From: Pseudomonas sp. MN1F
GTDB lineage: Bacteria > Pseudomonadota > Gammaproteobacteria > Pseudomonadales > Pseudomonadaceae
DNA length: 64,000 nt
NCBI RefSeq assembly: GCF_009391885.1
Contig: NZ_VZII01000010.1
Coordinates: 1-64,000, forward strand
Reading direction: 5' to 3'
Made by a program: the position numbers and the translations under genes. The notes beneath the pieces were generated by a model. That model had not been told where the DNA came from. It ran no database searches and was given only the letters and a program-made list of their open reading frames with translations. Numbering within the stretch: position 1 is the stretch's first letter; every line of letters begins with the position of its first letter. Below, piece after piece: positions 1 to 64,000 of the stretch.

Positions 1-592
1 GACAGGCTTGTCCAAACCGGACGGGCAAGTGATGTACCGAGGAGGCCTGGTAACCGGACAGGAAGGCGGAAAACTGCCGGTGTTATGGCTACATGACGGA
101 AAAGCCGAAGCCCTGTTCGAAGCGAACAACGTCGAGGGCATCACGACCAATGGCCGGGTGCTTTTTGCTATCGAAGATATGAAGTCGGGGAGGCTACTCC
201 GCTATGAGCCTGAATCGCGCTCCCTGAGCGTGCTTCGGGACGGCTTGGCGGAAGGTGAAGGCCTTAGTCTGTGCAACGACGGCCGCCTGTTTTACACCGA
301 AAAGGCCAAGGGCTGGGTCAAGCTGTGGCAGCAGGAGGGCCGGGACAAACTCGTGGTTGATGGGCTAAACGCGCCAGGGTTTGTCGAATGTTCCGATGAT
401 GGCCTTTGGATTACAGAAGATGCGACCCATGGAGCTCGGTTGCTGCTTCTGGATGCTTCCGGAAATCTCCAGGTGATTCTGAATCATCTTCGTTCTGCAC
501 AAACCATCATGCAAATTGCCCCTCATCATTACTTGCTCGCAGAGCAAGGTCGCAACCGAATCATTGAAGTTTACCGTACCAGCAATAACTGA
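1..592 (+). CDS. SMP-30/lactonase-like beta-propeller protein, 5' truncated by window edge
   Basis: The reading frame is open from the first base, so the N-terminus lies outside the window; the TTG at 8 is probably internal. The visible 194 residues show repeated short blades (GRVLFAIED, GRLFYTEK, GLWITED) typical of SMP-30/gluconolactonase or NHL-like six-bladed propellers, which often hydrolyse lactones. No catalytic metal ligands can be assigned with certainty. It stands alone, with about 120 bp to the next gene. The family call rests on repeat character only; it could be any soluble beta-propeller. Confidence 0.55.
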   Translation, partial: TGLSKPDGQVMYRGGLVTGQEGGKLPVLWLHDGKAEALFEANNVEGITTNGRVLFAIEDMKSGRLLRYEPESRSLSVLRDGLAEGEGLSLCNDGRLFYTEKAKGWVKLWQQEGRDKLVVDGLNAPGFVECSDDGLWITEDATHGARLLLLDASGNLQVILNHLRSAQTIMQIAPHHYLLAEQGRNRIIEVYRTSNN

Positions 593-719
593 CGAAGCAT
601 CGGTCGCCCGTCAATTTTTCACTAATTTTTGTGATCTGTTGCGATGGCAGAGCCGAAACCAGGACTGAAAAGTCTCACAAACTTTTCGAAGCGACAACGT
701 TTTTAATAGGTCTTTGGCT

Positions 720-1403
720 GTGAACAAAAAGGTTGAGATAACTACTGCAAGTAAACCAGTCCCTGCGGGACTGTTAAGAAGCTGTAAGATTCTTCTGGCA
801 GCTATGTGTATTGTTGCCTCAGGTGTGACCGTTTATTCGTGGGGAAAATCAACCAGTCCACAGTCGCTGGAACATGCCTCCCCAGTGGAGCTGGAAAACG
901 TCAAGATCGCATGGGGCAAGGGAGAAATTATAGCGATCGTACGCCATGCAGAGCGATGCGATCAATCGGATGCTCCGTGTCTGTCGCTTCCTGACGGCAT
1001 CACAGCGCGAGGTAGAGGCGAGGCGGTGAGATTGGGCGGTATGTACAGAGCGCTGGGTCTAACCAAAACAGATGTCTTTTACAGCCCTGTGACCAGAACC
1101 AAGCAAACCGCCACTGCAATGTTCAATGAAAAGGCCGAGGGTCAAGAGTGGTTAGCCTCATGTGAGAATTCACTTTTAGAGGATGCGTTTAAACACAAAC
1201 TCAAAGGCCATAATCTTGTTTTGGTCACCCACAGCGGCTGCATTGAAAATGTTGAGAGAGCATTAGGGCTTGACGCTCCCGATAAGCCGGACTATATCTC
1301 AACTTTATTCTTATCAGTCGATGATAACGACAAAAAAGCTACCATCCTGGGGATGATGCCTTCATCGGGGTTCAACGCGCTAAATCGTACTACTACACCT
1401 TGA
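720..1403 (+). CDS. membrane-anchored histidine phosphatase family protein
   Basis: This looks like a branch 1/2 histidine phosphatase of the Ais/PmrG-like kind. The catalytic RHAE motif (RHAERCD) follows an N-terminal hydrophobic segment at about residues 20-42, and the late catalytic His sits in THSGC. Substrates of relatives are phosphorylated envelope sugars or small phosphoesters; the one here is unknown. GTG at 720 is preferred over TTG at 714 because the only purine-rich Shine-Dalgarno (AATAGG, 705-710) is 9 bases from GTG and too close to TTG. It is a single gene with no partner visible. Confidence 0.7.
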   Translation: MNKKVEITTASKPVPAGLLRSCKILLAAMCIVASGVTVYSWGKSTSPQSLEHASPVELENVKIAWGKGEIIAIVRHAERCDQSDAPCLSLPDGITARGRGEAVRLGGMYRALGLTKTDVFYSPVTRTKQTATAMFNEKAEGQEWLASCENSLLEDAFKHKLKGHNLVLVTHSGCIENVERALGLDAPDKPDYISTLFLSVDDNDKKATILGMMPSSGFNALNRTTTP

Positions 1404-1774
1404 GGGCGATAAATGGCAATGCCGCTGGGTTCAGTGCTCCTCTGCCGAACTCAACAGTCGCAAATGTCCGCTATGGGTCGAAAGCGGCCAGTCGCGAACG
1501 ACTGCTATCGACCCATTGCCGCCCTTAGCCACCGGCGGCGGACGGCCAGCTTCTGCCGCTCGCCTGAGTCCTAGTAAGATCACTCGAACGGCTGGTCCAC
1601 GCCGAAATCCGACCGACACTCAACACGCGGTTATCAGCTATAGCTGATAAAGGCTCAGTTGTACGTCAGCAACGGAGCCGATTGGTGACAGAGGAGGCAT
1701 AGACCAGCCGCACGATGTCTTCTTCTGCTGCATTGGATATCAGGGCTTAGAGGTCCCACACACGAGCAGATTGC
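1404..1774. other. non-coding stretch with degenerate inverted repeat
   Basis: No convincing gene is seen in these 371 bases. They contain a long imperfect hairpin at 1473-1516: ATGGGTCGA pairs with TCGACCCAT, then AGC with GCT and AGTCG with CGACT around a CGAA loop. The same GGGTCGAAAGC word recurs at about 3347-3357 in the next non-coding stretch, suggesting remnants of a dispersed repeat. Confidence 0.5.
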
Positions 1775-2923
1775 TTATGAACGACCATCCCGACGGCCAT
1801 TTCGAACCAAGTGTTTTATGAACGGAGAAATTTTCTCCATCATAAGCCCGGTAAATTCCGCAGCCTTCTCCTTGGGAACAACCTCCCCCTCTTTTATTCC
1901 AAGCCGCTTTGCAGCATGCTCAAAGCCTTCATTTACCGTCCGCTCCAAGGTTCGGCTCCTACCCCTATCCAATATGATTGGAAGAGCGTAGTCCGCAGCT
2001 GCCTTGTGTTTATCCTGATCGAAGCCTTCTCCTACCATCAGTGCAGTGAATTCTGCCTCATTGATTTGCATCTTTATCTTGACGGCAATCCGTTCTCCCT
2101 TGATCGGATCGATAGCGTATACCTCGTTCTTATAAGGGCCGTTGTATACGTCGCTCAGAAGAACAACGAGCCTGAACATCCCGAAATATTCTATGTAGGA
2201 CCACAGACGCTTTTTCTTAGGATCGCCGTGCAACGAAACGCAATGAAAAATCTTATCCGTTGGCCTGTCTTCGACCAAGTCGGACAGGTAAGCAAAACCA
2301 AACGGAAAGGTCTGGAGATTTGGATTCAGCAGATACTCTAGCGCTTGTTCACATTGTTCATGCGGGATGCCACACTCAGATGCAAAGGCAAAGGCCGTCT
2401 TAACCACCGACCTGCCAGCATCGGGTCCGCCTAGAGACAAGCTAACATGAAGGGGCGAATCAAGGTATTCGGTCGTTACAGTCAACTCATTGAGAGCCTT
2501 CTGAACATCGAATTTCGGATACTTTCTAGCAATACCTTTGAGCCGCTGCTTCGCCTCCTCAATGGTCTTGGCCGTCAAATTTATTCTGGTCGCGCTGCCA
2601 AGATCCACTTCCGAGTAAGAAGATTTCTCCGGTGTAAAGGATCCGTCACTGAGCAACCAGTATTTGTCGCAATCGATGGTTTGTACGATCTGTTTGGGCG
2701 GCTCACCCCGTTCTCTGCTGATCCCTACTGCCAAAGAGAACCAATTGAGTTGTCTGGCAATCTCAGCATCCCACCGTTCACCAAGGTTGTTATTGCAATC
2801 GTTGCAGATAAAGCCTGTCGTCTTTTTTCTGCCTCCAATCGCATTAGGAATGATGTGCTCTTTCGTCCTATTCTTGGCTGACAAGGTGTTTGGGCAAAGC
2901 GCGCACTTCTTATGGTCTACCAA
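1775..2923 (-). CDS. lone HNH endonuclease-domain protein
   Basis: The N-terminal 55 residues carry an HNH zinc-nuclease signature: CALC, then KEHIIPNAIGG with the catalytic His, then CNDCNNNLG. The remaining ~325 residues are an unrecognised, mostly hydrophilic domain. Start is a TTG preceded by AAGGTGAGGGG. Similar N-terminal HNH proteins occur as solitary genes on mobile elements, where defence or homing roles have been proposed. It faces away from the pilus operon and is flanked by non-coding DNA, consistent with cargo. Substrate is unknown. Confidence 0.65.
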   Translation of the reverse strand: MVDHKKCALCPNTLSAKNRTKEHIIPNAIGGRKKTTGFICNDCNNNLGERWDAEIARQLNWFSLAVGISRERGEPPKQIVQTIDCDKYWLLSDGSFTPEKSSYSEVDLGSATRINLTAKTIEEAKQRLKGIARKYPKFDVQKALNELTVTTEYLDSPLHVSLSLGGPDAGRSVVKTAFAFASECGIPHEQCEQALEYLLNPNLQTFPFGFAYLSDLVEDRPTDKIFHCVSLHGDPKKKRLWSYIEYFGMFRLVVLLSDVYNGPYKNEVYAIDPIKGERIAVKIKMQINEAEFTALMVGEGFDQDKHKAAADYALPIILDRGRSRTLERTVNEGFEHAAKRLGIKEGEVVPKEKAAEFTGLMMEKISPFIKHLVRNGRRDGRS

Positions 2924-3526
2924 GTTCCCCTCACCTTTGAACTAATTTTGCTGCATGAGACTAAGCATGAGACGATCGACGAATTTGGTCAAATCACGAG
3001 TGTCAGCCATCTTTGGAAATCTCCACCGAAGTGGATCTCGTGAACCTGCTGATTGAGGTCGCAACGCGACAGATCGTCGGTCGTTCAATTCCATGTGTCA
3101 AACCGCTTTGGCGAGTTACCGAATTTACGAAAATTCCGAATTTTCCCACCAGACGCACTACCGCGAATAATATGACAAAAACCAATCGAATGTGGTAGCG
3201 AGGGTAGGCCAACCGTCAGCAATCCGCCGATCGCTGACATGGAACCCGGGCGTTCCAAAGTCGGCTTTGGCCGATGACTTGCCGCCAAACTTGGTCGGCG
3301 AACGGCCGTTGTAGGCCGTCAGGTGATCTAAGCGACTGCCAGCTCTGGGTCGAAAGCTGCCATACGCGCTGACGGCCAACGTCCCGTGGGCGCGAATCAT
3401 CCCCAATCTTGGCTGACCTTGACATTGACCCAGTGCGCCGAAAATTCCAACGCTGCGTGATATTTATTTCCTGCTGCGAGAGAAACGCTCGGCTGCCAAT
3501 GTGCCCTCATTACTAAAGGGGGCCTC
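2924..3526. other. non-coding gap before the pilus operon
   Basis: No gene is supported. Short overlapping frames on the minus strand at 3003-3288 look decayed and match nothing I recognise. There is an inverted repeat GTCAGC/GCTGAC at 3215-3220 and 3233-3238, and the GGGTCGAAAGC repeat word at about 3347-3357. The pilus-operon promoter is expected near the right end, but I could not pick convincing -35/-10 boxes. Confidence 0.4.
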
Positions 3527-4666
3527 ATGATCAGGCAGTTGACCACTCTCTCGCTCGCCGCACTCGTTGCGGGTTGTGCGATTCAGAAGGCTGAGCAGCC
3601 GCCGAAGCCGGCGTTCGATAGCAGCCGTAATCCCGAATGGCTGTCTCCGGACATCTACCCGAACGGTGCAAGTCCGGAGAAGGAACCGGTCGTTCGGTAT
3701 GGCCGCTACACCTTGGTGAGCACCCAACCCGATGCGAGCCAGCGCGACCTGATGGCACAGATCATCGACGTGACCATCCCTTCCAGCATGAACCCAAGCG
3801 TTCGGGATGCCATGCTCTACGTGGTCGACCGGTCAGGGTACGCCCTCTGCCCGCCCAGCTCGCAGCACGTCAACATCCTGTACACCCGACCTCTGCCGGC
3901 AGCCCAGTACAAACTTGGCCCGATGACGCTTCGCAATACCCTACAGGTCCTCGCCGGCCCAGCCTGGCAGGTGAAGATCGATGAAGTGAACCGTCAGGTG
4001 TGCTTCGTGCTTCGCCCCGGTTACCAATTGCCAGCCCCGTCGACGCCGGCAGGCCAACTCTACGCCGACAAAGCACGGGCTCCTGGAACCAGCGCCGCCA
4101 CACCAGCCTCGACGCCAGGCGTGGTCGTTGCCGCAGTGCCTACTCCCGCCCCTATCTCCACGACTACACCCGCTGTCGCAGCCCCAGCGCCAGTGGCTCT
4201 CGCGCTCCCCCCAGTGGCACCCGCCAAGGATGGCTCTATCCCGGCTGCGATGGTAACCACCGCTGCTAAACCTTCGACACCTGCGTCCCCAGCACCGAAT
4301 GCGCCCAACCAACTTGCAGCATCCAAGCCAGCGGCTGCCGTGACCACTACAGCAGTGGTGGCCCCGGCCATCGAGGTCAAGCCCGCCACACCACCCCGGC
4401 CGCTGCCCCAAGTATGGACGGCCGAAGTTGGATCAACCCTGCGCGATACCGTTGAGGAATGGGCCAAAAAAGCCCGGTGGCGCGTGATCTGGGCCCAGGA
4501 AGACCTCAACTATCCGATCGAGGCACCGCTGCACTTCGAAGGCCCGTTCCAGGAAGCCATCAAGCAGCTGTTCCCGCTCTACGACAATGCCCCGCGATCC
4601 TTCGTCGTCGACGGTAGCGAAGGCTCCCAGAGCGTCTTGTACGTCGCTGAGAGGAAGAAGAAATGA
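3527..4666 (+). CDS. pilL: PilL, lipoprotein of the type IVB thin pilus
   Basis: First gene of the conjugative type IVB pilus operon. A lipoprotein signal peptide ends in LVAGC (Cys17). An N-terminal PilL domain covers about residues 25-170, followed by a long Ala/Pro/Thr linker (about 175-295). A C-terminal TcpQ-like domain (WTAEVGSTLRDTVEEWAKKARW... onward) in related systems binds the secretin and aids its assembly. The start follows AGGGGG. The stop overlaps pilN by 4 bases (ATGA), indicating translational coupling. Confidence 0.88.
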   Translation: MIRQLTTLSLAALVAGCAIQKAEQPPKPAFDSSRNPEWLSPDIYPNGASPEKEPVVRYGRYTLVSTQPDASQRDLMAQIIDVTIPSSMNPSVRDAMLYVVDRSGYALCPPSSQHVNILYTRPLPAAQYKLGPMTLRNTLQVLAGPAWQVKIDEVNRQVCFVLRPGYQLPAPSTPAGQLYADKARAPGTSAATPASTPGVVVAAVPTPAPISTTTPAVAAPAPVALALPPVAPAKDGSIPAAMVTTAAKPSTPASPAPNAPNQLAASKPAAAVTTTAVVAPAIEVKPATPPRPLPQVWTAEVGSTLRDTVEEWAKKARWRVIWAQEDLNYPIEAPLHFEGPFQEAIKQLFPLYDNAPRSFVVDGSEGSQSVLYVAERKKK

Positions 4667-6378
4667 ACAAGTTTCCTTGGGTCCGCTGGGCATTGACCCC
4701 GATCGCCTTCGCCCTGCTGTGCAGCTGTGCCGTGCAACGGGTTAATGAGTCGTTCGACCGAGCAGAGTTCCAGGGCCGCACGGCTGGCCAGTACACCAAG
4801 TTCCTGCAGAACCAGCAGCCACAACAAAACCGCGACACGGTCGTTTTCAGCAGCAAGCCCTGGGTTTCCACTGAGCCCCTGGTGACCAGGCGCGGGCTCC
4901 CGTTCAGCCTGGACCGTGACATTGCCTATCGGCCTGCAGGCCCAGTGTCGATCACCGACGTGGCTCAGCTGATCACCAAGGAAACTGGGCTGCAGGTCAT
5001 TGTAGCGCCTGACGCATTGAACCCCGGGATCCTCTCCGCGAAGTCTGCCGGCACTACCGCTCGCGGCGCCGCTCAGGCTGTACCTGATCCAGACAGCCTA
5101 GCGGGTCTTCTGCCAAATGGCATGGCGGGGGCAATGCCTGGCAGCGCAAGCTCATTCGACTTGGGCCTCAGCAACGGAGGACTGATCTCCGGGCTGAACT
5201 ACAACGGCAAAACCTCCGGGCTGCTTAACCAGGCCACCTCACGCCTGGGGCTGTCGTGGCACTTCGACTCTGAGCTGCAGGGCGTGCGCATTACCTACTT
5301 CGACACCCGCACCTTCGACGTGTGGACATTCGGTGACGAGTTGGAGATCGAGAGTACCGTCAAGTCGGGCCTGCTGACCTCCACCGGCAACGGCGACTCG
5401 GGCTCTTCGAATTCTTCGGGGGGAGCCACGGGTGAATCCGGCAGCAACCAGAGCACCAAGTCGACCTACAAAACCTCACTGATGAGCGACATCGAGAGCA
5501 ACGTCAAGGCCATGCTCAGCATGCAGCCTCCAGGGCGGCTGTATCTCTCTCGCTCTACCGGCACGCTCACCGTCAGCGACCGGCCGGAGGTGCTGAATCG
5601 AATCTCGTCCTACCTGAAAGATACCAACCGCAGCATCACTCGACAGGTGCTGTTCAACGTCAAGGTCTACGAGGTTAACTTCAGCGACAGCGACCAGACG
5701 GCGGTCAACTGGAGCGCTGTCTACAAGTCCATCTCCGGGAAATGGGGTTTCGGCCTGAGCAACACCGTCGCCGGCATCAGTTCCGAGGCGATCTCTGCCA
5801 GCGGCAGCATTCTCGATACGTCCAGCTCTCCGTGGGCAGGCTCCAAGGCCGTCGTGCAAGCCCTGTCAGAACAGGGGCGCGTCTCCGAAGTGCGGTCGCC
5901 ATCGGTGACCACGCTGAACCTGCAGCCGGCACCGATCCAGATCGGCAACGTCCAAAGCTATGTCGCCTCCAGCTCGACCACCACCACCGCTTCCGTTGGT
6001 TCCAGCACCGCACTGACACCGGCGACGATCACCAGTGGCTTCAACATGATGCTGCTGCCCAAGCTCCTGGACAAAGAAAACATGCTGCTGATGATCACCC
6101 TCAGCATCAGCAGCAAGCCAATCTTCAAGGACTTCGAGAGCAACGACTCCAAGGTCCAGACCACGGACTACGACACCAAGAACGTAGCGCCAAAGGTCCG
6201 TCTGCGCAGCGGTGAGACATTGATTCTGACTGGGTTCGATGAGAACGGGGATGACGCCCGTAAATCCGGCGTTGGCAGTCCTAGCTTCTTTGGCTTGGGC
6301 GGTGGGCGAACCCGATCGACGTCCCACAGCGCCCTGGTGGTACTGGTGACACCAATCGTCCTCCCGGACAACCTGTAA
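4663..6378 (+). CDS. pilN: PilN, type IVB pilus outer-membrane secretin
   Basis: Forms the outer-membrane pore through which the thin pilus passes. A lipobox (LLCSC) lies at about residue 20, N-domains are at 80-150, a Ser/Gly-rich insert (SGSSNSSGGATGESGS) is near 245, and the C-terminal secretin domain runs from about 300 to 571 (VRSPSVTTLNLQPAPIQIG, LRSGETLILTG). Length is typical of R64/PAPI-1 PilN. Overlaps pilL by 4 bases; pilO follows directly. Confidence 0.9.
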   Translation: MNKFPWVRWALTPIAFALLCSCAVQRVNESFDRAEFQGRTAGQYTKFLQNQQPQQNRDTVVFSSKPWVSTEPLVTRRGLPFSLDRDIAYRPAGPVSITDVAQLITKETGLQVIVAPDALNPGILSAKSAGTTARGAAQAVPDPDSLAGLLPNGMAGAMPGSASSFDLGLSNGGLISGLNYNGKTSGLLNQATSRLGLSWHFDSELQGVRITYFDTRTFDVWTFGDELEIESTVKSGLLTSTGNGDSGSSNSSGGATGESGSNQSTKSTYKTSLMSDIESNVKAMLSMQPPGRLYLSRSTGTLTVSDRPEVLNRISSYLKDTNRSITRQVLFNVKVYEVNFSDSDQTAVNWSAVYKSISGKWGFGLSNTVAGISSEAISASGSILDTSSSPWAGSKAVVQALSEQGRVSEVRSPSVTTLNLQPAPIQIGNVQSYVASSSTTTTASVGSSTALTPATITSGFNMMLLPKLLDKENMLLMITLSISSKPIFKDFESNDSKVQTTDYDTKNVAPKVRLRSGETLILTGFDENGDDARKSGVGSPSFFGLGGGRTRSTSHSALVVLVTPIVLPDNL

Positions 6379-6390
6379 GTGGCGGCGCTC

Positions 6391-7716
6391 ATGAACACCG
6401 ATACACACAAACCTTCGAGCCGGGTGCAGACCATCCAGCACCGAGGGCGTGTCTTCGTCACTGGCATGCTCTGGACGCCCCTGGGCAACATGACCAGCTA
6501 CATGAAGGAAGCCCGTCAGTATGGCCATGAGCACGGCCTGGACATCGTGGCTATCCGAAGAACGTCGCTCATGATCCAGGCGGGCTTTGTTTCCCGCTCC
6601 GCTGACGTTCACAAAGGCATGTACTCGCTGGCTGCGACCTTGGCTGGCCAGCTCGGTGATTCATGGATTGCTGCCTGGGCCGTCGACGCCGATCAAGATC
6701 GCTATGCCATCGTCGCTGTCCATGAGGGCAGGATCATCCCGGGTTGCGACCTGATTGCCACGGCATCGGAAGTCCGTAAACGGGTGTTGCAGCAACGCAG
6801 TCGCGGCATCCAGTTTGAGCGAGAGTTCTTACCAACCGAGTTTGGCATGGGCGGCGACCTCATCGATATTGATGAGCTGCTCCAGCCGTCCCGGCTCAAG
6901 CGTGAATACCGGCTGCGTCCACTCGTGTTCGGTATGTCCAAGCCTGAGCTGGCTCAGTTGCTCCTGGTGGCCCTCTTGATCGGTGGAGGGCTACTGGCCT
7001 GGTCACAATGGAAATCCCATCAGGCAGAGATCGCGCGTCAAGCTGCCATCGAGGCGGAGAAGAAACGCCTCGAGGAGCTGGCCGAGCTGCAGAGGCAAAC
7101 AGGCACGGAACAACCCATCCAGGCGCTGGAGCACCCCTGGGCGAAACAGCCCTCGGTCACCGATTTCGTTGAGGCCTGCAGCAGGTTCATGAACCGGTTG
7201 CCGCTGAGTATCCGCGGCTGGCCCTTCATGGAGGCAAAGTGCAACAGTTCACAGGTTATTGCGACCTACGAACGCGCAGGTAACAGCACCGCTCACGAGT
7301 TCACGATGGCTGTCGCAGAACTCTTCTCTATCCGCCCGGAGTTCATCAATCAGGGGAAGACCGGGCTGCTGAAATTCGACATTTCCCTTGATGCTGCCGG
7401 TGACGACGCCCTCATTGAGGCCAGAGATGCTCTGGAGAATTTGACCAGTTGGTTCCACGGTTTCTCCCAGGAACCGCAGTTGCAACCGATCCCCGTTGTT
7501 ACGCCTCAGGAACCTGCTCTGCCAGGTCAACCCACGCCACCTCCGCCGCCGCCTCCCCAGTGGCAGCAGTACCAGCTGTCGTACACCTCTGGCGTGCTGC
7601 CCTACGACTCCTTCAATGGCGCTCCAACCCAAGGGCTGCGCCTGCAGGAGATCAAGACCGAATACAAGGCCGACCACCTTATCTGGTCAGTCACAGGAGT
7701 CCTGTATGCGAAATAA
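6391..7716 (+). CDS. pilO: PilO, type 4b pilus inner-membrane protein (PilO2)
   Basis: Matches PilO2 proteins of conjugative type IVB pili. The N-terminal half is cytoplasmic, a single membrane segment falls at about residues 188-207 (LAQLLLVALLIGGGLLAW), followed by a short coiled coil (IEAEKKRLEELAELQ) and a periplasmic domain ending in a Pro-rich tract. In related systems it links the assembly ATPase to the secretin. Start could be GTG 6379, immediately after the pilN stop, or ATG 6391; I take ATG. The frame overlaps pilP by 11 bases. Confidence 0.82.
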   Translation: MNTDTHKPSSRVQTIQHRGRVFVTGMLWTPLGNMTSYMKEARQYGHEHGLDIVAIRRTSLMIQAGFVSRSADVHKGMYSLAATLAGQLGDSWIAAWAVDADQDRYAIVAVHEGRIIPGCDLIATASEVRKRVLQQRSRGIQFEREFLPTEFGMGGDLIDIDELLQPSRLKREYRLRPLVFGMSKPELAQLLLVALLIGGGLLAWSQWKSHQAEIARQAAIEAEKKRLEELAELQRQTGTEQPIQALEHPWAKQPSVTDFVEACSRFMNRLPLSIRGWPFMEAKCNSSQVIATYERAGNSTAHEFTMAVAELFSIRPEFINQGKTGLLKFDISLDAAGDDALIEARDALENLTSWFHGFSQEPQLQPIPVVTPQEPALPGQPTPPPPPPPQWQQYQLSYTSGVLPYDSFNGAPTQGLRLQEIKTEYKADHLIWSVTGVLYAK

Positions 7717-8221
7717 CTTCAACCTGATCCTGCTCACGCTCTGGATGCCAATTGCCGGAGCACAGACAGCGACAGATCTCTCAGCCATCAGCGTCGGCGA
7801 GCTCGGCAAGGTGCAGAGCGAAACCATCTTGTTCAAGGCAAAAGCCGAACGCGCGAAGGCAGAGCTCGAGGCAAACGGCACACTACCTAGCCCCCCCCAG
7901 CCAGTGACGCAGTTTCCTACTGTCGGGCTCACTCCCGCCATGACGGCTACATCCCCAGGGCCGCGCCAATCGGCATTGCCGGTGGTGAAAGAAATCAGCG
8001 GCTCCGGACAGAAACTGCGGGCAAGCCTGATCTACAGCGACGGCAGCGAGCTTGACGCCAAGCCTGGCAGCGAGCTGCCGAACGGTTTCCGGGTCCAACA
8101 AATCACGCTCGATGGGGTCGTGCTGAGCAAGGAGGGAAAGCGATACCCACTTGGATTCGGTAACCGGGTGGTGTCTCAGCCACAACAGAGCCTCCCCGGC
8201 CTCCTGCCCGGCCAACCCTGA
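7706..8221 (+). CDS. pilP: PilP, type IVB pilus periplasmic protein
   Basis: A 171-residue secreted protein with signal peptide MRNNFNLILLTLWMPIAGA, a helical stretch (ETILFKAKAERAKAELEANG), and a small beta domain with the PilP/GspC-like pattern (LIYSDGSELDAKPGSELP...QITLDGVVL). AGGAG at 7695-7699 sets the ATG at 7706. It probably bridges the inner-membrane PilO complex and the PilN secretin. Confidence 0.85.
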   Translation: MRNNFNLILLTLWMPIAGAQTATDLSAISVGELGKVQSETILFKAKAERAKAELEANGTLPSPPQPVTQFPTVGLTPAMTATSPGPRQSALPVVKEISGSGQKLRASLIYSDGSELDAKPGSELPNGFRVQQITLDGVVLSKEGKRYPLGFGNRVVSQPQQSLPGLLPGQP

Positions 8222-8233
8222 GGAGTATTGACC

Positions 8234-9772
8234 ATGACCGAGCTATCCGCAGAGCCCGTCGATCTTGAGCCTGCCGAACTGACTTTGGCGCCGTTGCCAG
8301 TAGCGGTGCTGACCGCCCCAGGCGGCCCTCATGCGATTAAGGACGACTTGCGCCAGGTCCTGGCCATGACCGCCGATGGGAAGCTGTACATATCACCCCA
8401 ACACGTCAGTGATCCCTATGTGATGGCATTCATGGATCAGCTTGAGCACAAAGGCATTGACTACGAAGTGGTCTCAGCCTCGATGACTGAGATCAAGACG
8501 CTGTACCAAGCCTCGGCGTCGAGGGGCATGAAGGCACTTGTCGAAACCCAGCGCCAAGCCCAGGTGGTGGAGTTCATGGGGGATGCCCACCGGCGCGGCG
8601 CAAGTGATGTTCACATCGTCGTTTCGCACGATGTCACCCGGATCAAGTATCGGCTGTATGGGGTCCTTCAGGAGGTGCGCCAGGAAAAGAGCGACGTAGG
8701 GCGTGAATTCTGCGCTGCTCTGTACAACAGCATGTGCGATGTTTCTGGCGATTACTACCAGCCCCACATCGCTCAGGATGCCCGCGTCAGCCGTAAGTTC
8801 GTCGACCAACTGGGCCTGTACGGCGCTCGGGTTGCAACTCGGCCGTTGGTGGATGGCCCGCTGATGGTGATGCGTCTGCTGTACGACGATACCTCCAAGC
8901 AGAGCTTCGAGGAGCTCGGGTTCCTGACTCAGCAGATCGAGCACTTCAGAAGACTGCGGAGCCTGCCTTATGGACTGAACCTGATTACTGGCCCAACAGG
9001 ATCCGGCAAATCCAAGACCCTGCAGGTCAACCTCAACGCCCTGTATGACGAGACTGGTGGCTCCAGGCACATCCTCACGCTCGAGCATCCTCCTGAGTAT
9101 CCGCTCAAGGCTAACCAGTCACCGATCTACGCCGGCGAGACTTGGGGTGACGGTATTACCAATGCCGTACGGCTTGACCCAGATGTCCTCATGTACGGTG
9201 AATTGCGCGACCTGGCGTCAGCCCAGGCGGCGTACACCGGCGCCATGACTGGTCACCAGAGCTGGTCGACTCTGCACACGAACAACGTGATCGCCACCAT
9301 CCAGCGCCTGATTGACATGGGCGTGGCTGATTACCTGGTCACTGATCCGCTGCTGACCACTGGGATCGCTAACCAGTCATTAGTGCCGGTGCTCTGCCCT
9401 GCCTGCCGGATCCCGCTGCGTGACCATACCCACGGCATCAGCAAGGACCTCTTCGCCCGGCTGAAGCAACTGCAGATCGTCGACCAAGTCAATCTGGTCG
9501 GTGAAGGTTGCAGCAAGTGCAGGAACCTTGGGGTCGTCGATCGAACCGTTATCGCCGAAACCTTGCTGACCAACGTCAAGCTCATGGATACGTTCACCAA
9601 GCGCGGCGCAAGCGCTGCGCGCAGATACTGGGTCAACGAGATGGGCGGCATCACCAAGATCGCCCACGGGATCATGAAAGTCACCAGCGGGGAAGTAGAC
9701 CCACGCGATGCCGAGCTCTTCGCTGGACCGCTCGACTTCGACAGGCAGCTGATGGAGCAATCCGATGTTTGA
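8234..9772 (+). CDS. pilQ: PilQ, type IVB pilus assembly ATPase (GspE family)
   Basis: Cytoplasmic hexameric ATPase that powers pilin polymerisation. Walker A (GPTGSGKS) lies at about residue 253, the Asp-box/Walker B region is VLMYGELRD, and the His box is STLHTN. Two Cys pairs (CPAC and CSKC) form the zinc site common in GspE proteins. AGGAG at 8221-8225 picks ATG 8234 over the upstream TTG 8228. It overlaps pilR by 8 bases, as expected for an ATPase and its membrane partner. Confidence 0.92.
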   Translation: MTELSAEPVDLEPAELTLAPLPVAVLTAPGGPHAIKDDLRQVLAMTADGKLYISPQHVSDPYVMAFMDQLEHKGIDYEVVSASMTEIKTLYQASASRGMKALVETQRQAQVVEFMGDAHRRGASDVHIVVSHDVTRIKYRLYGVLQEVRQEKSDVGREFCAALYNSMCDVSGDYYQPHIAQDARVSRKFVDQLGLYGARVATRPLVDGPLMVMRLLYDDTSKQSFEELGFLTQQIEHFRRLRSLPYGLNLITGPTGSGKSKTLQVNLNALYDETGGSRHILTLEHPPEYPLKANQSPIYAGETWGDGITNAVRLDPDVLMYGELRDLASAQAAYTGAMTGHQSWSTLHTNNVIATIQRLIDMGVADYLVTDPLLTTGIANQSLVPVLCPACRIPLRDHTHGISKDLFARLKQLQIVDQVNLVGEGCSKCRNLGVVDRTVIAETLLTNVKLMDTFTKRGASAARRYWVNEMGGITKIAHGIMKVTSGEVDPRDAELFAGPLDFDRQLMEQSDV

Positions 9773-10931
9773 ATTGCTTCAGGACTTCTGGACAGGTGTA
9801 CGGGAGGCCGCCCAGGGCTGGGCGGTCACCTTCTATGCAAAGCAGTTTGGGAAGAACGAGCGAATCCAGTTTTACGAGAGCCTGATGGGCGTTCTGGAGG
9901 ACGGTATCCCGATCGAAGAAGCACTGGAGACCGTTGCCAAGGCGTTCAGCAATGACGGAAAAACGATGCATCCAGTGTCAGTCATTTGTGGCCAGGTGGC
10001 GATGCTCGTGCGGGGAGGAAAATCTCTCGCCGACGCCTGCAGGAGCCACTTGCCATATGACGAGGCTTCCCTGGTCGATACCGGGGAAAAAACCGGCAAC
10101 CTGGTGGAGGCTTTCCGGGACTGCGTCCGGCTCATCGAGGCCCGTCAACGCATTTCTCGCCTGGTGGTCTCCGTCGTAGCGCTTCCATCGATTACATGGA
10201 GCCTCATGGGGGCGCTGCTGTATGTCATCGCCACCTGGATGGTACCGTCGATGGCTCAACGGCAAGATCCAGAGCTGTGGACCGGCATCCCAAGTCTGCT
10301 TTATGTAATTTCCAAGGTGGTCACGAACTACGGACTTCTGATCGTTGGAGTCGTGCTGACTCTGGTCGTCGTCTCGTTCGTGACACTTCCATATTTCTGC
10401 GGCCTGCAGGTTCGACCGAACAGCCCGGTTTGGAAAACGCAGCTTAGCTTGCTACTGCAGACCACCAGGATGCGACTCGAAGGCATTCCCCCCTGGTCAA
10501 TTTACAAAGTCCTGCACGGCTCAATCTTCCTGCTGAACATGTCAGTGATGCTCCGCGCCGGGGTGGGCCAGCTTAGTGCGCTCACCATTCTCAGCCGGAG
10601 CGCCTCTCCATGGCTGCGAGAAAGGATCGACGCAATCAACTACGGCGTCAGCTCAGGTAAAGACTTCGGTACAGCTCTCAAATTAGCCGGGCACCAGTTC
10701 CCGGATCCGATGGCCATTCACTTTCTGCAGGTCTTGGCCACACGCCAAAGTTTCGCCGCATCGATGGAGAGGTTCGCCAATCGCTGGCTCGAGCAAATGC
10801 TCAAGCGCGTGGAAACGGTCTCGAAGTCTCTTACAGCCCTATCCGCAGTAATCATGGGCCTGCTCATGATCTTCGTGATGGTCGGCATCTTCCAGCTGGC
10901 CATAGGCCTGATGGACTCAATCCAACACTAA
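9765..10931 (+). CDS. pilR: PilR, type IVB pilus inner-membrane platform protein
   Basis: GspF/PilC-family protein. It has two cytoplasmic helical bundles with the family motif (FYESLMGVLEDGIPIEEALE, then MSVMLRAGVGQLSALTIL) and three hydrophobic segments near residues 135-160, 190-210 and 355-385. It is the membrane platform acted on by the PilQ ATPase. The length of 388 residues is normal for the family. A 22-base gap follows before pilS. Confidence 0.9.
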   Translation: MFELLQDFWTGVREAAQGWAVTFYAKQFGKNERIQFYESLMGVLEDGIPIEEALETVAKAFSNDGKTMHPVSVICGQVAMLVRGGKSLADACRSHLPYDEASLVDTGEKTGNLVEAFRDCVRLIEARQRISRLVVSVVALPSITWSLMGALLYVIATWMVPSMAQRQDPELWTGIPSLLYVISKVVTNYGLLIVGVVLTLVVVSFVTLPYFCGLQVRPNSPVWKTQLSLLLQTTRMRLEGIPPWSIYKVLHGSIFLLNMSVMLRAGVGQLSALTILSRSASPWLRERIDAINYGVSSGKDFGTALKLAGHQFPDPMAIHFLQVLATRQSFAASMERFANRWLEQMLKRVETVSKSLTALSAVIMGLLMIFVMVGIFQLAIGLMDSIQH

Positions 10932-10953
10932 GCACACAGCCCAGAGGCAACCA

Positions 10954-11469
10954 ATGACACTCTCTACCCCAAAAAACCAACGTGGCTTCCTGTCCATCGA
11001 CGGCGTGATGTGGATCATGCTCATTACCATCGCCTTAGGTTTCATCGCCTGGATCGGCTACAAGATGCTGGGGAGCTCCGATGCCGCTGTAGAGCAAAGC
11101 AACATCACCACCATCATCACCAACGCCAAAAAGCTGAAGGGATCTTCTGGATATGGCACATCGGGGACTAATCTCGTGCCTTCGCTGATCGCTATCGACG
11201 GAACCGGCTCAATGGGCGTTTCGGGCACCACCCTGACCAACCAGTGGAACGGCGCCGTCACGCTTGTGAGCAATGGCATGACCTTTACCCTCTCCGAGAG
11301 CAACGTCCCCAAAGCGGCTTGCATCACGCTGACCACCAAGATCGCCAAGGACAAGCAGACCACCACCGCCATCAATGGTGGCTCGGCAACCAGTGGCGAG
11401 GTCCTTCCCGCCGCCGCTACAACAAGCTGCTCCAACGAAATGAACTCGATCTCCTGGACTACCTACTGA
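10954..11469 (+). CDS. pilS: PilS, major pilin of the type IVB thin pilus
   Basis: Prepilin of 171 residues. The leader is short and charged (MTLSTPKNQRG), and predicted cleavage is between Gly11 and Phe12, giving a mature FLSIDGVMWIMLITIALGF N-terminus: a hydrophobic polymerisation helix. A Ser/Thr/Gly-rich globular domain follows, with two Cys near the C-terminus (AACIT and TTSCS) that could form the usual D-loop disulfide. Position +5 is Asp rather than the canonical Glu. The pilS tail overlaps the open frame of pilT, but pilT probably starts after the pilS stop. Confidence 0.9.
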   Translation: MTLSTPKNQRGFLSIDGVMWIMLITIALGFIAWIGYKMLGSSDAAVEQSNITTIITNAKKLKGSSGYGTSGTNLVPSLIAIDGTGSMGVSGTTLTNQWNGAVTLVSNGMTFTLSESNVPKAACITLTTKIAKDKQTTTAINGGSATSGEVLPAAATTSCSNEMNSISWTTY

Positions 11470-11480
11470 AGGCTGCCAGC

Positions 11481-12425
11481 GTGAGCTTGATTGCAGATGC
11501 TGAGTTCGTGGACCTCTATCTTGGCCATGATTTTGCCGATGTGAAGGGGCTGGCAGGTCAGCCCCGCAAGGCCGCCGCTCCTACGGAGTGGTCGACCGAG
11601 ATCCAGGAACTGAGGGCGCGGTGTCTGCATCAGTACGAGACAACACGTGAGCCTGAGTTCGCCCTCGTGTTGGAGGATCGCGTGCTCTTGCGAGTGACGT
11701 ACAACCTGGACGTCTTCACTAAGCCGTTTTTTGTGTTGAATCGGTCAAGAGCAACCATCATCCCCCTCGAAGATCTCGGGTTACCGGACCATATTTACGA
11801 GTGCCTGCTCGCCGAGGACACCCGGGGTCTGGTGTACTTCGCTGGTGAGATGGGCACCGGCAAGACCAGTAGTGCAGCCTCGGCGGTCAAGGCACGCCTG
11901 ACAACACGCGGAGGCCTGGGCCTGACTGTAGAAGACCCGCCTGAAACGCTCCTCCAAGGCGAACATGGCTCTGGTCGCTGCATCCAATTGCCGGTTTCCC
12001 GTATGCAAGGCGGCTATTCAGAAACGCTGATACGAGCTCTTCGAACTCGCGCAGACCTCATCCTGGTCGGTGAAGTTCGAGACACGGCCACGGCCGCTGA
12101 AGTCATCAAGGCATCCATCAATGGCCATCTCATTTTCTCCACTGGGCACGGCGGCAGCATCGGAAGCTCCATCCAACGCCTGGCTGTACTTGCCGAGCCC
12201 ATCATGCCGAATGCCCTGGAGGTGCTCTCACAGGGGCTGACGGTGGTCATTCACCAAACCCTCCTCCGTCCAGATCACGGACAGCCGCGACTCACACTCC
12301 AAACGCTGTCACTGGCCCTGGATGACGCGCCGTCCATCCGCGAGAAGATTCGTAGCGGACATCTTCAGATGATCGAGCAAGACATCGTCACCCAATCGAA
12401 CAGGAGTCTCTGGCATGGCCAGTAA
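11481..12425 (+). CDS. pilT: PilT-like ATPase of the type IVB pilus
   Basis: Second secretion ATPase of the operon, in the GspE/PilT superfamily. Walker A (GEMGTGKTSS) is at about residue 121, the Walker B region is ADLILVGEVRD, and the His box is FSTGHGG. By position and size (314 residues) it corresponds to PilT of PAPI-1-like operons, where it drives pilus retraction and so brings mating cells together. The frame is open from 11244 but overlaps pilS; GTG 11481 with AAGG at 11469-11472 is the likely start. Overlaps pilV by 11 bases. Confidence 0.83.
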   Translation: MSLIADAEFVDLYLGHDFADVKGLAGQPRKAAAPTEWSTEIQELRARCLHQYETTREPEFALVLEDRVLLRVTYNLDVFTKPFFVLNRSRATIIPLEDLGLPDHIYECLLAEDTRGLVYFAGEMGTGKTSSAASAVKARLTTRGGLGLTVEDPPETLLQGEHGSGRCIQLPVSRMQGGYSETLIRALRTRADLILVGEVRDTATAAEVIKASINGHLIFSTGHGGSIGSSIQRLAVLAEPIMPNALEVLSQGLTVVIHQTLLRPDHGQPRLTLQTLSLALDDAPSIREKIRSGHLQMIEQDIVTQSNRSLWHGQ

Positions 12426-13593
12426 ACGCGGGCAGGCTGGATTTTTTACCATTGATGGCCTGTTCGGCCTGATAGTGATGAGCATCATGCTGTCTCTCGC
12501 AGGTTGGTGGATGCTCAATTACGGCAACCAGCAGGACTACCGGATCGCCGCGGAACACCAGCGGACTGTCGCTGACGCTTTTGCCAAGTACCTCAAGGAC
12601 AACTACTCCGTGGTGCTCAGCAATGCTGGCCCGACTACGCCTGTCCAGGTCACCGTAGACATGATGCAAAACACCAAGTATCTGCCGGCTGGCTTCAGCT
12701 CGACCAATAGCTTCGGCCAGACCATCGTCGGCCTGGCCAGGCGGCTGAACGCGAACCAGCTCGAGGCCATTGTGGTGACCACCGGTGGCCAGGTCATCCC
12801 GGAACTCGGCATTCGGAGCATCGCTGAGCATCTTGGCGGGCCAGGCGGCTTCATATCGTCACTCAAGCCCGGAGTCATCCAGGGCGTGCGTGGGGGATGG
12901 GAAGTGGCCCTCAGCAACTACGGCATTAATCCTGGGCAGGGACATACTGCGAGCGCGCTCTTCTTGATCGACGGCGACCTGGCCAACGACTACCTCTACC
13001 GCAACGCTGTACCAGGCCATCCTGAGTACAACCGGATGAACACCGCGATCGATATGGGTGGCAACGACATCAACAATGCCGGCGCGGTCACCGCGACGAG
13101 CGACATCACCAGTAAGAACGGCTGGTTCAGAAGCCAGAACAACACCGGCTGGGTGAACGAGAGGTGGGGCGGAGGTATCTACCAGTCCGATGCTGACTGG
13201 GTCAGGGTCCTCAACGACAAGGGCCTGCTAACCGGCGGAAAAATCCGCGGCGGCACACTGCAGGCAGACGGGCGTGTGACAGTTGGGGAATACTTGGACA
13301 TTGAGAGCACGGCTGTTGAAGGGCAAGCTTGCCCGAAGATTGGCATTCAGTCGAAAACCACTCTCGGTGCACCGCTCACTTGCCAGTGCCAAACGCCATC
13401 CTGTCAATCCAGTGCGTGGAAATCAGCTGGGGCTGCCGACTTCCTAGTCGTCAACTGCGTTATGAACAACTGGCTTAGTTGTGTACCGGTATGCCCCAGC
13501 GGTTATACTCTTAAATCATCATCTGGGGTATATGGCCAAAACAGCAGTTATTTTGCCGACCGATACTATGGCGTCGGTGTCTGCACGCGGTGA
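12415..13593 (+). CDS. pilV: PilV, tip adhesin/minor pilin of the type IVB pilus
   Basis: A type IV prepilin leader (MASKRGQAG) is followed by the hydrophobic helix FFTIDGLFGLIVMSIMLSLAG, then a PilV shaft domain (residues about 45-290). The Cys-rich C-terminal region from about 305 has at least seven Cys (CPKIG, CQCQTPSC, CVMNN, CVPVCP). In IncI plasmids this C-terminus recognises recipient lipopolysaccharide and is switched by a shufflon. Here I see no shufflon repeats or recombinase next to it, so the adhesin appears fixed. Overlaps pilT by 11 bases. Confidence 0.85.
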   Translation: MASKRGQAGFFTIDGLFGLIVMSIMLSLAGWWMLNYGNQQDYRIAAEHQRTVADAFAKYLKDNYSVVLSNAGPTTPVQVTVDMMQNTKYLPAGFSSTNSFGQTIVGLARRLNANQLEAIVVTTGGQVIPELGIRSIAEHLGGPGGFISSLKPGVIQGVRGGWEVALSNYGINPGQGHTASALFLIDGDLANDYLYRNAVPGHPEYNRMNTAIDMGGNDINNAGAVTATSDITSKNGWFRSQNNTGWVNERWGGGIYQSDADWVRVLNDKGLLTGGKIRGGTLQADGRVTVGEYLDIESTAVEGQACPKIGIQSKTTLGAPLTCQCQTPSCQSSAWKSAGAADFLVVNCVMNNWLSCVPVCPSGYTLKSSSGVYGQNSSYFADRYYGVGVCTR

Positions 13594-13731
13594 CTCAGCT
13601 GCTCTATCGCGGGGCGAAGAGTTCTTATACTGCCGCCCCGAAGGTAATACCCCACTATGTGATAAAAAAGCTTTTTGGAGAGCAGTAGACTTGTTAACAT
13701 TGTCCTCAACTTTTGTGATGCGACCAGACAC

Positions 13732-14421
13732 ATGTTCAAGATACTTAAGGAAAAAAAATTCAAGAAAGTCTTCCGAAAAATGGGGGGAAAGGCAGCCGGG
13801 GGTACGAATACTTTCAGCTCTCGGGCATGTGCAACCATTGAAGAGGGAGTCAACCTAGGACACATCCGGGTAGAACCCCCTTCATTGTCGATTGGTGCAC
13901 ACTCGTACATCCGAAGCGGAACAAAATTGTCTGTGATCTCAGAAATTGGCCGTTTTTGCTCTATCGGATCTGACTGCACGCTCGGGCAAGAGAAGCACAC
14001 TCACCCAACAGACTGGGTGAGCACGCATCCATTTCAATACGAGGCTGGAGAATTAGCCTACTCCCCTGAACTATCTTGGGCTACTGTGGGACACGACGTT
14101 TGGATCGGCCATGGCGCTACAGTGTTAGAGGGAGTAAACGTCGGCACAGGTGCAATTATTGCTACAAGGGCCCTAGTGACCCGAGATGTACCGCCCTACG
14201 CAATAGTCGGGGGGAATCCAGCAAAAATCATCAAATACCGCCACAGTGCCGAAACCATTCAGCGTCTACTCAAAAGTGAATGGTGGAATCTTGATCTTAC
14301 CTACCTTAGAAGCCTTCCTCTTAACGATCCAGAGGAGTTCCTCGATGCAATCGAAAATAATTCTTCATTACCTCAAGCAAAATATTCGAAATTAAAAATC
14401 GCAAAACGTAGGGCGTATTAA
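13732..14421 (+). CDS. CatB/VatD-like hexapeptide-repeat acyltransferase inserted in the pil operon
   Basis: Left-handed beta-helix acyltransferase. Hexapeptide repeats run through residues about 35-160 (IGAHSYIRSGTKLS, VGHDVWIGHGATVLEGVNVGTGAIIATRALV) with the family ending VPPYAIVGGNPAKIIKYR. Known relatives acetylate chloramphenicol, streptogramin or cell-surface sugars. The residues DWVSTHPF resemble those of xenobiotic acetyltransferases. It lies between pilV and pilM, which are normally adjacent, and is visibly more AT-rich than both, so it looks acquired. Start could be TTG 13675 or ATG 13732; neither has a strong ribosome site. A role in modifying pilin or LPS is inference only. Confidence 0.8.
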   Translation: MFKILKEKKFKKVFRKMGGKAAGGTNTFSSRACATIEEGVNLGHIRVEPPSLSIGAHSYIRSGTKLSVISEIGRFCSIGSDCTLGQEKHTHPTDWVSTHPFQYEAGELAYSPELSWATVGHDVWIGHGATVLEGVNVGTGAIIATRALVTRDVPPYAIVGGNPAKIIKYRHSAETIQRLLKSEWWNLDLTYLRSLPLNDPEEFLDAIENNSSLPQAKYSKLKIAKRRAY

Positions 14422-14463
14422 AAACCCACACTGAACCATAAAACTGTTTATTAGGATCTCGTC

Positions 14464-14904
14464 ATGTACGTCTACTGGATCGCTATGACGCTTCTGATCG
14501 TAGCGGGGAGTATCTGCTCTCAAATGCAGTCTTCCGACGAGACCATTTCAGAGCAGGCCACGATCGATGCCCTCAGCCGAAGTCTGTTGATCTACCGCTC
14601 GGCCGCAGCAGAGTATGCCCGGGCCAACCCTGGGTTTACTGGAGCACCGACGGACTCATCCCTAAACCTTCCAGGCTGGTACACCAAGCAAAGCGGGATC
14701 GCCACATACATCGTGAGTGGTGTGTCCTACACCTACATCGCGGGAACGGTTCCTGCCGGCCTGCCGGCCGCATTGACCGAGCGCACTGAGTCCGCCACCG
14801 TTGGTGTGAAGAGGTCTGGCCAGTTGTTCTCACCGAAGGTGGGTAACATGGCCATAGCCGTTCCAGCGCCCGTCCCAGAGGGAGCAGTCGTTGCGGTCTA
14901 TTGA
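14464..14904 (+). CDS. pilM: PilM, type IVB pilus biogenesis protein
   Basis: A 146-residue protein with an N-terminal membrane anchor (WIAMTLLIVAGSIC) and a small soluble domain with the PilM pattern: LIYRSAAAEYARANPGFTG, then PGWYTKQSGIATYI, and a C-terminal AVPAPVPEGAVVAVY. This is the usual last gene of the operon, separated here from pilV by the acyltransferase. No prepilin peptidase (PilU) gene follows it in the window. Confidence 0.82.
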   Translation: MYVYWIAMTLLIVAGSICSQMQSSDETISEQATIDALSRSLLIYRSAAAEYARANPGFTGAPTDSSLNLPGWYTKQSGIATYIVSGVSYTYIAGTVPAGLPAALTERTESATVGVKRSGQLFSPKVGNMAIAVPAPVPEGAVVAVY

Positions 14905-15545
14905 CAGTTGACGTCTCGCGAAAACGCCTACGAGCCTTGCATCCCGGCCATGGTACAACCCATAATGACATCAGTTTTGGTTCAACCCCGCTGGCTACTG
15001 ACGGTCATCAGTAGCGCCCAGGTGTTGTGGTTCGCCTCAACACCAAACCGTAAGCACGCTATAGCTCCGGGAAGGGCGTGCGGATCTGGTTGAAAGCTCT
15101 CCCTGTGTCTCCCTGCTCTCTCTAGTCGCGCAGCCGTCTAACTCGTGATGATCGAGTTCACAGGCACATAGAGTTTCAAGAGGTTCGGTGCTTCTTTGAT
15201 CCAAGGGCCACATTGGTAATGTGGCCCCTCCTCTTTCCTTCCCCTTGGGTAGCCTGATGGACTTGTCGAAGGTCTATGAGGCTACCCAATGGGTACTCTC
15301 TCCTTTGCCGGTGGCCCGCCGGCGATAAGCCGGGCTCCTTTTGTGCGCGGATGCGTGCCTCATGTTTGCTGGCCAAAGCCACGAGAATGGCCAGGTGATG
15401 AGAGTCGAGACGATCAATGCCCAGGGATCGACGATTCCCGACACAGGTGGCTCCTTCAACTTTTTTTCAAACACGGCTGGGTCACCTTTCAAGGGCTGAT
15501 CCAGCCGACCTTCTCCCTCCCGCTCCCCCTTCCCGCCCCCTCCGC
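14905..15545. other. hairpin-rich non-coding region, possible origin or structured transcript
   Basis: About 640 bases without a supported gene but with six inverted repeats. These are GCTACTGA/TCAGTAGC (14994-15001, 15008-15015), GGTGTTG/CAACACC (15021-15027, 15038-15044), AACTCG/CGAGTT (15140-15145, 15153-15158), a 10-bp terminator-like stem at 15205-15227, TTGGGTAGCCT/AGGCTACCCAA (15245-15255, 15279-15289) and CTGGCCA/TGGCCAG (15369-15375, 15388-15394). CGGCTGG/CCAGCCG at 15474-15507 adds a seventh, and a C/T-rich tract fills about 15508-15545. It separates the pilus operon from the replication-associated block. Confidence 0.6.
15205..15240 (+). terminator. terminator-like hairpin after the pilus operon
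   Basis: A perfect 10-bp stem GGGCCACATT / AATGTGGCCC with a 3-base loop, followed by a pyrimidine-rich run (CTCCTCTTTCCTT). The T-tract is interrupted by C, so termination strength is uncertain. Confidence 0.5.
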
Positions 15546-15603
15546 TTGACACATCCCTTCCCCGCTCCGATTATTAAGCCGTGATCTGCTGACGTCGTCA
15601 GCA
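15546..15603 (+). promoter_or_regulatory. promoter plus palindromic operator, copy 1
   Basis: TTGACA at 15546-15551, a 17-base spacer and GATTAT at 15569-15574 form a plausible sigma-70 promoter. Just downstream, at the expected transcript start, lies the 17-bp palindrome TGCTGACG-T-CGTCAGCA (15587-15603). The core CTGACG-T-CGTCAG recurs in the same position after the next TTGACA promoter at 16601, which marks it as a likely repressor or activator site. The binding protein is unknown. Confidence 0.6.
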
Positions 15604-15668
15604 ACATGCCCCATGCAGCTCGGATCCGTAATGCTGCAGCACGAAGTTTGTGTGATCCACCAACCCAA

Positions 15669-15753
15669 GGTCGTTTAGCTTCTGGCAGCACGACCGATCG
15701 ACCTCCGTCGATAGAAGCTCCTTCCGCAAACCCAGCGGGGAATACACTTCCCC
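15669..15753 (+). ncRNA. structured 5' leader RNA, pseudoknot plus stem-loop, copy A
   Basis: Helix P1 pairs GGTCGT (15669-15674) with ACGACC (15690-15695). P2 pairs AGCTTC (15677-15682) with GAAGCT (15714-15719), crossing P1 to give a pseudoknot. P3 is a hairpin ATCGAC/GTCGAT (15697-15702, 15707-15712) lodged between the two 3' strands. A nested stem-loop follows: GGGGAA/TTCCCC (15737-15742, 15748-15753) inside ACCC/GGGT. The same fold with different bases occurs at 16724 and 18301. It ends about 50 bases before the ATG at 15802. Confidence 0.75.
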
Positions 15754-15801
15754 GTAGGGTCAGTGTTTCTCCGCGCTCTCTCGACTCGCAGGAGAATCAC
15801 C

Positions 15802-16170
15802 ATGACCGCAATGTCTGCACAACCCACCCACTCGATTTCTTTCCGTGTCGGCTACTCCGTTGGCGCCTTCGTGTCCGCCTGTCGTCGCTCGTTGAAGGAC
15901 GGCGCGACCAGGGAGTTACCGTCCACTGACATACCGTCCGCGGGTCTGCCTATGCGCAGCACGCGCAACGACTGGGACGAATTGTCCAGGACACCTACGC
16001 TCGCTCGTAAAGGCGTGGATCTGAACCGCTGGTATGAGGAAAACACCAAGGAAGCCAAACCAGAAAAGCCGAAGCGTAAACGCAGTAGTGTGCGAAAAGC
16101 CGCCCCTGCCTCGACGTCGTTTGTCGGCCCACTTCCAAAGTTCGGACCTTTGGACCAGCTCATCGCCTGA
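15802..16170 (+). CDS. basic ICE protein of unknown function
   Basis: A 122-residue protein I do not recognise. The first 60 residues contain a short amphipathic stretch (SVGAFVSACRRSLKDG). A basic, low-complexity patch (KEAKPEKPKRKRSSVRK) at about 85-105 suggests nucleic-acid binding, and the tail ends in FGPLDQLIA. GGAG at 15791-15794 sets the ATG. It is the first gene under leader RNA copy A and promoter copy 1; the next genes follow after a strong intergenic hairpin at 16196-16224. Confidence 0.7.
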   Translation: MTAMSAQPTHSISFRVGYSVGAFVSACRRSLKDGATRELPSTDIPSAGLPMRSTRNDWDELSRTPTLARKGVDLNRWYEENTKEAKPEKPKRKRSSVRKAAPASTSFVGPLPKFGPLDQLIA

Positions 16171-16195
16171 CCGTCTGAACCACACTAACCCCCAT

Positions 16196-16224
16196 CGGGA
16201 AACCTCCCGGTGGGAGGCTTTCCG
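16196..16224 (+). promoter_or_regulatory. intergenic hairpin upstream of a microprotein gene
   Basis: A 13-base arm CGGGAAACCTCCC pairs with GGGAGGCTTTCCG around a GGT loop (two wobble or mismatch positions). It sits 20 bases before the ATG at 16245 with no T-tract, so it is more likely an mRNA processing or stability element than a terminator. Comparable hairpins precede most genes downstream. Confidence 0.5.
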
Positions 16225-16244
16225 ATCAACCCACAAGGAAAGCC

Positions 16245-16424
16245 ATGGGCCGCAAAAAACTGTCTGCAATCGCTGAAGACCTCCGGAAAATTGGCACGAC
16301 AGCGGTCGCTGCTGGCTTAATCGGTATCTTCCTGGGCGAGCATCGCATCCTGACTGCACTTGCATTGGCAGTTGGTGTGTTAATCTGGTCGACAGGAATC
16401 TACCTGACTCAGGAGGAATCTTGA
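16245..16424 (+). CDS. 59-residue membrane microprotein
   Basis: A short open frame with AAGGAA upstream. After a basic N-terminus (MGRKKLSAIAEDLRKIG) come two hydrophobic stretches, TAVAAGLIGIFLG and LTALALAVGVLIWSTGIYL, separated by EHRI. This is a hairpin membrane topology such as holin-like, toxin-like or small regulatory membrane peptides show. The stop is one base from the next start, so the two microproteins are coupled. No homologue is recognised. Confidence 0.6.
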   Translation: MGRKKLSAIAEDLRKIGTTAVAAGLIGIFLGEHRILTALALAVGVLIWSTGIYLTQEES

Positions 16425-16425
16425 G

Positions 16426-16560
16426 ATGAGCCAAACGACTTTCGGCGTGATCATGCTGCTGTTGCTGCTCGCAGTGTGCATGGCGATGGCTGCATGGGCT
16501 GACTGGCCAAACCTCAAACGCAGGCTTGCCAAGCTCAATCCGCGTCATCGATCCCACTGA
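16426..16560 (+). CDS. 44-residue single-pass membrane microprotein
   Basis: AGGAGG at 16411-16416 precedes the ATG by 9 bases. One hydrophobic helix (FGVIMLLLLLAVCMAMAAW) is followed by a basic tail (NLKRRLAKLNPRHRSH). It is translationally coupled to the preceding 59-residue frame and followed at once by a rho-independent terminator. The coupling, ribosome site and terminator make a real gene likely despite the length. Function unknown. Confidence 0.6.
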   Translation: MSQTTFGVIMLLLLLAVCMAMAAWADWPNLKRRLAKLNPRHRSH

Positions 16561-16564
16561 TCCC

Positions 16565-16588
16565 AGCCCCTCTCTTGAGGGGCTTTTT
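16565..16588 (+). terminator. rho-independent terminator
   Basis: AGCCCCTC (16565-16572), loop TCTT, GAGGGGCT (16577-16584), running into five Ts (16584-16588). It closes the short transcript that starts at promoter copy 1. Confidence 0.8.
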
Positions 16589-16600
16589 CATTCCAGGGGC

Positions 16601-16657
16601 TTGACAAGCTTCTTCACCATTTCCATGCTTGTCACCGTGAGCTGCTGACGTCGTCAG
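16601..16657 (+). promoter_or_regulatory. promoter plus palindromic operator, copy 2
   Basis: TTGACA at 16601-16606, a 17-base spacer, then a weak CATGCT at 16624-16629. The palindrome CTGACG-T-CGTCAG at 16645-16657 repeats copy 1 in sequence, and both palindromes lie in the shared context CCGTGA(T/G)CTGCTGACG. The weak -10 suggests that an activator could be needed. Confidence 0.6.
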
Positions 16658-16723
16658 TAACCCCAGCCCGAGCAGTCATGATCTGAAAGACTGCTGCACC
16701 CACTGCGGTGTTGATCTCCCCAA

Positions 16724-16827
16724 AATCGCCAAGCTTCCGGAAGCGCGATTGATCAATCTCCCGATTGATGGAAGCCTACCCAACTTGCTACATCCCAACC
16801 CACGCGGGGAATACTTTCCCCCATGGG
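16724..16827 (+). ncRNA. structured 5' leader RNA, pseudoknot plus stem-loop, copy B
   Basis: P1 pairs AATCGC (16724-16729) with GCGATT (16745-16750). P2 pairs GCTTCC (16733-16738) with GGAAGC (16770-16775). P3 pairs ATCAAT (16752-16757) with ATTGAT (16764-16769). The downstream element is GGGGAA/TTCCCC (16806-16811, 16816-16821) within CCCA/TGGG. It precedes a DUF3577 gene, so it may be an instance of the computationally described DUF3577 RNA motif; I am not certain of that match. Confidence 0.75.
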
Positions 16828-16870
16828 CGAAGTGTTTCTCCGCTTTCACTATTGAAACTGGAGAATCCTC

Positions 16871-17443
16871 ATGAGCAACCAATCCAACGAAGCCAAATTC
16901 TTCGACCTGCATACCACTGGCATCGGCTACCTCAACCGTATCCGTGAAGTCAGTCCCCGCAAGGGCCGACCATTCACCTGTGTAACCGTTGCAGCATTGC
17001 ACGGCGCGACTGATAACGCCGAGTACTCCTACATCGACTGCAACGTTGTCGGAGCCGAGGCAGAATCGCTGGTTAAACGCTGCCAGCAGGCCGTTGAAGC
17101 TAGGAAGAAGGTGCTTGTCTCCTTCCGAATTGGCGACATCTGGGCTGATGCTTTCACCTATGATAAAGGCGACAAGAAGGGTCAGGCCGGCGCAAGCCTC
17201 AAAGGCCGTTTGCTCTTCATTGGCTGGATCAAGGTTGACGGCAAGCTGGTGTACGAAGCGAAGCCTAAAAACGCCACCACGCCCGCTGACAATCAGGGAC
17301 AACCTGGTGTTGATCAAGTGTTGAATCAGGAGCAACCTGAGCAACCCCTGAATCAGGGACAGCAAGTCGCCCACCAGTTCGGTGAACAGCTTGCCCCTGG
17401 CCTCGGTAATGATCTTTCCCAGGGTGCCAACCAGGCTGCATAA
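16871..17443 (+). CDS. STY4534/DUF3577 family ICE protein
   Basis: The N-terminal 135 residues match the STY4534 (DUF3577) family found in ICEs of this type (FFDLHTTGIGYLNRIREV, then FTCVTVAALHG and YIDCNVVG), annotated as a replication-associated protein. The single-strand-binding-like beta-rich pattern fits nucleic-acid binding. The C-terminal 55 residues are Gln/Asn/Pro-rich with a repeated NQGQ(Q/P) element, reminiscent of the disordered tails of SSB proteins. GGAG at 16860-16863 sets the ATG, directly under leader copy B. Confidence 0.82.
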   Translation: MSNQSNEAKFFDLHTTGIGYLNRIREVSPRKGRPFTCVTVAALHGATDNAEYSYIDCNVVGAEAESLVKRCQQAVEARKKVLVSFRIGDIWADAFTYDKGDKKGQAGASLKGRLLFIGWIKVDGKLVYEAKPKNATTPADNQGQPGVDQVLNQEQPEQPLNQGQQVAHQFGEQLAPGLGNDLSQGANQAA

Positions 17444-17451
17444 CCCCCATC

Positions 17452-17473
17452 AAGGCGCTGATTTCAGCGCCTT
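17452..17473 (+). promoter_or_regulatory. intergenic hairpin
   Basis: AAGGCGCTG / CAGCGCCTT, a perfect 9-bp stem with an ATTT loop, 9 bases after the DUF3577 stop codon. It is followed by CACTTTCTG rather than a clean T-tract, so it could be a weak terminator or a processing site. Confidence 0.5.
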
Positions 17474-17496
17474 CACTTTCTGCCAAGGAGGCAGTC

Positions 17497-17646
17497 ATGA
17501 AAATCCTGTTCGCGTTGAACCTTCTAATCCTGATCGCCGCCGTCATCCTCGGCGACATTGTTTTCGGTGCTTGCGCTTTCATCGGGCTGAGCGGTTTCGC
17601 GATGTATGCCTTCAACCGCAAAGCAAGTTCCTTTACGACTGCGTAG
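17497..17646 (+). CDS. 49-residue membrane microprotein
   Basis: An AAGGAGG ribosome site (17485-17491) lies 5 bases before the ATG. Nearly the whole peptide is hydrophobic (KILFALNLLILIAAVILGDI, then VFGACAFIGLSGFAMYAF) with a short polar tail. Two short membrane helices are likely. No homologue is recognised; the strong ribosome site and operon position support it. Confidence 0.6.
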   Translation: MKILFALNLLILIAAVILGDIVFGACAFIGLSGFAMYAFNRKASSFTTA

Positions 17647-17666
17647 CCCCATTGATCACACCACCC

Positions 17667-17737
17667 GGGGCCTCATGGCCCCAGACGTCCGCACTGCAAC
17701 TTCACCTTTCGGGTACATCACCCGATTGGGCTGGTGA
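17667..17737 (+). promoter_or_regulatory. paired hairpins in the leader of the 17758 gene
   Basis: First a GGGGCC/GGCCCC stem with a TCAT loop (17667-17682). Then a nested structure: TCACC (17702-17706) pairs with GGTGA (17733-17737), and CGGGT (17710-17714) with ACCCG (17720-17724). This leader does not match the three pseudoknot leaders. Confidence 0.45.
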
Positions 17738-17757
17738 CCCATCATCGGAGCATCACC

Positions 17758-18111
17758 ATGTCCCAAGCCACCCAAGTCTTCAATGGCGTCATGTTTATTA
17801 CCAATCCCTTCGAGGAACGCGCTGCCGGAGCTTTTATCCGTGTGGATGTTCTCGAGCGACGATTTGCTACATCAATCAAGGCGGATTGGGAGCTCATGCT
17901 AGAGCGTCACAACTCTGTCCCAATATTCAACATCGGTCCATGTTCCCGTTTCCATTTGTACAAGAAGAGCATGATCAGCGCGCTGCGGGATCAGTACCAA
18001 GAGCTGCCCTTTCCTCACAACCAGTTGTTCAACCGTGAGGCAGAACGGCAAGGTTTTCAGCTCGATATGGAGAACTATCTCGCAGTGCAGGAAGCTGCTG
18101 CCTTATTCTGA
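17758..18111 (+). CDS. conserved ICE hypothetical protein
   Basis: A 117-residue soluble protein of mixed character (VFNGVMFITNPFEERAAGAFIRVDVLERRF). No catalytic motif, signal peptide or membrane segment is visible and I recognise no family. The ATG at 17758 is preceded by CGGAG (17746-17750). It sits between two leader structures in the operon of small ICE genes. Confidence 0.65.
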   Translation: MSQATQVFNGVMFITNPFEERAAGAFIRVDVLERRFATSIKADWELMLERHNSVPIFNIGPCSRFHLYKKSMISALRDQYQELPFPHNQLFNREAERQGFQLDMENYLAVQEAAALF

Positions 18112-18133
18112 TCCGCCCCGCTCCACCTGTCCT

Positions 18134-18161
18134 CCCCTCCGAAGGGTATCCCTTCGGGGGG
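18134..18161 (+). terminator. strong GC hairpin, possible terminator
   Basis: CCCCTCCGAAGGG pairs with CCCTTCGGGGGG around TAT. There is no T-tract afterwards. Its position between the 17758 gene and the TTGACA at 18241 suits a transcript end or processing site. Confidence 0.45.
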
Positions 18162-18240
18162 ACATTGAATGCAATGCCCGGGCACATGCGGGGCTTCTGC
18201 CTGCTGGCCGTCCAACGAATTCCGTATTGGTTCACTGTCG

Positions 18241-18276
18241 TTGACAGTGCCTCCCGGAGCCAGGGTTTAAGGCTCC
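18241..18276 (+). promoter_or_regulatory. possible promoter before leader copy C
   Basis: TTGACA at 18241-18246 and a poor GTTTAA at 18265-18270 (18-base spacing). An inverted repeat GGAGCC/GGCTCC (18256-18261, 18271-18276) brackets the -10. Unlike promoters 1 and 2 it lacks the CTGACG-T-CGTCAG palindrome. Confidence 0.4.
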
Positions 18277-18300
18277 AGCGCGTTGCGCCAACCCACCCAA

Positions 18301-18386
18301 GATCGCCTAGCACTCGGCAGCGCGATCGCATCACTCAGTGATGGAGTGCCTTCAACTTTACCTACCTGCGGGGATCTCATCCTCGC
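18301..18386 (+). ncRNA. structured 5' leader RNA, pseudoknot plus stem-loop, copy C
   Basis: P1 pairs GATCGC (18301-18306) with GCGATC (18322-18327). P2 pairs GCACTC (18310-18315) with GAGTGC (18344-18349). P3 pairs CATCAC (18329-18334) with GTGATG (18338-18343). The downstream stem-loop is GCGGGGAT/ATCCTCGC (18368-18375, 18379-18386). All three pseudoknot helices keep their pairing relative to copies A and B although many bases differ. It ends 33 bases before the ATG at 18420. Confidence 0.75.
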
Positions 18387-18419
18387 GGACTGAGGCCTCG
18401 CTCATTCTGGAGACCTCTG

Positions 18420-18740
18420 ATGTCCATACCCTCCGCCTCGACCGAGGCATACCTCACTCTTCCAGTTGTCCTGGACAACGCTGCGTGGCTGCGGGCGGTC
18501 TATCTCGAAAACCCAGCTCGTGTAGCCGAGATGAGCCAGCGCCTCGCCACTGTCGTCCAAACGGCGTGGCAAGAGCTCAAGCAGCAGCCTCAGGCCACTG
18601 CTCTGTCCTTCGGTGTGTACACGAAGCGCCACACCGGCCGCGATCGTGACTGGGTCGCTCTCATGCTGCAGATCGTGACTCCCAAGGACGAGCCATCCTA
18701 CATCCAGATCCAGCTGCTGCCCGCTACAGACCCCGCCTGA
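18420..18740 (+). CDS. unknown ICE protein under leader RNA copy C
   Basis: A 106-residue soluble protein with alternating helix and strand character (WLRAVYLENPARVAEMSQRL, then SYIQIQLLP). No recognised domain. GGAG at 18409-18412 fixes the ATG. Control by a leader RNA shared with the DUF3577 gene suggests a linked function, but nothing in the protein itself shows what that is. Confidence 0.65.
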   Translation: MSIPSASTEAYLTLPVVLDNAAWLRAVYLENPARVAEMSQRLATVVQTAWQELKQQPQATALSFGVYTKRHTGRDRDWVALMLQIVTPKDEPSYIQIQLLPATDPA

Positions 18741-18755
18741 CACAGCCAGTTAATC

Positions 18756-18780
18756 ACCCAGAGGGGTCACCCTCTGGGGT
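18756..18780 (+). promoter_or_regulatory. intergenic hairpin
   Basis: ACCCAGAGGG pairs with CCCTCTGGGGT (one bulged G) around GTCA, ending 28 bases before the next ATG. It belongs to the series of gene-by-gene hairpins of this operon. Confidence 0.45.
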
Positions 18781-18808
18781 GGCTTCCTCTCAACCAGGAG
18801 CACGCCAC

Positions 18809-19219
18809 ATGGCACAATCACCCAACCCCTTCCACATCGCTGTCGGCGATCACTCTGTACCTCATCCCTGCTGCAGCCAAGCATTCGAGATCGCCTCGGC
18901 ACACCTGCCCGAGGCAGATTGGGAAGAGCTGCAGGCACTCGTTGAAACTGCTGATACAGCTCTCCTTCAGTTCGAGTGCTTCACCCTGCCCGACAGTGAC
19001 GCCATCGGTTTCAAACTTCTCAGCACGCCCTGGACCGACCAACATCTGAGACAGTACTGGGGTTATGACCTTTCGACACTTCAAGCGCTGCAAGCCGCCG
19101 AGGGCTTCAGCGAGGAGACCATCCGAATACTCACTCTCGCCGCTCAGGCTGACGTGAGATTCCTGGTCATCGACCCCAACAGCAACGTTCTCGACGGTCT
19201 GCCGCTGTTCGACTGCTGA
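18809..19219 (+). CDS. DUF5983-like ICE protein
   Basis: A 136-residue protein. Its outline resembles DUF5983 proteins of plasmids and ICEs: a STAHL-like opening (IASAHLPEADWEELQALV) and a terminal segment VRFLVIDPNSNVLDGLPLFDC. This match is from memory of the pattern and is moderate at best. No enzymatic motif is visible. CAGGAG at 18795-18800 sets the ATG 8 bases away. Confidence 0.6.
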   Translation: MAQSPNPFHIAVGDHSVPHPCCSQAFEIASAHLPEADWEELQALVETADTALLQFECFTLPDSDAIGFKLLSTPWTDQHLRQYWGYDLSTLQALQAAEGFSEETIRILTLAAQADVRFLVIDPNSNVLDGLPLFDC

Positions 19220-19235
19220 CCACCTTCCACCTCGC

Positions 19236-19260
19236 GGGGAACGCCCGCTGGGAGTTCCCC
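19236..19260 (+). promoter_or_regulatory. intergenic hairpin
   Basis: GGGGAAC / GTTCCCC with an inner CCC/GGG pairing, 20 bases before the DUF3275 start codon. Confidence 0.45.
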
Positions 19261-19280
19261 ATGCTTTACGGGGAGCGCAC

Positions 19281-19886
19281 ATGATCTCAATCACCGGCCA
19301 GTTGGCCATCCGCACCATCTCCGGCCGACTCGGGCTATTCAACGTCGGCCGCCTCAGTACTTCGATCGGTGAGTTCACCATCAAGGATGCTCTTCTGGAT
19401 CAGTACCAGGAGGGCAAATACCGAGGTGACTTCGCGATCAAGCAGATTCGCCCATCGTATTACTCACACGGCGGTCGACTCGTTGTTGAGATCAGGGCAG
19501 AACTCGAGGGCATGACCCTGGAGGATGTCACAGGTCTCAGTCGCGAGGACGAAGAACACCTGCCAACCAACGTCCCTGACCCTCTTGAAGAGGACGGGCC
19601 ACCGCCCACACCGACACCGTCACGTCGGACTCCAAATACGCCGGCGCGGCAGCCCCAAACTGATGCCCTCGCCTCGGATGAGCCCTTCGGGATGAGTCCA
19701 TCAGCGACACCGAGTACGAACGACATCGATGCCGAACTCTTTGGCACGGTGTGGCCATTGGGCGAAACCGTGAAGCTCGACACCACCGTAGACCGACAAC
19801 GGCTGCGCGCCCAGTGCACGCGGCTGGACCAGCTCGGTTTTACCATGGACTTCAAAACTCAAACCTGGACCAGGGCCTTGCCTTAA
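19281..19886 (+). CDS. DUF3275 family ICE protein
   Basis: The N-terminal 80 residues match DUF3275 (GQLAIRTISGRLGLFNVGRL, then SIGEFTIKDALLDQYQEGKY and FAIKQIRPSYY). A disordered Pro/Thr-rich linker spans about residues 105-150. The C-terminal piece LRAQCTRLDQLGFTMDFKTQTW resembles the short helix-strand tail seen in relatives. The family is conserved in ICEs of this type and has no known activity. GGGGAG lies upstream of the ATG. Confidence 0.78.
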   Translation: MISITGQLAIRTISGRLGLFNVGRLSTSIGEFTIKDALLDQYQEGKYRGDFAIKQIRPSYYSHGGRLVVEIRAELEGMTLEDVTGLSREDEEHLPTNVPDPLEEDGPPPTPTPSRRTPNTPARQPQTDALASDEPFGMSPSATPSTNDIDAELFGTVWPLGETVKLDTTVDRQRLRAQCTRLDQLGFTMDFKTQTWTRALP

Positions 19887-19929
19887 AGCGCCCTGCCAGC
19901 CCACTGCCGCAGTCAACCTGCAGCACACA

Positions 19930-19950
19930 CCCTGAGGGGCCTCTTCAGGG
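19930..19950 (+). promoter_or_regulatory. intergenic hairpin
   Basis: CCCTGA / TCAGGG with a 9-base loop, 30 bases before the ATG at 19980. Confidence 0.4.
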
Positions 19951-19979
19951 GGCTCCATTTCTCTACCTGGAGCATCACC

Positions 19980-20234
19980 ATGAACGCCATGTTCAGCAAC
20001 TTGAGCAAACAAACCCTCGCGAACATCGAGGACCAGCTGTCCAACAACGAGGTGTCGACTGACGAGGAGCTCGTCGACCTCTTCATCGAGGAGTTGGAGC
20101 TCACACTGGACCAGGCCGAGGCCGCTATCCTCCTCCGTGACCAGTATCGCATCCAGATATTCCGTGCTGGTCACGGGCCACTGCACAGTGAGAAACCCGT
20201 GGTGTTCGATCCAGACACCAGGACCTTCAACTAA
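19980..20234 (+). CDS. small acidic ICE protein of unknown function
   Basis: An 84-residue, mostly helical and strongly acidic protein (LSNNEVSTDEELVDLFIEELELTLDQAEAAILL), ending in a short beta-like tail. No family recognised. TGGAG lies upstream of the start and the gene sits in the conserved block between DUF3275 and the methyltransferase-like gene. Acidic helical ICE proteins may act as protein-binding regulators or DNA mimics; there is no direct evidence. Confidence 0.6.
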   Translation: MNAMFSNLSKQTLANIEDQLSNNEVSTDEELVDLFIEELELTLDQAEAAILLRDQYRIQIFRAGHGPLHSEKPVVFDPDTRTFN

Positions 20235-20276
20235 CCACCAAACCACCCCGGGGGGCTTCCGCCCGCTGGGACGGAC

Positions 20277-20293
20277 GCCTCCAAAATGGAGGC
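20277..20293 (+). promoter_or_regulatory. hairpin that sequesters a ribosome binding site
   Basis: GCCTCCA (20277-20283) pairs with TGGAGGC (20287-20293), loop AAA. The 3' arm contains the GGAGG Shine-Dalgarno of the gene starting at ATG 20298, so the folded form would hide it. It may also create an internal ATG at 20286, in frame but without a ribosome site. Confidence 0.5.
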
Positions 20294-20297
20294 CATC

Positions 20298-20894
20298 ATG
20301 CACCCATCTCCCTTGTTCCAGATCGAGGAGTGCCCGGACCTGTACGTTGACGCCTGTGTGTTCGACGAGCAGCGCAACCTGGTGTTCATGTCGGCCTGGG
20401 GTCGTGACACCGCACTGCAGGAGTTTCTGGCCAGGCTCACACTTGGCCGGGAAGAGAATGGCATCGAGCAGTTTCACATTCTCGTCGACGGGCGGAGCAT
20501 TCCCGTTTTCCCTAACCATGACCTGCTGGAAAAGCGCACCACACGGCAATTCCGCGGCACCCTATTCGGCAGCATGGTGCACCTCTGGCTTTTCGATCGG
20601 CGCGCCTCGGCGCCCGACCAAGCCAATCACTTCGCCTTCGCCCTCCTGGAGCGCAATGAAGCCCCACACCAATGGCTTTGGCCGCTGGTGATAGAGACCT
20701 GCCCGCTCCCCCTTCTCCAGCATTGGCGCGAGCCCGTGATGGAAGTCCTCACCCAGCACCGCATGCTGACTGCCCTACCCGGGACGATCGGAAACGTCTG
20801 CGCCTGGCGGCTCGCTCTTCAGCTCGACGTGCTCGAGTCCTCCCTCGGAGAGCTGATCCGTCGCGGCGAACTCACTATCGAAGCTCAGGCGTAG
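20298..20894 (+). CDS. conserved ICE hypothetical protein
   Basis: A 198-residue soluble protein with no motif I can assign (FQIEECPDLYVDACVFDEQRNLVFMSAW). It ends with a long helical region (WRLALQLDVLESSLGELIRRGELTIEAQA). ATG 20298, 5 bases after GGAGG, is preferred to ATG 20286. It lies directly upstream of the methyltransferase-like gene with a 32-base gap and is probably co-expressed with it. Confidence 0.65.
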   Translation: MHPSPLFQIEECPDLYVDACVFDEQRNLVFMSAWGRDTALQEFLARLTLGREENGIEQFHILVDGRSIPVFPNHDLLEKRTTRQFRGTLFGSMVHLWLFDRRASAPDQANHFAFALLERNEAPHQWLWPLVIETCPLPLLQHWREPVMEVLTQHRMLTALPGTIGNVCAWRLALQLDVLESSLGELIRRGELTIEAQA

Positions 20895-20926
20895 GCCTGG
20901 GCTCACCTATGACTCAAGGAACGCTT

Positions 20927-22366
20927 ATGGCCCTTATGTTTCCGCGCCTAGCGCGCAACTTTGCCCGCAACGGCTACTACCCCACCGATGAGATCACGCT
21001 CGAACGCACGCTGCAGGCGCTCACTCCCGCCACCTCGGGCAGGATGAGGATCTGCGACCCCTGCGCCGGCGAGGGTGTTGCCCTTGCTGAAGCAGCTCAC
21101 CTCCTGGGCCGCGACCAGGTCCAAGCATTCGCCGTCGAGTACGATCGCGAACGCGCGGATCACGCGCGTGGCCTGCTCGATCGGGTGCTGCACAGCGACC
21201 TCTTCGACACCTTGATCAGCCGCCAGTCGTTCGGCTTGCTCTGGCTCAACCCACCCTACGGTGACCTGGTCGCGGATCACTCCGGTGCATCCCAGTACCA
21301 AGGCAGCGGCCGACGGCGCTTGGAGAAAGCTTTTTATCAACGCTGCCTCCCGCTTCTGCAGTACGGCGGCGTCATGGTGCTCATCGTTCCTCACTACGTG
21401 CTGGACGACGAGTTCACTGGATGGCTGAGCAACCACTTCGCCGAACTGCGTGTATACGGTGCTGCAGACCCCACCTTCAAACAGGTGGTGATCTTCGGCA
21501 TCCGTGTACGGCGGCAGGACCTGGCCCGGGCTTCCACCAACCAGGTGAGGTCGCGCCTGCAGGCGATCGGCGCCGGGCAGGACCAGGCCGAGGAGATCCC
21601 AGCCAGCTGGCCATGGGAGCCATACCTTGTCCCGTCAGCTGCTAACGAGCTGGAGCACTTCTACCGCATTACCCTCGAGCCGGAGCAATTCGCCGCCGAG
21701 ATTCTGCGGTTGCGGGGTCTCTGGCCTGACTTCAACTTGCACTTCGGGCAAGCCGGTCTTCAACCCCGAGCCCCTGTCCGCGAGCTTTCCCGCTGGCACC
21801 TCGCACTGGCCCTGGCCGCCGGCGCAATCTCTGGTGTTGTACGTTCGAAGTCGGGGCGGACCTTGGTCGTGAAGGGTGATACCTACAAGGACAAGGTGCG
21901 CAAGACCGAATTCACCGAGGACGAGAAGGGTAACGTCTCAGAAGTCAGGATCCTCACCGACCGTTTCATCCCGATCATTCGTGCTTGGGAGATGACGCCT
22001 TCCTCAGTGCATCACGGCCAGGTCCTGATCATCAGCTCCTCGCCGGCGAGCACCGACGTAGTGCCTGCAGTTGACGAACCAGTCACAGCACCGCTGTTTA
22101 ACCCAGGACAGATCGTGATGACTGCCGCTATTAGCCACCTGGTGGAAACCGGGCAGCTCAACCCCACCCCAGCGCTGAAACGCCACCTGGCTGGCGACTG
22201 GGGCGAGCTGTGCGATGACGACCGAGCCTCCAATCAGCTCGCACTTACCCACGGAGACCGCTTGTTCTCAAGCTATGACATCGACGCCGGCGACGAGTCC
22301 AGACTCTGGATCATCACCGAGGCCGACCGTAGCGCCACCACCCTGCTGCTTCCCAGCGACTACTGA
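20927..22366 (+). CDS. DUF6094 methyltransferase-like protein
   Basis: N-terminal adenine-methyltransferase fold. A SAM-binding motif I (CDPCAGEGVALAEAA) is at about residue 42 and the catalytic NPPY is at about residue 108 (LLWLNPPYGDLV). The C-terminal 230 residues form a beta-rich domain resembling the 'plasmid-related' extension of this family. Such genes are annotated as type I restriction M subunits, but no specificity or nuclease subunit is nearby. AAGGA at 20916-20920 chooses ATG 20927 from a frame open since 20672. The next gene is an SNF2-type helicase. Confidence 0.78.
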   Translation: MALMFPRLARNFARNGYYPTDEITLERTLQALTPATSGRMRICDPCAGEGVALAEAAHLLGRDQVQAFAVEYDRERADHARGLLDRVLHSDLFDTLISRQSFGLLWLNPPYGDLVADHSGASQYQGSGRRRLEKAFYQRCLPLLQYGGVMVLIVPHYVLDDEFTGWLSNHFAELRVYGAADPTFKQVVIFGIRVRRQDLARASTNQVRSRLQAIGAGQDQAEEIPASWPWEPYLVPSAANELEHFYRITLEPEQFAAEILRLRGLWPDFNLHFGQAGLQPRAPVRELSRWHLALALAAGAISGVVRSKSGRTLVVKGDTYKDKVRKTEFTEDEKGNVSEVRILTDRFIPIIRAWEMTPSSVHHGQVLIISSSPASTDVVPAVDEPVTAPLFNPGQIVMTAAISHLVETGQLNPTPALKRHLAGDWGELCDDDRASNQLALTHGDRLFSSYDIDAGDESRLWIITEADRSATTLLLPSDY

Positions 22367-22404
22367 CCAGCGCCGCAACGGCGAAAACCCAAAACCGACC
22401 CACA

Positions 22405-22420
22405 GGGTATGCTCATACCC
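22405..22420 (+). promoter_or_regulatory. intergenic hairpin before the helicase gene
   Basis: GGGTATG / CATACCC with a two-base loop (effectively GGGTA/TACCC with a larger loop), 42 bases before ATG 22463. Confidence 0.35.
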
Positions 22421-22462
22421 ACCGGGGTTTGTGCATGCCCTGTTTCCCTGCAGGAGATGCAC

Positions 22463-24712
22463 ATGAACGCACTGACCCAACCGGCCACCTCGGCCCACTC
22501 CCCACTGAACATTAACCTGATCGACTTCATCGACGAGTTCGGCGACGAGCTCCTGGCGTCACTCAACAGCTCCAACCCTCCGGTCTACACCGGCAACATC
22601 AACGAACAGCGCCAGACCGTGATGGCAAGTCTCAAGCGCACGCCATTTGTGGCGCAAGCTGAGGTTGTCCAAGCCATCACAGCGCTGCTGCTCGATCGCA
22701 ACGAGCAAGCTGCGATCATCAACGCCGAGATGGGTACCGGGAAGACGATGATGGCCATCGCAGTCGCTGCCGTGCTCCACGCGGCAGGCTACCGTCGAAC
22801 CCTCGTCATCTCGCCGCCCCACCTGGTCTACAAGTGGCGGCGTGAGATCCTGGAAACCACGCCAGACGCCCGCGTCTGGGTACTCAACGGCCCGGACACG
22901 CTGATCAAGCTGCTCAAGCTGCGTGACCAGTCGGGGCAAACCTACGACGGCCGGCCGGAGTTCTTCATTCTCGGCCGCGTCAGGATGCGGATGGGTTTCC
23001 ACTGGCGGCTCGCCTGCTGGAAGCGGCGTACTGCAGGTGGCCAGCTGCTGGCGGCATGTCCAGATTGTGGCCAGGTCCTCGAGGACCAGGAGGGCAACCT
23101 GGTCACCGTGGACGAATTCGAGCGCGGTGATCGCCGTCGCAACTGCACGGCCTGCAACGCTGCCCTCTGGACGCTTATGCGCCCAGGCAAAGTCGATAGT
23201 GGGGACCGACGCTCGACGATCCTGAAGTCGATGTGCCGGATACCGACGATCGGCCCGGTCCGGGCGGAACGGCTGCTGAACGACTTCGGCGAGGACTTTC
23301 TGGCCTCGATGCTGGTGGACAACGTCTCAGAGTTCATCAACTTGATGGACGCGAAAGGCAACTTCGTCTTCAGCGACCGCCAGGCCAAGCGCATGGAGCG
23401 GGCGATGGCCAACATCGAGTTCGGATTCGGCGAAGGGGGCTACCAGCCGACAGAGTTCATCAAGCGCTACTTACCCGATGGCTTCTTCGACCTGCTGGTT
23501 GTCGACGAGGGGCATGAGTACAAGAACAGCGGTTCGGCCCAGGGCCAGGCCATGGGGGTGTTGGCCGCGAAGGCGCGTAAAACCGTGCTCCTCACCGGGA
23601 CCTTGATGGGTGGCTACGCCGACGATCTGTTCTACCTCCTGTTCCGCATCCTCACCCAGCGCATGATCGAGGACGGCTACCGACCCAACGCACGCGGCAG
23701 TATGGCGCCTGCAGCCATGTCGTTCATGCGCGATCACGGCGTGCTCAAGGACATTTATACCGAGCGCGATGGCGATTCGCACAAGACCGCCAAGGGCAAG
23801 AAGCTGTCGGTACGCACCGTGAAGGCCCCAGGCTTCGGCCCTAAAGGCATCCACCGGTTCGTGCTGCCATTCACCGTGTTCCTGAAGCTCAAGGATATCG
23901 GTGGCAATGTGCTGCCCAGCTACCAGGAGGAGTTCATCGACGTGCCCATGGCGCCGGTACAGGCCTCGGCCTACCAGCGCTTGGCTGCAACGTTGACCGC
24001 TGAACTCCGCCAGGCTTTGGCCCGGAGAGACACCACCCTTCTGGGAGTAGTGCTCAATGTGCTGTTGGCCTGGCCGGATTGCTGCTTCCGATCGGAGATG
24101 GTCAAACATCCCCGCACCCGAGACACGCTAGCCTTCGTGCCGGCGCTCTTCGGCGACGATGAACTGATGCCCAAGGAGCAGGCGCTGCTGAACCTGTGCC
24201 TCGAGGAGAAAGCGAAAGGCCGCAAGGTCCTTGCATACACCGTCTACAGCGGCACGCGCGATACCACGTCCAGGTTGAAGAAGGTCCTCGAGCTGGCCGG
24301 TCTGCGCGTTGCGGTACTGCGGGCCACGGTTGAAACGGCTCGGCGCGAGGACTGGATCCTCGACCAGGTCGACCGTGGTATCGACGTGCTGCTCACCAAC
24401 CCGGAGCTGGTTAAGACCGGGCTAGACCTGCTGGACTTCCCAACCATCGCGTTCCTGCAGACGGGGTACAACGTGTACACCTTACAGCAAGCGGCGCGGC
24501 GCTCGTGGAGGATCGGACAGAAACACCCGGTCCGCGTGGTTTTCTTCGGCTACGCCGGCAGCTCGCAGATCACCTGCTTGCAGCTGATGGCCAAGAAGAT
24601 CGCAGTGGCGCAGAGCACTTCGGGCGATGTGCCTGAGTCCGGGCTGGATTCCCTGAACCAGGACGGGGACTCTGTTGAGATGGCGCTGGCAAGACAGCTG
24701 ATCGCGGCATAG
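22463..24712 (+). CDS. SNF2-family DNA helicase/ATPase
   Basis: Superfamily 2 ATPase of 749 residues. Walker A is AEMGTGKTMM at about residue 89, motif Ia is LVISPPHLVYKWRREI, the Walker B variant is VVDEGHEYKN at about 346, and motif III is LLTGTLMGG. A two-pair zinc ribbon (CPDC, CTAC) is inserted between motifs I and II. The C-terminal helicase lobe ends with the SNF2 motif QQAARRSWRIGQKHPV. AGGAG lies before ATG 22463. Companion of the upstream methyltransferase-like gene and closed by a strong terminator. Its role in the ICE (replication, DNA-entry protection or defence) is not shown by sequence. Confidence 0.85.
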   Translation: MNALTQPATSAHSPLNINLIDFIDEFGDELLASLNSSNPPVYTGNINEQRQTVMASLKRTPFVAQAEVVQAITALLLDRNEQAAIINAEMGTGKTMMAIAVAAVLHAAGYRRTLVISPPHLVYKWRREILETTPDARVWVLNGPDTLIKLLKLRDQSGQTYDGRPEFFILGRVRMRMGFHWRLACWKRRTAGGQLLAACPDCGQVLEDQEGNLVTVDEFERGDRRRNCTACNAALWTLMRPGKVDSGDRRSTILKSMCRIPTIGPVRAERLLNDFGEDFLASMLVDNVSEFINLMDAKGNFVFSDRQAKRMERAMANIEFGFGEGGYQPTEFIKRYLPDGFFDLLVVDEGHEYKNSGSAQGQAMGVLAAKARKTVLLTGTLMGGYADDLFYLLFRILTQRMIEDGYRPNARGSMAPAAMSFMRDHGVLKDIYTERDGDSHKTAKGKKLSVRTVKAPGFGPKGIHRFVLPFTVFLKLKDIGGNVLPSYQEEFIDVPMAPVQASAYQRLAATLTAELRQALARRDTTLLGVVLNVLLAWPDCCFRSEMVKHPRTRDTLAFVPALFGDDELMPKEQALLNLCLEEKAKGRKVLAYTVYSGTRDTTSRLKKVLELAGLRVAVLRATVETARREDWILDQVDRGIDVLLTNPELVKTGLDLLDFPTIAFLQTGYNVYTLQQAARRSWRIGQKHPVRVVFFGYAGSSQITCLQLMAKKIAVAQSTSGDVPESGLDSLNQDGDSVEMALARQLIAA

Positions 24713-24717
24713 CATAT

Positions 24718-24741
24718 GGCCACCCTCGGGTGGCCTTTTTT
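24718..24741 (+). terminator. rho-independent terminator after the helicase
   Basis: GGCCACCC / GGGTGGCC, 2-base loop, then six Ts. It ends the long block that starts at the leader RNAs. Confidence 0.85.
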
Positions 24742-24786
24742 CACCTGCTGATATGCCTACCAGCTTGACCATTAATGGAAATCCCG

Positions 24787-25251
24787 ATGAAAGGACAACT
24801 TGAACTCCTGATCAACAACCTGGGCAGCTCATATCAAACCCTTGTGAGGCTTGGATTAGTTGAGAAACATTCAATTCGCGCGTCTGAATACGAGGATACT
24901 GACACACTTGAAATTGAAAGTATTCCAGGCCTAGAACTCATTTTCGAACCTGACTCGTGCAGATTTGAGACTATATACATCCGGCTAAGAAATGACCCAG
25001 ATTGTGACCTTCCTCTCTATTCCGCTCCGCTGCCTAAACCACTCTGCCTCATCAACAATCGTCATGCAACCATCAATCATCTTGGCGGCCCCCTCTATAG
25101 CGGCGAGGCGGACCCTACCAATCAAATTCTTGCCCGGGACACATTCCAGCTCGACCAGCACCTTCACCATGCAGCGAGCCTATCCCTCTACTACGGAGCG
25201 GACTTGAAACCGAATACAATTGTGATTTCTCTGCTGGATGCTTCAATCTGA
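24787..25251 (+). CDS. DUF6392-like protein, possible toxin immunity protein
   Basis: The opening LELLINNLGSSYQTLVRLGLV and the middle IPGLELIFEP...FETIYIRL resemble DUF6392 proteins of Pseudomonas, small single-domain proteins often found beside polymorphic toxins or S-type pyocin genes. No toxin gene is present here, so if it is an immunity gene it is an orphan. Codon use looks more AT-rich than the ICE core. ATG 24775 is an alternative start, 4 codons upstream. It converges on the next gene over a shared hairpin. Confidence 0.6.
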   Translation: MKGQLELLINNLGSSYQTLVRLGLVEKHSIRASEYEDTDTLEIESIPGLELIFEPDSCRFETIYIRLRNDPDCDLPLYSAPLPKPLCLINNRHATINHLGGPLYSGEADPTNQILARDTFQLDQHLHHAASLSLYYGADLKPNTIVISLLDASI

Positions 25252-25257
25252 GTCTGA

Positions 25258-25275
25258 GGCCACCGCACGGTGGCC
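25258..25275. terminator. bidirectional hairpin between convergent genes
   Basis: GGCCACCG / CGGTGGCC, 2-base loop, between the stops at 25251 and 25290. There is no strong T-tract on either side. Confidence 0.5.
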
Positions 25276-25289
25276 ATACCCCGCACTAA

Positions 25290-25985
25290 TCAATGCTGAT
25301 CTTTCGGGTTTTCGTTCTCCCGGCCATAATAGTCCTGCCCCTCGGCCTTTTCTTTTTGCCAATATTTAATTGTGTCTTGCACCGACTCAGGGGTATGCGT
25401 TTCCAGCTCCCATAACTCGACGTCACGCCATTCGTCAAAAGTCTGTTCGCAAAGCCTGTGAGTGACTGCTACTACCGACATGCCTGGGTCGCTTAACTCT
25501 TCTGCTGAAGTACCGATACCAAACCACTCATCAATACTTGAAGAATCTGGAACACCTTCAAACCTCCACCAACCGTGGTAATTTTCCTCCGTGCGAGACT
25601 GCCATTCGTCCTCATCCTCATCGGTCCAGATCCCCTTCTCCAATCTTTCCTGCTTATACCCTCTTCGGTCAGCAAAGAAAAACTCCCAGCTCTCTGGATC
25701 CTGCTCTTTCCAGTTGTACCAGGCAGCGTGTATCCCTGACCGCCCCAAGCGCAGCACTGTCTCAATCACACTTGCCTTGGTCGCCCCGAACACCCACTGA
25801 TACTCACGCATATACGCAGGTTTAATCCCAGCCTCCATGCCCTGGCAAGAAAATGGAAACTTCTCTTTATTAGCTCCCCAGAACTCCTCAAGACAGCCCA
25901 ATGTAGGCAGATCAACTGCGATGCTCCCATTTTCAAAGACCTGCCCTTGTGGAAGAGCGATATTTACTGGATCAATCTTTTCCAT
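25290..25985 (-). CDS. unknown acidic Trp-rich protein
   Basis: A 231-residue soluble protein, very acidic and rich in Trp and Glu (GIHAAWYNWKEQDPESWEFFF, then WTDEDEDEWQSRTEENYHGWW). No family, signal peptide or membrane segment is recognised. Composition is unlike the ICE core. It converges with the DUF6392-like gene, and its 5' end faces the tail of the SRAP gene, 15 bases away on the same strand. Cargo of unknown role. Confidence 0.6.
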   Translation of the reverse strand: MEKIDPVNIALPQGQVFENGSIAVDLPTLGCLEEFWGANKEKFPFSCQGMEAGIKPAYMREYQWVFGATKASVIETVLRLGRSGIHAAWYNWKEQDPESWEFFFADRRGYKQERLEKGIWTDEDEDEWQSRTEENYHGWWRFEGVPDSSSIDEWFGIGTSAEELSDPGMSVVAVTHRLCEQTFDEWRDVELWELETHTPESVQDTIKYWQKEKAEGQDYYGRENENPKDQH

Positions 25986-26000
25986 TACTTTTATATAGTC

Positions 26001-26696
26001 CTATTGTGACGGTACTGGCTGGATTAACTCTGCCCCTTGGTTACGGACATTCCCTACCTCTTTCCTGACAGGGAACCAACGGAAGTCGGTACTAGGCCGG
26101 CAACCTGTTTGGACTATTTCCGCCGCCCGCTCGGTCGTTGTGCCTGGATCTATCCATTCTCGGGCAAGCTCAGGGGTAAGCACCAGGGGCTTGCGATCAT
26201 GGATGTCCACCAAACCTTCATCAGCCGCAGCAGTCACGATAACGAAGCCACTGCGCTCATCTGGTTCCAGCCCTGGATGAACTTCGGCCAACGCCGCGAA
26301 AAACAATGACCTACCGTCCGCCCCTTGGATGTAGTAAGGCTGCTTGCGCTTCGGATCTGCAACATCGGGTATCCACTCGAACCACCCATTGGCCGGCGCC
26401 AAGGCTCGGCCATTCGGCCAAAGCGACTTGAAGAACTTCCCCGTCATCACCGTCTCGGCCCGCGCATTGATCGGGTCGGCCCGCTTCCCCTTGGCCCAGA
26501 AAGGCGACCATCCCCACTTCACTCGATCGACGTTCAGTCCTCCCGGGGCGGGCCTTATAACCTCCACGCGGGTAGAGGGTGCCACGTTGTACCGGTTGAT
26601 CCGCTCATGGTCATAACCGTTGATGACCACCAGGTCCAGGGCCAGCTGCCGCAGGTAGTCGTCCATGCTCTCGTAGATCGAGTACCTTCCACACAT
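26001..26696 (-). CDS. SOS response-associated peptidase (SRAP/HMCES/YedK family)
   Basis: SRAP proteins form a covalent crosslink to abasic sites in single-stranded DNA through the catalytic Cys2, shielding them during replication. The start MCGRYSI gives Cys2 directly. Other family motifs are NVAPSTRV, KWGWSPFWAK, NARAET and WFEW, and the HDRKP region carries the catalytic His. The frame extends upstream to 26813, but the conserved N-terminus fixes ATG at 26696. It is divergent from umuD across a LexA box, so both sides should be SOS-induced. Confidence 0.9.
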   Translation of the reverse strand: MCGRYSIYESMDDYLRQLALDLVVINGYDHERINRYNVAPSTRVEVIRPAPGGLNVDRVKWGWSPFWAKGKRADPINARAETVMTGKFFKSLWPNGRALAPANGWFEWIPDVADPKRKQPYYIQGADGRSLFFAALAEVHPGLEPDERSGFVIVTAAADEGLVDIHDRKPLVLTPELAREWIDPGTTTERAAEIVQTGCRPSTDFRWFPVRKEVGNVRNQGAELIQPVPSQ

Positions 26697-26736
26697 ACCC
26701 ACCTCGCTCGTTTGTCGGCTGCCAGGCTTCGACGCA

Positions 26737-26779
26737 TTGACGCAGGAACGCTCTGACAGTTTACTGTATAAATATACAG
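26737..26779. promoter_or_regulatory. LexA (SOS) box between the SRAP gene and umuDC
   Basis: CTGTATAAATATACAG at 26764-26779 fits the gamma-proteobacterial LexA consensus CTGT-N8-ACAG, with the preferred AT-rich spacer and flanking TA. TTGACG (26737-26742) with TTTACT (26760-26765) at 17-base spacing is a plausible umuDC promoter overlapped by the box. The box lies 68 bases upstream of the divergent SRAP start and 24 upstream of umuD. Confidence 0.9.
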
Positions 26780-26802
26780 ATATTCTTTTGAGTAGATCTG
26801 CC

Positions 26803-27231
26803 ATGACCATCACCTTCTTGGGCGCGCCGACGGGCGGCCCTGCTCTGCTGCCGGTGTACTCCTTCCGTGTGCCGGCCGGGTTCCCTTCGCCAGCGGCGGA
26901 TCACCTGGAGCGTCACATCTCCCTCGACGAGCTGTTCGACCTGCGTGCCCCTCACGTGTATCTGGTGCAGGTGGAGGGCGACAGCATGCAGGGCGCCGGG
27001 ATCTTCTCGGGCGATTTTCTCATCGTAGACCGCAGTAGGGAGGCCGAGCACGGCGACATAGTGATCGCCGCGATCAACACTGAACCCGTCTGCAAACGCC
27101 TTTATCGTCGCGACGGCGTGCTGGTCCTGCAATCTGAGAATCCAGCCTACCCCCCGCGCCATGTCATGGAAGGCGACGACCTGGTCATCTGGGGTGTGGT
27201 TCGCTACAGCGTGCGCGATCATGCCCAGTGA
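26803..27231 (+). CDS. umuD: UmuD-like SOS mutagenesis protein
   Basis: LexA-family autopeptidase that is cleaved on RecA filaments and then joins UmuC to make polymerase V. The cleavage site is Ala25-Gly26 (VPAGFPSP), the catalytic Ser61 lies in VEGDSM, and Lys98 in VCKRLYR. At 142 residues it lacks a DNA-binding domain, as expected. ATG 26803 follows the LexA box closely. Overlaps umuC by 11 bases. Such mobile copies are known as rulA/mucA/impA. Confidence 0.92.
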   Translation: MTITFLGAPTGGPALLPVYSFRVPAGFPSPAADHLERHISLDELFDLRAPHVYLVQVEGDSMQGAGIFSGDFLIVDRSREAEHGDIVIAAINTEPVCKRLYRRDGVLVLQSENPAYPPRHVMEGDDLVIWGVVRYSVRDHAQ

Positions 27232-28498
27232 CCAGGTGTTCGCGCTGATCGACTGCAACTCGTTCTATGCAAGCTGCGAGCGCGTGTTCCGGCCAGATCT
27301 GGCCAAGACACCCATCGTGGTGCTGAGCAACAACGACGGCTGTGTAATCGCCAGGTCATACGACGCCAAGCCGTACGTGAAGATGGGCGAGCCCTATTTC
27401 CAGGCCAAGGAGAAGCTGCGGCGGCATGGCATCGTGGCGTTTTCGTCCAACTATGCCCTGTATGGCGACATGAGCGAACGGGTTATGTCGCTGATCGAAT
27501 CGATGGTGCCTGCGGCCGAGGTCTACTCGATTGATGAATGCTTCGCTGATCTCACTGGCGTGCAGGGGAGTCTGACCCAATTCGGCCGGGAGGTACGCGC
27601 CAAGGTGCTGCGCTGCACTGGCATCCCTGTCGGTGTGGGGATCGCCCGTACCAAGACCCTGGCGAAGCTCGCCAACCACACGGCGAAGCGCCTGCAGGCG
27701 CAAACGGGTGGGGTGGTCGACATCACTGATGACTTCAAGCGCGACTGGGTACTGCGCAACACTGAGGTGAAAGAGGTCTGGGGCATTGGCCGGCGGATGA
27801 CGGCACACCTCGAGGCGATGGGCATCCGCATGGCCATGGACCTGGCGAAGGCAGATCCGCGGATGCTGCGTGACAAGTTCAGCGTGGTGGTGGAGAAGAC
27901 AGCGCGCGAGCTCGCCGGCACGCCGTGCCTCGAACTGGATGAGGCTGATCCGCCGAAGCAGGAGATCTGCTGCAGCCGGATGTTCGGTAAGAGAATGACC
28001 GAACTGACACCAATCAAGCAGGCGGTAGCGACCTATGCAGCGCGAGCAGCCGAAAAGCTGCGCGCCCAGGGGTCGGTGTGCAAGCGCATGCGAGTGTCGA
28101 TCCGCACAGGTATGTTCAATCCCAACGAACTGCATTTGGCGAAAGGGGCGCTGGTTGAGCTGCCTTACCCCACGAGCGACACCCTATTGCTCACGCGGGC
28201 AGCGACTGAGGCTGTGGAGAGGGTCTACCAGGACGGGTACCGCTACAGCAAAGCCGAGGTGCTACTGCTCGATCTACGGCAACCGGGTGAATTCACTGAC
28301 GATCTGTTCGCGTCAACGCAGCCAGTTGCCTGCGATCGCCTGATGACGGTTATGGATGGCATAAACCACCGGTACGGCAAAGGTACACTGAGGTCCGCCA
28401 ACGTTCCACGAAGCCCGGAGTGGGGTATGCGTCGAGAACTCCTGAGCCAGTCGTTTACAACCCGGATTGACCAGTTGTGGCGTGTTTACTGCAGATAG
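27221..28498 (+). CDS. umuC: UmuC-like Y-family DNA polymerase
   Basis: Catalytic subunit of translesion polymerase V. The palm motifs are intact: FALIDCNSFYASCERVF (first Asp at about residue 10), then YSIDECFADL at about residue 103. The thumb/little-finger and UmuC C-terminal domains are complete (425 residues). rulB-type genes are frequent landing sites for other mobile DNA in Pseudomonas; this copy is uninterrupted. Coupled to umuD. Confidence 0.93.
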   Translation: MPSDQVFALIDCNSFYASCERVFRPDLAKTPIVVLSNNDGCVIARSYDAKPYVKMGEPYFQAKEKLRRHGIVAFSSNYALYGDMSERVMSLIESMVPAAEVYSIDECFADLTGVQGSLTQFGREVRAKVLRCTGIPVGVGIARTKTLAKLANHTAKRLQAQTGGVVDITDDFKRDWVLRNTEVKEVWGIGRRMTAHLEAMGIRMAMDLAKADPRMLRDKFSVVVEKTARELAGTPCLELDEADPPKQEICCSRMFGKRMTELTPIKQAVATYAARAAEKLRAQGSVCKRMRVSIRTGMFNPNELHLAKGALVELPYPTSDTLLLTRAATEAVERVYQDGYRYSKAEVLLLDLRQPGEFTDDLFASTQPVACDRLMTVMDGINHRYGKGTLRSANVPRSPEWGMRRELLSQSFTTRIDQLWRVYCR

Positions 28499-28632
28499 TG
28501 CAGAGCGCGAGCGTCGGCGATCATCTTTCCAACTCGGCATGGTTAAAAAAATCCGTGCAAGCGGGCTAAGTATTTTCTGCTGAATCAGGATCATGGTTGC
28601 GCGAGGGTGTACTCGGCTTCGAGAGGACACCC

Positions 28633-29328
28633 ATGAAACTGCCGATCCGAAAATACCTACCCCTTGCTACGGGCCTGCTCATCCTGGGCGCCATCATCGT
28701 GTTCCAGCAGTACCAGCTGTCGACTCTTTCTCGCACCGTGAATGGAGCAGCAGAAAAAGTCTCGATCGATGCGCTCCAGAACAGGGTGAGCGCGATCGAC
28801 GATCGGCTCGACACTGTGTCAGGCAAACCCCTGGTCACGATGGAAGACTTCCGTATCAGCCAGCAAGCGCTCTCGAGCCGGATCGATGCTGTGCAGGCCA
28901 CAGCAACGCAGGCCCACGCGGCTGCAGCTGAAGCCACTCGCTCATCCGCGACTGCGGGCGATCTCCTAGTACTGAAAGCCGACCTTGAGTCGCTCGACGG
29001 CAAACTGCAGAAAATGAGCAAGCCTCAGGCTCAGGCGACTGCACCAGCCCCCAAAACCTCCTCCAAACCGAAGCCGAAGCCCGCACCGGTTAAAGCCCCA
29101 CCAATCCCGCAAGATCCTCCGCCCTTTCAGATGGTCGGCCTCGAATACCGAGGCGGAGAGCGTTTCCTGTCTGTTGCCCCCACTGGTAGCACGCGGCTGA
29201 GCCAGATCTACCTGATTCGGCCTGGCGAAGTGGTCAGCGGCAGCAACTGGCGCCTCAGGGCTGTAGATGAACGGACCGCAACCTTCGACGCCGGCGGAAC
29301 AACCCGAACCCTGAGCATCCAGCCATGA
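28633..29328 (+). CDS. membrane-anchored coiled-coil protein at the head of the T4SS cluster
   Basis: A 231-residue protein with one N-terminal membrane segment (LATGLLILGAIIVF), a predicted coiled coil from about residue 35 to 125, and a Lys/Pro-rich linker (KPKPKPAPVKAPPIPQDPPP). The C-terminal beta domain (FQMVGLEYRGGERFLSVAP, YLIRPGEVVSGSNWRLRAVD) resembles PilP/GspC-type periplasmic modules. It is probably an envelope-spanning scaffold. AGAGGA lies before the ATG; 10 bases separate it from the next gene. Confidence 0.65.
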   Translation: MKLPIRKYLPLATGLLILGAIIVFQQYQLSTLSRTVNGAAEKVSIDALQNRVSAIDDRLDTVSGKPLVTMEDFRISQQALSSRIDAVQATATQAHAAAAEATRSSATAGDLLVLKADLESLDGKLQKMSKPQAQATAPAPKTSSKPKPKPAPVKAPPIPQDPPPFQMVGLEYRGGERFLSVAPTGSTRLSQIYLIRPGEVVSGSNWRLRAVDERTATFDAGGTTRTLSIQP

Positions 29329-29338
29329 GTAAAGCACC

Positions 29339-30097
29339 ATGAATCTACCGATCGTTCGAGCCATCGCCTGCGCCTGCGCGTTTACCGCAAGTGGCATTGA
29401 GGCCGCGCCGCTTCCTTCCGCCGCCGGAGGGGCCGCCTCCAGTGTTCAACAGCTCACCAGCGAAAGCACCCTGTCCCAGAACAAGCTCGATGATAGAGCC
29501 GCGCAGGAGTGGGGCCTGACCCCCAAGGAGTACGAACGATATCAAGAGGTAATGCAGGGGCCCCGGGGGGTGTATTCGCCAGGGCTTGACCCTCTCACCG
29601 CGCTGGGAATCGAGGCCCGATCAGAGAGCGAACGACGCCGGTTCGCCGAGCTGCAGGTCCAAGCAGAGCGCCAACGAGTCGATCGGGAGCTCGCCTACCA
29701 GCGAGCCTACGACGAGGCGTACCAGCGCATGTTCCCAGGCATCAAAGCCATTGAGATTTCGACCACCCCTTCCGGCCTGGCCGGATCCGGGAGCGGCCCA
29801 GCTCTGGAGGGCAACGGGCGCATGGCACTCTTCGTCAAAGACGACTGCCTACCCTGCATCGACCAGGTCAAACGGCTGCAGGCGTCACAGACGCCGTTTG
29901 ATCTGTATTTCGTCGGCAGCCAGCAAGACGATGAAAGGATCCGCCGCTGGGCAATTCTCGCGGGTATTGACCCGTCCAGCGTTAAAAGCCGACTGATCAC
30001 ACTGAATCATGACCAGGGCCGCTGGGTTCGCCTCGGGCTCGGTGGCTCGCTGCCAGCCGCCGTAACACAGGTGAATGGATCATGGCGTCGTCAGTGA
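29339..30097 (+). CDS. ICE T4SS protein, TIGR03759 (PFL_4693) family
   Basis: A secreted protein with signal peptide ending SGIEAAP. The family core is EWGLTPKEYERYQEVMQGPRG and the helical segment ELQVQAERQRVDRELAYQRAYDEAY. A C-terminal thioredoxin-like fold has CLPC (KDDCLPCIDQVKRL), which may act in redox or assembly in the periplasm. It is the first strictly recognisable gene of the PFGI-1-type transfer cluster and overlaps the next gene by 16 bases. Confidence 0.85.
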   Translation: MNLPIVRAIACACAFTASGIEAAPLPSAAGGAASSVQQLTSESTLSQNKLDDRAAQEWGLTPKEYERYQEVMQGPRGVYSPGLDPLTALGIEARSESERRRFAELQVQAERQRVDRELAYQRAYDEAYQRMFPGIKAIEISTTPSGLAGSGSGPALEGNGRMALFVKDDCLPCIDQVKRLQASQTPFDLYFVGSQQDDERIRRWAILAGIDPSSVKSRLITLNHDQGRWVRLGLGGSLPAAVTQVNGSWRRQ

Positions 30098-30642
30098 GCG
30101 GATGGCGGCTCTACGTTCTGTCGGTGGTTCTGCTCGCCGGCAACGCATGGGGTGTAGAGGATCCGCCAGCAGCTTACAAGGCGATCGGCATCAGACACGG
30201 GGTCCCGCCCGTTGTGCTCTATTCGGTGGCACTGCAGGAAAGCGGGACGCGATTGCGCGGGCAGCTTGTGCCGTGGCCCTGGACGTTGAATGTGGCCGGA
30301 ACCGGCTACCGCTTCGCCACACGAGCAGACGCTTGCCAAGCTCTGATGATAGCGATTGTTAAGGCTGGACCCGCTCGAGTCGACGTGGGGCTGGGACAAA
30401 CAAATATTCGCTACAACGGGCATCGCTACCGCTATCCCTGCGAAGGCCTGGATCCATACAAGAACCTGGCGGTGACCGCTCAGATCCTGGCTGAACAAAA
30501 AGCTAAGGGTGGAACCTGGATCGATGCTGCGGGGCGGTATCACCGCCCTGCCGGGGGGGAGCCGGCCGCGAAGTACCGTAGCTATTTCACGAAACATCTT
30601 AGCCGGGTCACCGGCATCAAATTCGAGGTAGTGACCCCATGA
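30082..30642 (+). CDS. lytic transglycosylase of the conjugation system
   Basis: SLT-type muramidase that opens the peptidoglycan for the mating channel. Signal peptide (LYVLSVVLLAGNAWG), catalytic Glu in VVLYSVALQESG, then the family NVAGTGYRF and GLGQTNIRYNGHRY motifs. Corresponds to the PFL_4694 position. Overlaps its neighbours on both sides. Confidence 0.87.
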   Translation: MASSVSGWRLYVLSVVLLAGNAWGVEDPPAAYKAIGIRHGVPPVVLYSVALQESGTRLRGQLVPWPWTLNVAGTGYRFATRADACQALMIAIVKAGPARVDVGLGQTNIRYNGHRYRYPCEGLDPYKNLAVTAQILAEQKAKGGTWIDAAGRYHRPAGGEPAAKYRSYFTKHLSRVTGIKFEVVTP

Positions 30643-31169
30643 CATATCCCCACGCCCGGCGATCACACGCCGTGCAGGCTCTGGCCCTCGCGATCATGAG
30701 CAGCCTGGCTCTGCCCTGCAATGCTGATCAGCAAGCGGTGCTCACCGTGGTGGAGGACCGTGGCGGCTCATCCGCACTGTCCTACTACCAAGACATTGAT
30801 CCCGAGCCTACGCACACCACCCCAGTTGTGACTGGCGTCCGGGCGGGCGGAGCGTTTCCGGTGTCGACTCCAGAACTGAGCCCCGGCCCAGTACAGGGAC
30901 GAGTGATCAACGCAGCAGGTCTGCAGCCGATGTTCATCGTTGGGGATGATCCGACGTCGCAGGCCTGGCTCAAGCAGAAGCTGTCGGCACTTCAAGGCCT
31001 GCAGGCAGTAGGCCTTGCTGTGAATGTCAGCAACGCTGCACGACTGCAAGAGATCCGCCGCTGGGCACCTGGGTTGCAGGTGATGCCTGTACCTGCCAGC
31101 GATATTGCTGGTCGCCTGGGGCTGCAGCACTACCCGGTGCTGATCACAGCTACAACCCTTCAGCAGTGA
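30639..31169 (+). CDS. ICE T4SS protein, TIGR03765 (PFL_4695) family
   Basis: A secreted 176-residue protein with a signal peptide ending LPCNA. The family segments are AVLTVVEDRGGSSALSYY and a C-terminal half (LGLQHYPVLITATTLQQ) typical of this ICE family. Role unknown; probably periplasmic. Overlaps the transglycosylase by 4 bases. Confidence 0.83.
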   Translation: MTYPHARRSHAVQALALAIMSSLALPCNADQQAVLTVVEDRGGSSALSYYQDIDPEPTHTTPVVTGVRAGGAFPVSTPELSPGPVQGRVINAAGLQPMFIVGDDPTSQAWLKQKLSALQGLQAVGLAVNVSNAARLQEIRRWAPGLQVMPVPASDIAGRLGLQHYPVLITATTLQQ

Positions 31170-31177
31170 GAACCGGT

Positions 31178-31423
31178 ATGCGCCCAACACGACTATCGCC
31201 GGTGTTCACACTGATCATCAGCCATCCCCTACACCGGCCCGGCCGGGAGCAAATGATCGAGCAGGTTCGCCATGTGAGCGAGCTGTACGGTGCTCGCTTG
31301 ACAGGAATCTCCGAGCTCAACGAACACGCATTCGCCCAGCGCCTGGCCGAACGGCTGACACCGGACCAGGTTGAGCAAGCGCGTGCGGAAGTCGACGCCA
31401 TGACATACACCGCGAGGACCTGA
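31178..31423 (+). CDS. small conserved protein upstream of traD
   Basis: An 81-residue soluble helical protein (HPLHRPGREQMIEQVRHVSELYGARLTGISELNEHAFAQRL), unknown function. ATG 31178 is preferred to GTG 31166. One base separates its stop from traD, so translation is coupled and it may be a TraD accessory factor. Confidence 0.65.
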   Translation: MRPTRLSPVFTLIISHPLHRPGREQMIEQVRHVSELYGARLTGISELNEHAFAQRLAERLTPDQVEQARAEVDAMTYTART

Positions 31424-31424
31424 G

Positions 31425-33641
31425 ATGGCGACATACACCCTTGAATCTCTGCTCCGGCCGCCGGTAGAGCTTTTCACTACTGCGGTCTGCTATGTGGCAG
31501 CTTCGCTTTGCATTTGCGCGCCCTGGGCTTTTGCGCTGACCCCACTATTTGGAGTTGTCGCCGCGCTGGGTTTTATCTACCTGGGCACCATTCGGCTGCT
31601 GCAGGCGCGGAGGGTCCTAAGGTACCAGGCGAACCTCAGGCGACTTCCCCACTACACCATGACCAGCGCTGAAATGCCGATCAGCAACGAGCGCCTGTTC
31701 ATCGGACGCGGGTTCCGGTGGACTCAGAAGCACACTCAGCGCCTGGCCGACACCTACCTCCCTCAGTTCGCGGCATACGTCGAACCGACGAACCTTTATG
31801 AACGGGCGCGCTGGCTGGAGGAACGCCTAGAGTTCGCCCCCTTCCCACTGAAACTGATCACAAAACTCACTGGTTGGGATTCCAACTGGAACCCCGCTCG
31901 GCCTCTCCCACCAGTGGGTGGCCTGCCCAGATTGCACGGGATCGAACCAGATGAGCAGAATGTCAGTCTCCCTCTGGGTGAGCGGGTGGGTCACACACTG
32001 GTCCTGGGCACCACACGGGTGGGCAAGACTCGCCTGGCGGAAGTGTTCATCACCCAGGACATTCGCCGAACGCATCGCCACGGGCCGCGAGTCCGCATGG
32101 GGCGACGGAGCCAAACCTCCCATCGATGGAGCCGGCGCCGGCGAGCAGAGGAACAGGCCGACCACGAGGTCGTGATCGTTTTCGATCCGAAGGGCGATGC
32201 CGACCTGCTCAAGCGCATGTACGTCGAGTGCAAGCGCGCCGGGCGCCTCGACGAGTTCTACGTGTTTCATCTGGGATGGCCGGATATCTCCGCTCGCTAC
32301 AACGCCATCGGCCGCTTCGGCCGAATCAGCGAGGTGGCCACTCGCATCGCTGGTCAGCTCTCCGGCGAGGGTAACTCTGCAGCATTCCGGGAGTTCGCTT
32401 GGCGGTTCGTCAATATCATCGCCCAGTCGCTTGTCGCGCTCGGCCGTCGCCCTGACTACGAGCAGATCCGCCGGCACGTCATCAATATCGACGAGCTGTT
32501 CATTGAGTACGCACAGAAGTACTTCGCTGAACATGATCCGAAGGCCTGGCAAACCATCGTCGAGCTTGAAGGCAAGATCGATCGCAAGAACCTGTCTTTC
32601 GCCATGAAAGACCGCCCGCTGCGCGTTGTGGCCATCGACATGTACCTGACCCAGAAGCGCATCAACGATTCGGTTATGGATGGCCTGCGCAGCGCTGTCC
32701 GCTACGACAAGACCTATTTCGACAAGATCGTCGCATCGTTGCTGCCACTCCTGGAGAAGCTCACCACTGGGCGTATCGCTGAACTGCTTGCCCCCGACTA
32801 CCTGGACCTCGCCGATGAGCGTCCCATCTTCGACTGGATGCAAGTGATCCGAAAACGCGCCGTGGTCTATGTTGGCCTCGATGCACTATCCGACACCGAA
32901 GTCAGTGCGGCCGTGGGCAACTCGATGTTCAGTGACTTGGTCTCTGTTGCAGGCCACATTTACAAGCACGGCATCGACGACGGCCTGCCGGGGCATATGG
33001 CTGGGGGCAAGGTACGCATCAACCTCCACGCTGACGAGTTCAACGAGCTCATCGGGGACGAATTCATCCCGATGGTGAATAAGGCCGGTGGTGCCGGCAT
33101 CCAGGTCACCGCCTACACCCAGACGATGAGTGATATCGAAGCGAAGATCGGCTCGAAGGCGAAAGCCGGCCAGGTGATCGGTAACTTCAACAACCTGTTC
33201 ATGTTGCGTGTTCGGGAAACCGCGACCGCTGAGCTATTGACCAACCAGCTACCAAAAGTGCAGATCTACAACAGCACGCCGGCGAGCAGCGCGAACGACT
33301 CGGTCAACGGCAAAACCGCGTTCACCTCAAGCTCGCACGACCAGGTGCAGCTGGCGAGTGTGCCGATGATTGAGCCGGCCCACGTGGTGGGACTGCCGAA
33401 GGGACAGGCCTTCGCGCTCATCGAAGGTGGGAATCTGTGGAAAATCCGCATGCCGCTCCCCGCGAACGACCCAGACGAGGTCATGCCCGGCAACCTGCAG
33501 GAGCTGGCCGCCGGCATGCGGCGATCGGCAGCGTCCTCGAACGATTGGTGGGAAGCCCCTGGCTATCAAGAGCTGAAATCAGCTTTGCCCGAAGACCTGG
33601 TTGAAGATTTCCGCCAGGTGGCCACCGATGATGCAGCTTGA
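31425..33641 (+). CDS. traD: TraD, conjugative coupling ATPase (TIGR03743)
   Basis: T4CP that hands the relaxase-bound strand to the channel. Two membrane segments lie at about residues 18-65, Walker A (LGTTRVGKTRL) at about 195, and Walker B in NLHADEFNEL. The length (738) fits the PFGI-1 class. A basic insert (RVRMGRRSQTSHRWSRRRRAEE) follows Walker A. A diverged fragment of another traD, matching the stretch at 33186-33245, is found at 36203-36262. Confidence 0.93.
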   Translation: MATYTLESLLRPPVELFTTAVCYVAASLCICAPWAFALTPLFGVVAALGFIYLGTIRLLQARRVLRYQANLRRLPHYTMTSAEMPISNERLFIGRGFRWTQKHTQRLADTYLPQFAAYVEPTNLYERARWLEERLEFAPFPLKLITKLTGWDSNWNPARPLPPVGGLPRLHGIEPDEQNVSLPLGERVGHTLVLGTTRVGKTRLAEVFITQDIRRTHRHGPRVRMGRRSQTSHRWSRRRRAEEQADHEVVIVFDPKGDADLLKRMYVECKRAGRLDEFYVFHLGWPDISARYNAIGRFGRISEVATRIAGQLSGEGNSAAFREFAWRFVNIIAQSLVALGRRPDYEQIRRHVINIDELFIEYAQKYFAEHDPKAWQTIVELEGKIDRKNLSFAMKDRPLRVVAIDMYLTQKRINDSVMDGLRSAVRYDKTYFDKIVASLLPLLEKLTTGRIAELLAPDYLDLADERPIFDWMQVIRKRAVVYVGLDALSDTEVSAAVGNSMFSDLVSVAGHIYKHGIDDGLPGHMAGGKVRINLHADEFNELIGDEFIPMVNKAGGAGIQVTAYTQTMSDIEAKIGSKAKAGQVIGNFNNLFMLRVRETATAELLTNQLPKVQIYNSTPASSANDSVNGKTAFTSSSHDQVQLASVPMIEPAHVVGLPKGQAFALIEGGNLWKIRMPLPANDPDEVMPGNLQELAAGMRRSAASSNDWWEAPGYQELKSALPEDLVEDFRQVATDDAA

Positions 33642-33651
33642 GGTGTAGCCA

Positions 33652-34401
33652 ATGGCAGATGACGTATCAAAGAAGGCCGAACAGCAGCAAGAGCGACAGG
33701 AATCGCTGTTCAGCAAGATCTTCTGGTTCCCGATTACCTTCATCGGCGTAATGTTCAGCTCGCTGTTCCTCGCCATCGTGGTCGACTGGGTATGCCTGTA
33801 CTTCTTATGGCCAGAGGCCGGGTGGCGGCACGGTCAGCAAATGCTGGTCAGCGAGGTCGGCTGGTTGTCCAAGGGGCTGGTCCATAGCGCTGTCGTCCAA
33901 GAGCCCGGGCGCACCGCGACCTGGCTGGTCACTGAAGCTTACGACTGGCTGGTCGTGAAGACCGGGATGCTTAGCTGGGTCCAGGGCATGGAGTCGATCG
34001 CTCAAGCCGGTCCCCGTAACGAGCTGGACATGCGCTATTGGGCCGCGCAGAGCGTCACAACGGTACAGAACTATGCCCTGGCTGCCCTCTTTACCGTCCT
34101 GGTGTTTTGCGTCCGCCTGGTCGTGCTGCTGATGACGGTACCGCTTTTTGCCATGGCTGCACTCACAGGCCTGGTCGACGGTCTGGTGCGGCGAGACCTC
34201 CGTAAATTTGGTGCCGGCCGGGAGTCCAGCTACCTGTACCACAAGGCCCGGGCAACGATGTTGCCGTTGGCCATTTTCCCCTGGACTTTCTACTTGGCGC
34301 TCCCGATCAGCATCAGCCCAATGCTGGTACTACTCCCCTGCGCTGCCTTACTCGGGGTGTCCGTGAGCATTACGGCCGCGAGCTTCAAGAAGTATTTGTG
34401 A
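33652..34401 (+). CDS. ICE T4SS inner-membrane protein, TIGR03747 (PFL_4697) family
   Basis: A 249-residue integral membrane protein with about five hydrophobic segments (ITFIGVMFSSLFLAIVVDWV, ALAALFTVLVFCVRLVVLL, MLPLAIFPWTFYLALPI, and others). The family pattern includes GLVDGLVRRDLRKFGAGRESSYLYHKA. It is always encoded next to traD in these ICEs and is a probable partner of the coupling protein. Confidence 0.87.
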   Translation: MADDVSKKAEQQQERQESLFSKIFWFPITFIGVMFSSLFLAIVVDWVCLYFLWPEAGWRHGQQMLVSEVGWLSKGLVHSAVVQEPGRTATWLVTEAYDWLVVKTGMLSWVQGMESIAQAGPRNELDMRYWAAQSVTTVQNYALAALFTVLVFCVRLVVLLMTVPLFAMAALTGLVDGLVRRDLRKFGAGRESSYLYHKARATMLPLAIFPWTFYLALPISISPMLVLLPCAALLGVSVSITAASFKKYL

Positions 34402-34412
34402 GGAAGAGAACG

Positions 34413-35882
34413 ATGCAATGGACACACGAGCAGTCGCCAATCATCCAGTCGGAAGCCCCGAAACTCCTTATCCAGGCCGGCGCTGGCAGTGGCAAGACCA
34501 CAACGCTGGTGGGCTATGCGCAACACCACAACCGTCTGCGGATTCTCTATCTCTGTTACAACAAGCCGGTCGAGATCGCCGCGCGTGGCCGATTTCCGCG
34601 CAACGTGGTGAACAAAACTGCGCACGGCCTGGCCTACGCCGTCTATGGCACACAATTCAGCCATAAGCAGACCAACAACTTGCGACTGACCGATATCGCC
34701 CGAGCGCTTGATACGCAGGACTGGGAGCTGGTCAGGGACGTGCTAACCACCCTCAACAACTATATGGCCAGCGCCGACGACCTGATCGAGCGCTGGCACT
34801 TTCCACGGTTCCGTGACCGCCCGATGCTTACCTCCGCCCAGGAGCGCTACCTGAACCAGGCGCTGGTAGCAGCGATGAGCATCTGGAAGCGCATGACTGA
34901 CCTGCAGGACACAGCGGTGCAGATCACGCATGACGGATACCTGAAGCTGTACCAGCTGAGCAAACCCGACCTGAGCCAGCGCTTCGACTGTGTCCTGCTC
35001 GATGAGGGACAGGACGTAAACCCCGTCATCGCTGACATTGTGCGCATTCAGCGTATTCGCAAGGTGGCCGTGGGTGATCGTCACCAGCAGATCTATCGCT
35101 TTCGAGGGGCGGAAGACGCTCTAAATGCCAGCTGGATGGCCGGGGCGGAGAAGCACTACCTGACCCAGAGCTTCAGATTTGGGCCTGCAGTCGCCCATGT
35201 CGCCAACATCATCCTGTCCTACAAGGGAGAAACCAGGAAGCTGCAGGGACTGGGCGAGAAGACATTGGTGAAGAAGGCGCTGCCGGCCGGGCTGCCGCAC
35301 AGGGCATACATTCATCGGACCGTTATCGGGGTGATTGAACACGCACTGTGCCTGGTCACCGAGAAGCCCAAAATCTACTGGGTTGGCGGCATTGACAGCT
35401 ATTCAGTACGCGACCTCGAGGACCTGTTCTATTTCAGTCGCCAACAGCGCGATCTGGTCCAGAATAAAAAGCTGCTCCGTGACTACCGAGACTATGGCCA
35501 GTACGTGGAAATCGCCGAGGTTAGCCAGGACAGCGAGATGATCCGGTCCATCAAGATCATCAACATGTATCCGGATCTGCCTCAGCGAATCTTGGCCCTG
35601 CGCTCATGCACCGTGGACCAAGAGCTGGATGCAACTATCACCCTCACCTCTGCCCACAAATCGAAAGGCCTGGAGTGGGACTTCGTCGGGCTCTTCGACG
35701 ACTTCACGTCGGACCCGCTCTCACCTGACATCGATCCAGGTCGACGAGATGATGAATTGAACCTTCTGTACGTGGCCGTCACCCGGGCGATGAAGATCCT
35801 CGCCATCAACAGTCTGGTGCTGTCCATCATGGAACGCTACGTGGACGCTCTCGCCCCAGGAGCGCGTCAAGCGCGCGGCTGA
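34413..35882 (+). CDS. UvrD/Rep-like superfamily 1 helicase
   Basis: A 489-residue SF1A helicase. Walker A (AGAGSGKTTTLVGYA) is at about residue 25, motif II reads LLDEGQDVNP, motif III is VGDRHQQIYRFRGA, and motifs V/VI are TLTSAHKSKGLEWD and LNLLYVAVTRAM. It is shorter than UvrD, with reduced accessory subdomains. Embedded in the transfer cluster directly after the TraD-associated gene, with AGGAAGAG before ATG 34413. It could unwind the ICE during transfer or replication, or be defence cargo. Confidence 0.87.
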   Translation: MQWTHEQSPIIQSEAPKLLIQAGAGSGKTTTLVGYAQHHNRLRILYLCYNKPVEIAARGRFPRNVVNKTAHGLAYAVYGTQFSHKQTNNLRLTDIARALDTQDWELVRDVLTTLNNYMASADDLIERWHFPRFRDRPMLTSAQERYLNQALVAAMSIWKRMTDLQDTAVQITHDGYLKLYQLSKPDLSQRFDCVLLDEGQDVNPVIADIVRIQRIRKVAVGDRHQQIYRFRGAEDALNASWMAGAEKHYLTQSFRFGPAVAHVANIILSYKGETRKLQGLGEKTLVKKALPAGLPHRAYIHRTVIGVIEHALCLVTEKPKIYWVGGIDSYSVRDLEDLFYFSRQQRDLVQNKKLLRDYRDYGQYVEIAEVSQDSEMIRSIKIINMYPDLPQRILALRSCTVDQELDATITLTSAHKSKGLEWDFVGLFDDFTSDPLSPDIDPGRRDDELNLLYVAVTRAMKILAINSLVLSIMERYVDALAPGARQARG

Positions 35883-35900
35883 TTAAATAAGGGAGTCACT

Positions 35901-36206
35901 ATGAGCAAGAAATTCGAACACCGCGCTGAGTATGTCGCTATCCCATTCAAAAACGCGACTAGCGGCGCTTGGATATTCAAGAGCACAGAACAGACGCTTG
36001 AGCCCGATGTTGCGTCTCTTTTGGCAGAAGAGGAGCAACTGCAGAAGAAGATGCTCGAGCTCGGAGCCGAAGGCTGGGAACTTGTCAGCACACAGCCAGT
36101 GTGCCGAGGCGAAATCAAGGTGGGCAATCAAAATGCCCAGGCCTGGTCCTACGGTTTCCCTATGCCGATCGGATATCTGCTCTTTTTCAAGCGCGAAGTC
36201 AGTTGA
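35901..36206 (+). CDS. small DUF4177-like protein
   Basis: A 101-residue soluble protein. The element KMLELGAEGWELVSTQPVCRG followed by YLLFFKRE is the pattern of DUF4177 and similar small proteins. Function unknown. Its stop codon lies inside the traD-like remnant boundary, so a rearrangement joint is close to its 3' end. Confidence 0.65.
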   Translation: MSKKFEHRAEYVAIPFKNATSGAWIFKSTEQTLEPDVASLLAEEEQLQKKMLELGAEGWELVSTQPVCRGEIKVGNQNAQAWSYGFPMPIGYLLFFKREVS

Positions 36207-36262
36207 ACAACCTCTTCACGCTGCGCGTCCGGGAAACTGGGACCGCCGATCTACTCACTAGC
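36203..36262 (+). pseudogene. fragment of a second traD gene
   Basis: The plus-strand frame from 36203 reads LNNLFTLRVRETGTADLLTS. TraD of this ICE has FNNLFMLRVRETATAELLTN at 33186-33245. By hand alignment 46 of 60 bases and 15 of 20 residues match. Flanking sequence does not continue the match, so this is a short remnant from a different traD lineage, left by recombination or insertion next to the Abi_2 gene. Confidence 0.75.
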
Positions 36263-36266
36263 CCCT

Positions 36267-37253
36267 TTAGATCCCAAAGGCCGCACGTGGGAATCCGGTT
36301 TCAGTTGGAAGCCCAAGCGAGCCGAACGTGCATCCTGGTAACCCTGGTTTGCTGTCAAGCAGATCCGCAACCTTTCTGATCCAATCTGAGCTAGGCGCGA
36401 GCTTCTTGAGTAGGTACCAAACAACGGATACGAGGCCGTAGAGCCTACTCAGCGCATTGACGTCTAAGTTTAGGGCGGCGAAGTATGGGTCCGACGACAA
36501 CGCGGACAATGGGTTGGGAGTAACCTGGTTCCAGATCCGTGTGTGATGCGCACAACGATTGCGTAGTAGGTTGATCTCTTGCAACCATCGAGCGAAAACC
36601 CTGGCATCAGTCACGCCAAACCTTGAAAGGATCTGGTTCTGATACGTTCCCTTAAGGATCTCGAAATAACGAGAAAGCGCGCCAAAATCCCACGCCTCCA
36701 CAGCAACCCAGAACGGAATGGGTCTGCCGGAGCGACGGTGCCATTGGATAGAGTCCTCAGTACTCCTGTCCAAGAGCTGCTGCTGTTTCGCCGCCCACTC
36801 GTTCCATTTGTTTCGAGGCTTGCCATGAGAGATGAAATTCTTGGCGTACTTAGGATGGATATAGCTGACGTCCTTATACGCCATCGGGTCGTGATAACCA
36901 ACAACGTGAGCGATGACAGTCTTCAGGTTTACCTCCAGCCGCTCGATCGCATCTAGCATGAGTAGACGAAGGTGCTTGTCAAATCTGTAAAGGCTAACCA
37001 CATCATCGAAGGATGCTCCCGCTGCAAAGACGTCTTGACGAAGCGGCTTGTTGCTGATCGGGCAGATCTTTGCCTGGTTGGTAACCGGGTCAACATCGAA
37101 CTCGCGTGCTGGGTACCAGTAGCCGCTTAGGCGGTAGTAACCCAACTGAGCCAGCTTGCGCTCTGCTCGTACAGGATCTGCAACGTGCATATTGCGCTGT
37201 TGGATGAGAGCGACGAGGTCTGGATAGGTTCGGAAAGGTTTCGGAGCCAGCAA
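36267..37253 (-). CDS. Abi_2 (AbiD/AbiF) family abortive-infection protein
   Basis: A 328-residue HEPN-type protein. The Abi_2 pattern is clear: KLAQLGYYRLSGYWYPAR near the N-terminus, then SFDDVVSLYRFDKHLRLLMLDAIERLEVNLK and the HEPN catalytic R-x4-H in NLLRNRCAHHTRIWN (about residue 240). Such proteins act as RNases that arrest phage-infected cells. Start appears to be TTG 37253 with GGGAA upstream; an ATG at 37260 is out of frame. It is antisense to the tra cluster and interrupts it, and lies beside a traD remnant. Confidence 0.85.
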   Translation of the reverse strand: MLAPKPFRTYPDLVALIQQRNMHVADPVRAERKLAQLGYYRLSGYWYPAREFDVDPVTNQAKICPISNKPLRQDVFAAGASFDDVVSLYRFDKHLRLLMLDAIERLEVNLKTVIAHVVGYHDPMAYKDVSYIHPKYAKNFISHGKPRNKWNEWAAKQQQLLDRSTEDSIQWHRRSGRPIPFWVAVEAWDFGALSRYFEILKGTYQNQILSRFGVTDARVFARWLQEINLLRNRCAHHTRIWNQVTPNPLSALSSDPYFAALNLDVNALSRLYGLVSVVWYLLKKLAPSSDWIRKVADLLDSKPGLPGCTFGSLGLPTETGFPRAAFGI

Positions 37254-37336
37254 AATCCATTTCCCAGAAATAAGAAGGCCCGAACGTAATGCCGGACTAA
37301 GCCAGCACCAGAGGATCGGGCGCGATTGAGATCATC

Positions 37337-37516
37337 ATGCCCATCGTATCATTCGTCGTCAACCAAAATCGGTTGACGAAAAGTCACGTCGAAATCGACG
37401 CGGTAGCGGTGAACCCAAAGGTAGTCGCATTCGTGGCCGAATTTGCAATGGTTTTCGAAATCAAACCCCATCCAGGTGCAGCTGATGCCAGCGGCCAAGG
37501 CCGCTACCTGCCTTAA
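37337..37516 (+). CDS. possible 59-residue protein between abi and the T4SS genes
   Basis: An open frame with plausible protein composition (MPIVSFVVNQNRLTKSHVEI, then VVAFVAEFAMVFEIK), divergent from the Abi_2 gene. It has no good ribosome site. It overlaps the end of the minus-strand frame 37513-37713 by four bases. Two hairpins lie inside it (37356-37379 and 37387-37400), so this stretch might instead encode an RNA. Confidence 0.4.
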   Translation: MPIVSFVVNQNRLTKSHVEIDAVAVNPKVVAFVAEFAMVFEIKPHPGAADASGQGRYLP

Positions 37517-37713
37517 CCGTGAATACGGAGCAGCGACACATTGGCTCGCTTGATCATATCGAACAACTCCGCTGAGCTCACCAGCCCATCAGCATGCAGT
37601 TGCTCCGCTGCCTGGATTGCGTTGTCGTAGCACCCCTCATCCCGAAAATTGGCGCCCAGGTAATCCGCTATCCACTTACGGAATGTCATTGATTGTGGTT
37701 TTCGATGCGGCAT
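37513..37713 (-). CDS. small hypothetical protein upstream of the Abi_2 gene
   Basis: A 66-residue soluble protein (MPHRKPQSMTFRKWIADYLGAN, then DNAIQAAEQLHADGLVSSAELFDMIKRANVSLL), likely helical, unknown function. Transcribed in the same direction as the Abi_2 gene and 260 bases upstream of it. GGAG lies before the start. An antitoxin or regulator role is conceivable but unsupported. Confidence 0.55.
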   Translation of the reverse strand: MPHRKPQSMTFRKWIADYLGANFRDEGCYDNAIQAAEQLHADGLVSSAELFDMIKRANVSLLRIHG

Positions 37714-37848
37714 TCTGATCTCCTCAAACGCGCAAGGCTTTTCTTACCGCAAAAAATTCTACGACACTGAGATAAGTATTTCTTGAGGCACGCCAGCCCC
37801 TGATCTCGGCATCCTGACAACCACAGTCAGTCTTGCTAGAGCCCAGCC

Positions 37849-38205
37849 GTGTACAAGCCATCCCTCCACTTTGCATCTACTCGCCGAATCCTGATTGGCG
37901 CGCTGATCAGCGTCAGCGGCGGGTTTTCACTCATGCCCAGCGCCCTGGCGGCTAGCGCATCCGAACAGGCGAACATCGAGGTGATGATCCGCCAATTGAA
38001 CGCGCTGGAGGACTCGGCGCGACGCAGCGCCACGATCGCCAGCGAACCTGGCCAGCGCTACAACTTCGACTATGAACGTCTGGCTGGCGACATCCAGCGC
38101 GTTCGCCAGGGCCTGCAAGAGTACCTGACCCCGAGTCGCGCACAGCCGCGGGATCCGGCAGAGCTGGCGGGCAAATACACCCTCACCGGCGGGCGGATGC
38201 CATGA
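37849..38205 (+). CDS. RAQPRD-family ICE protein (TIGR01690, PFL_4700)
   Basis: A 118-residue secreted protein. It carries the eponymous RAQPRD motif (PSRAQPRDPAELAGKYTL) near the C-terminus. The signal peptide ends ALAAS. Marks the resumption of the transfer cluster after the Abi_2 interruption. Overlaps the next gene by 4 bases. Confidence 0.88.
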   Translation: MYKPSLHFASTRRILIGALISVSGGFSLMPSALAASASEQANIEVMIRQLNALEDSARRSATIASEPGQRYNFDYERLAGDIQRVRQGLQEYLTPSRAQPRDPAELAGKYTLTGGRMP

Positions 38206-38441
38206 GCATGAGCGGCACTCAAGTCGCAGCTTTCAACGCTGCAAGCGGGGTCACCCCCCAGGCCAGCACCGTGCTGTTCGTTGGCACCGTCATCGCACTG
38301 TCGACCCTTTGGGGTGCCTGGGCGCTGTACAGCATCTATCGGGGCTGGGCGACCCAGAACATCGACAAAAACATCGCAGCCGCGTCGACCGTCCGGGTCA
38401 TCGTCCTGCTGCTGATTCTTTCCGCACTCGTTCTCAGCTAG
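38202..38441 (+). CDS. ICE membrane protein TIGR03758 (PFL_4701, DUF3262)
   Basis: A 79-residue protein with two membrane segments (VLFVGTVIALSTLWGAWALY and VRVIVLLLILSALVL) and the family feature FNAASGVTPQ. Size and hydropathy resemble VirB2/TraA-type or accessory channel subunits. Confidence 0.85.
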   Translation: MSMSGTQVAAFNAASGVTPQASTVLFVGTVIALSTLWGAWALYSIYRGWATQNIDKNIAAASTVRVIVLLLILSALVLS

Positions 38442-38456
38442 CCAAGGAGCTAACCG

Positions 38457-38807
38457 ATGTCCATCCGCACCATCACCAATTCACTCACCGGCGCCGCTGC
38501 ATTGCTCATGGGTATGCACCCAGTCATTGCCGCTGCCGCCTTACCGGGAGCACAAGCCCCGACACGCGGCGAGGGAACCAGCTGGCTCCAAACCATCCAA
38601 AACTACGGTTACGACGGCTTCATGCTGATTGGGCTATTCCTGCTCGGCGGCATGATGGTGGGGGTCGCCTCCCATGCCTACGGTGTTTACCACGATATCC
38701 ATGAGGGCAAGAAGAAGTGGCGAGACCTGGGACTCACCGCCGTCGTCGGGATCTGCCTGATCGGTATCGGCATCTTCATGGTCACCAAAGCCACTGGCGT
38801 TCTCTAA
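38457..38807 (+). CDS. ICE membrane protein TIGR03745 (PFL_4702, DUF2976)
   Basis: A 116-residue protein with a signal peptide (ending AAAALPGA) and two membrane helices around GLFLLGGMMVG... and ...GICLIGIGIFMV. The central KKKWRDLGLTAVVG loop is typical of the family. Proposed as a pilin-like or inner-membrane channel component by position only. Confidence 0.85.
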   Translation: MSIRTITNSLTGAAALLMGMHPVIAAAALPGAQAPTRGEGTSWLQTIQNYGYDGFMLIGLFLLGGMMVGVASHAYGVYHDIHEGKKKWRDLGLTAVVGICLIGIGIFMVTKATGVL

Positions 38808-38820
38808 CCGGTGATGCGAC

Positions 38821-39204
38821 ATGGCTGAAACCACTTACCTCAAGGATGGAACGCTCGACTTCCTCCCCCACAACCTCAACAGGCAACCCATCGTCATGGG
38901 CGGCCTCACAGCTGATGAGATGTGGGGCACAGTTGGAGCGTGTGGGGGAGCCGGGGTGATCCTGGGTATCCCGGTATCGTTCCTCTTCGGCAACCCATCT
39001 CTATTCATCGCTTGCGCTCTGGTAGGTGGTGCACTGGGCTTGACCGTGGCAAGCCGAATCCTGCGGAAGATGAAGCGCGGCCGGCCGGATACATGGTTTT
39101 ACCGCCAGCTCCAGTTCTACAAGGCTCAACACCTCCCCTTCCTCGGTGGCCCTCAGTTGGTCATCCGGAAGGGTGCGTGGACATGCCGTCGTACAGGAAA
39201 GTAG
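38821..39204 (+). CDS. ICE membrane protein TIGR03750 (DUF3487)
   Basis: A 127-residue protein with the TraE/VirB3-like layout: a polar N-terminus containing NRQPIVMGGLTADEMW, two close membrane helices (VILGIPVSFLFG, ...ACALVGGALGLTVASRI), and a basic segment KRGRPDTWFYRQLQFYK. Probably the VirB3-type inner-membrane component. Confidence 0.87.
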   Translation: MAETTYLKDGTLDFLPHNLNRQPIVMGGLTADEMWGTVGACGGAGVILGIPVSFLFGNPSLFIACALVGGALGLTVASRILRKMKRGRPDTWFYRQLQFYKAQHLPFLGGPQLVIRKGAWTCRRTGK

Positions 39205-39212
39205 GGATCTTC

Positions 39213-39863
39213 ATGAGTTTTCGAAAACGAGTGGATGCTCAGCAAGCACACATCCTCAGCTTGCGAATCGCGGTCATTGTGCTGGGCGCAGTCAGTCTGT
39301 TTGCGTTCTATGGCTGGCACAAAGCCCCTGAAGATCTGACCGTGCATGTGCCGCCGGATCTGCGCTCCGGTAGTACTCGCAAATGGTGGGAGGTACCACC
39401 AGAGAACGTGTATGCCTTCGGGTTCTATATCTTCCAGCAGATGCAGCGCTGGGAGAAGAACGGGGACGACGACTACCAGGACAACATCGAGCGCCTGGCC
39501 TCCTACGTGACCCCTGGCTGCAAGGAGTACCTGCAGAAAGACTACGAGATGCGCCGTAACGCCGGTGAGCTGCGCCGCCGTGAACGGAATGTCTCAGAAA
39601 TCCCTGGCCACGGGTTGACCGACCCTGGCGTGCTGCGGGTGGAAGAAATCGGAATCAACGACTGGACAGTCAACCTGGATCTACTCGCTGACGAGTCGGT
39701 GAACGGCGAGCGGGTCAAGCGTGCAATGACCCGCTATCCACTGTCCATCGTCCGGGCCGACGTCAACCCGGAGAAAAATCCGTTCGGGCTGATGTGGAAC
39801 TGCTATGCGTCCAACCCGCAACGCATCGAGGTAGATCTGCAAGCAGCCGGGGTGAAGCCATGA
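39213..39863 (+). CDS. ICE T4SS protein TIGR03746 (PFL_4703, DUF2895), VirB8-like
   Basis: One N-terminal membrane segment (LRIAVIVLGAVSLFAFYGW) is followed by a periplasmic domain with the motif VPPENVYAFGFYIFQQMQRWEKNGDDDYQDNI. Overall architecture matches TraE/VirB8 proteins. AGGG at 39203-39206 sets ATG 39213. The gene overlaps the next by 4 bases. Confidence 0.88.
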   Translation: MSFRKRVDAQQAHILSLRIAVIVLGAVSLFAFYGWHKAPEDLTVHVPPDLRSGSTRKWWEVPPENVYAFGFYIFQQMQRWEKNGDDDYQDNIERLASYVTPGCKEYLQKDYEMRRNAGELRRRERNVSEIPGHGLTDPGVLRVEEIGINDWTVNLDLLADESVNGERVKRAMTRYPLSIVRADVNPEKNPFGLMWNCYASNPQRIEVDLQAAGVKP

Positions 39864-40753
39864 ATGTGCGTGCGTGCCTCCTTGTTCTGGGCATTTTCGC
39901 AGTTGCCAATGTGAAAGCGGTAGAGCTGCTGCAGTGGGACCGTATCCCGATGGCAATCCCGCTGATTGTCGGGCAAGAGCGCATTGTTTTCGTCGACCAA
40001 AACGTGCGCGTAGGCATGCCTCCGCAGCTTGTTGGCCAGCTGCGGGTCCAGAGCACCGGCGGCGCCGTCTACCTGCTGGCCAGCCAGGAAATTCAGCCGA
40101 CCAGGCTGCAACTGCAGAACGTGGCCACAGGCGAGATCATGCTGGTGGATATTGCCGCGACACCAGCGAAAGAAGGCCAAGCCAAGCTCGAACCCGCGAA
40201 GATCGTCGCCGGTGCGCCCCCGTCTACCTACTACGGCGATACCACTTCGACGCGAGCTCCGACGAAGCGATCCGCGACGTCGGAGGAAGAGGAGGATGTT
40301 CCGCCGGCACCCCGACATGAGACACCTGCGCCGGTGGCCCTGACCCGCTACGCGGCGCAAATGCTGTATGCCCCACTCCGGACAGTTGAGCCTGTCGCCG
40401 GCATCAGCCAGGTGCGTGTTGATCGAGCCCTGGACCTCAGCACCTTGTTGCCGGTGTTACCGGTGGAAGCATCGGTGCTGGGGGCTTGGCGCCTCGACAA
40501 CAGCTATGTCACGGCAGTCAAACTCAGAAACCTGAGTGCCCAGCAGTTAACGATGAATGCAACAGAGCTGATGGGCAACTTCTCCACGGCGACATTCCAG
40601 CACCCGTACCTCGGAGCTCGTGGAAATGCCAGCGATACCACCACGCTTTACCTGGTCACCCAAGGAAAGGGGCTGAAAGAGGCCCTGCTGCCGTCTTCGG
40701 TCAGTCAAATTGATCCGAAAGCAGGAGGGCGCCGTGGGCAGTCTGAAAAGTAA
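39860..40753 (+). CDS. ICE T4SS protein TIGR03749 (PFL_4704, DUF3438), TraK/VirB9-like
   Basis: A secreted 297-residue protein with a signal peptide ending VKAVE. N-terminal beta domain (LQWDRIPMAIPLIVGQERIVFVDQNV) typical of TraK-like proteins, a charged linker (TSEEEEDVPPAPRHET), and a C-terminal domain with WRLDNSYVTAVKLRNLS. Likely part of the outer-membrane core. Overlaps the TraB-like gene. Confidence 0.87.
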   Translation: MNVRACLLVLGIFAVANVKAVELLQWDRIPMAIPLIVGQERIVFVDQNVRVGMPPQLVGQLRVQSTGGAVYLLASQEIQPTRLQLQNVATGEIMLVDIAATPAKEGQAKLEPAKIVAGAPPSTYYGDTTSTRAPTKRSATSEEEEDVPPAPRHETPAPVALTRYAAQMLYAPLRTVEPVAGISQVRVDRALDLSTLLPVLPVEASVLGAWRLDNSYVTAVKLRNLSAQQLTMNATELMGNFSTATFQHPYLGARGNASDTTTLYLVTQGKGLKEALLPSSVSQIDPKAGGRRGQSEK

Positions 40754-42233
40754 TCCACTCCTCAAGTACCTGCTCATTCCCGTGCTGATCGTCGCGCTCA
40801 TCATCGTGTTCAAGGGGGGTAGTAAAAGAGAAGAGCCGAAGACTCCTGAAGACAAGCCGATCATCATCGGAGGCGACACCGCGCGCAAGCTAGGGGTGGA
40901 CGGTGATACCCCAGCCGACACCCTCCGCACGGTGGTCGCTGAAAGTCGGGAGGTGAAAGACCAGATCGCGAAGGTGCTGACCGACAACAAAGAACTGAAG
41001 GACCAGAATGCAGAGCTCCAGCTCCGGCTCTCGCGCATAGATCAGAGTGTCGACAACAAGCTGAATGATGCGAAGGGCGAGCTGCAGGAGCAGGTGAAGA
41101 ACCAGAGCATGGGCCTGTTGGACCAGTTCCAGCGTCAGTTGGATAACCTGTCGCAGAACCCCAATGCCGCTGGGCAGGACCTTCCCATTGGACTCGGAGT
41201 GCTGCCAGGTGACGGCGCGAGTTTCGACAAAGGGACGAAGTCCAATGGTCTCGTATGGGTTGAACCGACCGATGCCACTGCCTTGGACGCTAGCGGTAAA
41301 CCCCTTCAGCCCGGCTCCGCCCAGACGGCCAGCAGCTTCAATTTTCCCACCAGCTTTGGCAGCACCCTGGACAAAGGCCAAACAGTTCTCAGCGCGACGG
41401 CCCAGAACGTCGGCGCTGATTTGTCTCCCCAGGATGCCCGCAAGCAAGTACGCAAAGCCTATACCTTGCCCCAGAACTCGACCTTGATGGGGTCGGTGGC
41501 TATGTCGGCGCTCATTGGCCGCGTACCGATCGATGGAACAGTCAATGATCCCTTCCCTTTCAAGGTCCTGATCGGTCCGGACAACCTCACCGCAAACGGC
41601 ATCGAGATCCCTGACGTCGTCGGTGCTGTTGCCAGCGGTACCGCATCAGGCGACTGGACATTGTCCTGCGTGCGCGGGCAAGTCCGGAGCCTGACCTTCG
41701 TGTTCGCAGATGGCACGGTCCGATCGTTCCCTGCCCCGGCAGAAGAGGCCAACGGCAGCCAGAACAACAACCAGAACAGCAGTAACGGTAACGGGCAGCC
41801 AGCGATCCAGGGCGGACTCGGCTGGATCAGCGACTCCTACGGCATTCCTTGCATCTCCGGCGAACGCCGATCCAACGCCAAGGAGTACTTGACCAACCAG
41901 TCCCTGGTGACGGCTGCGGGCGCCGGCATCGCCAAACTGTTGAAGGCTGATGAGCAAAATAGCTCGACTACCTTCAGCAGCGGAGGAACTTCATTCGGGA
42001 CCACGGGCTCCTCGGGGAACTCCGCCATGGGCGCGATCCTGACCGGTGGGGTCAGCGACATCCGCTCCTGGATGAACAAGCTCTACGGCGAAGCTTTCGC
42101 CGCCGTGTACGTACAGCCTGGGGCGAAGGTCGCCGTCCACTTGGACCAGCAGCTCGCCATCGACTACGAGATCAAAGGCCGCAAGGTCGATTACAACGCC
42201 GGAGCCAACCATGTATCCGCAAACCTGGACTAA
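40734..42233 (+). CDS. ICE T4SS protein TIGR03752 (PFL_4705), TraB/VirB10-like
   Basis: A membrane anchor (LLKYLLIPVLIVALIIVF) leads into a long coiled coil (about residues 55-140) and a C-terminal TraB/VirB10 domain. The latter includes LMGSVAMSALIGRVPIDG and the antenna-like region AFAAVYVQPGAKVAVHLDQQLAIDY. AGGAGG at 40723 supports GTG 40734. It spans the envelope as the scaffold of the core complex. Confidence 0.88.
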   Translation: MGSLKSNPLLKYLLIPVLIVALIIVFKGGSKREEPKTPEDKPIIIGGDTARKLGVDGDTPADTLRTVVAESREVKDQIAKVLTDNKELKDQNAELQLRLSRIDQSVDNKLNDAKGELQEQVKNQSMGLLDQFQRQLDNLSQNPNAAGQDLPIGLGVLPGDGASFDKGTKSNGLVWVEPTDATALDASGKPLQPGSAQTASSFNFPTSFGSTLDKGQTVLSATAQNVGADLSPQDARKQVRKAYTLPQNSTLMGSVAMSALIGRVPIDGTVNDPFPFKVLIGPDNLTANGIEIPDVVGAVASGTASGDWTLSCVRGQVRSLTFVFADGTVRSFPAPAEEANGSQNNNQNSSNGNGQPAIQGGLGWISDSYGIPCISGERRSNAKEYLTNQSLVTAAGAGIAKLLKADEQNSSTTFSSGGTSFGTTGSSGNSAMGAILTGGVSDIRSWMNKLYGEAFAAVYVQPGAKVAVHLDQQLAIDYEIKGRKVDYNAGANHVSANLD

Positions 42234-42660
42234 GCCCCGCCTGCAGGCCGGGGCCTGGCTCGTGCTCGCCCTCATCCTAGGCGGATGCACGACTGACAAA
42301 GACGAGCTGCTCCCCCACGGGGAAGCCAACATGATGGACGTGTGGCAACACGGTACGTCTGGCGGGAGCTCTGGCAGTTCCAACAGCAGAATGTTGCTGG
42401 ATGCGCGCCAAGAGCTGCGCCGACCGCTCGATGAGGCTCAGGTGGCTCGCCAACAAGCAAGTGCTCACGCCTTCAACCGCACGCCCCAGAACGAAATTTA
42501 CAGCCAGTTCAAACGCCTGCCGAACCCTGATCTGGTGATGTACGTATTCCCACACCTGGCTGGTACGGATCCAGTCCCAGTCCCGGGGTACACCACGGTG
42601 TTCCCGATGTATCAACGCGTGCAGTACGCCATGCCAGGCGAGCGGACGGAGGAGTACTGA
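42211..42660 (+). CDS. ICE T4SS lipoprotein TIGR03751 (TraV/VirB7-like)
   Basis: A 149-residue lipoprotein with lipobox LILGGC at about residue 26. The family C-terminus PNPDLVMYVFPHLAG...VPGYTTVFPMYQRVQYA is clear. Overlaps the TraB-like gene by 23 bases and touches traC. Outer-membrane core component by analogy. Confidence 0.87.
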   Translation: MYPQTWTKPRLQAGAWLVLALILGGCTTDKDELLPHGEANMMDVWQHGTSGGSSGSSNSRMLLDARQELRRPLDEAQVARQQASAHAFNRTPQNEIYSQFKRLPNPDLVMYVFPHLAGTDPVPVPGYTTVFPMYQRVQYAMPGERTEEY

Positions 42661-45653
42661 TGCAGTTCATCAGCAAATTGCTGGGCAAAGGCCCTGCAAC
42701 GCCTATCGAGCCCGTGCTCGGCCAGACGACAACCGATACCGACCTTGTCGACGACTATCCCGCAACAGTCAGTACTGTCCTCAGCGAAGAAGACCGCCAG
42801 GCTGCGAATGACCGGTACATAGCTCGCCTGGAGTCCATGGGCATCCCTACACCCATCGAGTGGCAAAACCCTAAACGTCGGCCGGCGACAAAAGCTGACG
42901 TGGCGAGGATGTACGAGGTCAACCCGTCGTTCGTGGACATGCTGCCATGGGCAGAATACCTGCCCGAGGAAGAAGCCATGCTCCTCGAGGATGGCATTTC
43001 CAGGGCGGCGTTTTTCGAGTTGATCCCGATCGGGACCGAGGGACGCTCCGACGACTGGCTTCAACAAGCTCGCGATGCGTTGCAAGGTGTCCTGCAGGAC
43101 AGTTTCGACGAGCTCGAGAGCTCTCACTGGGTAGTGCAGCTTTATGCCCAGGACGAAACGGACTGGACCGACTACCTGCAAAAACTCCAGGCCTACGTCC
43201 AGCCCCGGGCTGAGAACACGGATTTCACCAAGCTCTACCTCGCGCTGTTCCGCCACCACCTCGAGTCCATCTCCAAGCCAGGTGGATTGTTCGTCGACAC
43301 GGCAGTCAGCAACCTCCCGTGGCGTGGTCAGACACGGAAAGTCCGCCTGGTGGTGTATCGCCGAGTAAAAAAACAGGACGTCGTGGTGCGCGGCCAGGAG
43401 CCTGCCGCCTACCTCAAAGCGATCTGCGACCGTCTTAAAGGATCCCTGGCCAACGCCGGCGTGACAACCAAACGCATGGATGGCCATGCGATCAAGCGTT
43501 GGCTCGTAGGCTGGTTCAATCCACACCCAGATCACCTGGGGTCGACTGAGCGCGATATCCGACGTTTCTACGAAGAGGTATGCCAGCCAGCCCGCGAGTT
43601 GCAAGAGGGTGAGCTGCCGGTGGCGAGCGGCACCGACTTCTCGGAGAACTTGTTCTACAGAGAACCGCGCTCGGATATCGACAGCGGTCTCTGGTCGTTC
43701 GACGGCATGCCGCACCGGGTTGTGATGCTGGATCGCCTGAAAAATGCCCCCCTCACTGGGCATCTGACCGGTGAGACCAAGCAGGCCGACTCATTGAACT
43801 CGCTGTTCGACCGGCTGCCGGAGGATACCGTGTTGTGCATCACCATGGTGCCGACCCCGCAGGATCTGCTGGAAGGGCATCTCGAACAGCTATCCAGGAA
43901 GGCTATCGGGGATACCCAGGCGTCCAGTCACACCCGGGATGACGTTGAAACGGCGCGGTCCCTTCTCGGACGAAAGCACAAGCTCTACCGGGGAAGTGTC
44001 GCGTTCTTCCTCCGTGGTCAGAATAAAGCCGTGCTCGAGGAGCGCACGACTAGCTTGTGCAACGTGCTCCTCGGCGCCGGCATGCAACCAGTCCAGTCAC
44101 AGGACGAGGTAGCTCCTCTAAACAGCTACCTGCGCTGGTTGCCATGCAACTTCGACCCGAATGAAAACCGCGCCTTGGATTGGTACACCCAGCTTATGTT
44201 CACCCAGCACATCGCCAATCTGGCTCCAGTCTGGGGGCGCTCCACTGGCACAGGTAACCCGGGCTTCACCCTATCCAATCGAGGGGGGGCAGCGCTGACC
44301 TTCGATCCGCTGAACAAGCTCGACCGACAAATGAACGCGCACTTGTTCTTGTTCGGCCCCACCGGCGCGGGTAAATCTGCCACAGCCAACTACCTGATCA
44401 TGCAGGCCATTGCGCTCTACCGCCCTCGACTCTTCATCATCGAGGCCGGCAACAGCTTCGGCCTGCTGGGCGATTTCGCCAAGCGGCTTGGCCTGACCGT
44501 CAACCGGGTACGGCTCGCTCCGGGTAGCGGCGTGAGCCTCGCCCCGTTCGTCGACGCCGTGCAGCTTGTAAAAAACAAGGACCAGGTCAAGGTCTTGGAT
44601 GCCTCGGACGTGGATGCATCGGACCAGCACCTGACCGACGCACTGGCGGGGATGGAGGACGAGCAGAGGGACATCCTGGGCGAGCTGGAGATCACAGCCC
44701 GCCTGATGATCACTGGCGGCGAGTCGAAGGAAGATGCGCGACTCACTCGGGCCGACCGCAGTGCCATCCGGCAGTGCATCATCAACGCCGCCGAGCTGTG
44801 CGTAAGTAAAAACCGTCCGGTGTTGACTGAAGACATCAGCGCAGCGCTGCAGGCGATGGCCAGCGACGACAAGCTCCCTGAAAGCCGGCGCAACCGGTTC
44901 ATGGAGATGGCCGAGGCCATGGGGATGTTCACCATGGGCACCGAGGCTGAAATGTTCAACCGTCCTGGTACCGCCTGGCCGGAAGCTGACATCACAATCG
45001 TCGACTTGGCCACCTACGCTCGTGAGGGCTATCAAGCCCAGATGGCCATCGCCTACATCTCCCTGCTGAACACCATCAACAACATCGCAGAGCGGGACCA
45101 GTTCAAAGGCCGACCACTCATTGCCTTCACCGACGAAGGCCACATCCCATTGAAGGTGCCACTGCTCTCCCCGTATTCGGTGAAGATCACCAAGATGTGG
45201 CGAAAACTAGGCGCCTGGTACTGGATGGCAACCCAGAACGTCGACGACATCCCTCCAGAAGCATCCGCCCTGCTGAACATGATCGAGTGGTGGATCTGCT
45301 TGAACATGCCGCCTGACGAGGTGGAGAAAATCGCGCGTTTTCGTGAGCTCACGCCGGCGCAGAAGACGATGATGCTCTCGGCACGGAAGGAAAACGGCAA
45401 GTTCACCGAGGGCATCGTCTTGGCCAAGCGGATCGAGATGCTGTTCCGTGTGGTACCACCCAGTCTGTGCCTTGCTCTGGCCATGACCGAGCCAGAAGAA
45501 AAACGGCAGCGTTACGAAACCATGCAGGCGCTCGGCTGCGATGAGCTACACGCAGCACTGCAGGTGGCCGCGGACCTGGACCGCAAACGCGGTATCACTC
45601 CCTATCCCATCACCTTACCCGAATCAAAGAAGGCCGTGGAGCGCGTGGCATGA
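42660..45653 (+). CDS. TraC/VirB4-type conjugative ATPase (TIGR03744)
   Basis: The energy source of the type IV channel. A 997-residue protein with N-terminal VirB4 domain, Walker A (FGPTGAGKSATANYL) at about residue 565, Walker B (RPLIAFTDEGH) and the downstream W-Y-M-A-T-Q-N motif. Length and motifs fit the PFL_4706 family. Its start shares the last base of the preceding stop region, indicating coupling. Confidence 0.93.
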   Translation: MQFISKLLGKGPATPIEPVLGQTTTDTDLVDDYPATVSTVLSEEDRQAANDRYIARLESMGIPTPIEWQNPKRRPATKADVARMYEVNPSFVDMLPWAEYLPEEEAMLLEDGISRAAFFELIPIGTEGRSDDWLQQARDALQGVLQDSFDELESSHWVVQLYAQDETDWTDYLQKLQAYVQPRAENTDFTKLYLALFRHHLESISKPGGLFVDTAVSNLPWRGQTRKVRLVVYRRVKKQDVVVRGQEPAAYLKAICDRLKGSLANAGVTTKRMDGHAIKRWLVGWFNPHPDHLGSTERDIRRFYEEVCQPARELQEGELPVASGTDFSENLFYREPRSDIDSGLWSFDGMPHRVVMLDRLKNAPLTGHLTGETKQADSLNSLFDRLPEDTVLCITMVPTPQDLLEGHLEQLSRKAIGDTQASSHTRDDVETARSLLGRKHKLYRGSVAFFLRGQNKAVLEERTTSLCNVLLGAGMQPVQSQDEVAPLNSYLRWLPCNFDPNENRALDWYTQLMFTQHIANLAPVWGRSTGTGNPGFTLSNRGGAALTFDPLNKLDRQMNAHLFLFGPTGAGKSATANYLIMQAIALYRPRLFIIEAGNSFGLLGDFAKRLGLTVNRVRLAPGSGVSLAPFVDAVQLVKNKDQVKVLDASDVDASDQHLTDALAGMEDEQRDILGELEITARLMITGGESKEDARLTRADRSAIRQCIINAAELCVSKNRPVLTEDISAALQAMASDDKLPESRRNRFMEMAEAMGMFTMGTEAEMFNRPGTAWPEADITIVDLATYAREGYQAQMAIAYISLLNTINNIAERDQFKGRPLIAFTDEGHIPLKVPLLSPYSVKITKMWRKLGAWYWMATQNVDDIPPEASALLNMIEWWICLNMPPDEVEKIARFRELTPAQKTMMLSARKENGKFTEGIVLAKRIEMLFRVVPPSLCLALAMTEPEEKRQRYETMQALGCDELHAALQVAADLDRKRGITPYPITLPESKKAVERVA

Positions 45654-45955
45654 GAGTCATGAATACCCTGACCCAGAACATCATTGATAGCCTGACCCAG
45701 CTGCTCAAAGAGCCCGGGCACGACACACTCCAGTCATTGTCAGTTTGCGCACCAGTGCTCATTGACGAGCTGCAACAGATCAAAAATAACGCCCTCGATC
45801 GTCGCGACATCATTCCGCTGGTTCAGTCCGTGTTGGATGAGTGGCTGAAGCAGCATCCTCAGCCTGAGGGAGCCATTCACGATCTACAGGCCGCCCTGCA
45901 GAAGCTCGGCCAACCTGAAGTCCCCCCTCATGCTCGGGGGGATGAGCATGCGTAA
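45650..45955 (+). CDS. small protein downstream of traC
   Basis: A 101-residue hydrophilic helical protein (LTQLLKEPGHDTLQSLSVCAPVLIDELQQIKNN). Unknown function; it occupies the slot between TraC and the Dsb-like gene. It overlaps traC by 4 bases and the next gene by 8. Confidence 0.65.
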   Translation: MRVMNTLTQNIIDSLTQLLKEPGHDTLQSLSVCAPVLIDELQQIKNNALDRRDIIPLVQSVLDEWLKQHPQPEGAIHDLQAALQKLGQPEVPPHARGDEHA

Positions 45956-46592
45956 GAACAGGCTCAAACTCATCGTGGTCGGCATCATCGCGATCACTGG
46001 CCTCGGCGCTGGCTGGCTGCTGGCAATGAACAACAGCGCACGCCCCGCCGATGAGACCTGGTATTTCGGTCCGTCCAGTGCCCGCTGGGTGATCACGGAG
46101 TACGCCGATCTGGAATGCCCATACTGCAGGGCATACACGCCACAACTGAAGCGATGGGTGAGCGAGCAAGAGAACGTGAAGCTCGCTTGGCATCACTTCC
46201 CTCTCGATAGTCATGGCCCTGCAGCAGTATCAGAGGCAAGGCTCGTTCAATGCGCGGGTTCATTGGGCGGGGCTTCGGCGTTCTGGGAAGCGATCGACCA
46301 GGTCCTGCTGCGCACACGTGGCAATGGCCAGGGGCTCGCTGATGAGTTGGAGGTACCTGGCATCTCTGCAGAAGGTCTTTCCACTTGCGCGAGGACAAGA
46401 CTGGATATCCGAGCAGCCGTTGAACAGCAATTGGCTGTGGCCAAGGGCAGGGGCATTGCCGCTACCCCTACGGTCGAGGTCACCGACAGTTTGACGGGGC
46501 ACAGCATGCGCCTGGAGGGTCCCGTGGATAGCACCACACTGCTGTCGGTCATTGATGACCTCGCAGCCCAGGCCACTGCGAGCAAGGAGTAG
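45948..46592 (+). CDS. DsbA/DsbC-like periplasmic thiol-disulfide oxidoreductase
   Basis: A thioredoxin-fold protein with N-terminal membrane anchor (LIVVGIIAITGLGAGWLLA), active site CPYC in YADLECPYCRAYTP, and the cis-Pro region GIAATPTVEV. It probably isomerises or oxidises disulfides in Cys-rich pilus and channel subunits. ATG 45948, six bases after a G-run, is the likely start; 45930 and 45942 are alternatives. Confidence 0.85.
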   Translation: MRKNRLKLIVVGIIAITGLGAGWLLAMNNSARPADETWYFGPSSARWVITEYADLECPYCRAYTPQLKRWVSEQENVKLAWHHFPLDSHGPAAVSEARLVQCAGSLGGASAFWEAIDQVLLRTRGNGQGLADELEVPGISAEGLSTCARTRLDIRAAVEQQLAVAKGRGIAATPTVEVTDSLTGHSMRLEGPVDSTTLLSVIDDLAAQATASKE

Positions 46593-46600
46593 CCAGGGTA

Positions 46601-46930
46601 ATGATCAAGCTCACGGTCTCCCGCATCGACAACAATGACGAAGAAAGCAATCTACCAAGTAGGTTCTTCCCAAGCGCAGGCTCTGGCCATGGATGGTTTC
46701 AGCTTGAGTCGACCGGGGAAGAATTCCCCTCACACGATGAGCTGAGCTGGGCTCTCCAGGAGTGGAACGACGACTGCGTGCTCATGGACTATGACGCGAC
46801 CATAGGCAAAGGTCGGTTCGTAATAGTCGACTGGTATGCGCCAGCGCCCGGGACCGTGATCGAGCTGCAGCTGCAGCTCGATATGAATCTGGAAGAACTT
46901 GATCCTGGTGACGAGGAATGGCTCGACTAG
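46601..46930 (+). CDS. small acidic protein inside the tra cluster
   Basis: A 109-residue cytosolic protein, markedly acidic (NNDEESNLP, DELSWALQEWNDDCVLMDYD, EELDPGDEEWLD). No family recognised. It is not one of the usual core genes at this place as far as I know, so it may be cargo or an anti-defence DNA mimic; that idea rests on charge alone. Confidence 0.55.
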   Translation: MIKLTVSRIDNNDEESNLPSRFFPSAGSGHGWFQLESTGEEFPSHDELSWALQEWNDDCVLMDYDATIGKGRFVIVDWYAPAPGTVIELQLQLDMNLEELDPGDEEWLD

Positions 46931-47091
46931 TTCCCATTTCTATAGCGACCTGAAATCCGAGAGGAAACGCTTCGCTTACGCCCGTGGGGCGATTCACCAA
47001 GAAATCCAAGTACCGTCAAATATCTATTTCCTACTGCGCCTGGCGGGCCGATCCGTTTTCCTGTACCCGTCCCCACTTCAGGTGCAGCCTC

Positions 47092-47511
47092 ATGTTCAAT
47101 TTCCCCCCGCCTTCATCGCGAGTGATCCCGTTGTTCGTCGCCGCGCTGGCCACCGGTACCGCGCATGCCGAGACCTGGGCCTTCACAGACGCGGCGCACC
47201 CACTCACCTCGGTACCGGCAGATGTGCGTGTCATCAAGCTCGATGATCAACAGCGCATCGAGGAGCAGTTGTCCAGGAAGTTACCACCCAACCCGCACCA
47301 AGCCGCGCTCGCCGCTAGGCAGCTAATGGGCACGCCGGCCGGAGCTGCCCTGATGCAACAGCTGGCAGCCGCTCAGCAGGGCAATGCCGATGCCTGGAGT
47401 GTCGGGGTGTCGAAGGTGCCGGCAGTCGTTGTCGATCGCAGGTTTGTGGTCTATGGCCAACCCGACGTGGCTGCTGCCATTCAGGCAATCAACCAGGCAA
47501 GGGGGCGATGA
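47092..47511 (+). CDS. ICE T4SS protein TIGR03757 (PFL_4709), TrbC-like
   Basis: A 139-residue secreted protein with signal peptide ending GTAHAE. It has a thioredoxin-like TrbC pattern without catalytic Cys (WSVGVSKVPAVVVDRRFVVYGQPDVAAAI). ATG 47092 with AGGTG upstream is chosen within a longer frame. Overlaps the next gene by 4 bases. Confidence 0.85.
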   Translation: MFNFPPPSSRVIPLFVAALATGTAHAETWAFTDAAHPLTSVPADVRVIKLDDQQRIEEQLSRKLPPNPHQAALAARQLMGTPAGAALMQQLAAAQQGNADAWSVGVSKVPAVVVDRRFVVYGQPDVAAAIQAINQARGR

Positions 47512-48446
47512 TGAGACGAATCTCGCGACTCACCCTGACCGGTCTTCTTACAGCATCACTCCCGTTCTCAGCATCAGCGGCCATCAGTTCGGCGGCGATT
47601 ATCGCCTCCACCAGTTCGCCTACCTGCCTAGAGTACAAAGTGGTCGGCATCTGCTACTGGCTGCTCTGCACCCCTGTTGGCTGCACGGTCAAAACCTCCA
47701 CCAAGGTCCGGCATTACATCCCGGACGCGGTGGTATCTGCCTACGCCAATACCGGGGAAAACCCTTGGACAGAGGTGAGCCCCATGGGGGCGCCGAATGC
47801 GGCAGCGCAAGCCGGTAATGATGGAACAACCAACCACAACGCCGAGAACAACATCGCCAAGTTCAAGGAAGCAGACGTTATTGGTCATCCTGGAGCTGCG
47901 GTGTTCAGCCGGTTCGCCAGTTCTTTTGGTTATTCCTGCCACGGCGCGACCACGCCTTACGTTCCATACATGCTCAGCACGCTGGACACCCTTGCATGGC
48001 GGTACGGAGTACCCGAGTCCGTTTACCCAGAGGCCCTGATTCCGGGCATGCGTGAAGTCGGCGGCCTTCTATCGGCAGACATGTGGGGACGCGTTTACCC
48101 ACGCAGCGGCTTCATCCACCAGGTCGACGATTTTAAGGCCGGTGCTGTCATCGCCCAGCGCGCCGGCGACGTCACCACCCGTGTCGGTCAACCCCACGTG
48201 TACCTGCCAATGCGCGGTCTTGCAGAACCAGGCTACTGGCCTGCCGGTGAGCTGAAAGAAGGCGATGCCAGCACAGGAAAATGGCAGCAACTCACGCCAA
48301 CCATGAGCCCCACCTGCGCCGTATTCCCCTCTCCCGCCCCTAATGCCGACGCTGTCGACGAAGCCTATGCGTGGGCCCTGTGGCGGCCCTACTCATGCTG
48401 CCAGCGTAAGGGCCAAACCTTCCTGGGAAGCACTGACTTCCAATGA
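47508..48446 (+). CDS. ICE T4SS protein TIGR03756 (PFL_4710), TraU-like
   Basis: A 312-residue secreted protein with the TraU signature: Cys-rich N-terminus (CLEYKVVGICYWLLCTPVGC) and the C-terminal WRPYSCCQRKGQTFLG. TraU-class proteins act in mating-pair stabilisation and DNA transfer. Its many Cys explain the Dsb-like gene nearby. Confidence 0.88.
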   Translation: MMRRISRLTLTGLLTASLPFSASAAISSAAIIASTSSPTCLEYKVVGICYWLLCTPVGCTVKTSTKVRHYIPDAVVSAYANTGENPWTEVSPMGAPNAAAQAGNDGTTNHNAENNIAKFKEADVIGHPGAAVFSRFASSFGYSCHGATTPYVPYMLSTLDTLAWRYGVPESVYPEALIPGMREVGGLLSADMWGRVYPRSGFIHQVDDFKAGAVIAQRAGDVTTRVGQPHVYLPMRGLAEPGYWPAGELKEGDASTGKWQQLTPTMSPTCAVFPSPAPNADAVDEAYAWALWRPYSCCQRKGQTFLGSTDFQ

Positions 48447-48465
48447 GACATGAATGGAGAGTTCA

Positions 48466-49827
48466 ATGAATAAATTAACCATCGCGATCATTCTCGCAGC
48501 TGGCATGACCAGCACCTGGTGCATGGCCGAGGCCGCCGACCCGATCAAGGTCGAATCCCAGGGCAGCGTGATCGGAGACGACGTGCTCTACAGCATCGGT
48601 GGTGGCAGTGCTGTCCAGATGGGCAGCGCTGGCCAGATGGAGAGCATCACCGTCGGTGCCGGCTGGCAGAATAACCTGGTCTGCGGAAACATGGACCTCA
48701 GCAACACGCTGCAGAACCAGCTGAACGGCGCAACGCAGGGTTTCCAACAGATCATGGGCAGCGTCATCCAGAGCGCGACCGGCGCAGTCACGTCACTGCC
48801 GGCGATGATCCTGCAGCGGGCCAATCCCGCCCTCTATAACCTGCTGACGAACGGAATCCTACAGGCGCGCCTTGACTACGACCGATCGAAGGGAACCTGC
48901 AGGGCGATGGCCGAACGAATGGCCGACATCGCGGGTGGCCAGATGGGGTGGGGCAAGGTTGCAGAGGGGCAGAAGATGGGGCAAGCCCTGGCATCCAGCA
49001 ACGACGCCGTAGCAGTGGTCGACAAAGTCGAGCAAGCACCAGGATCGAATGGCGTGACCTGGGTCGGCGGTAAACAGGCCGGTGGCAATGGGCAGCAGCC
49101 CATCAAAGTGGTTGGGGACGTTGCCAAAGCAGGCTACAACCTCCTCAACAACCGCGCAGCTCAGGACACCTCGAGCATCCCGCAGTCCAGCTGCTCCAAT
49201 GGATTGGTATGCGGCAGTTGGGAGTCTCCGGCCGAAGCCGCCCAGTTCGCAAACCGGGTCCTGGGTGAACAGCAGCTGCAGACCTGTGAAGGATGCACGA
49301 CCACCTCGACTCCGGGTGTGGGCTTGACCCCGCTGATCCAGGAAACATACGACAAGAAGCTCGCGGCCCTGCAGGAGCTCTTGAAGCCCGGGACACAGAT
49401 CACCTCCGAGAAGCTGCGTGAAGCAAGCAGCGACTCCCTCCCCATTACCCGCGGCGTCGTTACTGCCCTTCGTGACGAGCGAGATCAGGCGGTGTTGGCC
49501 TCCCGCCTGGCATCCGAGGTCGCCTTGGCTGATGTCCTGGAGAAAGGTCTGCTGCTGCAGCGCATGCTGATTACAGGCAGCAAGGAACCCAACGTGAATG
49601 CGAACAAGCTCGCCGTTGAGGCCACACTCGGCCAGGTCGACACGCTTCAGCAACTCATCACCAACCTCAAGACCGAGCTCGACATGCGGCAGCAGCTCGC
49701 CAACAACTCTCCGATGAAGATCATCGAGCGCAGCAAGTCGCGCGCCGAAAGTTCCCGCTCGATCTACGAAGCGGCGCCTGAACAGGATCGCCTGCTTCAG
49801 CTGCAGAAGCCTGCCGGCAAGGAGTGA
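48466..49827 (+). CDS. ICE T4SS protein TIGR03755 (PFL_4711), TraH-like
   Basis: A 453-residue secreted protein. The signal peptide ends MAEAAD and the family motifs YSIGGGSAVQMGSAGQMESI and CRAMAERMADIAGGQMGWG follow. TraH-like proteins belong to the mating-pair stabilisation group with TraU and TraG. GGAG at 48456 supports ATG 48466 over 48454. Confidence 0.87.
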   Translation: MNKLTIAIILAAGMTSTWCMAEAADPIKVESQGSVIGDDVLYSIGGGSAVQMGSAGQMESITVGAGWQNNLVCGNMDLSNTLQNQLNGATQGFQQIMGSVIQSATGAVTSLPAMILQRANPALYNLLTNGILQARLDYDRSKGTCRAMAERMADIAGGQMGWGKVAEGQKMGQALASSNDAVAVVDKVEQAPGSNGVTWVGGKQAGGNGQQPIKVVGDVAKAGYNLLNNRAAQDTSSIPQSSCSNGLVCGSWESPAEAAQFANRVLGEQQLQTCEGCTTTSTPGVGLTPLIQETYDKKLAALQELLKPGTQITSEKLREASSDSLPITRGVVTALRDERDQAVLASRLASEVALADVLEKGLLLQRMLITGSKEPNVNANKLAVEATLGQVDTLQQLITNLKTELDMRQQLANNSPMKIIERSKSRAESSRSIYEAAPEQDRLLQLQKPAGKE

Positions 49828-49829
49828 CC

Positions 49830-50186
49830 ATGTCGGAAGATGTCGAGAAAAAAGCCCACCCCCTCAAAGTCCTCCTGGGAGGCGTTTTATTCAGCGTGGT
49901 GATGCTGTTGCTGAGCGTGTTGCTCGGCGTCATCGCGGTCAATCATCTGGGCGTGTTCGACACCTGGTTGAAGTGGCGTGAGGGCAATTACCTGCCACTG
50001 TTGCTATGGCGACTCGCCCTCTATGGCAGCATCGTCTTCGCGTGGGTGAAGCTCAAGGCGCGTCTGCCTGGGAGCGACGAAGATCAGTCGTCCAAGGGGG
50101 TTCAGCGGATCGAGTTCCTGGCACTCCTGTTGTTCGTGATCATCGAGATCTCGAAGGCGCCAATCACCTGGTCGGAGGTCCTATGA
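49830..50186 (+). CDS. small inner-membrane ICE protein
   Basis: A 118-residue protein with three predicted membrane helices (VLLGGVLFSVVMLLLSVLLGV, ...LLLWRLALYGSIVFAWV, EFLALLLFVIIEI). Conserved in this slot between the TraH-like and TraG-like genes; function unknown. AAGGAG sets ATG 49830. Overlaps the next gene by 4 bases. Confidence 0.75.
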   Translation: MSEDVEKKAHPLKVLLGGVLFSVVMLLLSVLLGVIAVNHLGVFDTWLKWREGNYLPLLLWRLALYGSIVFAWVKLKARLPGSDEDQSSKGVQRIEFLALLLFVIIEISKAPITWSEVL

Positions 50187-51724
50187 CGCTCTATACGAAC
50201 GACTACCTCGAGTATTACCTCACCCTGGTAGGGTGGATCATCAACAACGGGATCTGGGACATGATTTCGGACACGGGCCTTTTCGCCCTGCCCTTTATCA
50301 TCATCGTGGCCCGTGAGTGGATCAAAGTCCGAGGAGAAGGCGCTGACGAGGGCAACAAGGGGGTGCTGTCCCTGGCTCGCATTGAAACCCAGCTGTACGT
50401 TGGGTATGTGGTTGTTTCACTGTGTGCTGTGCCAGCCATCTCCGTGGGATTTGACACTCTGCAGTTCGACCAGGCGCGAGGGAAGCAGTGCCAGGTACTG
50501 ACGCCGGCGCCCTCGGAGACAGGCTGGAACACCACCTTCAGCTCGTTGGCCGGCAAGAGCGCGAAGGTGCCGGTGTGGTGGGCGCTCGTACACGCGCTGT
50601 CCAAGGGGTTGAATAGCGGCGCTGTTGCAGCAATCCCCTGCGGTACAGATCTCAGGCAAATGCGCATGGAGGTCGACGCGATGAGGATCGGCAATCCTCT
50701 GCTCGCGCAGGAGGTGGCAGACTTCACCCATGATTGCTTCGGCCCTTCCCGCGCGCGCCTGTTCATGCGTCAGCCCGACATTGGGTCGATCGCCAAAGAC
50801 CAGAAGGCCCTGCAGGACCTGAACTGGATCGGGTCCCACTACCTGCTGAACACGGCTGGTTACTACGACACGGATTACTCCAGAACACCCCGTACATCCT
50901 GGCCGTATGACACGAAACGAGATGATGGCATGCCCCAGGTTACCGGTGGTGGTGGGTATCCCACTTGCAAACAGTGGTGGTCTGACGGGAACATCGGGCT
51001 GCGGGACCGACTGAAAGCCCAAGTCGATCCTAGTTTGCTGAACCAGTTCCTCGGGTGGGCAAAGTGGCTGTCCCAGGAGGAAGTCACCGACTCGATGATT
51101 CGCCAGCTCGTGTCGCCTTCTAGCCAGGTCAACGGCGACGTCTACACCGATTATGGTGGACAGATCGATGGAACCGTCTGGAACGGCCTTGCACGTGCAG
51201 GCGGAACATTGGGGGTCGCCGTCGGGTCGCTGGCCTTCTTCCCGGCGATGGACATGGTGCGCCAAGCCTTACCGATGGTAGTGGCCTTCCTCAAGATGGC
51301 CATGGTCATCTGCATTCCACTGGTGCTGATAATCGGTGCGTATCAACTGAAAGTTGCCATGACCATGTCAGTAACAATGTTCGCCTTAATATTTGTAGAT
51401 TTCTGGTTTCAACTGGCAAGATGGGTCGATAGCACTATCATCGACGTTTTGTATGGCTCGGGCTCGCCGCACCTATCCTTTGATCCAGTGATGGGCTTGA
51501 ACACCACGACTCAAGACGCGATTCTGAACTTCGTCATGGGATCGATGTTTATCATTCTCCCAACCTTTTGGGTTCTAGCTCTTGGCTGGGCAGGAGTCCA
51601 AACTGGGACAATTCTTAGCGGACTGTCAGAAGGAACCGGAGCAGTGCAAAGGGCAGGTCAAAAAGCAGGAAATCTAGTTGAGGGCGGAGTAAAGTCAGTT
51701 GCTGGAGGAGCGTCAAAGAGCTGA
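50183..51724 (+). CDS. TraG-N domain mating-pair stabilisation protein
   Basis: A 513-residue inner-membrane protein with the TraG N-terminal pattern DYLEYYLTLVGWIINNGIWDMISDTGLFALPFI. It has further C-terminal membrane helices (MVVAFLKMAMVICIPLVLIIGAY, ...FIILPTFWVLALGWAGV). The long C-terminal entry-exclusion region of F TraG is absent, as in other ICEs of this type. The last ~150 codons are more AT-rich than the start. Last gene of the transfer cluster. Confidence 0.87.
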   Translation: MTLYTNDYLEYYLTLVGWIINNGIWDMISDTGLFALPFIIIVAREWIKVRGEGADEGNKGVLSLARIETQLYVGYVVVSLCAVPAISVGFDTLQFDQARGKQCQVLTPAPSETGWNTTFSSLAGKSAKVPVWWALVHALSKGLNSGAVAAIPCGTDLRQMRMEVDAMRIGNPLLAQEVADFTHDCFGPSRARLFMRQPDIGSIAKDQKALQDLNWIGSHYLLNTAGYYDTDYSRTPRTSWPYDTKRDDGMPQVTGGGGYPTCKQWWSDGNIGLRDRLKAQVDPSLLNQFLGWAKWLSQEEVTDSMIRQLVSPSSQVNGDVYTDYGGQIDGTVWNGLARAGGTLGVAVGSLAFFPAMDMVRQALPMVVAFLKMAMVICIPLVLIIGAYQLKVAMTMSVTMFALIFVDFWFQLARWVDSTIIDVLYGSGSPHLSFDPVMGLNTTTQDAILNFVMGSMFIILPTFWVLALGWAGVQTGTILSGLSEGTGAVQRAGQKAGNLVEGGVKSVAGGASKS

Positions 51725-51772
51725 GCGCATCATGGTGATACTGGCTTAATACATCAAGTACTGAGCCAGTAT

Positions 51773-52099
51773 CTATTTAACTGACCTACCATAAGAATCA
51801 ACCGGTCTTTCAAAAACATCCCGACCGTATGGTGCCTCTTCATCCTCAGAAAACAACTCAACCTTTCCGAGGTCAACTTTGGAAAGTGCGTACAGGCCAA
51901 GAGTCAGAGAAAAGACTGTCAGTAACACCGACATAAACCAGCTGATCGAGCTGGCTAAAATGAGCGTAATTACCATGGCGAGGACTGCCCGCTTAACCCA
52001 ACGGACTGTCGGATTCAAGTCATGCATGCAGAAGCGCGCCACGCCTCCCAGAGCCCGGCCTAAGCGGAAGGCAATCGTGTGTTTGGCGGTTGCAGTCAT
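51773..52099 (-). CDS. DUF3742 family membrane protein
   Basis: A 108-residue protein with DUF3742 features: basic N-terminus (AFRLGRALGGVARFCMHDLNP), one or two hydrophobic helices (AVLAMVITLILASSISWFMSVLLTVFSL), and a tail rich in acidic residues. Convergent with the TraG-like gene; the usual gene at this position in these ICEs. Function unknown. Confidence 0.8.
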   Translation of the reverse strand: MTATAKHTIAFRLGRALGGVARFCMHDLNPTVRWVKRAVLAMVITLILASSISWFMSVLLTVFSLTLGLYALSKVDLGKVELFSEDEEAPYGRDVFERPVDSYGRSVK

Positions 52100-52212
52100 G
52101 ATCCAATCTCCTAGCCCTGTGAGAGCATCTTGCCATCAGATATACGACAGCTTTGGCATTTTCGCAAGGGGTATGGCATAAAACGCCATCACCACTCATC
52201 AGGTTCACATCC

Positions 52213-52491
52213 ATGGCCACACACAACGTCGTCGTTCCCAAGCCGATGGAGCAGTCCATTGATGATCTAGTCAACACTGGTCGGTACCAGAATTTCAGCG
52301 AAGTCGTGCGAGCAGGCATCCGGATGCTGCTTGAGCATGAAGCAGCTGAGGCAGCCAGACTCGAAGCGCTGCGGAACGCAACATCAGTGGGCATCATGCA
52401 GATCGAAGCGGGCCAGTACGATGAAATCGATCCGGCCAATCTTGCAGCCTATCTGGACAATCTTGGAAGACTAAAGGGCGTTAAAGCATGA
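52213..52491 (+). CDS. parD: ParD-like antitoxin
   Basis: A 92-residue ribbon-helix-helix antitoxin (NVVVPKPMEQSIDDLVNTGRYQNFSEVVRAGIRMLLEHEAAE). The N-terminal RHH binds its own promoter and the C-terminal helix wraps the toxin. A small inverted repeat ATGGC/GCCAT at 52173-52177 and 52185-52189 lies in the upstream region and could be the operator. Overlaps the toxin gene by 4 bases. Confidence 0.85.
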   Translation: MATHNVVVPKPMEQSIDDLVNTGRYQNFSEVVRAGIRMLLEHEAAEAARLEALRNATSVGIMQIEAGQYDEIDPANLAAYLDNLGRLKGVKA

Positions 52492-52850
52492 GTAGGGTCA
52501 TGTTTCGCATGTCACCCCAGGCATGCATCGACATCGCCGATACGCTTCGCTTCACTGAGGTGAGGCTCGGTCAGTGCGTCAGAAATCGGTATCAAGACCT
52601 GCTACAGGAGACGTTCATAGCCTTAGCTGAGCAGCCGACGCCGGTCGGCAGCAAGATGCGCGATGAGCTTTCACCAGGTCTTCGCAGCCTGCATCTGTCA
52701 TTCAACGTGTTGGAGATGACTGACGGCCGCATGATCAGCCCCCGACATATAGTGTTCTACCGCGCTGGGATGGAGCAGACAGTGGAGATCCTACGGGTCC
52801 TCCACGATGCGATGGAAGTCGCTCAGCATTTAATCCATCTGGATCAGTAG
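52488..52850 (+). CDS. parE: ParE/RelE-superfamily toxin
   Basis: A 120-residue RelE/ParE fold protein: FRMSPQACIDIADTLRFTE at the N-terminus and SPRHIVFYRAGMEQTVEILRVLHDAMEV at the C-terminus, the strand-turn-strand core of ParE toxins. Paired with parD as an addiction module that would favour retention of the ICE. ParE homologues usually poison gyrase; the target here is inferred. Confidence 0.85.
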   Translation: MSRVMFRMSPQACIDIADTLRFTEVRLGQCVRNRYQDLLQETFIALAEQPTPVGSKMRDELSPGLRSLHLSFNVLEMTDGRMISPRHIVFYRAGMEQTVEILRVLHDAMEVAQHLIHLDQ

Positions 52851-52970
52851 ATAAAGGGAAATGGCCCAGACGCAAAATGGGTTTGAATGGATAATGGAAT
52901 GGACCACAAGGGTAAAAGCCCTACCCGAAAGGGCGGACGTAGTCCGATAAAAGGAAAATAGGAGCCTTAG

Positions 52971-53591
52971 ATGCAACCAACTTGGTGGGAAAAAACTGTC
53001 GAGTACGACTTCGTTATCAGACTTGCCAGCTATGGTCGACTGGACTTCGCTGCGCCGATCGCCGGCCGACATGAGCGCTCATCAGGCGATGGAGTTTTCG
53101 GAAAAGACAATAAACTCGTACTCGTTGAATTCAAAAAAGACTACTCGGAGATAGAGTCAGAAAAAACCATCTTCACGGACTATGAAGCAGCAACTGCGGC
53201 ACTCAATAGCTACGACCACCACTGGATAGTCTACGGCGTTCTTACAGAAAGTGGTGAGCTAGACCTTTGGAATCAAAGATACTTCGAACCTGAAGAGTAT
53301 TACCTAGACACTACAGATATTCTTAACACCGGGGTTGCACATACGACCTTCATGGACTATCTGGACAAACTGCAGAGTTTCAGGATGCCGGATGCGCGTG
53401 GTAGCGGGGGGAGTGGCCAGGCGAAGCATGTTTCAGCAGAAAGCATGCTGACAGTTATGGGTGTTTCAAAAACTGGCAAGCTCATCGGAAGCATGAGCCT
53501 TGAGCAGTATCGCCAAGAGTTGAAGCCCTCTCCCCCTGCACCACGCATCGACCTCACACCTCGGCCATCGCCTCCAAAATTTGGCTATTGA
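52971..53591 (+). CDS. unknown protein with PD-(D/E)XK-like motif
   Basis: A 206-residue soluble protein. The segment GDGVFGKDNKLVLVEFKKDYSE places an Asp before a hydrophobic strand ending E-x-K, the arrangement of the PD-(D/E)XK nuclease fold. This is followed by a helix (TDYEAATAALNSY) and strand WIVYGVLTE. The C-terminus is Pro-rich. I recognise no named family. It lies in the accessory slot between ParDE and traI, with AGGAG upstream of the ATG. Defence or recombination roles are possible. Confidence 0.55.
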   Translation: MQPTWWEKTVEYDFVIRLASYGRLDFAAPIAGRHERSSGDGVFGKDNKLVLVEFKKDYSEIESEKTIFTDYEAATAALNSYDHHWIVYGVLTESGELDLWNQRYFEPEEYYLDTTDILNTGVAHTTFMDYLDKLQSFRMPDARGSGGSGQAKHVSAESMLTVMGVSKTGKLIGSMSLEQYRQELKPSPPAPRIDLTPRPSPPKFGY

Positions 53592-53700
53592 TGATGGCTA
53601 TTTGCCAAGAAATCCAAAGTGGCAGACATTCGCTTTACCGTTGATGCCATCTTGGCATTAAGAGAAAAGCCCGCTCCATGCACACCCCATGGAGCAACCT

Positions 53701-55584
53701 ATGCAACTCCTCTCCTGGTTGAGCCGCAAACCGGCTAAACCAACACCAGAAGCCTCACCACAGGGCTTCCATCTGCCGGCGAAGGCTACTGCTCTCCTGC
53801 AGAGCCCACTCCGTCAGCAGCTCCTGGAGAACATCTGGCGCCGGGCTTCGCTCTCGCGAGCTCAGTTCAATACCCTCTACCTTAAACCGCTCGAGCGCTA
53901 CGCCGAGCTGGTGCAGCTGCTCCCTGCCTCTGAAAATCATCATCATGCCCACCTTGGCGGACTCCTGGACCACGGCCTGGAGATCATGGCCTATGCCCTA
54001 AAGATCCGGCAGACGCACCTTCTGCCAATAGGCGCTCCACCGGAGTCCCAATCTGCTCAAGCAGAAGCCTGGACTGCAGCGGCTGCCTACGGCGCGTTGC
54101 TACACGACTTGGGGAAGATCGCTGTTGACCTCCGCGTCGAGCTCGAAGATGGCCGCGCATGGCACCCATGGCACGGACCGATCAACCGCCCCTACCGGTT
54201 CAAGTATGTGAAAGGTAGGGAGTACCAACTGCACGGGGCTGCTTCAGCCCTTGTGTACATGCAAGTCTTGGACACCGGAATCCTGGACTGGCTCAGTGGC
54301 TTCCCTGAGCTATGGAAGCAACTGATCTACCTCCTCGCCGGCCAGTACGAGCACGCCGGCATCCTCGGCGAAATGGTGATCCAGGCGGATAAAGCTTCCG
54401 TTGCCCAGCAACTGGGAGGAAATCCTGAACGCGCGCTTGCGGCCCCAAAGCAATCGCTGCAGCGACAACTGGCCGACGGTCTGCGATTCCTGGTGCGAGA
54501 AAAACTCAAGCTCAATCAGCCAGATGGACCGGCAGATGGCTGGCTGACTCAAGATGCGCTTTGGCTGGTGAGTAAACCAGCAGCAGACCAGCTCCGGGCA
54601 TACTTGCTGACCCAGGGTATTGAGGGAGTACCAACCTCCAATGCTCCGTTCTTCAACATGCTGCAGGACCAGGCAATCATCCAGACCAATGCACAGGATA
54701 AAGCAATCTGGAAAGCCACCATCGATAACGGCCGCGGTTGGAAGAACAGCTTCACCTTCTTAAAGGTCTCGCCGGCCCTCGTATGGCCGAATCCGGACGA
54801 ACGCCCCCCTCAATACGGTGGCAGCCTAACCCTGGAGCAGGAACCGGAGACAGTCGCGCAGGCGGGTACGAGTGCGGAAACCGTCTGTGCGGTACCGGAT
54901 GAGCCAGTGGGCCCCACGGGCGACGCAACTCTACCGCCGGCACGACCTCGAGCATTAGTCCAGCCAACTCCAACCGAAGGGATCCGATCATCTGAGCGCG
55001 AAGAACTACTGTCACTGTATAGTAATATCACTGCGCCATCAGAAGAGCTAAGTGCTAGCCCAGGCTCAGCAGCCGTCTCCCCTCCCCAGCAAGGACTCGA
55101 AGAGGTAGATCCGGCTGACGATTCTCTAGCAGCCACAGCAAGGAATGCTGCAATAAAAGATGTCACCCCTATGCCTACGAGTAGTTCGCTGGGAGGAGCT
55201 TTCATCGCCTGGCTTAAAGCCGGGATCGCCTCCCACAAATTGATCATCAACGATACCAAAGCCCTGATTCACACCGTCGACGACACAGCAATGCTCGTTA
55301 CCCCTGGGATCTTCAAGCGGTTTGTGCTTGAGCACCCGGAGCTTGAGAGGATCGTCGGTAAACCAGGGACATCGGCCTGGCAGCATGTCCAGCGCGCATT
55401 TGAGAAAGAGAAGAGCCACCAGAAAACCAGCAAGCAGCTGAACATCTGGACCTACGATGTAGTAGGCCCGCGCAAGACCACGCAGCTGAGGGGCTACCTG
55501 CTTCTTGATCCGAAGCTGATATTCGCTGAGCAACCCTTGAACAATCCAAGCTTGCGACGAGTGACGGAAGGGGTCGCTGAATGA
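53701..55584 (+). CDS. traI: TraI, MobH-family relaxase
   Basis: Relaxase that nicks oriT. The N-terminal TraI_2 domain has the HD-type metal site of MobH enzymes: HHHAHLGGLLDHGLE at about residue 80 and LLHDLGK at about 135. The TraI_2_C winged-helix-like domain occupies about 490-595. The Pro/Thr/Ser-rich linker between them is variable. GGAG six bases before ATG 53701 selects it over ATG 53689. Overlaps the integrase by 4 bases. Confidence 0.92.
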   Translation: MQLLSWLSRKPAKPTPEASPQGFHLPAKATALLQSPLRQQLLENIWRRASLSRAQFNTLYLKPLERYAELVQLLPASENHHHAHLGGLLDHGLEIMAYALKIRQTHLLPIGAPPESQSAQAEAWTAAAAYGALLHDLGKIAVDLRVELEDGRAWHPWHGPINRPYRFKYVKGREYQLHGAASALVYMQVLDTGILDWLSGFPELWKQLIYLLAGQYEHAGILGEMVIQADKASVAQQLGGNPERALAAPKQSLQRQLADGLRFLVREKLKLNQPDGPADGWLTQDALWLVSKPAADQLRAYLLTQGIEGVPTSNAPFFNMLQDQAIIQTNAQDKAIWKATIDNGRGWKNSFTFLKVSPALVWPNPDERPPQYGGSLTLEQEPETVAQAGTSAETVCAVPDEPVGPTGDATLPPARPRALVQPTPTEGIRSSEREELLSLYSNITAPSEELSASPGSAAVSPPQQGLEEVDPADDSLAATARNAAIKDVTPMPTSSSLGGAFIAWLKAGIASHKLIINDTKALIHTVDDTAMLVTPGIFKRFVLEHPELERIVGKPGTSAWQHVQRAFEKEKSHQKTSKQLNIWTYDVVGPRKTTQLRGYLLLDPKLIFAEQPLNNPSLRRVTEGVAE

Positions 55585-56834
55585 CGCCCGAGAAACTGCT
55601 CCGGGAATACCTCGTCGATCACGACCTGCGACCTGCCAGCGCGAAGATCTACGGCGCTGCAATGAAGAAGGTGGAAAAGAACTTCGGCAACGCTGTTGAT
55701 GTGGAGACCATCGATCGACGAGACGTCCTTTCCTTAAGGAACAAGCTGATTGAAGGAGGTCTGTCGAAGCGCAGCTGGAACACTTACTCCAATCACCTCC
55801 GAACAATATGGGGTTACGGCATCGAGTATGGGATTCTTCCCAACACCGATGTGAACCCATTCAAGAAGACGACGGTAATTGCACCGAAGCGACAGAGCAA
55901 AATCATTGCCGGCGAAGCGATCGTCCGTGCAAGGCGATGGCTCAGAAGTCTAGCTGACCAGGAGGAGTCGACTGGGGACCGGGCAAGAATCACACCTGCG
56001 TGGTTCTGGCTGGCAACTTTCGAGATGTTCTACTACACCGGCATACGGCTGAATGCACTGCTGTGCATCCGGCTCAAGGATGTGGACTGGGATCGACGGC
56101 TGGTTCTCGTGCGCGGCGAAACCGAGAAAACACACCGCGAGTTTCGCATTCCCATCATGGATGGGCTAGCGCCGCACATTCAGCGCCTCGTCGATGAAGC
56201 TGGCCGAGCGGGTTTTACCGCCGATGACCAGCTGTTCAACGTCAATCGTTTCTCCCGCCATTACAAGCGGCACGAAATGAATTCGGACCAGGTCGAGGCG
56301 ATGTACAAGAAGCTGATCATCAGGCTCGGGGTCCGGATGACTCCGCACAGGTTCAGGCACACGCTTGCAACCGATCTGATGAAGCAGCCGGAAAGAAACA
56401 TCCACCTGACCAAAAACCTGCTGAATCATTCGAACATCGCAACCACGATGAGCTACATCGAAGCCGACTATGACCACATGCGAGACGTATTGCACGAGCG
56501 CAGCATGCAGCAGGGAGCATTAAGGCTTGTACGTCGGGTGGATGAAAGTAGTGCACTGAATTCGCGTACAGGTGAAAGCGGTACCCGCACAGAGCCTGGT
56601 CGACGAATAACGATCGAACAAGATCATGAAGGAGGGGGCTGCTCGGCACCAGAACATCTGCTGATTGAGTTCAAGCAGAGCTGTGCCAGTGCTTTGCTAC
56701 CGCCCGAAGATCTCTTTCAACCAAGCCTTCTGTTCAGCCTGATGGCATCGACGACAGGGTCTACACCCTTTGCTCGATCTCATTCTGCTGACCCAGGCAC
56801 TGTGTACAACGCCCGTGCCTCCCCGAAGTTCTGA
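55581..56834 (+). CDS. int: tyrosine recombinase, ICE integrase
   Basis: A XerC-like integrase of 417 residues. SAM-like core-binding domain at 1-90. Catalytic residues are Arg in YYTGIRLNALL, HRFRH with His and Arg, a late His in LLNHSNI, and the nucleophile Tyr at about 292 (TTMSYIEAD). A tail of about 125 residues after the Tyr is unusually long, with no recognised domain. It is the last ICE gene, next to tRNA-Lys and translationally coupled to traI. It catalyses integration and excision at the tRNA. Confidence 0.92.
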   Translation: MTPEKLLREYLVDHDLRPASAKIYGAAMKKVEKNFGNAVDVETIDRRDVLSLRNKLIEGGLSKRSWNTYSNHLRTIWGYGIEYGILPNTDVNPFKKTTVIAPKRQSKIIAGEAIVRARRWLRSLADQEESTGDRARITPAWFWLATFEMFYYTGIRLNALLCIRLKDVDWDRRLVLVRGETEKTHREFRIPIMDGLAPHIQRLVDEAGRAGFTADDQLFNVNRFSRHYKRHEMNSDQVEAMYKKLIIRLGVRMTPHRFRHTLATDLMKQPERNIHLTKNLLNHSNIATTMSYIEADYDHMRDVLHERSMQQGALRLVRRVDESSALNSRTGESGTRTEPGRRITIEQDHEGGGCSAPEHLLIEFKQSCASALLPPEDLFQPSLLFSLMASTTGSTPFARSHSADPGTVYNARASPKF

Positions 56835-57172
56835 ACCGACGAATGGCAATGAGCCACTACGCGATTAGCTGAAGCAGGGCAGATAGCGCATAACTGTCCC
56901 AGGTCACTGGTGCTAGGAAACTGGCGCCATGCCTTTGGCTGCGCGTGTTTTGGGGACGTCGCGAAGCAAGGTTTCTTGGAGCTGAGCGGCCCGCAAAGCC
57001 CCTAAGTCATTGAGTTTTTTGGCCCAGGAACGAAAAAGCCCGCCATAAGTGGCGGGCTATTCCATATTGACATCACGCCGAAGCGAGCCTAAGGTTCGCT
57101 CCAGACGGCTGCAAGACTAGACATGGCTGTGGCAAGCCCCCCTCTCTAGCACTCACGAACCGCTGTGAATAA
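56835..57172. other. ICE right-end non-coding region
   Basis: 338 bases between the integrase stop and the tRNA. It contains the tRNA-Lys terminator (57033-57058). Integrase arm-binding sites are expected here but I could not identify repeated binding words with confidence. No excisionase-like gene is seen. Confidence 0.5.
57033..57058 (-). terminator. rho-independent terminator for tRNA-Lys
   Basis: Read on the minus strand, AGCCCGCC / GGCGGGCT with a 6-base loop runs into five Ts. It lies 115 bases beyond the tRNA 3' end, on the ICE side. Confidence 0.8.
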
Positions 57173-57248
57173 TGGTGGGTCGTGTAGGATTCGAACCTAC
57201 GACCAATTGGTTAAAAGCCAACTGCTCTACCAACTGAGCTAACGACCC
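57173..57248 (-). tRNA. tRNA-Lys (anticodon UUU), probable ICE attachment site
   Basis: A complete 76-base cloverleaf read on the minus strand: acceptor GGGTCGT pairs with ACGACCC, D-arm GCTC/GAGC, anticodon loop CTTTTAA with UUU at 57213-57215, T-loop GGTTCGAATCC, encoded CCA at 57173-57175. Its 3' end faces the ICE. The tRNA-Lys 3' end is the known target of PFGI-1/PAPI-1-type elements, so the attR core should lie within about 57173-57220. No second copy of this segment is in the window. Confidence 0.96.
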
Positions 57249-57309
57249 GTTGGGTGGCGCGTATAATACTGATTTCTAACGGGAAATCAATACCTGAGCC
57301 AGCCTTTTG

Positions 57310-57984
57310 TCAAAAGTAGCGGGTCGGGTCTGCGACACCCGCCGCCTTGAAACCATCAGCACGCAGGCGGCAGCTGTCGCATTTGCCACATGCCTGGCCT
57401 TCATCATTGGCCTGGTAGCAGGAAACCGTCAGGCTGTAGTCCACGCCTCGGGCGATCCCCGCCTGCACGATCTGCGCCTTGCTCATGTTCTGCAGCGGCG
57501 CCTGAATGCGGAAGCCCTGCCCTTCGACACCCGCCTTGGTGGCCAGGTTGGCCATGCGCTCGAACGCCTCGACGAACTCCGGGCGGCAATCCGGGTAGCC
57601 GGAATAGTCCACTGCGTTGACGCCGATGAAGATGTCACGCGCTTCCAGCACCTCTGCCCAGCCCAGGGCCAGCGACAGGAACACAGTGTTGCGGGCCGGC
57701 ACGTAGGTTACCGGAATGCCCTCGCCTGGGGTCTCCGGCACGTCGATACTGCTGTCGGTCAGGGCCGAGCCGCCGATGCCGTCGAGGTTGAGGCCGATGA
57801 CCTTGTGCTCGACCACGCCCAGGTCGCGGGCGACGCGGGCAGCGGCATTCAGCTCGGCGCGATGGCGCTGGCCATAGTCGAAGCTCATGGTGTAGCAGCT
57901 GTAGCCTTCGGCCTTGGCCATGGCTACGACCGTGGCCGAATCGAGGCCGCCTGACAGCAGGATTACCGCGCGTTTCTCAGTCAT
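57310..57984 (-). CDS. queC: QueC, 7-cyano-7-deazaguanine synthase
   Basis: ATP-dependent amidation and dehydration making preQ0 for queuosine. PP-loop SGGLDS near the N-terminus, and a zinc site [17 protein letters not shown] at the C-terminus. 224 residues from ATG 57984, eight bases after GAGGAG; a GTG at 57993 is an alternative. Chromosomal; lies directly downstream of queE. Confidence 0.95.
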
Positions 57985-58000
57985 TTCTTTCACTCCTCAA

Positions 58001-58648
58001 TCAACGTCCGGGTTCGTCGTTCCACAGCAGCTTGTGCAGCTGCATCTGGAAGCGAACGGGCAGGTTGTCGGCGACGATCCAGTCGGCCAGCTCGGTGGCG
58101 CTCACCTGATGATGGCTGGGCGAGAACAGCACTTCGCCCGCGCGTTCGGCCAGGTTGTACTGGATCAGCTTGGACACCGCCCAGTCATAGTCCTCACGGG
58201 AACAGATGACGAACTTGACCTGGTCGTTGCGGGTCAGCTGTTCGATGTTCTCGTAGCGGTTGCGGTGCGACTCTTCCGACCCTGGGGTCTTGAGGTCGAC
58301 CACGCGGCTGACGCGCACATCGGTGCCCGAGATATCCAGGGCGCCACTGGTTTCCAGTGAGACCTCGTAGCCGGCATCGCACAGGCGCTGCAGCAGCGGC
58401 AAGGCGTTCGGCTGAGCCAACGGCTCGCCACCGGTGACGCAGACGTAACGCGGCTTGAAGCCGGCCACCTGCTCAAGGATCGAATCGAGGGTGCGAAGGG
58501 TGCCGCCGGTGAAGGCGTAGGCGCTGTCGCAGTACTGGCAGCGCAGAGGGCAACCGGTCAGGCGCACGAATACCGTGGGCAGCCCAGCCGTTCGTGTTTC
58601 ACCCTGCAAAGAGTAAAAGACTTCGGTAATGCGTAATGTGTCTTGCAT
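58001..58648 (-). CDS. queE: QueE, 7-carboxy-7-deazaguanine synthase
   Basis: Radical SAM enzyme of queuosine synthesis. The cluster motif is C-x3-C-x2-C in GCPLRCQYCDSAYAF, preceded by EVFYSLQGET, which contacts substrate. 215 residues from MQDTLRI; the frame extends three codons further upstream. Pairs with queC in an operon. Confidence 0.95.
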   Translation of the reverse strand: MQDTLRITEVFYSLQGETRTAGLPTVFVRLTGCPLRCQYCDSAYAFTGGTLRTLDSILEQVAGFKPRYVCVTGGEPLAQPNALPLLQRLCDAGYEVSLETSGALDISGTDVRVSRVVDLKTPGSEESHRNRYENIEQLTRNDQVKFVICSREDYDWAVSKLIQYNLAERAGEVLFSPSHHQVSATELADWIVADNLPVRFQMQLHKLLWNDEPGR

Positions 58649-58765
58649 GCTCGCCACGGGCGTGACAGCTAAACAGGCTGTCCGCCTCCGTCAGGCACTG
58701 TCGCGGACTCGACATGGCGTTATCCGCTACAGCGTGTTTATAAAAAAAGGGTTGTGATTCTAACG

Positions 58766-58790
58766 AAAAAACCCGCGACAGGCGCGGGTT
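58766..58790 (-). terminator. rho-independent terminator after cpoB
   Basis: Minus-strand ACCCGCG / CGCGGGT hairpin with a 5-base loop followed by a T-run, 18 bases past the cpoB stop. It ends the tol-pal transcript. Confidence 0.88.
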
Positions 58791-58807
58791 TCTTGCAAAG
58801 GTGCAGC

Positions 58808-59623
58808 TTAGAGCTTCTGCAGGTCGCGTTGCGCCAGTTGCGCGGCAGACGTGCCGGGGTACTGGGTGATGACTTGCTGCAGGATGCCCTTGACCTTGTC
58901 GGTATGGCCCATGCGGCGCTCGACATCAGCCAGTTTGTACAGCGAATCTGGCACCTTGCTGTGCTTGGGGTACTTCTGGCTGACCTGGGCGAACGCCTGG
59001 CTGGCAGCTGGCAGGTCGCCCTTGGCCAGGTTCACCTCACCTAACCAGTATTGGGCGTTGCCGGCGTACTGGCTGTTCGGGTACTTGCGCAGGAAGGCGT
59101 TGAATGCCTGGCTGGCCTTGTCGAAGTCCTTCTGCTTGATCTGGTCGAAAGCTGCGTCGTAATAGAGCTTTTCTTTCGCCGGATCACCGGGCTCGCTACT
59201 GGCGGCCGGTTGTTGCGCAGCGGCGCCAGCGGCGCCTGCTGCTGCACCGGCGGCGGCATCGGGTGCACCACCGGTGGAGGAATTATCGGGGGTCGCGGCA
59301 GGCGCGCCACCACTGTTGATGCGACGATCAAGATCCTGGTATCGCTCCAGGTTTTCCTGCTTCATGCGCGACACATCGTTTTGCAGCTCTTCGATGATGC
59401 CTTGCTGGCGGGAAAGTTGATCCTGCATCTGTTGCAACTGCATGAACAGCTGGCCCTGTGCCGAGGCAGGGGTCGAAGCCCCTGCGCCGGCATAGGTGCC
59501 GCTCGTGCCATAACCGGAAGGTGGGTAAGCACCCCCGTTGTCATCAACTACAGGAACCGCAGCCCACGCCGAAAGCGGAAGGCTGAGTGCGAGGACGGTT
59601 ACAGCACGACGGCACATACGCAT
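58808..59623 (-). CDS. cpoB: CpoB (YbgF), cell division coordinator of the Tol-Pal system
   Basis: A 271-residue periplasmic protein: signal peptide ending SAWAA, N-terminal trimeric coiled coil (MQLQQMQDQLSRQQGIIEEL), an Ala-rich linker, and C-terminal TPR repeats (YYDAAFDQIKQKDFDKASQAF, YWLGEVNLAKGDLPAA, KLADVERRMGHTDKV). Coordinates PBP1b with Tol at the septum. Follows pal by 6 bases. Confidence 0.95.
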   Translation of the reverse strand: MRMCRRAVTVLALSLPLSAWAAVPVVDDNGGAYPPSGYGTSGTYAGAGASTPASAQGQLFMQLQQMQDQLSRQQGIIEELQNDVSRMKQENLERYQDLDRRINSGGAPAATPDNSSTGGAPDAAAGAAAGAAGAAAQQPAASSEPGDPAKEKLYYDAAFDQIKQKDFDKASQAFNAFLRKYPNSQYAGNAQYWLGEVNLAKGDLPAASQAFAQVSQKYPKHSKVPDSLYKLADVERRMGHTDKVKGILQQVITQYPGTSAAQLAQRDLQKL

Positions 59624-59629
59624 AAGAAC

Positions 59630-60127
59630 TTACTTACGCAGTTCTACGCGACGGTTCTGAGCCCAGGACTGCTCGTCGTTGCCGGTGGCAACTGGACGCT
59701 CTTCGCCGTAGGAGACCAGTTCCAGCTGAGCAGGGGAAACGCCCTGCAGAACCAGGTAGCGCTGAACGGCTTTCGCACGACGCTCACCCAGAGCCATGTT
59801 GTACTCGCGGGTGCCGCGCTCGTCGGTGTTGCCTTCCAGGACAACGCGGTTGCCGTTGGCTTTCAGGTCCTTGGCGTGAACGTCCAGAGCGCGCATGGCT
59901 TCTGGCTTCAGGTCCGAGCTGTCGTATTCGAAGTAGAAGGTGGTGATTGCGCGCAGGGCAGCTTCTTCGCTCAGGGAGCCGTCAACAGCGCCAGTGTTGG
60001 CACCGTAGCCAGCGTTCGGATCAACAGCGCCTTCACCAGCGTTGTCACCGCCTTTCGAGGAGCAACCTACAGCTACGGCCATGGCCAGAGCCAGCGCAGC
60101 AAATTTACCAAACTTCAGCATTTCCAT
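59630..60127 (-). CDS. pal: Pal (OprL), peptidoglycan-associated lipoprotein
   Basis: Outer-membrane lipoprotein with lipobox AVGCSS at about residue 21 and an OmpA-like peptidoglycan-binding domain ([35 protein letters not shown]). 165 residues, the usual OprL length. Confidence 0.97.
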
Positions 60128-60182
60128 CGTGAAACTCCTAATGAAACCCCAGTGTGTTAAGCAAAAACGTATTACGCCGCAA

Positions 60183-61484
60183 TCAGTTCAGGTAAGGGGA
60201 CCAGGACGGTTCTCTGACTTCGCCTTGAGCGGTAGGAAGTGGGAGCCTCACACGGCCGTTAAGCGACACGAGCATCAAGACTCCCCGGCCCTGCTGGCGG
60301 GTGGCGTAGATTAGCATGGTGCCGTTAGGCGCAACAGTGGGCGACTCATCAAGACTCGTTTCCGAGAGAATCTTTACACTTCCACGCTGCAAGTCCTGTG
60401 CCGCCACCTTGAAGTTGGTGAAGCCCTGCTGACGATGGATCATGACCAGGGTCTTTTCATCCGCCGACAGTTTCGGGTTGGCGTTGTAGTTACCCACGAA
60501 CGTCACACGCTCGGCACCACCACCGCTGACCGACTGCTTGTAGATCTGTGGCTTGCCGCCGCGGTCGGAGGTGAAGTACAGGGTGTTGCCATCCTTGCCC
60601 CAGAACGGTTCGGTGTTGATGCCTGGGCCTGCGGTAACACGGCTGATCTGGCGCGAGGCCACGTTCATCACGTAGATGTCCGGGTTGCCGTCCTTGGACA
60701 GCACGAACGCCAGGCGCGAACCATCCGGCGACCAGGCTGGCGCGCCGTTCAGGCCTTCGAAGTTGGTTACCTGCTCGCGGCGGCCAGTGTCGATGTTCTG
60801 CACGAAGATGCGCGGGCGCTTCTGCTCGAACGAAACATAGGCAATGCGCTTGCCATCCGGCGCGAAGCGGGGCGACAGGATCGGCTCACGCGACTGCAGC
60901 AGGGTCACTGCACGAGCACCGTCGTAGTCCGAACGCTGCAGGGTGTAGCGGGTATTGTTGGTGGAGAAGCGCTCGGCCGTCACATACAGCATGCGGGTAG
61001 AGAACGCACCCTTGATGCCGGTGAGCTTTTCAAACGACTGGTCGGCAATGTAGTGCGCCATGTCGCGCAACTGGTCGGTGCTGCCCGCCACGCTACCGGT
61101 CAGCACTTGCTGCTCGGTGGCGACGTTGAACAGCGCGTACTGCACCTGCAGGCGACCGCCCGACGGCACGATGCTGCCAACCATCACGTACTGGGCACCC
61201 AGCGCTTTCCAGTCACGGAAGATGACTTCGCTGGCCTGGGTAGGCTGGCTGATCATGTTCTGACGCGGAATCGGCGAGTAGTAGCCCGAGTTGCGCAGGT
61301 CGTTGCCGATGATGTCGGCCATGTCTTCTGGCAGCACACTGCCACCCTGCAGACCGAACGGCACTACCGCGATGGGCGTGGCCCGATCGCTGCCGCTGGT
61401 GACCAGGATGTTCTTTTCCTCTGCCATGGCCATGCCAGCCACGCAGCAGAGCATGACCAGCATTCCTCGAAGGAGTTTAATCAC
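60183..61484 (-). CDS. tolB: TolB, periplasmic translocation protein
   Basis: Signal peptide ([18 protein letters not shown]), N-terminal alpha/beta domain, and a six-bladed propeller with repeated [27 protein letters not shown] motifs. Starts with GTG whose bases overlap the tolA stop (GTGA). Binds Pal and TolA. Confidence 0.96.
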
Positions 61485-62557
61485 AACGCTAGATCCTCAG
61501 GTGTAAATGTCATCTTGAACGAACGATAACGATTGAAATCGCTCGGCTTCATACCCTGCATCTCGGTCAAACGACCGATGTTCTTCACTGCCGCCACCGC
61601 CGAACTGTCGAACGGACCATCGCCACTGGACTTGATCACGCTGACACCGGTGACGGTACCGTCCGGCAACATGTTGACCTGCAGGGTCACCGTCATGCCC
61701 TTACGCGCGGAAGGCGGACGTGCCCAGCCCTCGGCCGCGCGCATGCGGATCAGGTCGTCGAAGTCGCCGGCCACCTGGTCTCCCTGCTCGTCAGCCAGGG
61801 CCTGCTGCCGCTCGGTGGTGTCGGACAACAGCTCGGCCAGGGCCTGAGCTTTCTTGTCTTCCGCCGACTTGCGGGCCGCTTCCTGTGCTTTCTTCTTCTG
61901 AGCATCTGCAGCGGCCTTTTTCTTGGCCTCTTCAGCTGCCTTCTTCTTCGCTTCCTCGGCCGCCGTTTTCTTCTTGGCGTCCTCGGCGGCTTTCTTCTTC
62001 GCGTCTTCGGCGGCCTGCTTCTTGGCCTCCTCGGCTGCTTTTTTCTTGGCTTCTTCCTCGGCCTGCTTCTTCGCCTCTTCCTCGGCCTTCTTCTTGGCGA
62101 TGTCGGCCTGCTGCTTCTCGGCGGCCTTCTTCGCCTCTTCGGCCTTCTTGGACTCGGCGGCTTTCTTGGCTTCGGCAGCCTTCGCCGCTTCCTCGGCCTT
62201 ATTGGCTTCGGCGGCTTCGCGTGCTTCCTCAGCCTTTTGAGCGGCGTCGGCTTTCTTTTGTTCCGCGGCCTTGATGGCCTCCTGCTCGACCTTCTTCTGC
62301 TCCAGCTGCTCGACTTCGGTCTGGCGCGAGGCGGTTTTCTTCGCTTCCCCGGCAATCTTCTGATTGGTCTGGGTGGTCGCCTGGCTCTTCGACTTGAGCT
62401 GATACAGGGTAGCCTGAACAATCGGCTTGGAAGGCGGCAGTTCAGGCGTCATGGCAAAGCTGACGAACAGCAAGGCGAACACCAGCACATGCAGGCCGAT
62501 GGCCCAGACACTGGGCCAGAAGTAGCTTTCCGAGGCGGATGGCTCTCGCTGTTGCAT
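61481..62557 (-). CDS. tolA: TolA, envelope-spanning Tol protein
   Basis: N-terminal membrane anchor ([20 protein letters not shown]), a long Ala/Lys/Glu helical domain of about 180 residues made of AEEAKKKA-like repeats, and a C-terminal globular domain ([20 protein letters not shown]). The repeats create strong open frames on other strands here, which are artefacts. Confidence 0.96.
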
Positions 62558-63009
62558 CAGGGCGCCTCGGTAATCAGGCCAACGTTACCGACACCGGCCT
62601 TCTGCAACCCGCCCATGGCGCCCATGACGGCGCCGTAGTCGACAGCCTTGTCGCCACGAATGAAGACCTGGGTCTGCTTGCCCTGGTCGCGACCGGCGGC
62701 AATGATCTTGGTCACTGCGCTGGTCATGTCCGGCAAGGTCATGGCCTTGTCCATCTGCTTGTCGGTGTCGACTTCGCTGCCGAGGTTCCAGTAGTAGGTC
62801 TTGTCGGCCTTGATGGAGATGGTGAGGATCTGGACGTTGTTGTCCTGCGGCAAGGCTTCGCTGGAAACCTTGGGCAGGTCGACCTTCACGCCCTGGTTGA
62901 GCATGGGCGCCGTCACCATGAAGATGACCAGCAGCACCAGCATCACGTCGATGTAGGGCACCACGTTCATCTCGGCGACGGGCTTGCGTTTGTGGCGAAC
63001 TCGGGCCAT
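62557..63009 (-). CDS. tolR: TolR, inner-membrane Tol protein
   Basis: ExbD-family protein of 150 residues with one membrane helix carrying the essential Asp (VPYIDVMLVLLVIFMV) and a periplasmic domain. Works with TolQ as a proton-driven motor. Overlaps tolA by one base. Confidence 0.96.
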   Translation of the reverse strand: MARVRHKRKPVAEMNVVPYIDVMLVLLVIFMVTAPMLNQGVKVDLPKVSSEALPQDNNVQILTISIKADKTYYWNLGSEVDTDKQMDKAMTLPDMTSAVTKIIAAGRDQGKQTQVFIRGDKAVDYGAVMGAMGGLQKAGVGNVGLITEAP

Positions 63010-63023
63010 GGGCTTCTACCTGA

Positions 63024-63719
63024 TTACTCTTCGCTGGTGTGCACTTTGCGGTGCAGGATCGCCTGGAACTCGTCGGCGAAGGTGTAGTAACGGCCGATCA
63101 GCACTTCGCTGCGCGCCGCAAAACGGTTGTAGGCAATGACCGCCGGAATGGCCGCGAACAGGCCGATGGCAGTGGCGACCAGCGCCTCGGCGATGCCCGG
63201 GGCAACTGTGGCCAGGGTGGCCTGCTGGGCACTGGCCAGGCCGCGGAACGAGTTCATGATGCCCCACACGGTACCGAACAGGCCGATGTACGGGCTGGTC
63301 GAACCGACGGTGGCGAGGAACGGCAGGCTCTGCTCGAGCTTTTCTTCTTCACGCGAGATGGCCACGCGCATGGCACGTGCCACGCCTTCCATGACCGCGT
63401 CCGGGTCAACACCCGGCTGCTGGCGCAGGCGCGAGAACTCCTTGAAGCCGGCACGGAAGACCTGCTCCACACCGGAATCCGGGTCCGGGTTGCTGCCTGC
63501 CTGACGATACAGCTTGGACAGGTCGATACCCGACCAGAAGCGCTCCTCGAAGGCATCCAGCGCACGGCGACCGGCGCGCAGCATGGTGCTGCGCTGGAAG
63601 ATCATGATCCATGAAGTGACCGAGGCGGCCACCAGGGTCAGCATTACCAGCTGTACCACCACGCTGGCATTGCTGACCAGACTCCACATGGAGGTATGGT
63701 CGACGACGTTAGCTTCCAC
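63024..63719 (-). CDS. tolQ: TolQ, inner-membrane Tol motor protein
   Basis: ExbB-family protein of 231 residues with three membrane helices (VVQLVMLTLVAASVTSWIMIF, ...GLFGTVWGIMNSF, ...ALVATAIGLFAAIPAVIAYN). Starts with GTG two bases after the ybgC stop. Confidence 0.96.
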   Translation of the reverse strand: MEANVVDHTSMWSLVSNASVVVQLVMLTLVAASVTSWIMIFQRSTMLRAGRRALDAFEERFWSGIDLSKLYRQAGSNPDPDSGVEQVFRAGFKEFSRLRQQPGVDPDAVMEGVARAMRVAISREEEKLEQSLPFLATVGSTSPYIGLFGTVWGIMNSFRGLASAQQATLATVAPGIAEALVATAIGLFAAIPAVIAYNRFAARSEVLIGRYYTFADEFQAILHRKVHTSEE

Positions 63720-63721
63720 GC

Positions 63722-64000
63722 TTATTCTCCTGCGTTCGATTGATTACCCGAGCCGTCCGCCGCAAAGGCGTCGCGCAGCTCTGGGGGTATGGCTCGGGGT
63801 TTGAAAGTGTCGGCGCGCACGGCGGCCACCAGGAACTGCCCTTCGCAGAGCAGCGTTTCATCTTTTTCCCGCCAGACCTGCTGCACGAAGCGCAGGCTGG
63901 CGCGATTGAGTTCAAGTACTTGCGCGGTGACCCTCAGCTCGTCGTCCAGGCGTGCCGGCGCGTGATAGCGGGCTTCACTGGAGTGAACCACGAACAGCAG
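63722..64000 (-). CDS. ybgC: YbgC, acyl-CoA thioesterase of the tol cluster (5' end outside window)
   Basis: The C-terminal 93 or so codons of a hot-dog-fold thioesterase. Visible motifs are [22 protein letters not shown] and [27 protein letters not shown]. The frame stays open to the window edge, so the start and the catalytic Asp region are not seen. Confidence 0.92.

Follow-up and report, generated by a model that had tools for sequence, protein, structure and literature searches.

The Abi_2 gene of Pseudomonas sp. MN1F raises the question of which neighboring element may act as an antidote to its product. The window analyzed here is a stretch of 64,000 nucleotides (contig NZ_VZII01000010.1). 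A preliminary description of it had recognized the HEPN Abi_2 protein, had noted that toxins of this family are linked to partner antitoxins, RNA among them, and had put forward two hairpins and two small reading frames as candidate antitoxins. The letters of both hairpins were verified in the window, and both frames are present in the region of the upstream gap. The gene, its motif and these candidates are as follows.

36267..37253, minus strand: abi gene, encoding an AbiF/AbiD-type Abi_2 HEPN protein of 328 amino acids, with a TTG start
36546..36563, minus strand: HEPN RNase motif R231-N-R-C-A-H236, which fits R-[NHD]-x3-H
37356-37364 and 37371-37379, strandless: hairpin 1, a DNA dyad and possible operator, whose right arm is the -35 box
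37387-37392 and 37395-37400, strandless: hairpin 2, at chance level; any role in terminating transcription of the 66-aa gene would be weak
37513..37713, minus strand: gene for a 66-aa protein, a neighbor of abi but not a conserved partner
37337..37516, plus strand: 59-codon frame, probably no gene

The abi product belongs to Pfam family PF07751 (E 3.6e-49; 168 bits against a curated cut-off of 25.6) and is assigned to AbiD by PADLOC (E 1.1e-48). A phmmer search matches it to PbAbiF (PDB 8vz6) with an E of 5.2e-32. The AlphaFold2 model of the protein has a mean pLDDT of 93.7, and Foldseek with this predicted model returned 8vz6_A (E 1.2e-15; TM 0.72/0.79) as the sole PDB match with E <= 0.001. 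The R-x4-H site that the preliminary description had attributed to the protein is indeed kept: R231, N232, H236 and H237 are invariant across 32 aligned Abi_2 proteins, that of the window included. This AbiF/AbiD-type HEPN protein is likely to be an RNA-cutting toxin that stops growth.

The most conserved part of the gap upstream of abi is a segment that the preliminary description had missed, situated between hairpin 1 and the abi start. The first clue to it was a plasmid match (74.6%) that extends past the abi start into the gap.

37264..37328, minus strand: structured RNA element of 65 nt, a proposed RNA antitoxin (AbiFr-like)
37316-37321 with 37278-37283, minus strand: outer stem of the RNA element, its 5' arm followed by CCUCUG
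37302-37310 with 37287-37295, minus strand: inner stem of the RNA element

Homologues were collected from 68 of 298 Pseudomonas genomes, and 47 candidate stretches in genome contigs yielded 35 loci. The genomes G209 and G102 have upstream DNA identical to that of the Pseudomonas loci L033 and L035. The upstream alignment comprises 53 loci with a protein identity of ~40% or more, some of which are the same genome in two collections. Removal of 6 identical upstreams leaves 47 distinct ones, and removal of 11 further identical RNAs leaves 36 distinct RNAs. Twelve loci (L020-L031) were left out because their upstream DNA contains no such element. In all 53 aligned homologues an element of 56-79 nt lies immediately upstream of abi, and the taxa that carry it include Pseudomonas, Vibrio, Thauera and Desulfobacteraceae, among others. 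In the two-stem structure 97.4% of the cells are paired, with two-sided (compensatory) changes at 10 of 16 pairs. The covariation is 0.440, compared with 0.219 in shuffles, and none of 500 shuffles was as high on any of five measures; slid controls were 30-48% paired. RNAalifold gives the same structure, and with 26 sequences, in an alignment fitted to the structure, covariation holds at 13 of 16 pairs.

Sequence conservation is concentrated in the same segment. Ten relatives have an RNA that is 91-100% identical to that of the window, compared with 43-82% in adjacent DNA, and in the nine of them that were compared the abi coding sequence is 64-87% identical. The unpaired CCUCU bulge and UUCU tail are invariant or nearly so. 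The folding z-score of the window RNA alone is just -2.3, and termination before abi is uncertain because the RNA tail, CUUCUUAUUU, is a poor U-tract. A covariance model, R1, that was built with the window's RNA included scores 85.8 bits at 37264-37328. The locus holds one element and no tandem repeat of it; the next best R1 match in the window has 15.6 bits and is 20 kb away. Of 17 plasmid and phage loci, 11 have an element upstream that R1 detects at E <= 0.0011, with protein identities down to ~30%.

A single promoter-like site precedes the RNA.

37334..37362, minus strand: sigma-70-type promoter TTGACG-17-CATGAT, with a predicted start at ~37327-37328

It is the only such site within 37150-37860, where 0.4 are expected. 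Of the 47 distinct upstreams, 44 have TTGAC at a distance of 33-37 nt from the RNA, the exceptions being L051, L065 and L013. For loci with distinct RNAs, the spacing is 34, 35 or 36 nt in 34 of 36. The combined -35 and -10 score was matched by 5% of shuffles or fewer at 29 of these 36 loci and by more at 7; taken one locus at a time, the promoter scores are modest.

How far the RNA and the gene occur together was determined in the 298 Pseudomonas genomes. At 50 bits or more, R1 matched 28 places in 27 genomes. At 13 of these places the neighboring abi is intact, and at 15 it is broken, truncated or missing. The uninterrupted genes are those of G000, G209, G102, G109, G263, G100, G285, G238, G010, G172, G268, G023 and G067; the others are in G164, G140, G177, G045, G134, G136, G079, G276, G251 (two), G005, G168, G123, G182 and G236. 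The 50-bit cut was our own choice, and it leaves out 27 weak hits among 55 R1 rows, all at or below 40.1 bits. Of these weak hits, 22 are terminator-like and 37-41 nt long; by eye, G098 (40.1 bits, locus L019), G170, G009 and the partial copy in G002 seem genuine. The RNA is present at 13 of 13 uninterrupted abi genes with at least 54% identity, and none without it was seen in the 298 genomes. RNA without intact abi but no intact abi without RNA fits an antitoxin that may outlive its toxin and not the reverse. The broken abi genes beside intact RNAs may be due in part to draft-assembly errors or to recent decay. Loci with a window-type RNA element next to a missing or sharply truncated abi are L078-L085.

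The relation of this RNA to Rfam family RF03085 (the abiF motif) was examined by searches in both directions. RF03085 gave no match at E <= 10 at the locus (36100-37900), and Rfam as a whole, applied to the window with gathering cut-offs and more permissively near the locus, left only three chance-level matches to unrelated families there. At E <= 10 it matched none of 17 homologous loci (ten with the window-type RNA and seven of a clade with a convergent RNA, described below), and at E <= 1 none of 17 plasmid and phage loci. As a positive control, the same model found another Abi_2 clade in 20 of the 298 Pseudomonas genomes, with 2 over the cut-off, and 16 of the 20 matches are just upstream of an Abi_2 match. 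RF03085 membership was thus tested and failed, and the locus is filed as a divergent variant of AbiF-AbiFr.

Conversely, R1 found nothing at the expected place in loci of the RF03085 type or of a clade with ~37% protein identity. Phylum-wide it matched 3 of 349 genomes, the window's own included, and one of these matches (G458) is a terminator-like hairpin without abi. In a phylum sample of 29 loci a second model, R2, gave 7 matches at E <= 1; Rfam, applied to 20 of the 29, gave RF03085 at E <= 1 in 9, with one over the cut-off. A third model, R3, was built with L138, L127 and L132 added from this sample. L126, L137, L144 and L148 were not included because their R2 match is not directly upstream of the placed abi start. 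At L137 (1067-1124), an abiF-type RNA and, after it, the apparent start of a second abi precede the full-length Abi_2 gene.

By eye, RF03085 RNAs of the same genus share with the window RNA the position upstream of an Abi_2 gene, the outer stem, a CCUCUG-like bulge, the inner hairpin and a U-rich tail. Their consensus is different, however, and neither model reliably finds members of the other. The formal links are weak, consisting of R2 on L127 (18.3 bits) and of R3 on L129, L131 and L069; the R3 hits on the RF03085 type are partly built in, because R3 contains the RF03085-type row L127. No description of the window-type RNA or of the convergent arrangement appeared in the literature listings that were searched, which is a weak negative. 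According to PMC12804078, the Cell paper of Zilberzwige-Tal (2025) supplies AbiF covariance models, and these may already cover the window RNA.

The ~37%-identity clade, whose proteins have an N terminus like Y-x-K/R-P-W-x-S, showed no upstream RNA with the models used here. It has a conserved RNA gene elsewhere, on the opposite strand and pointing into the 3' end of abi.

L020:2508-2570, minus strand: convergent RNA gene at the 3' end of abi (example)

This RNA was present in 15 of the 15 loci examined (L020, L021, L022, L024-L031, L113, L114, L116 and L121) and in L126; L141 and L142 gave no match to the short pattern used for it. Its promoters match 9-12 of 12 consensus letters, and its tail is U-rich and terminator-like. 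In 14 of the 16 loci, with L029 and L031 omitted as nearly identical to L026 and with L028 and L126 poorly aligned, two-sided changes occur at 9 of 17 pairs (1 of 500 shuffles as high) and 91.8% of the cells are paired (0 of 500 as high). Rfam left the RNA unmatched in seven loci of its clade. BLAST placed it at 24 positions in 23 of 296 Pseudomonas genomes, 13 of them convergently beside an Abi_2 match and 11 not, five of the 11 being weak (<60 bits). At L116 the abi gene is flanked by hsdS and hsdR.

In a tree built from 53 proteins, RNA class for the most part tracks protein clade. A branch sets the R1-strong rows apart from all others, and the same holds for the 'none' and the RF03085 rows; the R1-weak rows are split (4 changes). 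The tree was made by a quick method, for which the program warned of long branches, and the convergent-RNA clade entered it under 'none'. That label proved wrong, since the RNA of this clade lies at the other end of abi. There would then be at least two arrangements: a co-transcribed leader RNA, as in the window, and a stand-alone RNA gene, convergent at the 3' end of abi, that has a terminator and a near-consensus promoter to itself. That Abi_2 toxins generally pair with structured RNA antitoxins in at least these two arrangements, incompletely covered by Rfam, with remnants that may give immunity against incoming AbiF elements, is a tentative generalization that we regard as rather doubtful.

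The candidates of the preliminary description can now be set against this RNA. Hairpin 1 is unusual in the gap, because a perfect 9-bp hairpin with a loop of 3-10 arises in just 3 of 1000 dinucleotide shuffles; the 64-kb window as a whole yields 10 such entries, spread over 8 sites of which hairpin 1 is one. Since its right arm is the -35 box, it lies upstream of the predicted transcription start and hence of the predicted RNA, and it does not qualify as an antitoxin. A dyad over the -35 box could instead be the operator of a repressor, with promoter control of abi besides or in place of an RNA antitoxin. It recurs at 9/9 positions in L005 and at 8/9 in L032, L033 and L049. However, conservation around homologues, which had been suggested as a check, is restricted to these and the window's own locus (L002): at least 8 of 9 positions are kept in only 5 of the 44 distinct upstreams that have the RNA element and the -35 core, window included, and fewer in the other 39. 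No linked regulator gene was identified either. Hairpin 1 is a possible operator in a subset of loci, and we consider such control an unlikely explanation of the locus. Hairpin 2 is no more than chance, because similar 6-bp inverted repeats occur in 39% of gap shuffles; it is one of 2 terminator-like sites found against 0.7 expected. The 66-residue protein is encoded on the same strand as abi, 259 nt upstream, which speaks for a type II antitoxin. Yet among 97 loci (with flanks of 1.5-3 kb for most) its product and the 59-aa product matched only their own copies, and no conserved adjacent protein partner of the type II toxin-antitoxin kind was found. Of 149 genomes, 18 encode relatives of the 66-aa protein, that of the window among them; away from the window's locus, no such gene adjoins an Abi_2 match from the genus-wide search. 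The protein has no Pfam, PADLOC or NCBIfam match, and its role as an antitoxin is improbable in the extreme. On the strength of shuffles, locus comparison and promoter geometry, the hairpins, the 59-codon frame and the 66-aa protein were rejected as the antitoxin. The preliminary description holds in kind, in that a HEPN Abi_2 protein probably has its RNA partner in the gap; none of its named candidates is the likely antitoxin, and the small structured RNA before abi is the most likely antidote.

That RNA could act merely as a cis-acting leader, attenuator- or riboswitch-like, which restrains the transcription or translation of abi without any binding to AbiF. Just 10 nt separate it from the start codon of abi, the search for promoter-like sites gave no second one, and its tail, when folded, could form base pairs in the ribosome-binding region (weakly, z -1.0). 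For RCd22, the RNA upstream of Clostridioides difficile abiF, control in cis has been reported too (PMC12373285). A leader would not be expected to persist where abi is broken, truncated or missing, as it does at 15 of the 28 places, or to keep several unpaired letters (the CCUCU bulge and the UUCU tail) invariant or nearly so. Moreover, the RNA of similar layout in the other clade is convergent at the far end of abi, where a leader role is impossible. The leader-only explanation is decidedly unlikely on this evidence. The frequent breakage of related copies might also suggest ordinary decayed cargo without activity, but in the window the abi frame is intact and the catalytic residues, the RNA and the promoter are all present, so that decay is very improbable.

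We therefore favor, with a probability of roughly 0.8, a divergent AbiF/AbiFr-like module, that is, a type III-like toxin with an RNA antitoxin, carried as cargo of an MPF_G-type element. Protein family, predicted fold, catalytic motif, conservation and covariation of the RNA, promoter geometry and the co-occurrence of RNA and intact abi were all computed here. The best reading of the mechanism, an RNA-neutralized HEPN RNase, is guided by analogy with the published C. difficile system. We infer that transcription would begin at the one promoter (37362-37334, minus strand) and yield the 65-nt structured RNA, which starts 6 nt beyond the -10 box. The majority of transcripts would end at or just past the outer stem and the C/U-rich tail, and the abi mRNA would arise by occasional read-through of the antitoxin RNA, with the weak TTG start as a further restraint. 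The RNA would bind an AbiF dimer and block the HEPN RNase site. Once the supply of RNA drops, for example when a phage takes over the cell or the element is lost, unbound AbiF would cleave RNA and arrest growth; the module may serve phage defense or maintenance of the element.

PbAbiF-AbiFr (PDB 8vz6) has the same fold, as judged from the predicted model, the same R-N-x3-H site and a structured noncoding RNA partner (PMC12737573 and PMC12373285, each consulted in part). The comparison, made at the level of the proteins, gives 27% identity. The accessible part of PMC12373285 describes RCd22 as an RNA antitoxin co-transcribed with its toxin and active in cis and trans, and AbiF as toxic with an RNxCAH motif. 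This AbiF-RCd22 pair of phi027 thus likewise has an Abi_2 toxin, an RNA immediately upstream, one promoter and RNxCAH. In contrast, RCd22 there includes two RF03085 abiF motifs plus a terminator and is found on a prophage, whereas the window has a single element with no RF03085 match and a weak U-tract, on a conjugative-type element. ToxIN (type III) is likewise a protein toxin with an adjacent RNA antitoxin, as described in the part of PMC12804078 that was available. Unlike ToxIN, the window locus contains no tandem-repeat RNA. The toxin of ToxIN is ToxN, and that of the window is a HEPN protein instead. AbiD/F-type HEPN proteins have also been proposed as relatives or ancestors of CRISPR-Cas13, according to the accessible parts of PMC12165695 and PMC12737573. 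With a divergent, sequence-defined RNA family, a predicted promoter and many natural alleles that have the RNA alone or a broken toxin, one can test directly how RNA and toxin recognize each other, whether there is cross-protection and how control by RNA evolved, and the convergent arrangement of the other clade would tell an antitoxin role from that of a leader.

The genes around abi are arranged in the order DUF4400, UvrD, a 101-aa gene, [abi], RAQPRD, DUF3262, DUF2976 and DUF3487. Two of them flank the cargo.

35901..36206, plus strand: left flank, an element backbone gene of 101 aa with no family over the cut-off
37849..38205, plus strand: right flank, the RAQPRD conjugation gene (Pfam PF09686, E 5e-27)

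The left-flank and RAQPRD genes are adjacent in pUM505, p2014S05-249-1 and a P. veronii plasmid. In pUM505 and p2014S05-249-1 (both MOBH, MPF_G), the counterpart of the 101-aa gene and RAQPRD are just 93 nt apart; the simplest view is therefore that the 1.6 kb containing abi and the 66-aa gene was inserted as cargo. From these plasmid relatives and the TraI_2 relaxase gene, the window appears to be part of an MPF_G-type conjugative element. PADLOC also matched the UvrD gene to GajB, which is not taken to indicate Gabija because this gene is element backbone. In pHPA0875-2 (L105:2122-3543), other genes occupy the place between UvrD and the small backbone gene of a related element, and the region may therefore be an insertion hotspot. 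In NZ_CP049141.1 (L112:783-1766) the listed Abi start, at 855, is 24 codons inside the homologue-supported frame, which begins with TTG at 783; a listed start this far in hides the nearness of the RNA to abi.

A tRNA-Lys gene (57173-57248), perhaps the attachment site of the element, lies close to the TraI_2 relaxase gene (53689-55584). Type IVb-like pilus genes extend over 3527-13593 of the window, the last of them a shufflon pilin gene (PF04917). Three radC RNA motifs (RF01754) occur within 3 kb on the same strand, at 15570-15718, 16626-16775 and 18219-18349.
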